A stretch of 26,766 nucleotides of DNA from Lachnospiraceae bacterium UBA7784. GTDB lineage: Bacteria; Bacillota; Clostridia; Lachnospirales; Lachnospiraceae. The translations under genes were made by a program, and so were the position numbers. The stretch lies in the NCBI GenBank assembly GCA_002480925.1, contig DLDA01000038.1, forward strand, positions 1 to 26,766, given 5' to 3'. Positions 1-26,766 of this stretch are shown here, one piece after another (position 1 is the first letter of the stretch; each line of letters begins with the position of its first letter). A model generated the notes under the pieces. That model saw only the letters and a list, made by a program, of their open reading frames with translations, did no database searches and was not told the DNA's origin.

Positions 1-792
1 CAGATCAAAAACGGTAAGAGAAAGATGAACATCGTAAGCCGTGGAGGATCACTGATCTATGCCTGGATGTCGATGACAGGTGAGGAGAATCCGTTCTACT
101 CACACTTCGATGAGATCTGTGATATCTGTGCAGAGCATGATGTGACTATCTCTCTTGGTGATGCATGCAGACCGGGATGCCTCGCAGATGCAACAGATAT
201 CAGCCAGGTGGATGAGCTGATCCGACTCGGTGAGCTGACCCAGAGGGCCTGGGAGAAAAATGTCCAGGTCATGATCGAGGGACCGGGACATGTACCAATG
301 GATCAGATCGCTGCCAATATGAAGATTGAGCAGACTATATGCAAGGGTGCTCCGTTCTATGTACTCGGACCTCTTGTGACAGATATAGCACCGGGATATG
401 ATCACATCACAGCAGCCATTGGCGGAGCAATCGCAGCAATGAATGGCGCTTCATTCCTCTGCTACGTGACACCGGCGGAGCATCTGGCACTTCCGAATGT
501 GGATGACGTAAGAGAAGGAATCATCGCATCGAGAATTGCAGCTCATGCAGCAGACATCGCAAAGCATCTCCCACATGCCAGAGATATCGATGACAAGATG
601 GCTGACGCCAGAAGAAAGCTCGACTGGGATGCCCAGTTCGAATGTGCCATGGATCCGAAGACGGCTGAGGAGATCCGTGACAGTCGCCTTCCTGAGGATG
701 ATCATTCAGATACCTGCTCAATGTGCGGAAAGTTCTGTGCAGTAAGGTCTATGAACAAGGCACTGGCCGGAGAGACTATAGATATTCTGTAA
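1..792 (+). CDS. thiC: ThiC, HMP-phosphate synthase, 3' part
   Basis: Open from the first base of the window, so the start lies upstream; 263 residues are visible. ThiC is a radical-SAM enzyme that rearranges aminoimidazole ribotide into the hydroxymethylpyrimidine phosphate of thiamin. Visible family blocks are [53 protein letters not shown] and CYVTPAEHL. The C-terminal cluster motif CSMCGKFC has spacing C-x2-C-x3-C; many proteobacterial and bacillar enzymes have x4, but as I recall clostridial ThiC proteins carry this shorter form, so I do not treat it as a defect. A paralogue making hydroxybenzimidazole (BzaF-like) shares this fold and cannot be fully excluded from the C-terminal part alone. 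A strong terminator follows directly, so this is the last gene of its transcript. Confidence 0.95.
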
Positions 793-805
793 GAAGGTAT
801 ATAGG

Positions 806-844
806 ATGCACCATTTGTACCGGGGTACAGATGGTGCATTTTTT
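806..844 (+). terminator. Rho-independent terminator after thiC
   Basis: Bases 806-820 (ATGCACCATTTGTAC) pair with 825-839 (GTACAGATGGTGCAT), giving a 15-bp stem with one T-G wobble and a CGGG loop, followed by a run of T at 839-844. It lies 14 nt after the thiC stop codon. Confidence 0.92.
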
Positions 845-867
845 ATGGAAAATTATATAAATAAGGT

Positions 868-896
868 TTGCCATTGACGGGGATAACGGTTATAAT
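868..896 (+). promoter_or_regulatory. Sigma-A type promoter of the thrH-like gene
   Basis: TTGCCA at 868-873 and TATAAT at 891-896 are separated by 17 bp, just downstream of the thiC terminator and 41 nt before the start codon at 938. An AGGAGGT ribosome binding site precedes that start. Confidence 0.75.
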
Positions 897-937
897 AAAT
901 ACTAGATTTTTGTCTGAAAACGATTTAGGAGGTCACA

Positions 938-1537
938 ATGAATATAGTATGCCTTGACATGGAAGGCGTTTTGGTACCGGAGATATGGATAGCCTTTGCG
1001 GAGAAGACTGGGATACCGGAATTTCGCAGGACCACCAGGGATGAGCCGGATTATGACAAGCTTATGAAGTACAGGATCGATCTTCTGAAGAAGCATGGTC
1101 TGGGACTTAAGGAGGTTCAGGATGTTATAGCAGAGATCGAGCCGCTGGAGGGAGCAAAGGAGTTCCTTGATGAGCTTCGTTCGATCACACAGGTGATCAT
1201 TCTTTCCGATACCTTCGAGCAGTTCGCGACACCGCTTATGAAGAAGCTTAACTGGCCTACTATATTCTGCAATACTCTTGAGGTATCAGAGAACGGCGAG
1301 ATCACAGACTATCATATGAGAGTCGAGAATTCCAAGCTCACTACTGTGAAGGCTCTTCAGTCTATAGGCTTTGATACGATAGCAAGCGGGGACAGCTTTA
1401 ATGATCTGGGGATGATACAGGCGAGCAAGGCTGGCTTTCTCTTCCGCAGTACCGATGCGATAAAGGCAGAGTATCCGCAGATACCGGCGTTCGAGACCTT
1501 TGACGACCTGTTTGGCGCGATAAAAGACAGCCTGTAA
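938..1537 (+). CDS. thrH: ThrH-like phosphoserine phosphatase / homoserine phosphotransferase (HAD family)
   Basis: 199 residues, the usual ThrH length. HAD motif I is CLDMEGV with the nucleophile D7 and acid E9. Motif II serine is in ILSDTF near residue 90, and motif IV is GDSFND near residues 151-156. The N-terminal block [16 protein letters not shown] and the segment [15 protein letters not shown] resemble Pseudomonas ThrH, which dephosphorylates phosphoserine and can pass the phosphate to homoserine. Whether this copy does both cannot be told from sequence. It has its own promoter and an AGGAGGT ribosome binding site. The next gene starts 35 nt downstream with no terminator between, so the signalling genes may be co-transcribed with it. 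Confidence 0.88.
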
Positions 1538-1572
1538 ACGGGGGGTATTCCTGGAAGTACTTGGAGGGTTTT

Positions 1573-3735
1573 ATGGCAGATACGAACAGGGAGAATAGGG
1601 GGAAAAAGCTTATAGGATTAAGGAAGAAGACAAAAACAGCAAAGACCGGGGACAGAAGGAAGAGTCTTAAGAGGCTTTCTCCGAAGAAAAGGACAGCTGC
1701 TAAGAAGTCCGGTCATCTTTTTAATAAGGAGACCAGTGGCAGAAAAGCAGAGAAAAAGGCCGAAAGGGTAATATCCATAAGGACCAAGCTGATACTGCTT
1801 ATCATACCGGTTACTGTAGCTATAGTAGCCCTGCTTGTAATAGTATCATCTCAGATGTCAAAAAAGAGAATGAAGGCCATGTCGGAGGCTCAGCTTGATT
1901 CGTCGATCGCGAATCAGGCAGACAGCATAGAGGCCTGGCTCAAGCAGAATCTGGAGTTCTTCTCAACTGCAAAGGCCGCTATAGAGGCAGCCCAGCCTAA
2001 GACGCCTGACCAGCTGAAGGACCTGCTCAATGTATATTACGGGCAGAATAATAGCTGTCCTAACGGACTTTATGTGGCGGGATCAGACGGGAAGTATTTC
2101 AAGGCGACCAAGTCTAGTCTTGCCTTTGCAGATGTTGCCAATACCACCTGGTACAGACAGGGCCTTACCAGAGTCAATATGGACTATGGTTCCGCATATA
2201 TGGATATGGCTGGTAAGTATGTGGTATCGGCGTCTGCACTCTTAAATGATGGTTCTGGAAAGCTGCGTGTCATATCGGCAGATGTATCGCTTGACAGGAT
2301 AAGCACCATTGTAAACTCAGGGACCAGAATGAAGGGGGCCAATTCCTTCCTGGTTGATTCAAGAGTAGGTACTATTCTTTCTTCACCGAAGTATTCACTT
2401 GCCGGGACCAATATCAACAAGTCGAATGATCCACTGATAAAGGGCGTGGCGGAAAAGATAAAAAAGCATGATCTAGAGGCTGGCACGATAGATGACAAGC
2501 TTGTTGAGATGAGAAGTATAAGTGATACAGACTGGGTCCTGGTATCATATGCTCCTATGAGTCTTATCATGAAGGAGGTCGCTTCACTCGGAAGAACTCT
2601 TGCCATACTTGGAGTGCTCGCTCTTGCCATACTTGTTGTAATACTGCTTACGGTGGTAAACGGCATCTTTGCCCCTATTTCCGGTATCACCAGAAGCATC
2701 ACCAATATGACCGAGGGTGACTTTACCATCAAGGTGGATAAGACCTCGCACGACGAGATCGGAGCCATGTCGGGAAGCATCGGAAGGTTTATCGACAGGA
2801 TGAGAGGAATGCTCTCATCGATAAGCTCTGAATCTGATAAGCTTAAAAGCCAGTCAGAAAACAGTGACAAGGTCTCAAAGGATATGCTGCGTGAGTCCAC
2901 CTCACAGACAAAGGAGATGGAGAACCTGAATCAGACAGTTGATTCGCTGGCGCTTGCAGTCAACAATATTGCTGAATCCGCGACCACACTGGCCCAGGTG
3001 GTTTCCGATACCAAGGAGGATTCAGACAAGACAAATGAAGCGATGGACAATACCGTCCGTATCGCAAGGCAGGGTCGGGAGGATATAAGAAATCTCGGAA
3101 CGGCAATGGACGAGATAAGGGAATCAAATCAGTCTCTTGTCGAGTCAGTAAACCAGGTCGGAGATGCTTCTAAGCAGATCACCAGGATAGTAGGTCTGAT
3201 ACAGGAGATAGCGGACGAGACCAACCTTCTGTCTCTGAATGCTTCTATTGAAGCAGCAAGAGCAGGAGAAAGCGGAAGAGGCTTCGCTGTCGTAGCTTCT
3301 CAGATAGGAAAGCTGGCCAATAATTCAGGAGAGAGCGCTGCCAGCATAAGCAAGCTTATAAACACAGTATCCGAACAGATAAAAGAGGTAGTGGAAAGGG
3401 CAGACCAGTCTTATCAGGCAATCGAGAAGAATGCCGGCCTTATCGATAAGACAGTTGAGAGCTTTGACGAGATCTATAAGAATATAGGTCAGTCAAGCAG
3501 AAGACTGACAAGAGTCGTTGAAAATATCAGAAAGGTCGAGGATGTGGCGTCAAGCGTAGCAGCCATCTCAGAGGAGCAGGCTGCAAGTACGGCAGAGATC
3601 CAGACTACATCCAGGGAGATCATGGAGCATGCGCGCTCGATCACTAGATCAAGTCAGGATGTGGCTGAGAACTCAAGAGAGCTTTCTGACACCTCAAACG
3701 CTCTTGCAGGCTACGTATCGAAATTCAGGATTTAA
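1573..3735 (+). CDS. Methyl-accepting chemotaxis protein with a highly basic N-terminal extension
   Basis: Start chosen at ATG 1573 because GGAGGG at 1563-1568 is then correctly spaced; a TTG at 1561 in the same frame overlaps that site. The 720-residue protein has an unusual cytoplasmic leader of about 72 residues with 27 Lys/Arg and only about six acidic residues. It is followed by TM1 (about 71-92), an extracellular Cache-like sensor (about 95-335, with WYRQGL and a [14 protein letters not shown] segment), TM2 (about 340-363), HAMP (about 364-416) and a long coiled-coil signalling domain. The tip contains [19 protein letters not shown] and GRGFAVVA, which is diagnostic of chemoreceptors that bind CheA/CheW. 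No CheR-binding pentapeptide is seen at the C-terminus. The ligand is unknown; the sugar-binding-type lipoprotein encoded 13 nt downstream is a possible ligand carrier (inference). Confidence 0.95.
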
Positions 3736-3748
3736 GGAGGCAAAGATT

Positions 3749-4741
3749 ATGATAAGATATAAGAAATTCTTTTCTCTCCTTACTGCTTTATGTCTGACTG
3801 CGGGACTGACCTGCTGTGGATCAGCAGATAATGACTCAACGACTGATGTGACAAGCAGCAAAAAGATCCTGGTCACCATCTCGGATTCGAAGAACGGTAC
3901 CAGAGGAGATTTCGAGAAGGCCATAAGGAAGGAAGGCAAGGCAGCCGGATATGATATTACAGTACAGCAGACTGCAGGAGTCTTAGACACCCAGATCAAA
4001 CAGCTACGTAATGCAAAGCAGCATAAGTTCGGCGGGGTGATCTGCTGGGCGGATGATCCGGATGCTGCAAAGCAGCTTGAGATAGCTGCCAACGGACTGC
4101 CGATAGTTTTCGTAAACAGCCTTCCTGATGAGGATGCTCTTACCCAAGGCTCATATGTCTATGTGGGAAGTGATGATCAGAAGGCAGGTCAGGATCAGGC
4201 CTCTTACGTCTACGATAAGCTTGGAAAGCCAGATAAGCTGAACCTCCTCATGATGAAGGGCAAGAAGGATGATGATTCGACCGGGAGGAGAACAGACGCA
4301 GTCAGGAATTATCTTACCGATCATGGCTGTCAGGTGAATATCGTCTTCTCTGATTTCGCTGACGACAGTACGGATACAGCCTACAGCCTGATGCAGCGCT
4401 TCAGGACGACAGGACAGAGCTTCGATGCGGCTATCTGCAATGATGATGCAATGGCGCTTGGAGTCATAAGGTATATGCAGGAGAACGGCCTGTCTACAGA
4501 CAAGATACCAGTATGTGGCATAGATGGTTCAAAGGATGCGCTTGCATCGATCAAATCAGGCGGAATGTCCTTTACCGATATGCAGCAGACTACAAAGACT
4601 GCCAGAGCCTGTATTGATGCGATCGGAAGGATCAAATCTGGAGGCACTATAAATGGCCTTAGCGGAGCATCAGAGGATGGAAAATATATCTGGATCCCTT
4701 ATCAGAAGGTTACTGCTGATAATGTAGATAAGATCAGATAG
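3749..4741 (+). CDS. Sugar-binding-type (type 1 periplasmic binding protein) lipoprotein
   Basis: Start chosen at ATG 3749, preceded by AAGGAGG at 3734-3740; the reading frame is open further upstream inside the chemoreceptor gene. The 330-residue product has a short basic N-terminus, a hydrophobic stretch and a lipobox-like LTCCG. Two adjacent cysteines make the exact lipidation site ambiguous. Residues from about 38 onward match the ribose/galactose-binding fold: KILVTISDSKNGTRGDF, GGVICWADDPDAAKQL, PIVFVNS, YVYVGSDDQKAGQ, FDAAICNDDAMALGVIRY, VCGIDGSKDAL. No ABC permease or ATPase gene lies nearby, so this is an orphan binding protein. Its position between a chemoreceptor and an HD-GYP protein suggests sensing rather than transport (inference). 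Confidence 0.87.
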   Translation: MIRYKKFFSLLTALCLTAGLTCCGSADNDSTTDVTSSKKILVTISDSKNGTRGDFEKAIRKEGKAAGYDITVQQTAGVLDTQIKQLRNAKQHKFGGVICWADDPDAAKQLEIAANGLPIVFVNSLPDEDALTQGSYVYVGSDDQKAGQDQASYVYDKLGKPDKLNLLMMKGKKDDDSTGRRTDAVRNYLTDHGCQVNIVFSDFADDSTDTAYSLMQRFRTTGQSFDAAICNDDAMALGVIRYMQENGLSTDKIPVCGIDGSKDALASIKSGGMSFTDMQQTTKTARACIDAIGRIKSGGTINGLSGASEDGKYIWIPYQKVTADNVDKIR

Positions 4742-4755
4742 TAAGGAGGCAACCT

Positions 4756-5322
4756 ATGAGATCAGGAACAAAGGAAAGCAGGTTTTCACAGATCATCATT
4801 GCGGTGCTTGCGATCATACTTGGAGTTTTATGTGTCGCCAGGCCGGATAAGGCGGCGGGCTTTATAGTAAGCGCAGTCGGCCTTATAATACTCATAGTAG
4901 GGATCGTGATGATAGTTTCAAAGCTTAAGGATAATAATCTGAGAGTTCCAGCTATTATCCTTGGCGCAGTCATAGCTACTATAGGAATCTTTATCTTCAC
5001 GCATCCGGATCAGACAATATCTCTTATCTTCATAGCCTTTGGCGTGCTTCTTGTAGCAGATTCCATTCAGGGGATAACCTCAAGCATGGTAATAAAGGAA
5101 GCCGGGGGTCCATGGAGCATATCCCTTACTATGGCTCTTATTAGCTTCGTATTCGGTGTGATCTGCTTTATGGCTCCGAAGTTCTTTCCGTCGCTTAGCT
5201 TTATGATCATAGGAATAATGCTTATCTACGATGGAGTCACATCCATTTATTCGTCTATAAGGGCGGGCAGAGCGGATAAGTCAGTTGTCGATTCTCATAT
5301 AGTTGATGAAAAGGACATCTGA
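4756..5322 (+). CDS. DUF308/HdeD-like multi-pass membrane protein
   Basis: 188 residues, mostly hydrophobic, with about six predicted membrane segments arranged as repeated units of the form hydrophobic-G-hydrophobic-P (LGVLCVARPDKAAGF, IGIFIFTHPDQTISL, FGVICFMAPKFFPSL). This internal repetition is typical of the DUF308/HdeD family. HdeD is linked to acid resistance in Escherichia coli, but the function in Firmicutes is not known. AAGGAGG precedes the ATG and the gene starts 14 nt after the lipoprotein stop, so it is very likely in the same operon. The short hydrophilic C-terminus (about residues 170-188) is probably cytoplasmic. Confidence 0.8.
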   Translation: MRSGTKESRFSQIIIAVLAIILGVLCVARPDKAAGFIVSAVGLIILIVGIVMIVSKLKDNNLRVPAIILGAVIATIGIFIFTHPDQTISLIFIAFGVLLVADSIQGITSSMVIKEAGGPWSISLTMALISFVFGVICFMAPKFFPSLSFMIIGIMLIYDGVTSIYSSIRAGRADKSVVDSHIVDEKDI

Positions 5323-5343
5323 TATTTCAAAGGAAATGATAAA

Positions 5344-5595
5344 TTGAGAACCATGGAATTCAAAATGGAGAGGACAGGTCTGTTAAAGGTGGGGGACCGT
5401 CTTCCCGTAACAGAGTCAAAGCTTCCGAATTCCTATTATTATACTCTGGGAAGGTCTTACGCTATGTCGGCTAACTATACGACACTTGAGAGACTTAAGT
5501 CACGAGAGGGTCTGGTAAAGGATATCAGAAAGACTCCCAAGGGGTATTTTGTCACTGTGGAATTTCAGGAGGATGAGACTAGAAACGAGAAGTAA
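5344..5595 (+). CDS. Small conserved-looking protein of unknown function upstream of HD-GYP
   Basis: I do not recognise a family. The 83-residue soluble product starts at TTG 5344, with AAAGGA about 9 nt upstream; an in-frame ATG at 5353 would give 80 residues but has a poorer ribosome binding site. The sequence mixes short beta-prone blocks ([23 protein letters not shown]) with a Tyr-rich centre ([10 protein letters not shown]). Its TAA stop at 5593-5595 directly abuts the ATG of the HD-GYP gene, and that gene has only a weak ribosome binding site of its own, so translation is probably coupled. This tight coupling suggests a role with the phosphodiesterase (inference). Confidence 0.7.
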
Positions 5596-6642
5596 ATGAG
5601 GTATCTACCAGTTGAAGAACTCACCCGTGGCATGATTTTAGGACAGGAGATGTATGATCCTGCCGGACTGATGCTTCTGGCGAGACATACAGAGCTTGAC
5701 GACCAGACAATCGGGATAATAAGTCGTACCGGAGTACCGGGCGTTTATATAGAGGATGAATTCTCCAGAGATGCTGAAATCCGTGATGTGATCTCTTCAG
5801 AGGTCAAAAAGTCCGCACTTCAGATAGTTCATGACGTATTTATCCGTGCAGAGCAGGGAGAGACCGTTGATGAGGAAAGGATAGCTTCGATCGTATCCCA
5901 GATCACGCGTCAGGTCATAGAGGACAGGGATGTCATCTGCAATCTTGTAAATGTGCGTGCATATGACGGATATACCTATTTCCATTCGGTGAATGTGGCT
6001 GTTCTGGCAGGTGTTCTGGGAGCGAAGCTTGGTCTTAGTGAGGCGGAGCTTAATGACCTTATTACTGCCGGCTTTCTCCATGATGTAGGCAAGGTCTTTA
6101 TCGATATAGATATTATCAATGCTCCTAGAAGGCTTACGGCCGAGGAGAGAGAAGTCATAAAGGCTCATCCCGGAATGGGGTATGAGTTCCTGAGGGACAA
6201 TTACAGCTTTGATCAGGATGTGCTTCTGGCCGTATATGAGCATCATGAATGGTTTAATGGTGAGGGATACCCGAGAGGGATCAAGGGTGATCAGATCACC
6301 TTACCTGCAAGGATCCTTAAGGTGGCGGACGTATATGATGCTATGACGGGGAAGAGATGCTACCATGACCCGTATCTGCCAAGTGATGTCCTTGAGTACA
6401 TAATGGGACGGGATGGAATGGAATTTGACCCTGACGTCGTGGCTGTAATGAGCAGGGAGCTCTGTCTCTATCCTGTCGGATGTGAGGTGGAGCTGTCTGA
6501 CGGCAGGAGAGCTCTTGTGATCGAGAATCATAAGGGAGCCATACAGAGACCTAAGGTCAAGATATATGACAGCGGAGAAGAGATAGATCTTGCTTCAGAC
6601 AGGAAGTCATGGAACCTTACAATAGTAAAGCTGTTTTTATGA
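5596..6642 (+). CDS. HD-GYP domain protein, probable cyclic di-GMP phosphodiesterase
   Basis: 348 residues. The C-terminal half has the HD-GYP signature: FHSVNVAVLAG, LHDVGK (about residues 160-165), HPGMGYEFL, and HHEWFNGEGYP (from about residue 214) followed by RGIKGDQI, then KVADVYDAMTGKR. The metal-binding HD and HH residues and the GYP triplet are all present, so catalytic activity is expected. The N-terminal region of about 110 residues is of the kind often found before HD-GYP domains in Firmicutes, and a beta-rich tail of about 60 residues follows the domain (VGCEVELSDGRRALVIEN). No GGDEF synthase is in the window. With the chemoreceptor upstream, the gene set links chemosensing and c-di-GMP turnover (inference). 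Confidence 0.92.
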   Translation: MRYLPVEELTRGMILGQEMYDPAGLMLLARHTELDDQTIGIISRTGVPGVYIEDEFSRDAEIRDVISSEVKKSALQIVHDVFIRAEQGETVDEERIASIVSQITRQVIEDRDVICNLVNVRAYDGYTYFHSVNVAVLAGVLGAKLGLSEAELNDLITAGFLHDVGKVFIDIDIINAPRRLTAEEREVIKAHPGMGYEFLRDNYSFDQDVLLAVYEHHEWFNGEGYPRGIKGDQITLPARILKVADVYDAMTGKRCYHDPYLPSDVLEYIMGRDGMEFDPDVVAVMSRELCLYPVGCEVELSDGRRALVIENHKGAIQRPKVKIYDSGEEIDLASDRKSWNLTIVKLFL

Positions 6643-6649
6643 GGAATGA

Positions 6650-7225
6650 ATGAATACCCAGGGTGCAAACGAGATAGATCTGCTTCTGGCCGAGAGCTTC
6701 AAAAAGCTGGCGAGGACACATCAGATCGAAAAGATCACAATCAGACAGATCACGGATGAGGCCGGGGTGATAAGACCAACCTTCTATAATCACTTTCAGG
6801 ACAAGTATGAGCTTCTGGAGTGGATCATAAGAAGGGAGCTTATTGATCCAATAGAGCCGCTCCTTGATAACGGAATGCTTAAGGAGGCACTTATCCTTCC
6901 TCTCACTACTATGGAGAAGGATAAGGAATTCTATACAAGGGCTGTAAATCTTGAGGGACAGAATTCTTTCTCGGAGACACTGAGAAAGGCCATATCTGAA
7001 ATGTCCCTTAAGCGTCTGAACCGGAAAAAAATAGAGGAGCTTCTGCCATACAAGAAGTGGCTTACTGCTGAGAGGGTGGCGGATTATTTCAGCGCGGCCT
7101 TATGCTATGCAGTGATCGAATGGGTAAAGGACGATATGAGAGTGCCGATGAATGAGCTGGTTGATATTTTTATCTATATTGCCAGCCATTCTCTGACGGA
7201 AATCATTTCAAATCTGTACCAGTAG
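6650..7225 (+). CDS. TetR/AcrR-family regulator (DhaS-like)
   Basis: 191 residues with an N-terminal TetR helix-turn-helix at about residues 25-50 (ITIRQITDEAGVIRPTFYNH then FQDKYELLEWI). The all-helical C-terminus resembles the TetR_C_7 / DhaS-like group rather than classical drug-pump repressors (family resemblance from memory). The gene starts 8 nt after the HD-GYP stop with a GAGGAATG ribosome binding site, so it is probably the last gene of the signalling operon. Likely targets are its own operon or the MntP-like gene that follows, upstream of which there is a long inverted repeat (inference). Confidence 0.85.
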   Translation: MNTQGANEIDLLLAESFKKLARTHQIEKITIRQITDEAGVIRPTFYNHFQDKYELLEWIIRRELIDPIEPLLDNGMLKEALILPLTTMEKDKEFYTRAVNLEGQNSFSETLRKAISEMSLKRLNRKKIEELLPYKKWLTAERVADYFSAALCYAVIEWVKDDMRVPMNELVDIFIYIASHSLTEIISNLYQ

Positions 7226-7256
7226 ACGGTCAGATATCACTTCTATTACAAATCGT

Positions 7257-7319
7257 AAAAAGTGTATCGCTCTTATCTACACGCGAAATAGAATGAATAT
7301 TTAATAAAGCGATACTTTT
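7257..7319. promoter_or_regulatory. Interrupted inverted repeat upstream of the MntP-like gene
   Basis: AAAAGTGTATCGCT at 7258-7271 is matched on the other strand by AGCGATACTTTT at 7308-7319, with one extra 2-nt step in the left arm and about 36 nt between the arms. A TATAGT hexamer at 7324-7329 lies just beyond the right arm. The structure could be an operator pair for the adjacent TetR protein or a weak transcript end for the operon to its left. The loop is too long, and the T-run too short, for a confident terminator call. Confidence 0.4.
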
Positions 7320-7355
7320 GGATATAGTATAAAAAAAGCTACTACTGGAGGATTC

Positions 7356-7937
7356 ATGAACTGGTTAGGTAATCTGCTGATCATAGTCGGGATCAGCTTT
7401 GATATATATGCGGCAATGGAGATCCGCGGAGCCATGCTTGCGAAGATCAAGCCGAAGGCGCTTATACTTGCAAGTCTTATCATCACTCTCATACAGTGCG
7501 TATTTTTCTTTGGGGGATTCTTTATTTCATACGACCTTATAAGCCATGATCAGATGGCGGCAGCCAATGCCAGACCGCTCGGGAATACTCTTGCCGCGAT
7601 CATATTTTTTGCACTTGCAGTCAGGCTTATACATAAGGCCATAAGGCATGAGGAAATAGAAGAGAAAAGAGAAGAGATGAGCCTTAAGACCTATTCTCTT
7701 ATAGTGCTTGTCGGAGCGGTTTATACTCTCTTTGCAGGACTTGCCTGCGGTCTTACCGAGTCGAATATATGGCTTATGCTGATAACGATAGTCGTATCTA
7801 CAATTGTTGTTGTTTCAGCCGGCGTCTACACCGGATACAGATATGGCTTTGCATCAAGACCCAGGGTATATCTGTCAGGAGCAGCCCTTCTGATCATCGC
7901 CGGGGTCTGGTCTATTATAAGGTCTGTAATATCATGA
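7356..7937 (+). CDS. Six-TM membrane protein resembling MntP (DUF204, LysE superfamily)
   Basis: 193 residues with six predicted membrane segments and a charged central loop (about residues 100-113, rich in Glu/Lys/Arg). The N-terminal block ISFDIYAAMEIRGAML resembles the SxDAFAVxxGxG motif of manganese exporters of the MntP type, and a degenerate second copy may be GLACGLTESNIW. The second half has lost the acidic residue of the motif, so manganese transport is only a suggestion. GGAG at 7347-7350 precedes the ATG. I saw no yybP-ykoY manganese riboswitch in the 130-nt leader. The stop codon overlaps the nth start (ATGA). Confidence 0.65.
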   Translation: MNWLGNLLIIVGISFDIYAAMEIRGAMLAKIKPKALILASLIITLIQCVFFFGGFFISYDLISHDQMAAANARPLGNTLAAIIFFALAVRLIHKAIRHEEIEEKREEMSLKTYSLIVLVGAVYTLFAGLACGLTESNIWLMLITIVVSTIVVVSAGVYTGYRYGFASRPRVYLSGAALLIIAGVWSIIRSVIS

Positions 7938-8554
7938 AGAAAAGAACAGAAGAAATACTAAAGCGGCTGGACGGAGTTTACGGCAGAGATATTCCCTGCT
8001 ATCTGCATTATGAGACTCCGTGGCAGCTGCTTTTTTCTACAATAATGTCAGCCCAGTGTACCGACAGGAAGGTAAACGAGGTGGCAGAAAGGCTCTATAA
8101 GAAGTATTCGACCGTAAAGGCATTTGCGGATGCACAGATAGAAGAGCTGGAGCAGGATATAAGAGCGACAGGCTTTTATCATACAAAGGCAAGGAATCTG
8201 AAGGCCTGCGCGAGGAGACTGCTGGAGGATTATGACGGCCAGGTACCGCGTACCATAGAGGAGCTTACTTCCCTGCCGGGAGTCGGACGCAAGACAGCAA
8301 ATGTGATCCGAGGGAACATATATCATGATCCTTCAATAGTTGTAGATACCCATGTCGGACGTATCTCAAGGAGACTGGGACTAACAGAGGAAAAGGATCC
8401 TGCCAGGGTCGAGAGGGATCTGATGAGGGAGATTCCAAAAGACCACTGGATAGCCATAAATATCCAGTTCATTGCTCTTGGCAGAAGTATCTGTACGGCC
8501 AGGTCACCTAAGTGTAATGAGTGCTTTTTAAGCGACATATGTGGTGGTATATAG
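7934..8554 (+). CDS. nth: Endonuclease III, base-excision repair DNA glycosylase/AP lyase
   Basis: 206 residues from ATG 7934, close to the length of E. coli Nth. The helix-hairpin-helix is LPGVGRKTANVI, with the catalytic lysine near residue 119 and the catalytic aspartate in VVDTHVGR near residue 137. The C-terminal 4Fe-4S loop is C-x6-C-x2-C-x5-C (CTARSPKCNECFLSDIC). All key residues are present. It removes oxidised pyrimidines from DNA. The frame is open 165 nt further upstream, but an earlier start would lie inside the MntP-like gene; ATG 7934 forms an ATGA overlap with that gene's stop, implying translational coupling. The converging gene on the other strand ends only 1 nt away. Confidence 0.95.
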   Translation: MKKRTEEILKRLDGVYGRDIPCYLHYETPWQLLFSTIMSAQCTDRKVNEVAERLYKKYSTVKAFADAQIEELEQDIRATGFYHTKARNLKACARRLLEDYDGQVPRTIEELTSLPGVGRKTANVIRGNIYHDPSIVVDTHVGRISRRLGLTEEKDPARVERDLMREIPKDHWIAINIQFIALGRSICTARSPKCNECFLSDICGGI

Positions 8555-8555
8555 A

Positions 8556-9200
8556 TCACTTCTCGTTTCGAATCCGGTCAAGCTCTCTTAATACTGTACC
8601 CTTTGTCATAAAGTCCATGGACTCTACCTTTTCATAAAGCGCCTCAAACTTATCAGGCATAGAAAGAGCCCTGTAGCATTCACCCAGCAGGGTATAGTCA
8701 GCGGATACGTCGGACCCAAGTCCTATCGCATATTCTAAGATACAGGAAGCCCTCTGATATTCCTTTTTTTCCATAAAGCATTTGGCCAGATCGCAGAGAA
8801 GGACCTCGACACGGTTGAACCTTTCTCCGATCTGCTGCATCTCACCTAGGTTTTTACGACCGTATTGAAGCTTCAGATCAGTGTTTGACATACCGTTCAG
8901 ATTAAGGAGCCGCTTGGAGGAGAGTTGTCTAAGCTCATCTATAATCATGTCAGCCTCTTCATCCGGATTGTCGTCAAAAAAAGATAGTGGAAATTTTTCC
9001 AATGGAATGGTAATATATTGGATAGTGTTCAGATCTCTGGCAGGAGTAAGATCAGCGTGCCTTTCGTTCTCCCAGAATTCTTCATCGGTCTGCTTTTCCT
9101 CAGATTCAAGATGTCTGATCCTAAAAGCAACGAAAAGGATGAATGCCAGGATCGTAAGCGTAAGGACAGGTAGCTGTGATATTCTGATAAGTAGTATCAT
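8556..9200 (-). CDS. Membrane-anchored helical (TPR-like) protein, function unknown
   Basis: 214 residues on the minus strand. A single N-terminal membrane segment (about residues 4-26, PVLTLTILAFILFVAFRI) is followed by an acidic, Glu/Asp-rich linker and a helical C-terminal domain. That domain has TPR-like helices (AKCFMEKKEYQRASCILEYA and YTLLGECYRALSMPDKFEAL). I do not recognise a named family. AAAGG upstream on the minus strand supports the ATG at 9198-9200. The gene diverges from the VanW-domain gene across only 53 bp and converges on nth with the two stop codons practically touching. A scaffold or cell-envelope assembly role would fit the topology (inference). Confidence 0.75.
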   Translation of the reverse strand: MILLIRISQLPVLTLTILAFILFVAFRIRHLESEEKQTDEEFWENERHADLTPARDLNTIQYITIPLEKFPLSFFDDNPDEEADMIIDELRQLSSKRLLNLNGMSNTDLKLQYGRKNLGEMQQIGERFNRVEVLLCDLAKCFMEKKEYQRASCILEYAIGLGSDVSADYTLLGECYRALSMPDKFEALYEKVESMDFMTKGTVLRELDRIRNEK

Positions 9201-9253
9201 ATAATGCCTTTCTTTTTCATAATTGTAGCACTTTTGCCGGAAGGAATAAATAG

Positions 9254-10861
9254 ATGAAAAAATGGTTGTTGGCCGGGGGGTTAACAGCGGGAATCATTAT
9301 CGGAGGGATATTTTTAAGGACAGAGGATGCTTCCGCTGCCATGCGCATTGCAGACAATGTTTATATAGGCTCGGTAAATGTCTCCGGAATGGATGAGAAG
9401 GAGGCGTCTGCGGCTCTTGATCAGTATGCACAGGAGGCAGAGGATAAGAGCATAACATTATCAAGCGGCAAGAAGTCGATTAATGCAAAGTCCTCTGATC
9501 TGGGGCTGTCACCGGATCCGGGAGACAGTGTCAATCAGGCTTTGAATTACGGCAAGAAGGGCAATCTTCTCGAAAGATATTGCCAGAATAAGGATATTAA
9601 AAACGGCAGGAAAAAGGTCTTTGCTCTGGGAACAACAGTTGATACAGCAAGGGCCAGGAAGTTTTTAAAGGATAATGAAGGCCGGCTTACCAATGAGCCG
9701 GTTGATGGTACTCTTTCACACAGGAATGGCAAGTTCACATACGTAGCAGGAAAGAAGGGCTACGAGCTTGATATCGATGCCTCGGTCAAGGTAATAGCTG
9801 ATTATGCTGCAGAAGGCGAGGAGGATTCTTCCGGTAAGCTTGCGCTTGTGACAGTAGAGAAGGAGCCGAGAGGAAGCGCAAAGGAGCTTTCCTCTGTAAA
9901 GGATCTGCTCGGTACCTTCACGACGAATTACTCTGCTTCTACAGCTGCAAGAAAACAGAATGTAGCGAATGGTGAATCAAAGATAAACGGAACGGTACTC
10001 TATCCCGGGGATAAATTCTCAGTGGCAAAGGCGCTTAATCCTATGTCAGCAGAGAACGGATACGAAAAGGCTCCGTCATATGAGAACGGTACGACGGTCA
10101 TGACATATGGCGGAGGTATCTGTCAGGTCTCGACTACTCTTTATAATGCAGTGATAAGGTCTGAGCTTACTGTGATAAAGAGATACAACCATTCAATGAT
10201 GGTGCATTATGTCAAGCCGTCAGAGGATGCTGCCATAGCCGGAGATATAAAGGATTTCCAGTTTGAAAACAGTCTTAAGTATCCTGTCTACATCGAAGGA
10301 AGCGCAGATGGCAACAATATCACATTCAGTATTTACGGCAAGGAGACAAGAGAAGCGGGGAGAACCGTGGACTTCGAGAGCAAAACGACTGATACCGTAA
10401 AGTACAAGACCAGGTTCACGGCTGACTCGTCACAGCCGGTAGGCTATATCACAAGCACCGGAGATATTCCTCATGACGGACTTAAGGCTGAGCTCTGGAA
10501 GATAGTAAAGAAGAACGGACAGGAGGTAAGCAGGACAAGATTTAACAGCTCGGTTTATAAGGCTACAGATGCCACATATTCGGTTGGGACAAAGTCGGAT
10601 TCGCCGGAGGCCGTGGCTGCCATAAAGGAGGCCATTGCAAGCGGAGATCTTGATAAGGTACGTGCGGCGGCAGCCAAATGGAAGAACGCTGCTCCTGAAG
10701 AAAAGGATGACAATACAGATAAGTCTGAGCAGGACAATAAGACAATAAAGAATTCGGATTCAGATAAAGATGAAAAGAACAGTAAGGCTGACTCCGGGAA
10801 AGATTCCGGAAAGAATACTAAAAAGATCGGTGATAAGACCTCTCAGGGTAAAAAGAGCTGA
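9254..10861 (+). CDS. VanW-domain cell-envelope protein with Lys/Asp/Ser-rich tail
   Basis: 535 residues. An N-terminal signal or anchor helix (about residues 4-22) is followed by a region resembling the peptidoglycan-binding-like repeat found before VanW domains (VNVSGMDEKEASAAL), then the VanW core (about residues 225-350: GTVLYPGDKFSV, TVMTYGGGICQVSTTLYNAV, HSMMVHYVKP). A beta-rich region resembling G5 follows (about 365-445), then an extremely hydrophilic tail from about residue 480. The name does not imply vancomycin resistance; most family members are envelope proteins of unknown role. The last 92 nt are shared, in another frame, with the next gene, and the low-complexity tail encoded there looks like read-through into it. 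GGAAGGA precedes the ATG. Confidence 0.88.
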   Translation: MKKWLLAGGLTAGIIIGGIFLRTEDASAAMRIADNVYIGSVNVSGMDEKEASAALDQYAQEAEDKSITLSSGKKSINAKSSDLGLSPDPGDSVNQALNYGKKGNLLERYCQNKDIKNGRKKVFALGTTVDTARARKFLKDNEGRLTNEPVDGTLSHRNGKFTYVAGKKGYELDIDASVKVIADYAAEGEEDSSGKLALVTVEKEPRGSAKELSSVKDLLGTFTTNYSASTAARKQNVANGESKINGTVLYPGDKFSVAKALNPMSAENGYEKAPSYENGTTVMTYGGGICQVSTTLYNAVIRSELTVIKRYNHSMMVHYVKPSEDAAIAGDIKDFQFENSLKYPVYIEGSADGNNITFSIYGKETREAGRTVDFESKTTDTVKYKTRFTADSSQPVGYITSTGDIPHDGLKAELWKIVKKNGQEVSRTRFNSSVYKATDATYSVGTKSDSPEAVAAIKEAIASGDLDKVRAAAAKWKNAAPEEKDDNTDKSEQDNKTIKNSDSDKDEKNSKADSGKDSGKNTKKIGDKTSQGKKS

Positions 10862-11774
10862 GGTCATTCTTGGAAGCAGGATAGGTGAGGACTGCGGAGC
10901 TGTGATCTGCCCTCCAGACGAGGTCCTTGTCATGTCGACGGATCCAATCACCGGAACGGCGATAGATATAGGTCATCTGGCCTGTGATATTACTGCAAAT
11001 GATCTGGCAAGCGCAGGTGCGACGCCGCTAGGCATACTGCTTACGGTCCTGCTGCCGCCAGGAGAAAGCGAGGATACCCTTCACCAGATAATGCTTGACA
11101 TAAATGATTCATGCGAAAGACTTGATATGGCCGTAATAGGTGGTCATACTGAGGTGACTGACGCAGTGACAAGGCCGGTGGTCTCAGTTACAGGTGTCGG
11201 AAGAGTGAAGAGGCAGAGCATGATTGAGACCTCCGGAGCCGAACCTGATATGGATCTTGTCGTAACAAAATATGTCGGTCTTGAGGGAACAGCTATAATA
11301 GCAAAGGAGAAGAGAAGTGAGCTTCTTTCGCGCTTTCCTGAGGAATTCGTAAACAAGGCCATTTCCTTTGGCAATATGATATCAGTGGTTAAGGACGGCA
11401 TTGTAGCCGCAAAAGCCGGCGCGGCCGCGATGCACGATGTCACGGAGGGCGGCATCTTCGGGGCCCTGTTTGAGATGAGCGAGGCATCAGGCGTCGGTAT
11501 CTCCGTGGACATCGAAAGGATACCTATAAGGCAGGAAACGGTGGAGATCTGTGACTATTTCGGAATAGATCCATATGGGCTTGTAAGCAGCGGAAGTATG
11601 CTGATAGCAGCAAGTAATGGAGCAAGGATAGTTGAAGCTCTTGATGAAGCCGGAATCAGCGCAGCGGTGATAGGACGGACCAATTCCACTAATGAGCGGG
11701 TGGTGCATTATGACGGCTCAACGAGATTTCTGGAGCCGCCGGCAGTCGATGAATTCCACAAGGTGCTCGGATAA
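10770..11774 (+). CDS. AIR-synthase-family protein (HypE/ThiL/PurM/SelD superfamily)
   Basis: 334 residues. An N-terminal block (PGKIPERILKRSVIRPLRVK, then REVILG-like KRAEVILG and GEDCGAVI) is followed by STDPITGT, NDLASAGATPLGILLTVLLP, GGHTEVTDAV and, in the C-domain, HDVTEGGIFGALFEMSEASG. This matches the stand-alone AIR-synthase-related proteins of Clostridia; I recall similar family members starting with the same GK-x2-E-x2-LKRSV block, which supports ATG 10770 although its ribosome binding site is weak. The first 92 nt lie inside the VanW-domain gene in the +1 frame. The superfamily makes ATP-activated intermediates; the substrate here is unknown. Nearness to the Lrp-aminotransferase pair is a conserved-looking arrangement. 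Confidence 0.85.
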   Translation: MKRTVRLTPGKIPERILKRSVIRPLRVKRAEVILGSRIGEDCGAVICPPDEVLVMSTDPITGTAIDIGHLACDITANDLASAGATPLGILLTVLLPPGESEDTLHQIMLDINDSCERLDMAVIGGHTEVTDAVTRPVVSVTGVGRVKRQSMIETSGAEPDMDLVVTKYVGLEGTAIIAKEKRSELLSRFPEEFVNKAISFGNMISVVKDGIVAAKAGAAAMHDVTEGGIFGALFEMSEASGVGISVDIERIPIRQETVEICDYFGIDPYGLVSSGSMLIAASNGARIVEALDEAGISAAVIGRTNSTNERVVHYDGSTRFLEPPAVDEFHKVLG

Positions 11775-11785
11775 AGGAGAAAAGG

Positions 11786-12268
11786 ATGCAGGAGAAGATC
11801 TTAAATATAATAGAAAAGAACAGCAAGATAGATACAAAGGAGCTTTCGGTCTTGGTAGGTGAGGACGAGGAAGCAGTAAAGGCAAATATAAAGGAGCTTG
11901 AGGATAAGCATGTTATCTGCGGTTATCCTACTCTTGTTGACTGGGACAAGGCCGGTATAGAAAAGGTTACAGCACTTATAGAGGTAAGGGTAACCCCTCA
12001 GAGGGGGATGGGCTTTGACAGGGTGGCAAGAAGGATCTACAACTATCCTGAGGTAAGCTCTGTTTATCTGATCTCAGGTGGATTTGATTTCATGGTGACG
12101 ATAGAGGGAAAGACACTGCGCGAGGTCGCTGATTTCGTTTCACAGAAGCTGTCTACCCTTGATTCAGTGCTCTCTACAAAGACCAACTTTATCCTGAAAA
12201 AATATAAGGATCATGGCACTATAATGGTAGATGAGCAGAAGAAGGATGAAAGGGTGGAGCTGTCATGA
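11786..12268 (+). CDS. Lrp/AsnC-family transcription regulator
   Basis: 160 residues. The N-terminal winged helix (about residues 3-50: ILNIIEKNSKIDTKELSVLV) is less basic than classical Lrp, and the RAM ligand-binding domain follows (about 62-140: KVTALIEVRVTPQRG, VYLISGGFDFMVTIEG). AAGGAG precedes the ATG. Its TGA overlaps the aminotransferase ATG (ATGA), so the two are translationally coupled. A regulator that senses an amino acid and controls the adjacent aminotransferase is the obvious model (inference). Confidence 0.92.
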   Translation: MQEKILNIIEKNSKIDTKELSVLVGEDEEAVKANIKELEDKHVICGYPTLVDWDKAGIEKVTALIEVRVTPQRGMGFDRVARRIYNYPEVSSVYLISGGFDFMVTIEGKTLREVADFVSQKLSTLDSVLSTKTNFILKKYKDHGTIMVDEQKKDERVELS

Positions 12269-13428
12269 AAAGTCCGGTCAGCAGACAGATACAGGAGATA
12301 AAGCCATCAGGTATCAGAAAGTTTTTTGATATAGTAAGCACAATGGACGACGCAATATCCTTAGGCGTCGGCGAGCCTGATTTCGATACCCCCTGGAGGG
12401 TAAGGGATGAGGCGATCTATTCTCTCGAACAGGGAAGGACCTTCTACACGTCAAATGCCGGACTCATGGAGCTCAAGGTGGCTATAGCAGAGTATCTTGA
12501 CAGGAAGTACGACCTGCATTATGACCCGAAGGGCGAGATGATGATGACTGTAGGAGGCAGTGAGGCTATAGACATAGGGCTTCGTGCCATGCTTGATCCT
12601 GGTGATGAGGTGATAATACCGGAGCCTTCATATGTATCATATGTGCCATGTACCATTCTGGCAGGAGGAGTCCCTAAGATCATCAACCTGAGGGAGTCGG
12701 ATGAGTTCCGTCTGACAGCTCAGGAGCTGGAGGATGCGATCACAGAGAAGACCAAGGTGCTTATACTCCCTTATCCTAACAATCCGACAGGAGCCGTTAT
12801 GGAAAAGGAGGATCTTCTGGCGATTGCTGATGTGATAAGGAAGCATGATATATATGTGATGACAGATGAGATATATTCTGAGCTTACATATCAGATGGAT
12901 CATGTATCGATCGCTTCCATACCCGGAATGAAGGAAAGGACAGTATATATCAACGGATTCTCAAAGGCATTCGCGATGACAGGTTGGAGGCTCGGCTATG
13001 CATGTGCTCCGAAGGATATCCTCTCCCAGATGCTTAAGATCCATCAGTTTGCTATAATGTGCGCGCCGACCACATCGCAGTACGCCGGTATCGAGGCTGT
13101 CCGTCACTGCGACAGAGAGGTCGAGGATATGAAGATGCAGTACAACGAGAGAAGGATCTATGTATTACAGAGATTAAGGGATATGGGACTTTCATGCTTT
13201 GAGCCATACGGTGCCTTCTATGTATTTCCATCTATAAGGAGCACGGGGATGAGTTCTGACGATTTTGCGACAAGCCTTCTGAAGACAATGAAGGTAGCAG
13301 TCGTTCCCGGAACAGCATTCGGAGAATGCGGAGAGGGATTCATCCGGATCTCCTATGCCTATTCAATGCAGAATCTCAAGGTGGCTCTTGACCGTATTGA
13401 GAAGTTTGTAAAAGGGCTTAAGAAGTAA
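12265..13428 (+). CDS. Class I/II PLP-dependent aminotransferase
   Basis: 387 residues, typical of fold-type I aminotransferases. Visible motifs are LGVGEPDFDTP, YTSNAGLMELK, GGSEAIDIGLRAML, PYPNNPTGAVM, the aspartate in VMTDEIYSELTY, and the PLP lysine in NGFSKAFAMTGWRLGYA. The C-terminal arginine that binds the substrate carboxylate is in GFIRISYA. The close relatives are annotated as aromatic-amino-acid, aspartate or alanine transaminases; the substrate cannot be assigned from sequence. The start overlaps the Lrp-type gene by 4 nt. Confidence 0.93.
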   Translation: MKSPVSRQIQEIKPSGIRKFFDIVSTMDDAISLGVGEPDFDTPWRVRDEAIYSLEQGRTFYTSNAGLMELKVAIAEYLDRKYDLHYDPKGEMMMTVGGSEAIDIGLRAMLDPGDEVIIPEPSYVSYVPCTILAGGVPKIINLRESDEFRLTAQELEDAITEKTKVLILPYPNNPTGAVMEKEDLLAIADVIRKHDIYVMTDEIYSELTYQMDHVSIASIPGMKERTVYINGFSKAFAMTGWRLGYACAPKDILSQMLKIHQFAIMCAPTTSQYAGIEAVRHCDREVEDMKMQYNERRIYVLQRLRDMGLSCFEPYGAFYVFPSIRSTGMSSDDFATSLLKTMKVAVVPGTAFGECGEGFIRISYAYSMQNLKVALDRIEKFVKGLKK

Positions 13429-13435
13429 GGCTTAT

Positions 13436-15220
13436 ATGAAAGGTAAATCTATAAAACCTATTATTTCGGCCAGGAATCTGGTCCATGAATATTACAGACG
13501 TGATGAGGAGGGAAACGTCACAGCGATCGAAAATGCGGTCGATGACGTAAGTCTCGATGTCGAGCCAGGCCAGTTTATATCCATTCTCGGACATAACGGA
13601 AGCGGGAAATCGACTCTTGCCAAACATATCAACGCTCTTCTTCTGCCTACTGAGGGCAGTATTTATGTCGATGGAAAGGATACCTCTGCCCCGGAGAATG
13701 AACTTCCGGTCCGTGAGGAAGCCGGCATGGTATTCCAGAATCCTGACAATCAGATCATAGCATCTGTAGTCGAGGAGGATGTAGGCTTCGGCCCGGAGAA
13801 TATAGGTATCCCGACTGACCAGATCTGGGCAAGGGTTGAGAGAGCCTTGAAGGGAGTCGGCATGTGGGAGTACAGGAAGAAGTCTCCAAACCGGCTTTCA
13901 GGCGGACAGAAGCAGAGGGTGGCTATAGCCGGTGTGATGGCTATGGAGCCTAAATGTATAATACTGGATGAGCCGACGGCAATGCTAGATCCTGACGGAA
14001 GGGCAGAGGTCATTGCGACAGCAAGGGAGCTAAACAAGAAAAAGGGAGTCACTATAATACTGATCACGCATTACATGGAGGAGGTTGTCTTTTCCGATAA
14101 GGTATTCGTGATGGATCATGGAAAGATAGTGATGCAGGGGAGCCCGAGGGATATTTTCTCACAGGCCGACTCACTTCGTTCCTACCATCTCTGCCTGCCT
14201 CAGGTCACTGAGCTTGCCTGTCAGCTGAAGGCAGCAGGCCTTAAGGTCCCGGACGGAGTCCTTACCAGGGAAGAGCTGATGTCAGTGCTTACAGAGGGCG
14301 GACTTCTTTCTAAGGAGATAGAGGATAAGCCGGAGCAGACCTTTGATAAAAAAGAAAAAAAGCCGCTTTCAGACGCAGTCCTTCTATTAGACCATGTCAG
14401 CGTAACCTATCAGGATGGAGGCAGCAGTACCAGGGCATTAGAAGACGTTTCCTTACAGATCAACAGGGGTGATTTCCTGGGAATAATAGGACATACCGGT
14501 TCAGGGAAGTCAACTCTTATCCAGACCCTGAATGGTCTTATAGCTCCGAGTGAAGGACATATATATTTCAATGGTCAGGATATAGGAGATGATGGCTTCG
14601 ATAAAAGGGGGCTTAGATCACAGGTCGGAATGGTATTCCAGTATCCGGAGCATCAGCTGTTTGAGGCAACGGTGATAGAGGACGTGAAGTTTGGACCGAG
14701 GAATCAGGGACTTAGTGACAGGGAATGCGAGCTTATGGCCTATGAAGCCCTTCAGAGAGTGCATTTCCCTGAGGATTCATATGAGGCCTCTCCTTTTGAG
14801 CTTTCTGGCGGACAGAAAAGAAGGGCAGCAATAGCAGGTGTACTTGCAATGAGACCATCTGTTATCATTCTTGATGAGCCGACAGCAGGACTGGACCCTG
14901 CAGGCCGTGATGAAATCTTAGGACTCATAAAGGAGATGCATGATAAGTCGGGAGAGACTGTTATACTTGTCTCACACAGTATGGAGGACGTTGCAGACTA
15001 TGTAGACCGGATCATAGTCGTGGATAAGGGCAGGATAGCTTCTGACGGAACTCCACGTGAGGTCTTTTCAAATGTCAGACAGCTTGAGTCCATGGGACTG
15101 GCAGTGCCGTCAGTTACCTATCTTCTCCATGACTTAAGGGCTGCAGGATATCCTGTGGACTGTCATGGGACTACAGTTTCGGAAGCAAAGGAAGAGATAC
15201 TCAGATGCTCAAGGATATAA
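13436..15220 (+). CDS. Single-chain double EcfA ATPase of an ECF vitamin transporter
   Basis: 594 residues holding two complete ABC ATPase domains. Domain 1 has Walker A GHNGSGKST (about 52-60), Q-loop FQNPDNQ, signature LSGGQKQR, Walker B CIILDEPTAMLD and switch histidine in ITHYMEE. Domain 2 has GHTGSGKST (about 350-358), FQYPEHQ, ELSGGQKRR, VIILDEPTAGLD and VSHSMED. In most Firmicutes these are two genes, ecfA1 and ecfA2; here a linker of about 60 residues containing an A-rich stretch (14347-14362) joins them. No in-frame start usable for domain 2 alone is seen in the linker near the domain boundary. The ATPase powers EcfT and exchangeable S-components. The gene starts 7 nt after the aminotransferase stop and overlaps ecfT by 16 nt. 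Confidence 0.92.
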   Translation: MKGKSIKPIISARNLVHEYYRRDEEGNVTAIENAVDDVSLDVEPGQFISILGHNGSGKSTLAKHINALLLPTEGSIYVDGKDTSAPENELPVREEAGMVFQNPDNQIIASVVEEDVGFGPENIGIPTDQIWARVERALKGVGMWEYRKKSPNRLSGGQKQRVAIAGVMAMEPKCIILDEPTAMLDPDGRAEVIATARELNKKKGVTIILITHYMEEVVFSDKVFVMDHGKIVMQGSPRDIFSQADSLRSYHLCLPQVTELACQLKAAGLKVPDGVLTREELMSVLTEGGLLSKEIEDKPEQTFDKKEKKPLSDAVLLLDHVSVTYQDGGSSTRALEDVSLQINRGDFLGIIGHTGSGKSTLIQTLNGLIAPSEGHIYFNGQDIGDDGFDKRGLRSQVGMVFQYPEHQLFEATVIEDVKFGPRNQGLSDRECELMAYEALQRVHFPEDSYEASPFELSGGQKRRAAIAGVLAMRPSVIILDEPTAGLDPAGRDEILGLIKEMHDKSGETVILVSHSMEDVADYVDRIIVVDKGRIASDGTPREVFSNVRQLESMGLAVPSVTYLLHDLRAAGYPVDCHGTTVSEAKEEILRCSRI

Positions 15221-16011
15221 CTCTCGGGCAGTATTACTCTGCGGATTCAGTGATCCATCGTCTCGATCCAAGAGTAAAGCTCGTTGCAACATTAGTTTTT
15301 ATAATATCGATATTCGTGGCCAGTGATCCTATAGGATTCGCGATAATTACAATAGCTCTTGCAGCTGTTATCATTAAGAGCAGGGTACCCTTTTCCTTCA
15401 TGGTAAGGGGACTCAGGTCAATAATAGTCCTGCTTTTGATCTGCGGTCTGTTCAATCTTTTCCTTACTCCCGGAGATGCTCTGGTGAAGTGGGGCAAGGT
15501 CGTGATCACTGTACAGGGAGTGAGGGCAGCCATACTGATGCTTGTCAGGATGGTCTACCTTATAATAGGGACATCTGTCATGACACTTACCACGACGCCG
15601 AATCAGCTGACCGATGGACTTGAGACCGGACTTAGATTTTTGAACTATATACATGTACCGGTCCATGAGATAGCAATGATGATGTCTATAGCTCTCAGAT
15701 TTATCCCTATCTTAAGCGATGAGACTGATAAGATAATGAAGGCTCAGACAGCCAGAGGAGCTGAATTTGACGGCAAGGGAATAGTAAAGAAGGCAAAGGC
15801 AATGGTGCCTCTTCTGGTACCGCTTTTCGTATCTGCCTTCAGGAGAGCCAATGACCTGGCTCTTGCAATGGAGGCCAGATGCTATCACGGAGGAGAGGGC
15901 AGGACAAGCATGAAGCCCCTGCACTATATGAGACGTGATGCGATCGCTTACATCCTGATGCTTGTAACAGCGGCGCTTGTTATCTGCTGGAGGGTAATGG
16001 GCAGAAGATGA
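15205..16011 (+). CDS. ecfT: EcfT transmembrane coupling protein of an ECF transporter
   Basis: 268 residues with several membrane segments and the two coupling-helix motifs of EcfT: AQTARGAEF (about residues 182-190) and AMEARCYHGGEGR (about 222-234). The second motif has ARC instead of ARG, which I recall as common in Firmicutes EcfT. The N-terminal block QYYSADSVIHRLDPRVKL is typical of the family. It overlaps the ATPase gene by 16 nt, so both are made together. No S-component gene lies in the window, so this is a shared group II module. In many Firmicutes the module sits between rplQ and truA; here it is linked to the aminotransferase cluster. Confidence 0.93.
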   Translation: MLKDITLGQYYSADSVIHRLDPRVKLVATLVFIISIFVASDPIGFAIITIALAAVIIKSRVPFSFMVRGLRSIIVLLLICGLFNLFLTPGDALVKWGKVVITVQGVRAAILMLVRMVYLIIGTSVMTLTTTPNQLTDGLETGLRFLNYIHVPVHEIAMMMSIALRFIPILSDETDKIMKAQTARGAEFDGKGIVKKAKAMVPLLVPLFVSAFRRANDLALAMEARCYHGGEGRTSMKPLHYMRRDAIAYILMLVTAALVICWRVMGRR

Positions 16012-16032
16012 AAATGATCATGACGCCGGGTG

Positions 16033-16061
16033 TTTTCAAATGAGCTGGTATATGATATAAT
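16033..16061 (+). promoter_or_regulatory. Probable promoter of the cobO-like gene and dapA
   Basis: TTTTCA at 16033-16038 and TATAAT at 16056-16061 with 17-bp spacing, 42 nt before the cobO-like ATG. The -10 is perfect; the -35 matches only partly. Confidence 0.55.
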
Positions 16062-16103
16062 GCATACGATTGAGACCTGAAATGGTCGTGACGAGAGGTG
16101 ACT

Positions 16104-16589
16104 ATGGCGAATATACAGGTTTATTATGGCCCGGGAGTCGGTAAGACTTCTGCGGCGCTAGGCACTGCTATAAGAGCAGCAGCCAGTGGATCAAGCGTAT
16201 ACATCATACAGTTTCTTAAAGGCGCTCTTGAGGGAGACTACTGGAAGAGACTTGAGCCGGAGATAAAGGAATTCTCCTTTGAGCGCAGCTCTCACAGCTT
16301 CAGTGAGCTTGACGATGAAGCAAAGAAGGAAGAAAAGCAGAACATCATCAATGGACTTGGCTTCGCAAAGAAGGTACTCTCCACCGGTGAATGCGATATA
16401 CTTGTCCTGGATGAATTTCTGGGACTTTCCGATGAGGGAATAGTCACTGAGCAGGAGATGGTTGACGTGCTTGGCGCCGGCTCTGACTCGATGAAGGTTA
16501 TCCTTACCGGAACGACTCTTCCCGCTGCAGTCAGACGGGTAAGCAGTCAGATACTTAAGATTGTAGAAGAAGATGGCAGCGAGGACTGA
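16104..16589 (+). CDS. CobO/BtuR-like P-loop protein (corrinoid adenosyltransferase family)
   Basis: 161 residues from ATG 16104, which follows GAGAGGTG at 16093-16100; a GTG at 16098 lies within that ribosome binding site. The P-loop is YYGPGVGKTSAALGTAIRAA, then VYIIQFLKG and the Walker B-like DILVLDEFLGL. This is the layout of ATP:cob(I)alamin adenosyltransferases of the CobA/CobO/BtuR type, which usually have G-N/Q-G-K-G-K-T-T; here the first lysine is Val and Thr is Ser. The short form without flanking cobalamin genes is common in Lachnospiraceae, as I recall. Activity on corrinoids is unproven. dapA begins 12 nt after the stop. Confidence 0.75.
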   Translation: MANIQVYYGPGVGKTSAALGTAIRAAASGSSVYIIQFLKGALEGDYWKRLEPEIKEFSFERSSHSFSELDDEAKKEEKQNIINGLGFAKKVLSTGECDILVLDEFLGLSDEGIVTEQEMVDVLGAGSDSMKVILTGTTLPAAVRRVSSQILKIVEEDGSED

Positions 16590-16601
16590 CAGGAGGTTAT
16601 G

Positions 16602-17486
16602 ATGCCAATATTCAAGGGTGCAGGCGTAGCTATCATTACGCCTATGGATGAAGATCAGAATGTTAATTATGACAAGCTCGAGGAGATCATTGACGAGCAG
16701 ATAGAGGGAGGTACCGATGCTATCGTAATAGTCGGTACCACCGGTGAGGGATCTACTCTTACAATGGAGGAGCACAGCGAGTGCATAAGAAAGGCCGTTG
16801 AGTTTACCAGACACAGGGTACCTGTCGTGGCAGGTACAGGAAGCAACTGCACCAAGACAGCTATCCAGCTGACTAAAGAGGCAGAGGAGCATGGAGCAGA
16901 TGCAGCGCTTGTCGTGACTCCATACTACAATAAAGCCACTCAGAAGGGACTTGTTGCACACTACAGTGCTATTGCAGATTCGACTAAGCTTCCTATCATC
17001 CTCTATAATGTACCTGGAAGGACAGGAACAAATATTGCTCCGCAGACTGTCGCTACCCTCCGCAAGACAAAGAAGAATATAGTAGGAGTAAAGGATGCAA
17101 CAGCAAACCTGGCTCAGACATCTGAGATGATGCGGCTCTGTGATGGCGATCTGGAGCTCTATTCAGGTGAGGATGGACTTGTGGTCCCTATCCTTTCACT
17201 TGGCGGTATCGGTGTCATTTCTGTAGTATCAAATGTCGCTCCACACGATGTTCATGAGATGGTGATGAGCTTCTTGAACGGGGATATAGAGAAGGCAAGG
17301 AAGATGCAGCTTCGTGAGCTTCCGCTAGTGGATGCACTTTTCTGCGAGGTAAACCCTATTCCTGTAAAGACAGCTATGAATCTGATGGGAAAGAATGTCG
17401 GACCTCTTCGACTTCCTCTCTGTGAGATGGAGGAGAAGAACCTCGAGAGACTAAAGAATGCAATGAAGGATTACGGACTTCTATAA
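16602..17486 (+). CDS. dapA: 4-hydroxy-tetrahydrodipicolinate synthase
   Basis: 294 residues. Start taken at ATG 16602 because AGGAGG at 16591-16596 is only 2 nt from the adjacent ATG at 16599 but 5 nt from 16602. DapA condenses pyruvate and aspartate semialdehyde, the first committed step to diaminopimelate and lysine. Visible features are TTGEGSTL (substrate threonines), PYYNKATQKGL, the catalytic tyrosine in YNVPGRTG (about 134) and the Schiff-base lysine in GVKDAT (about 164). The gene ends at a shared terminator facing dapB on the other strand, so both ends of this two-step pathway lie back to back in convergent transcripts. Confidence 0.96.
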   Translation: MPIFKGAGVAIITPMDEDQNVNYDKLEEIIDEQIEGGTDAIVIVGTTGEGSTLTMEEHSECIRKAVEFTRHRVPVVAGTGSNCTKTAIQLTKEAEEHGADAALVVTPYYNKATQKGLVAHYSAIADSTKLPIILYNVPGRTGTNIAPQTVATLRKTKKNIVGVKDATANLAQTSEMMRLCDGDLELYSGEDGLVVPILSLGGIGVISVVSNVAPHDVHEMVMSFLNGDIEKARKMQLRELPLVDALFCEVNPIPVKTAMNLMGKNVGPLRLPLCEMEEKNLERLKNAMKDYGLL

Positions 17487-17519
17487 AAAAACGGCAGGCA
17501 AGCGCCTGCCGCTTTTTTT
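17485..17519. terminator. Bidirectional terminator between dapA and dapB
   Basis: CGGCAGGC at 17492-17499 pairs with GCCTGCCG at 17504-17511 around an AAGC loop. A run of A precedes the stem and a run of T follows it, so it can end transcription from both sides. Confidence 0.93.
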
Positions 17520-17525
17520 ATGAAA

Positions 17526-18287
17526 TTATTTTGCTGCGATCACCTCTCGCATATCATACATTCCGGCTTCCTTTCCTTTCAGGAACTTTGCTGCCTCAAC
17601 AGCGCCTCTGGCGAAGACTGCCTTTGATGTAGCCTGATGTTTGAAGGTGATGACCTCATCCTGACCGGCGAAGATCACCTCATGTTCACCGACTATATTC
17701 CCGCCGCGGATGGATGAAATACCGATCTCTTTTGCATCTCTCTTTTCCCGTCTGTCGTGCCTGTCATAGATATAGGTGTATCTGCCATCGGCAGCATCGT
17801 TTACAGCATCGGCAAGGGCAATAGCCGTACCACTCGGGGCGTCGAGCTTCTGATTGTGGTGAGCCTCTACGATCTCTACATCAAAGCCTGCGTCTGCGAA
17901 CACCCTTGTAGCCTTATCAAGCAGCTCAAACAAAGTATTGATACCAAGTGACATGTTTGCGGAGCGGAGGATGGCAACCTTTTCAGAGGCCTTTTCTACC
18001 TGCTTTATCTGCTCATCAGAAAGACCTGTGGTGCATAGAACGACAGGCGTCTGCTTGTCTACAGCGTAGTCAAGAAGCGAATCGATAGCCTTAGGGTTTG
18101 AAAAATCAATTATCACATCAGCACTGATATCACACTGGTCGAAGGATGCGAATACCGGATAGGAATTCTTCCTCTCAGTAAAGGGATCGATTCCGGCTAC
18201 GATCTCGCAGTCCTCATCCCCTGCAACAATATCGGTGATAACCTGTCCCATATGGCCGTTGGCCCCGTTCATAATAATTCTTGTCAT
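17526..18287 (-). CDS. dapB: 4-hydroxy-tetrahydrodipicolinate reductase
   Basis: 253 residues on the minus strand. The Rossmann motif near the N-terminus is NGANGHMGQVI, followed by VIIDFSNP, VVLCTTGLS and the signature EAHHNQKLDAPSGTA with the catalytic His/Lys. DapB reduces the DapA product with NAD(P)H. AAAGGAAAAGG upstream on the minus strand supports the ATG. It lies 33 nt downstream of the uracil permease gene on the same strand and may be co-transcribed with it, an unexpected pairing of lysine synthesis with pyrimidine uptake. Confidence 0.96.
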   Translation of the reverse strand: MTRIIMNGANGHMGQVITDIVAGDEDCEIVAGIDPFTERKNSYPVFASFDQCDISADVIIDFSNPKAIDSLLDYAVDKQTPVVLCTTGLSDEQIKQVEKASEKVAILRSANMSLGINTLFELLDKATRVFADAGFDVEIVEAHHNQKLDAPSGTAIALADAVNDAADGRYTYIYDRHDRREKRDAKEIGISSIRGGNIVGEHEVIFAGQDEVITFKHQATSKAVFARGAVEAAKFLKGKEAGMYDMREVIAAK

Positions 18288-18320
18288 TATCCTTTTCCTT
18301 TCTATTAAAAAGTTTTAACC

Positions 18321-19691
18321 TTACATCCTTATTGAAGAAAGCTCTGATTCATCCTTTTCATCGTTCTTCTCGTTGAACACATAGTCGTTTCCTGGAAGTA
18401 TGGCATTCAGGATTATACCGAAAATAGCTGCAAGAGCAAGGGCAGTAAGGGTGATATGAGTGCTTCCGACCTTGAAGGTCAGACCATCAGTAAAGCCCAG
18501 ACCCGTTACCAGGATGACAGCGGCAATTATAAGGTTTCTTGATTTCGTGAAATCGACATGGTTTTCGACAACGTTTCTTACTCCGATAGCGGAGATCATT
18601 CCATAGAGGATAAAGCTTACCCCTCCTATGATAGCAGTCGGAAGGGTTCCTATAACCTCGGCAAACTTCGGAGAGAAGGAAAGGATCACTGCGTAGATGG
18701 CAGCAAGCCTTATCACACGAGGATCATGGACTCTTGAAAGCTCGAGCACACCGGTATTCTCACCATAGGTAGTATTTGCAGGACCGCCTATAAGGCCGGC
18801 AAAGGCTGTAGCAAGGCCATCTCCTATAAGTGTTCTGTGAAGTCCTGGATCAGAGATGAAGTTTTCTCCAACAGTAGCTGAGATAGCCGATATATCTCCT
18901 ATGTGCTCCATCATAGTGGCAATAGCTATTGGAGCCATTACCAGGATGGCGGTGATATCGAACTTGCAGATCATAAATGGCTGCAGCTGAACTACCTTAG
19001 CCTTTGCTATCTCACCGAACTGAAGTATAGCTGAGCCGTCGGCATTTGTCATGCCTGCTGCCTGAAAGATGACAGCAGCTATATAGGAGATCACTACACC
19101 CATAAGGATAGGGATGATCTTGAACATTCCTTTTCCCCATATATTAAAGATCACAATTACGGCAAAGGCGATTAGAGCTAAAGGCAAGTTCTTGGAAGCA
19201 TTGCTTACCGCTGAGGGAGCAAGTGAGAGGCCTATGCAGATGATTATAGGACCTGTCACCACAGGAGGCAGGAAGCGCATTACCCGGTTGACTCCGACCA
19301 GCTTTATTATTAGAGCAAGCAACAGATAGAGAAGTCCGGCTATGACTATTCCTCCGCAGGCATAGGGGAGCTTTTCTCCCATTGTCATGTTCTTGTAGAT
19401 GCCGGTCTTCAGATTGGCGACGGTCGCGAATCCTCCCAGAAACGCAAATGATGATCCCAGGAAGGCCGGAACCTTCATCTTTGTTATCACATGGAAGAGA
19501 AGGGTACCGACACCGGCTGCAAAGAGAGTTACCTGAATAGATAAGCCCTCACCCTTGAAATAACTATTAACCAGGATCGGGACCAGTATCGTTGCCCCGA
19601 ACATGGCAAACATATGCTGAAGCCCCAACAGGAGCATCCTCGGAACGCCCAGGGTCCTGGCATCTTTTATTGCCTGCTGCTTTGTATCCAT
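18321..19691 (-). CDS. uraA: Uracil/xanthine permease of the NCS2 family (UraA-like)
   Basis: 456 residues from the minus-strand ATG at 19689-19691, preceded by GGAGGCAAA; the frame continues upstream for 22 codons but without a good ribosome binding site. Typical NCS2 features are GLQHMFAMFGATILVPIL near the N-terminus, ATMMEHIGDISAISATVGEN with the substrate-site glutamate, and GGPANTTYGENTGVL. About 14 membrane segments are expected. The divergent upp gene, which traps imported uracil as UMP, strongly favours uracil as substrate over xanthine. Confidence 0.92.
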   Translation of the reverse strand: MDTKQQAIKDARTLGVPRMLLLGLQHMFAMFGATILVPILVNSYFKGEGLSIQVTLFAAGVGTLLFHVITKMKVPAFLGSSFAFLGGFATVANLKTGIYKNMTMGEKLPYACGGIVIAGLLYLLLALIIKLVGVNRVMRFLPPVVTGPIIICIGLSLAPSAVSNASKNLPLALIAFAVIVIFNIWGKGMFKIIPILMGVVISYIAAVIFQAAGMTNADGSAILQFGEIAKAKVVQLQPFMICKFDITAILVMAPIAIATMMEHIGDISAISATVGENFISDPGLHRTLIGDGLATAFAGLIGGPANTTYGENTGVLELSRVHDPRVIRLAAIYAVILSFSPKFAEVIGTLPTAIIGGVSFILYGMISAIGVRNVVENHVDFTKSRNLIIAAVILVTGLGFTDGLTFKVGSTHITLTALALAAIFGIILNAILPGNDYVFNEKNDEKDESELSSIRM

Positions 19692-19766
19692 TTTGCCTCC
19701 TTTATATCGGAAAAAACTTTTTTGTACCATAGAAATTCTAAATGATTTACTGGCCATTTACAAGTG

Positions 19767-19794
19767 TTGACTACAGGAAAATTTCGTCTATAAT
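19767..19794 (+). promoter_or_regulatory. Promoter of upp-trkA-trkH
   Basis: TTGACT at 19767-19772 and TATAAT at 19789-19794 with 16-bp spacing, 41 nt before the upp start. The 144-bp gap between uraA and upp must also hold the uraA promoter. No PyrR-type attenuator hairpin is evident. Confidence 0.8.
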
Positions 19795-19835
19795 ATAGAG
19801 TGTTTTTTTGCGGAATATTTTAAAGGAGACAAAAG

Positions 19836-20483
19836 ATGGAAAATTATAAGGGACTGGATAATGTAAGGGTGTTTGATCATCCTCTGATCCAGCACAAGAT
19901 CTCAAGGTTAAGAGATAAGCATACAGGAACCAATGAGTTCAGACAGCTGGTCGGAGAGATCGCCATGCTTGAGGGCTTTGAGGCACTTTCAGATCTGCCG
20001 CTCGAGGAGATAGAGGTCGAGACACCTATAGAGAAATGCATGACTCCTGTTATAGCCGGAAAGAAGCTGGCTGTAGTTCCTATCCTTCGAGCAGGACTCG
20101 GTATGGTAGACGGGGTACTATCTCTGGTACCTACTGCAAAGGTAGGACATATAGGCCTTTTCAGAGATCCAGAGACTCACGAGCCTCATGAGTATTACTG
20201 CAAGCTGCCTTCTCCTATCGAGGAGCGTACCATAGTCGTAGTGGATCCAATGCTTGCGACAGGCGGATCAGGATCAGCAGCTATAGATTTCATCAAGCAG
20301 CATGGCGGAAGAAAGATCAAGTTCATGTGCATCATTGCCGCTCCGGAGGGAGTCGAGAAGCTTCATAATGACCATCCTGATGTGCAGATCTATATTGGCC
20401 ATGTAGACAGAGAGCTTAATAGTGATGCCTACATCTGTCCGGGACTTGGAGACGCTGGAGATCGTATCTTCGGTACACTGTAA
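19836..20483 (+). CDS. upp: Uracil phosphoribosyltransferase
   Basis: 215 residues. The protein carries the PRPP-binding loop [17 protein letters not shown], the N-terminal [17 protein letters not shown] and the uracil-site tail [16 protein letters not shown], all diagnostic of Upp. It converts uracil plus PRPP to UMP. AAAGGAG precedes the ATG. It is divergent from the uracil permease and 9 nt upstream of trkA, so potassium-uptake genes seem to share its transcript. Confidence 0.97.
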
Positions 20484-20492
20484 GGGAATTGT

Positions 20493-21893
20493 ATGGGTAT
20501 TTTTTCAAAGGATAATTCCGCGTCGACGGACGCGGATCCTCTTCATATTATTATAGTTGGCTGCGGAAAGGTAGGCCATACGCTTATTGCTCAGCTGTCC
20601 AGAGAGGGCGACGATATTACGATAATAGACGAGAGTGAGCAGAAGATAAGCGACATCACAAACCAGTATGATGTGATGGGTATAGTCGGAAACGGGGCCA
20701 GCTACAGCGTCCAGAAGGAGGCTGGGATCGATGATACAGATCTTTTAGTGGCTGTGACGGATTCAGATGAGCTGAATCTTCTTTGCTGCACTATAGCCAC
20801 CCGTATAGGAAAATGCTCTGCTATAGCAAGAGTCAGGAACCCGGAGTACAGCACGGAGATCAATTATCTGCGCGACCGGCTTGGACTGGCCATGATCATA
20901 AACCCTGAGATGGAGGCGGCCATGGAGGTTGCCCGTATTCTCTATCTCCCTTCTGCGCTTGAGGTGAATACCTTTGCGCATGGAGAGGCTCAGATGATAA
21001 AGTTCCGTGTCAAGGAAGATTCCAGGATAGTAGGTAAGGCAGTGCACACTGTCGCAAGAGAGTCAAGGAATGTGCTCTTTACCACTGTCTTCCATGACGG
21101 CAGGGCCTATATACCTAACGGAGACTATATCTTCTCTCCTGGGGATACGGTATCATTTGTCACCTCAAGGCACAATGGCAAGAATGCCCTTAAGAGCCTT
21201 GGAGTGCCTACGGCAAATGTCAGGGACTGTATGATAATAGGCGGAGGCAAGGCAGCCTATTATCTGGCAGCCCAGCTCATCAGGGAGAGTATCTCGGTAA
21301 AGATAATCGAGCGCGACCAGAAGAGATGCGAGCAGCTTTCCTCCCTGCTGCCAAATGCTATTATAATAAATGGAGACGGTACAAGCGCCGATCTTCTGAA
21401 GGAGGAGGGCATAGAGACAGTAGATGCATTTGTCCCTCTTACTGGTATAGATGAGGAGAATATCCTTCTGACCCTCCATGCTAAAAGGGTATCAGAGGCA
21501 AAGGTAGTTACAAAGATCAACAGATTTGCTTTCCAGGATGTGATAGACAGTCTTGACTTAGGAAGCGTGGTCTATCCCAGGATCATAACGTCGGAGGCTA
21601 TAATAGCCTATGCCAGAGCCAAGAGAGCATCGATGGATTCAAACATAGAGACTCTTTATCATATGTATAATGATACTGTAGAGGCTATAGAGTTCCGTAT
21701 AGGAGCTCCTTCAGCTGTGACTGGTGTCCCGCTCAAGGATCTGAAGCTTCGGGGACATCTGATGGTATCGTTTATAAGCCGTGACGGAACGATCATCTTC
21801 CCTAAGGGAGATGATACTATAGAGGTTGGCGATACGGTAATGATAGTTACTACACATACAGGCTTCTCTGATATAGTGGATATTCTGGCATAG
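20493..21893 (+). CDS. trkA: TrkA, NAD-binding regulatory subunit of Trk potassium uptake
   Basis: 466 residues with two tandem RCK_N/RCK_C units, as in full-length TrkA. The first nucleotide-binding motif is VGCGKVGHTL (about residues 23-32) with the acidic residue in IIDESEQ. The second is IGGGKAAYYLA (about 249-259) with IIERDQ. RCK_C domains end in DTVSFVTS and DTVMIVTTH. TrkA gates the membrane channel TrkH, encoded directly downstream, in response to nucleotides. About 15 extra polar residues precede the first Rossmann fold. Confidence 0.95.
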   Translation: MGIFSKDNSASTDADPLHIIIVGCGKVGHTLIAQLSREGDDITIIDESEQKISDITNQYDVMGIVGNGASYSVQKEAGIDDTDLLVAVTDSDELNLLCCTIATRIGKCSAIARVRNPEYSTEINYLRDRLGLAMIINPEMEAAMEVARILYLPSALEVNTFAHGEAQMIKFRVKEDSRIVGKAVHTVARESRNVLFTTVFHDGRAYIPNGDYIFSPGDTVSFVTSRHNGKNALKSLGVPTANVRDCMIIGGGKAAYYLAAQLIRESISVKIIERDQKRCEQLSSLLPNAIIINGDGTSADLLKEEGIETVDAFVPLTGIDEENILLTLHAKRVSEAKVVTKINRFAFQDVIDSLDLGSVVYPRIITSEAIIAYARAKRASMDSNIETLYHMYNDTVEAIEFRIGAPSAVTGVPLKDLKLRGHLMVSFISRDGTIIFPKGDDTIEVGDTVMIVTTHTGFSDIVDILA

Positions 21894-21902
21894 AGGTGAC
21901 AA

Positions 21903-23375
21903 GTGAATCAGTCTATAATCAAATATATACTAGGAAAGGTGCTTGAGATCGTTGGCCTTCTTATGGTGATCCCGATGATCACAGGCATCATATACCATGA
22001 GGAAGAGGCCTTCTCTTTTCTTTTCGTTGGAGTCCTAAGCTTTGCGATCGGGTGTTTTACGACCAGGAAAAAGCCGTCAAATACGATGTTTTATCTTAAA
22101 GAGGGTTGTGTCGTGACCTCTCTTTCATGGATCCTCATATCAGTGGTCGGGGCAATTCCCTTTATGCTGACAGGAGAGATCCCTAATTTCATAGATGCCT
22201 GGTTTGAGACTGCATCAGGCTTTACGACGACAGGAGCTTCCATCCTTACTGATGTCGAGGCCATCTCTCATACATCTCTTATGTGGAGAAGCTTCACACA
22301 TTGGATCGGCGGAATGGGAGTCCTTGTCTTTCTTCTGGCTGTAATACCTATGTCAGGTGGCTCCAATATAAACCTTATGAGGGCAGAATCTCCGGGTCCT
22401 TCTGTCGGAAAGCTTGTCCCTAAGATAAAGAGCTCAGCAGCAATCCTTTATAGGATCTATCTGGGAATGACTGTAGTACAGTTCGTGCTCTTAGTCATTG
22501 CGAGGATGCCGGCATTTGATGCTTTATGCATCACATTCGGTTCGGCAGGTACAGGAGGCTTCGGTGTGAGAAACGACAGCTGCGGAAGCTACAGCGCCCT
22601 GCAGCAGTGGATTACAGGTGTTTTCTGTGTCCTGTTCGGAGTGAACTTCAACTTTTATTATTTCCTCATTGCAAGAGAGCCGAAAAAAAGCTTTCGTATG
22701 GAGGAGGTCAGGGTATACTTCGGTATAATTGGAGCTTCAGTCATTATCATTTTCTTCAATATAATGGGAATGTTCAATAATGCCCTCGATGCGCTTAGAG
22801 CTGCTTTCTTCCAGGTGGGAAGCATAATCACGACAACAGGATACTCATCAGTGGATTTTGACCTGTGGCCGACTCTTTCAAAGGCCATCCTTGTGATGCT
22901 TATGTTTATTGGAGCATGTGCGGGATCTACAGGAGGTGGATTCAAGGTATCCAGAGCCATAATCGCTTCAAAGACTGTGTTTAAGGAGGCCAACTCCTAT
23001 ATCCATCCGAAAAGCGTGAAGAAGATAAAGATGGATGGCGAGGTCATAGAGCATGATGTGCTGAGATCTGTAAATGTATATACGATCACATATCTGGCGA
23101 TCTTTATAGTGTCTGTGCTTCTGGTATCCATTGAGGGAAAGGATCTGGTGACAAGCTTTACATCTGTTGCTGCTACCTTCAATAACATAGGACCTGGTCT
23201 CGCAAAGGTCGGACCGGCAGCCAATTATGACTGCCTGTCATATTTTTCAAAGATAGTCCTTACACTTGATATGATAGCAGGAAGGCTTGAGCTGTTTCCT
23301 CTGATCATCCTTTTTCATCCAGCTGTGTTAAAGGAGATATTCATAAGAAAGAAATGCAGCCAGAGAGCCTCATGA
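21903..23375 (+). CDS. trkH: TrkH, potassium channel subunit of Trk
   Basis: 490 residues starting with GTG at 21903, preceded by GAGGTG at 21894-21899. Four pore loops are visible: SGFTTTGASIL, GSAGTGGFG, TTTGYSSVD and ATFNNIGPGL, matching the four selectivity-filter segments of the TrkH/KtrB superfamily. About ten membrane helices are expected. It forms the K+ pathway with TrkA. Its stop codon is 2 nt from that of the converging minus-strand gene. Confidence 0.95.
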   Translation: MNQSIIKYILGKVLEIVGLLMVIPMITGIIYHEEEAFSFLFVGVLSFAIGCFTTRKKPSNTMFYLKEGCVVTSLSWILISVVGAIPFMLTGEIPNFIDAWFETASGFTTTGASILTDVEAISHTSLMWRSFTHWIGGMGVLVFLLAVIPMSGGSNINLMRAESPGPSVGKLVPKIKSSAAILYRIYLGMTVVQFVLLVIARMPAFDALCITFGSAGTGGFGVRNDSCGSYSALQQWITGVFCVLFGVNFNFYYFLIAREPKKSFRMEEVRVYFGIIGASVIIIFFNIMGMFNNALDALRAAFFQVGSIITTTGYSSVDFDLWPTLSKAILVMLMFIGACAGSTGGGFKVSRAIIASKTVFKEANSYIHPKSVKKIKMDGEVIEHDVLRSVNVYTITYLAIFIVSVLLVSIEGKDLVTSFTSVAATFNNIGPGLAKVGPAANYDCLSYFSKIVLTLDMIAGRLELFPLIILFHPAVLKEIFIRKKCSQRAS

Positions 23376-23377
23376 TA

Positions 23378-23896
23378 TCAGGCCTTCAGGTCTATATGCC
23401 TCGACAGCTTTTTTGCTATCTGGGACAGGGAGCTCATGAATTCGGATTCCTTTCCGAAGGTATCCTCGAATCTTGATTCGTCGATATTATCGAAGGCGGA
23501 CTCTGACATACTCATATATCCATCGTCGTCAAATGTGACGCCAAGATCCTCCAGCTCGTCAGAATAATCGCTGGCGAGCTGTTTCATTTGCTTTATTGCG
23601 CTCTTAGAGTCTCTGCTGTTATATTTCTTAGATGACTGAATAGTATAATTATAGGAATCACAGAAGGCCTTCATTTTCTTATAGAATTCGGCCTTGCTCT
23701 CCTTGCTGTCCGCTGACTCATCACCATAGTCCTCATCAGCAAGCGATGATATGCCCTTTCTCAGGGCCTGTGTATCGGCCATTACGAGCTTGCCATATGA
23801 GGTCTCCTTACGTACTGACTGCTTCGATAATGAGGAGTCACTGGTCTTGTACAGATTCCTGAGTGTGACATTATTTGTAACTGTGAAGCTGCTCAT
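23378..23896 (-). CDS. Unknown helical protein with a weak FliD-like tail
   Basis: 172 residues, very hydrophilic, Ser/Lys/Asp/Glu-rich, with no signal peptide or membrane segment. I do not recognise a family. The C-terminal half (MKQLASDYSDELEDLGVTFD, then DDGYMSMSESAFDN) resembles the segment of flagellar cap proteins in which helices precede a G-I/V-x-x-D-x-D-G-x-L/M-x-x-D/S stretch, but the similarity is short and the protein is far too small for FliD. GGAGAAAATC precedes the ATG on the minus strand and a TATAAT box (23933-23938, minus strand) lies upstream. It diverges from guaA and runs into trkH without a terminator. Confidence 0.72.
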   Translation of the reverse strand: MSSFTVTNNVTLRNLYKTSDSSLSKQSVRKETSYGKLVMADTQALRKGISSLADEDYGDESADSKESKAEFYKKMKAFCDSYNYTIQSSKKYNSRDSKSAIKQMKQLASDYSDELEDLGVTFDDDGYMSMSESAFDNIDESRFEDTFGKESEFMSSLSQIAKKLSRHIDLKA

Positions 23897-24042
23897 GATT
23901 TTCTCCTTTTTACAATGGAATGCTACTTATCTATTATATCGTAGATTTACCAGATAAACTAAATACCTGTGGAAAAATTTGCTGCGATATTGTATGATAA
24001 TACATAAACGCGATGTTTTATCTTTTTCTGGAAGGAGATTTA

Positions 24043-25593
24043 ATGGAACACAAACAAAAGGTCATCGTGATCGACTTCGGCGGTCAGTACAATCAGCTTG
24101 TCGCGCGCCGTGTCAGAGAAAATCATGTTTACTGCGAGATCACATCATATCGGACCCCTCTGGACAAGATCAAGGAGATGGACCCTATGGGTATCATCCT
24201 GACCGGAGGCCCTAACAGCGTATTTGAAGAGGATTCGGCCACGGCTCCCAGGGAACTCTTTGAGCTTGGCGTGCCTGTTCTTGGGCTCTGCTATGGTGCC
24301 CAGCTTATGATGCATGTTTTAGGCGGCAGTGTGGACCATGCTCCGGAAAGAGAGTACGGCAAGACTCCGCTTACTGTCGATGATGAGAAAAGTCCGCTTT
24401 TTGCCGGTCTGCCAGAGAATTCTATTGTATGGATGAGCCATAATGATTATATAAAGACTCCGGCAGCAGGCTTTCATATCACATCCCATACTGCTAATTG
24501 TCCGGTGGCGTCTGCTGAGGATCCATCGAGAAATCTCTACGCTATCCAGTTCCATCCTGAGGTCCTCCATACCGAATATGGAAAGGATATCCTTAAGAAC
24601 TTCGTAATAGATGTATGCGGCTGCTCAGGCGACTGGCAGATGTCCTCATTTGCCGAGAAGACTATAAAGGAACTTAAGGAAAAGATAGGCGACGGAAAGG
24701 CCCTCTGTGCCTTATCAGGCGGAGTGGATTCCTCTGTTGCGGCTGTACTCCTTTCAAAGGCCATTGGAAAGAACCTGACTTGCGTGTTCGTAGATCACGG
24801 TCTTTTACGTAAGGACGAGGGAGATATGGTATCCCGTGTATTCGGTCCGGAGGGTCCTTATGAGCTGAACTTTGTCAGGGTAGATGCTAAGGATCTTTTC
24901 TACAGCAAGTTGGCTGGTGTCACAGAGCCAGAGAAAAAGAGGAAGATCATCGGGGAAGAGTTCATCCGCGTCTTCGAGCATGAAGCCAAGAAGATCGGGA
25001 AAGTAGACTACCTGGTTCAGGGAACCATCTATCCTGATGTCGTAGAATCAGGGCTCGGCGGCGAATCGGCCACGATCAAGAGTCACCACAATGTAGGAGG
25101 ACTGCCTGACTATGTAGATTTCAAGGAGATAGTAGAGCCGCTTAGATACCTGTTCAAGGACGAGGTCAGAGCCGTGGGCCTTCATCTGGGTATCCCTCGT
25201 GAGCTTGTGATGAGACAGCCTTTCCCGGGACCGGGTCTTGGTATCCGTATCATAGGTGACGTCACAGAGGAAAAGGTAAAGATCGTCCAGGACGCCGATG
25301 CCATCTTCCGTGAGGAAATGGAGAAGGCAGGCCTCAACAAGACTGCCGGCCAGTACTTCGCAGCCCTTACTAATATGCGTTCAGTCGGCGTCATGGGTGA
25401 CGAGAGAACTTATGACTATGCGATAGCGCTCCGCGCCGTAAACACCGTAGACTTCATGACCGCCGATATAGTTGAGATTCCTTACGAGGTTCTAAAGACG
25501 GTGACCAGCCGTATCATAAACGAGGTCTCTCATGTAAACCGCGTGCTCTACGATATCACGAGCAAGCCGCCAGGAACGATAGAGTTCGAGTGA
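24043..25593 (+). CDS. guaA: GMP synthase (glutamine-hydrolysing)
   Basis: 516 residues from ATG 24043, with GAAGGAG upstream; a possible ATG 30 nt earlier has none. The N-terminal class I glutamine amidotransferase has the nucleophile cysteine in GLCYGAQ (about residue 83) and His/Glu in QFHPEV (about 170). The ATP-pyrophosphatase domain has [12 protein letters not shown]. The GMP synthase C-domain shows [15 protein letters not shown] and ends in [13 protein letters not shown]. It converts XMP to GMP. The 3' end of guaA is a known integration site for genomic islands in Firmicutes, which fits the change in character of the DNA just downstream. Confidence 0.97.
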
Positions 25594-25664
25594 GAAAAAT
25601 ATTATAATATATTTGCATAAATATATAATAAAACTTTATATAATATCAACATAGAAAAACATAG

Positions 25665-25697
25665 AAAGCCATGAGAATAAAGTTCTCATGGCTTTTT
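25665..25697 (+). terminator. Rho-independent terminator of guaA
   Basis: AAAGCCATGAGAA at 25665-25677 pairs perfectly with TTCTCATGGCTTT at 25683-25695 around a TAAAG loop; the stem itself ends in T, extended to 25697. The 70 nt between guaA and the stem are very AT-rich and hold nothing else recognised. Confidence 0.93.
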
Positions 25698-25858
25698 GTC
25701 ACAATAGCATAAGTTTATTCGCGACAGCACCAGTTTTGCCTGTGGAATTACAGATGATTTTCACAATAGATACATTTACAGATTTACCGCACCATATAAG
25801 CATTAGTATGGTGCATGGTATTTTCACCATACGCATGAAAAAAGTCGGACGGCACCAA
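25694..25858 (-). repeat. Left half of a 62-bp repeat array (three units, minus strand)
   Basis: Read on the minus strand, three units each start with a box like TTGGTGC and have, exactly 26 nt later, a box like CTATNGTGAAAAT. First boxes (plus coordinates): 25852-25858 TTGGTGC, 25789-25795 ATGGTGC, 25727-25733 CTGGTGC. Second boxes begin at 25832 (GTATGGTGAAAAT), 25769 (CTATTGTGAAAAT) and 25707 (CTATTGTGACAAA), going leftward. Periods are 63 and 62 bp. The DNA between boxes is variable. The outermost unit runs up to the guaA terminator. No convincing protein-coding gene was identified here. Confidence 0.8.
25789..25814. repeat. Short hairpin inside the left repeat half
   Basis: GCACCATA at 25789-25796 pairs with TATGGTGC at 25807-25814 around a 10-nt loop. 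The left arm is itself the TGGTGC box of the middle left unit; an alternative pairing of ATGGTG (25808-25813) with CACCAT (25825-25830) is also possible. Confidence 0.6.
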
Positions 25859-25861
25859 AAT

Positions 25862-25889
25862 TCTGGAAAATTATTGGTACTATTCCAGA
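25862..25889. repeat. Small hairpin near the array axis
   Basis: TCTGGAA at 25862-25868 pairs with TTCCAGA at 25883-25889 with a 14-nt loop. It lies beside the axis (about 25866) around which the two repeat halves are mirror-imaged, although its own centre is at about 25875. Confidence 0.55.
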
Positions 25890-26059
25890 CGGTTTGAATC
25901 TATAGTGAAAATATCAGCTTGGCAGGAAAGTTTTGTTGGTGCTGTCGTGTGTTGCACAGGCCTATAGTGAAAATATCTGCTCAGCCAGTGAAATCTTTTG
26001 GTGTTGCATTGAGTCGGATTGACCTGTTGTGAAAATCAATGGCATATATTGGATTTGTG
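25874..26059 (+). repeat. Right half of the 62-bp repeat array (three units, plus strand)
   Basis: Three units on the plus strand with first boxes at 25874-25880 TTGGTAC, 25936-25942 TTGGTGC and 25998-26004 TTGGTGT. Second boxes begin at 25900 and 25962 (both CTATAGTGAAAATATC) and 26024 (CTGTTGTGAAAATC). The period is exactly 62 bp and the distance between the box starts is 26 nt in every unit. The first two units also share GCT and GC further on. A fourth unit at 26060 is not recognisable. Bases 26060-26134 show no gene or clear signal. Confidence 0.82.
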
Positions 26060-26134
26060 TATATCTGGCTAAAGTGGACCGGATATGATATTATTCTATC
26101 ATAACTGGCAATACTAGCTTACATGGGAAATAGT

Positions 26135-26338
26135 ATGTCTGAATAAGATTTGAACTCGCTTGAAAACAGAGTTCATGAGCTTGAAAAAGAGAATCGGTAT
26201 CTGAAAAGTCTGCTTGATAAAGCAGGAATTTCTTATGCTTTGCCACAACCATCGCATTCGGATGATGCTATGCAGGCTGATCAGGGGAGCAGAATTGTCC
26301 ATGTTACGATTTCAAATATAGATATAGGTGATATATGA
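26135..26338 (+). pseudogene. Coiled-coil leader fragment with a stop at codon 4 (helicase/TOTE-primase-like N-terminus)
   Basis: ATG 26135 reads M-S-E, then TAA at 26144-26146, then continues in frame as DLNSLENRVHELEKENRYLK and SLLDKAGISYALPQ. The heptad pattern of Leu and charged residues is a coiled coil. From memory it resembles the N-terminal leader of large clostridial DEAD/DEAH helicases and TOTE-type primase proteins, in which a segment like DQGSRI precedes the catalytic domain; here the frame ends soon after DQGSRIVHVTIS. A TTG at 26150 could restart a 62-residue peptide. The TGA at 26336-26338 overlaps the next ATG. The best reading is a remnant whose catalytic part is gone; a functional small coiled-coil peptide is the alternative. 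Confidence 0.5.
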
Positions 26339-26766
26339 AACAGGAACACAAACGTCTTATAGACAAGAGCATAGAGGCATTTATTATGGGGCTGGAGGTC
26401 TATAATAAGCCTACAATCAGGTACAGGGTTGAGGGATATGAGCCGCTTACGAATGAGCAGATAAGGATGAAGTATTCGCCTGAGGTGGCAGAGAAGCTTA
26501 TACAGCAGGCGAATGAAATAGATGTGCTCAGCAGTACATATGCTTCAGACAAGTTTGCCATAAATATCCGGCAGAATCTGTATATTACCAAAAAGAAGGA
26601 TGAGGCAGATTTTAAGGTATCAATAGAAAACGGATCTGATAATAAAGTTGCCATCGTAAAGGAACTTAAGGATCCGGCGGACACTCATAAATATACATTC
26701 AATACTGTTATCACTGCCATTAGAGAAAAAATGGCGAAGAATAATGAGGCTTCATCAGTTTGTGTG
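26335..26766 (+). CDS. DUF3644-like protein lacking its central segment, 3' end outside window
   Basis: 144 residues visible, running off the window end. The N-terminus (LIDKSIEAFIMGLEVYNKPT then IRYRVEGY) and the later part (EPLTNEQIRMKYSPEVAEKL, FAINIRQNLYITKKKDEADF, VKELKDPADTHKYTF) match DUF3644-domain proteins as I remember them. In those, about 100-110 residues lie between the two parts, including NAWELMLKA and an RNTSTH-type motif. Here RVEGY joins directly to EPLTNEQ in frame. The missing part would hold the Rx4H residues typical of HEPN-like nucleases, so the product is probably inactive (inference). Translation is coupled to the preceding leader by an ATGA overlap. Confidence 0.68.
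   Translation, partial: MKQEHKRLIDKSIEAFIMGLEVYNKPTIRYRVEGYEPLTNEQIRMKYSPEVAEKLIQQANEIDVLSSTYASDKFAINIRQNLYITKKKDEADFKVSIENGSDNKVAIVKELKDPADTHKYTFNTVITAIREKMAKNNEASSVCV

What the first reader, a model, noticed from the sequence alone, without database searches (positions are those of the whole stretch)
25694..26059. Mirror-symmetric array of six degenerate 62-bp units behind guaA
Three units on the plus strand and three on the minus strand are arranged about an axis near 25866: matching second boxes at 25832/25900, 25769/25962 and 25707/26024 give midpoints of 25866, 25865.5 and 25865.5. Every unit has a TTGGTGC-like box exactly 26 nt before a CTATNGTGAAAAT-like box, while the DNA between is variable. 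A 62-63 bp period is about six helical turns, so all boxes would face one side of the helix. This looks like a two-box binding site repeated for a multimeric DNA-binding protein: a transposase or integrase end array, an iteron-like origin, or an operator array. I know of no named element with this layout.
Basis: seen in the sequence. Interest (0 to 1): 0.8.

Follow-up and report, generated by a model that had tools for sequence, protein, structure and literature searches.

The report
Opposed binding-site arrays beside guaA
Behind the guaA gene of a Lachnospiraceae-type bacterium lie two head-to-head rows of a two-part DNA site, kept intact while the DNA between its parts drifted to random, on a stretch of DNA that moves between species; it looks like a docking platform for an unknown DNA-binding protein of a mobile island that is now mostly in ruins.

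Summary
Six units (three per strand) have box 1 (TTGGTGC-like) 26 nt before box 2 (CTATNGTGAAAAT-like), at 62-63 bp pitch, head-to-head about 25866. An unsupervised repeat score beats all 500 dinucleotide shuffles (131; shuffle maximum 112). Between units the boxes are 82-84% identical, the spacers 28-29% (chance 27%): boxes and geometry were kept while the rest decayed. No Rfam match, no RNA-fold signal.
The array was found in six assemblies (five of one genus, one of another). Arms vary from 2 to 4 units, so exact 3+3 symmetry is incidental; the opposed orientation holds in all five where both arms are visible. Over the array the window matches four of the five relatives at 97-98% and the fifth (G012) at 88%, yet guaA is 81% (G002) and 68% (G316) identical; the jump lies at the guaA stop codon. 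guaA 3' ends are a known island site, and tyrosine integrases sit there in same-genus species. So the array rides on horizontally spread DNA at the guaA end of an island whose next genes are broken. Most likely: a protein-docking platform of that island, for recombination or transcription; I weakly favour the former. The protein is unknown.

The parts
24013..25593 (+). guaA (GMP synthase); its 3' end is the left boundary of the horizontally spread block
25594..25664 (.). A+T-rich intergenic stretch behind guaA, part of the spread block
   Evidence: over 25594-25693 97/100 identical to G002 and 94/99 to G316, but 68/100 to G012, although guaA differs
25665..25695 (.). 13-bp perfect hairpin (terminator-like); its T-run overlaps the outermost box 2
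25695..25733 (-). unit L3 (outermost, minus strand): box 1 25727-25733 (CTGGTGC), box 2 25695-25707 (CTATTGTGACAAA)
25757..25795 (-). unit L2: box 1 25789-25795 (ATGGTGC), box 2 25757-25769 (CTATTGTGAAAAT)
25820..25858 (-). unit L1: box 1 25852-25858 (TTGGTGC), box 2 25820-25832 (GTATGGTGAAAAT)
25874..25912 (+). unit R1: box 1 25874-25880 (TTGGTAC), box 2 25900-25912 (CTATAGTGAAAAT)
25936..25974 (+). unit R2: box 1 25936-25942 (TTGGTGC), box 2 25962-25974 (CTATAGTGAAAAT)
25998..26036 (+). unit R3: box 1 25998-26004 (TTGGTGT), box 2 26024-26036 (CTGTTGTGAAAAT)
26041..26134 (+). conserved right flank; one promoter-like match at 26075-26102, overlapping a TATGATA/TATCATA dyad (26084-26103, seen by eye)
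   Evidence: 26041-26203 is 158, 158 and 159 of 163 identical to G002, G010 and G008; promoter-like sites in the region 5 found, 3.0 expected from shuffles
26135..26338 (+). truncated 5' start of a TOTE-type primase-helicase gene, with an in-frame TAA after three codons in all four genomes that show it
   Evidence: frame translation; a 50%-identical relative carries the AEP-TOTE domain; the fragment itself has no Pfam match
26335..26766 (+). PDC-S19 (candidate defence)/DUF3644-like frame that skips about profile positions 36-150; homology ends near 26745, where an IS-like repeat begins; contig end

Best explanation
The feature is a DNA-level docking platform: two opposed tandem arrays of a bipartite (39-bp) recognition site at a pitch of about six helical turns. 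Each unit would bind one copy (or one dimer) of an element-encoded protein, so that 2-4 copies line up on each arm and the arms face each other. It lies in the guaA-proximal end of an island that enters at the 3' end of guaA and has spread between species recently. My committed guess for its job is an accessory (arm-type) assembly site for the island's recombination or excision machinery; control of the island's first transcript is nearly as likely. Shown: array, constraint on boxes over the time in which the units diverged, opposed arms, copy-number variation, horizontal spread, boundary at the guaA stop. Inferred: that a protein binds, that it is island-encoded, and the recombination role. 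In this genome the island is a ruin and no island-type tyrosine integrase was found, so the platform is probably no longer used here.
For: Array far above shuffles; boxes 0.82/0.84 and spacers 0.28/0.29 identical between units, chance 0.265. Same array with opposed arms in other assemblies. guaA alone is 81% (G002, 1495 bp) and 68% (G316, 1069 bp) identical to the window, the array 337/347 and 340/347; in ungapped 50-base steps window-G316 share 13-41 in guaA (39 in the last step), then 45 and 49 after the stop; window-G002 share 33-49 (46 in the last step), then 47 and 50. Tyrosine-integrase genes lie behind guaA in G001 and G006 (Pfam) and, by shared sequence, G005. In G008 other DNA follows guaA directly; in G012 the array is preceded by a relic matching 15 of 18 bases of the guaA 3' end. 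Literature: streptococcal ICEs and Tn5801-like islands enter the 3' end of guaA (PMC4701971, PMC4844618; passages). The array lies about 100 bp from the guaA end, whatever DNA follows on the right.
Against: Both arms lie on the same side of guaA, whereas in a lambda-type attachment site (recalled) the arms flank the crossover point. I saw no integrase gene beside the array in any assembly, and the host's only Phage_integrase match at E<=1e-5 sits among housekeeping-like genes (named by eye) and looks Xer-like. None of 17 guaA-downstream control regions has the array, so DNA entering at guaA does not need one. No second guaA-end copy was found right of the array in the stretches read. Between recent copies, variable columns are not significantly rarer in boxes (3 of 120) than in spacers (10 of 227; P=0.55, G012 left out of that count). 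G012 is more diverged (293/333) and its right arm is degraded.
Confidence: 0.38

Rival explanations
1. Operator or enhancer array: a regulator binds in phase on both arms and controls the transcript that starts to the right (the TOTE-type gene and what follows).
For: Single-locus sites suit a local regulator; the array ends about 40 bp before a promoter-like match at 26075-26102; array, flank and gene start travel together in four genomes.
Against: Promoter-like matches are no more frequent than in shuffles (5 against 3.0, sd 1.7). 29 loci around TOTE-type genes in other Lachnospiraceae genomes hold no R1 site at E<=1 (about 1.5 kb on each side where the contig allows; 38 of 397 genomes had a match, the window genome included). 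In G316 and G012 the array persists without that promoter and gene start.
Confidence: 0.3
2. Ends of a transposon brought together without cargo (a miniature element): three transposase sites per end, facing outward.
For: Repeated transposase sites at both ends are typical of Tn7/Mu-like elements (recalled); the array is flanked by a 5-bp direct repeat ATGGC at 25688-25692 and 26039-26043, the only two ATGGC between 25601 and 26100.
Against: One array locus per array-bearing genome; the near-identical block extends past both outer ends; the outer ends are poor inverted repeats (by eye); a 5-bp repeat within a few bases is not very rare by chance; TniQ 0 of 14 genomes, although its control was silent too.
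Confidence: 0.12
3. Replication origin or partition site (iteron or centromere-like) of the island.
For: Paired iteron arrays exist in plasmid systems (recalled).
Against: No rep or par gene noticed beside the array; units of 62 bp with two boxes are unlike short iterons (recalled); no DNA match to 25594-26340 at E<=0.01 in 72,556 plasmid or 50,697 phage records.
Confidence: 0.1
4. A non-functional old tandem duplication, or structured RNA.
For: Surrounding genes are broken; copy numbers drift; the whole 347-nt strand folds better than shuffles as DNA (z -2.72), as any inverted arrangement would; no excess conservation of boxes among recent copies.
Against: Spacers at chance identity with boxes at 0.82-0.84 point to selection in the past; each arm alone folds no better than shuffles as RNA (z 1.51 and -0.26); no Rfam match at gathering scores; no consensus structure in the unit alignment.
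Confidence: 0.1

Closest known systems
Arm-type sites of tyrosine-integrase attachment regions (lambda and Tn916/Tn5801 class, recalled; integration at the 3' end of guaA as in Tn5801 and ICE_SmiB6_guaA, PMC4844618 and PMC4701971)
   Same: Repeated protein-binding sites close to an attachment site; guaA 3' end as boundary; integrases behind guaA in G001 and G006 carry an Arm-DNA-bind_4 domain
   Different: Sites here are 39-bp bipartite at 62-bp pitch, in two opposed arms on one side of guaA; no integrase linked
Multi-site transposon ends (Tn7/Mu-like; recalled)
   Same: Several transposase sites per end, opposite orientation at the two ends
   Different: No cargo, no transposase seen, single locus, no convincing terminal inverted repeats
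Phased operator/enhancer arrays and iteron/centromere arrays (recalled)
   Same: Helically phased repeats that load several protein copies
   Different: Longer unit, two boxes per unit, opposed arms of changing length, no linked rep, par or regulator gene seen
REP-like palindromic repeats behind guaA (G465, L203:2130-2332)
   Same: Repeats in both orientations behind guaA in a relative
   Different: 97-nt units with 14-bp internal stems and other sequence; no R1 site there

Membership tests
Arm-type sites of an integrative element at guaA | Left boundary of the foreign DNA at the 3' end of guaA | tested here: met
   Identity jump at the stop codon in three pairwise comparisons of window, G002 and G316
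Arm-type sites of an integrative element at guaA | Tyrosine integrase gene in the same element | tested here: not met
   None seen among ORFs of 100 aa or more beside the array (by eye); one Phage_integrase match in the host assembly, Xer-like by context. The assembly is 97.66% complete in 54 contigs, so a gene in a gap is possible
Arm-type sites of an integrative element at guaA | Repeat of the guaA end at the other end of the element | tested here: inconclusive
   None to the right in W, L038, L039, L040, L072, which are cut by contig ends; a relic copy lies left of the array in G012
Arm-type sites of an integrative element at guaA | Integrase binds the boxes | not testable with these tools
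   needs footprinting
Transposon ends (Tn7/Mu-like) | More than one genomic copy, or copies at different sites | tested here: not met
   One array locus in each of six genomes: profile in G000, G012, G316 (G012 also has two weak single hits), DNA search in G002, G008, G010. Directly behind guaA in the three where that side is intact (window, G002, G316)
Transposon ends (Tn7/Mu-like) | Linked DDE transposase or TniQ | tested here: inconclusive
   TniQ 0 of 14 genomes, but the 14 control genomes were silent as well; DDE transposases not searched systematically
Structured RNA | Fold better than shuffles, Rfam match or covariation | tested here: not met
Iteron origin / centromere | Linked rep or par gene | tested here: inconclusive
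   None noticed by eye among ORFs beside the array; no family search for rep or par was made and contigs are cut
CRISPR array | Near-identical repeats with unique spacers in one direction | tested here: not met
   Conserved boxes of 7 and 13 nt only, two directions

The most novel reading that the evidence does not exclude
A previously undescribed kind of cis-acting nucleoprotein platform: two opposed, expandable arrays of one 39-bp bipartite site at a six-turn pitch, carried as a unit on mobile DNA at guaA and serving as the control centre of a family of guaA islands.
Probability: 0.25. Interest if true: 0.65.

Novelty: new variant of a known kind. Interest (0 to 1): 0.42.

Why it matters
If a single island-encoded protein loads onto both arms, this is a compact, sequence-defined model for how opposed, phased site arrays organise a recombination or regulatory complex, with natural arm-length variants (2 to 4 units) ready for comparison. 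It also shows a stretch of largely non-coding DNA moving between Lachnospiraceae species and genera with a sharp boundary at the guaA stop codon, a handle on island traffic at this hot spot.

Tried and rejected
1. Exact pattern search with a 26-nt gap in 145 genomes: mis-specified by me (26 is start to start; the gap is 19), so its zero is no evidence.

2. A Xer/dif-like 28-bp dyad TCTGGAA...TTCCAGA at 25862-25889: rejected; its axis (25875.5) is not the array axis (25866), and a 7-bp dyad of this kind is expected by chance (my estimate, no call).

3. RNA: no Rfam match at gathering scores in the window, arms fold like shuffles, no consensus structure.

4. Tie to TOTE-type genes: 38 of 397 family genomes have a match, the window genome included; 29 loci (L075-L103) were scanned with profile R1, 0 with a site at E<=1.

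5. Viral origin: 18 viral contigs with one match each, no two neighbouring profile hits in them; 3 contigs with the paired pattern, none with an R1 site at E<=0.1; no relative of the TOTE fragment. Phage and plasmid records: none.

6. Wider distribution: the pattern scan of the genome collection gave 58 loci; profile R1 confirmed arrays in 6 of 58 (five assemblies), one more had a weak single hit (L147), 51 none at E<=0.1. L178, a Lachnospiraceae contig among them, was read and is a chance match. The pattern finds close relatives only.

7. Family sample: 38 of 397 genomes have a hit at E<=0.1; 3 are arrays, 35 carry one or two hits, about what chance gives (0.1 x 397). Order sample: 3 of 392 at E<=0.001: the window genome, G012 and one single hit (G338); this draw overlaps the family one.

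8. Guess that DNA entering at guaA generally carries arrays: 17 control regions, unsupervised score with 20 shuffles per window: 15 at z 3.9 or less; G094 5.1 (no repeat family of this kind); G465 9.7, explained by unrelated 97-nt palindromic repeats. The score alone is therefore not specific for this array; the profile finds 0 sites in the 17 loci. The same score in shifted windows gave 8.8 and 9.8 for the window and G002.

9. A second weight matrix over 861,703 bases of other fetched loci gave 21 hits at score 5 or more, no two of them 40-140 bp apart; the window has six, all in the array.

10. Papers: search listings only for 62/63-bp repeat phrases (three unrelated organelle papers), for arm-type sites, for opposed arrays (none) and for TOTE terms (only general primase papers listed). 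These searches do not show that such an array is not in print.

Full report
What is there. The window is a whole contig (G000:C50, 26,766 bp, of a 1.83-Mb assembly of 54 contigs). guaA ends at 25593. A perfect 13-bp hairpin follows at 25665-25695, and the array begins inside its T-run. Scanning with the two boxes gives six units, three per strand, box 1 to box 2 always 26 nt start to start, pitch 62, 62 on the plus and 63, 62 on the minus strand. The stated midpoints are correct.

Is it more than chance? A score that knows nothing of the boxes (one 45-mer and its five best non-overlapping partners on either strand) gives 131 in 25694-26059, against 104.35 +- 2.06 and a maximum of 112 in 500 dinucleotide shuffles; its six positions are the six units. 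Between the six units box 1 is 0.82 and box 2 0.84 identical on average, the two spacers 0.29 and 0.28, and composition alone predicts 0.265. I set the box limits after seeing them, which inflates the box figures somewhat; but spacers at chance level with fixed spacing show that the units are old and that only boxes and geometry were kept. That is the signature of selected binding sites.

DNA, not RNA or protein. No Rfam family reaches its gathering score in the window; the right arm folds worse than most shuffles (z 1.51) and the left arm like them (z -0.26); the unit alignment has no consensus structure. A period of 62 is not a multiple of three, and no ORF of 80 aa or more lies in the array. 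The 347-nt strand as DNA folds better than shuffles (z -2.72), which the opposed arrangement alone can explain.

Where else? DNA search of 145 genomes, own and relatives, and of all 13 genomes of the genus gives five with the array: the window genome, G002, G008, G010, G012 (5 of 13 in the genus). Profile R1 (13 units, sequence only) in 397 family genomes finds arrays in the window genome, G012 and G316, the last from another genus. A pattern for two successive units over the genome collection gives 58 loci, of which R1 confirms 6 from five assemblies. Equal contig lengths identify these as G002 = RUG335, G008 = RUG096, G010 = SUG1701, G012 = LCO1 and G316 = RUG055. That RUG names denote rumen metagenome assemblies is recalled. 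More diverged arrays could have been missed. No viral, phage or plasmid relative was found.

Arm lengths vary. The window has 3+3, G002 4+3, G012 3+2 with a degraded continuation, G010 at least 1 plus 4 (one with a poor box 1), G316 three units plus one with a 21-nt deletion on the guaA side and 3 on the other; G008 is cut by its contig end. Thus exact mirror symmetry is not a design constant; head-to-head orientation is, in all five genomes where both arms can be seen.

The block moves. Over the array the window is identical to G002 at 337/347, to G316 at 340/347, to G010 at 232/239 and to G008 at 94/96 positions; G012 is more distant, 293/333. guaA alone is 81% identical to G002 (1495 bp) and 68% to G316 (1069 bp). 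In ungapped 50-base steps window-G316 share 13-41 in guaA (39 in the last step), then 45 and 49 after the stop; window-G002 share 33-49 (46 in the last step), then 47 and 50; the lowest value probably reflects a gap. The jump lies at the guaA stop codon. G464, G465 and G466, of the genus of G316, have different DNA behind guaA, judged by eye. G011, in the window's genus, has similar intergenic DNA but no array. A chimeric assembly of G316 is not excluded, but the jump within the window's own genus makes the same point.

guaA is an island site here. In G001 and G006 an integrase gene with Phage_integrase and Arm-DNA-bind_4 domains lies behind guaA, and G005 has the like of G001. In G008 other DNA follows guaA directly and the array is on another contig. 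In G012 the array is preceded by a relic matching 15 of 18 bases of the guaA end, with an ORF6N-domain gene beyond. Papers report elements in the 3' end of guaA: streptococcal ICEs whose direct repeats are exactly the gene's 3' end (PMC4701971, passages) and Tn5801-like islands (PMC4844618, passages).

Right of the array. The window, G002, G008 and G010 share a flank to about 26204 and the start of a gene that resembles TOTE-type primase-helicases: the closest relative found is 50% identical over this stretch and carries the AEP-TOTE domain. The gene start has an in-frame TAA after three codons in all four and breaks off at or near one base in G008 and G010, later in the window and in G002. 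In the window it is followed by a PDC-S19/DUF3644-like frame that, judged from two models, skips profile positions 36-150 and stops matching at residue 137, where a repeat found also at the ends of contigs C24 and C48 begins. The DNA beyond the shared part differs in all six assemblies. The island is a ruin.

How it may work. Shown: opposed arrays of a bipartite site that was constrained, at one locus per genome, on DNA that spreads with a boundary at guaA. Inferred: an island-encoded protein docks on each unit. I weakly prefer an accessory role in the island's recombination (position about 100 bp from the attachment end, independence from what follows). Against this, both arms lie on one side of guaA, no integrase was seen beside the array, the host's only Phage_integrase match at E<=1e-5 is Xer-like by context, and 0 of 17 other guaA-downstream loci have an R1 site. 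An operator role is nearly as likely. Transposon ends and origin are less likely. Among recent copies, variable columns are not significantly rarer in boxes (3/120) than in spacers (10/227; P=0.55, without G012), so present-day function is not demonstrated.

Verdict. Real, unusual, and partly explained: mobile DNA with a docking platform for an unknown protein. New variant of a known kind, moderate interest; higher if the partner protein is found.

Noticed in passing
window 26135-26338: Start of a TOTE-type primase-helicase gene with an in-frame TAA after three codons, the same in four genomes: the gene was probably broken before the block spread.
   Followed up: partly
window 26335-26766: PDC-S19/DUF3644-like frame with an internal gap of about 115 profile positions, invaded near 26745 by an IS-like repeat that also ends contigs C24 and C48 of the same assembly.
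   Followed up: partly
window 25688-25692 and 26039-26043: A 5-bp direct repeat ATGGC flanks the array, also in G002; it could be a target duplication or chance.
   Followed up: no
L037 (G012:C31) about 4868-4961: Palindromic repeat between a guaA-end relic and the array; related-looking GCGAAGCGGA repeats lie behind guaA in G465 (L203:1906-2332).
   Followed up: partly
L006 after 261 (G008) and L005 after 465 (G010): Both genomes leave the common block at almost the same base (after GGTATCTGA) into different sequences that both begin with TGT-like letters, as if mobile elements had entered or deleted at one spot.
   Followed up: no
L192 (G000:C24) and L038 (G010:C3): A similar gene (by eye; no family search) lies right of the block in G010 and next to an IS-like contig end in the window genome, so contigs C50 and C24 may be neighbours.
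   Followed up: no
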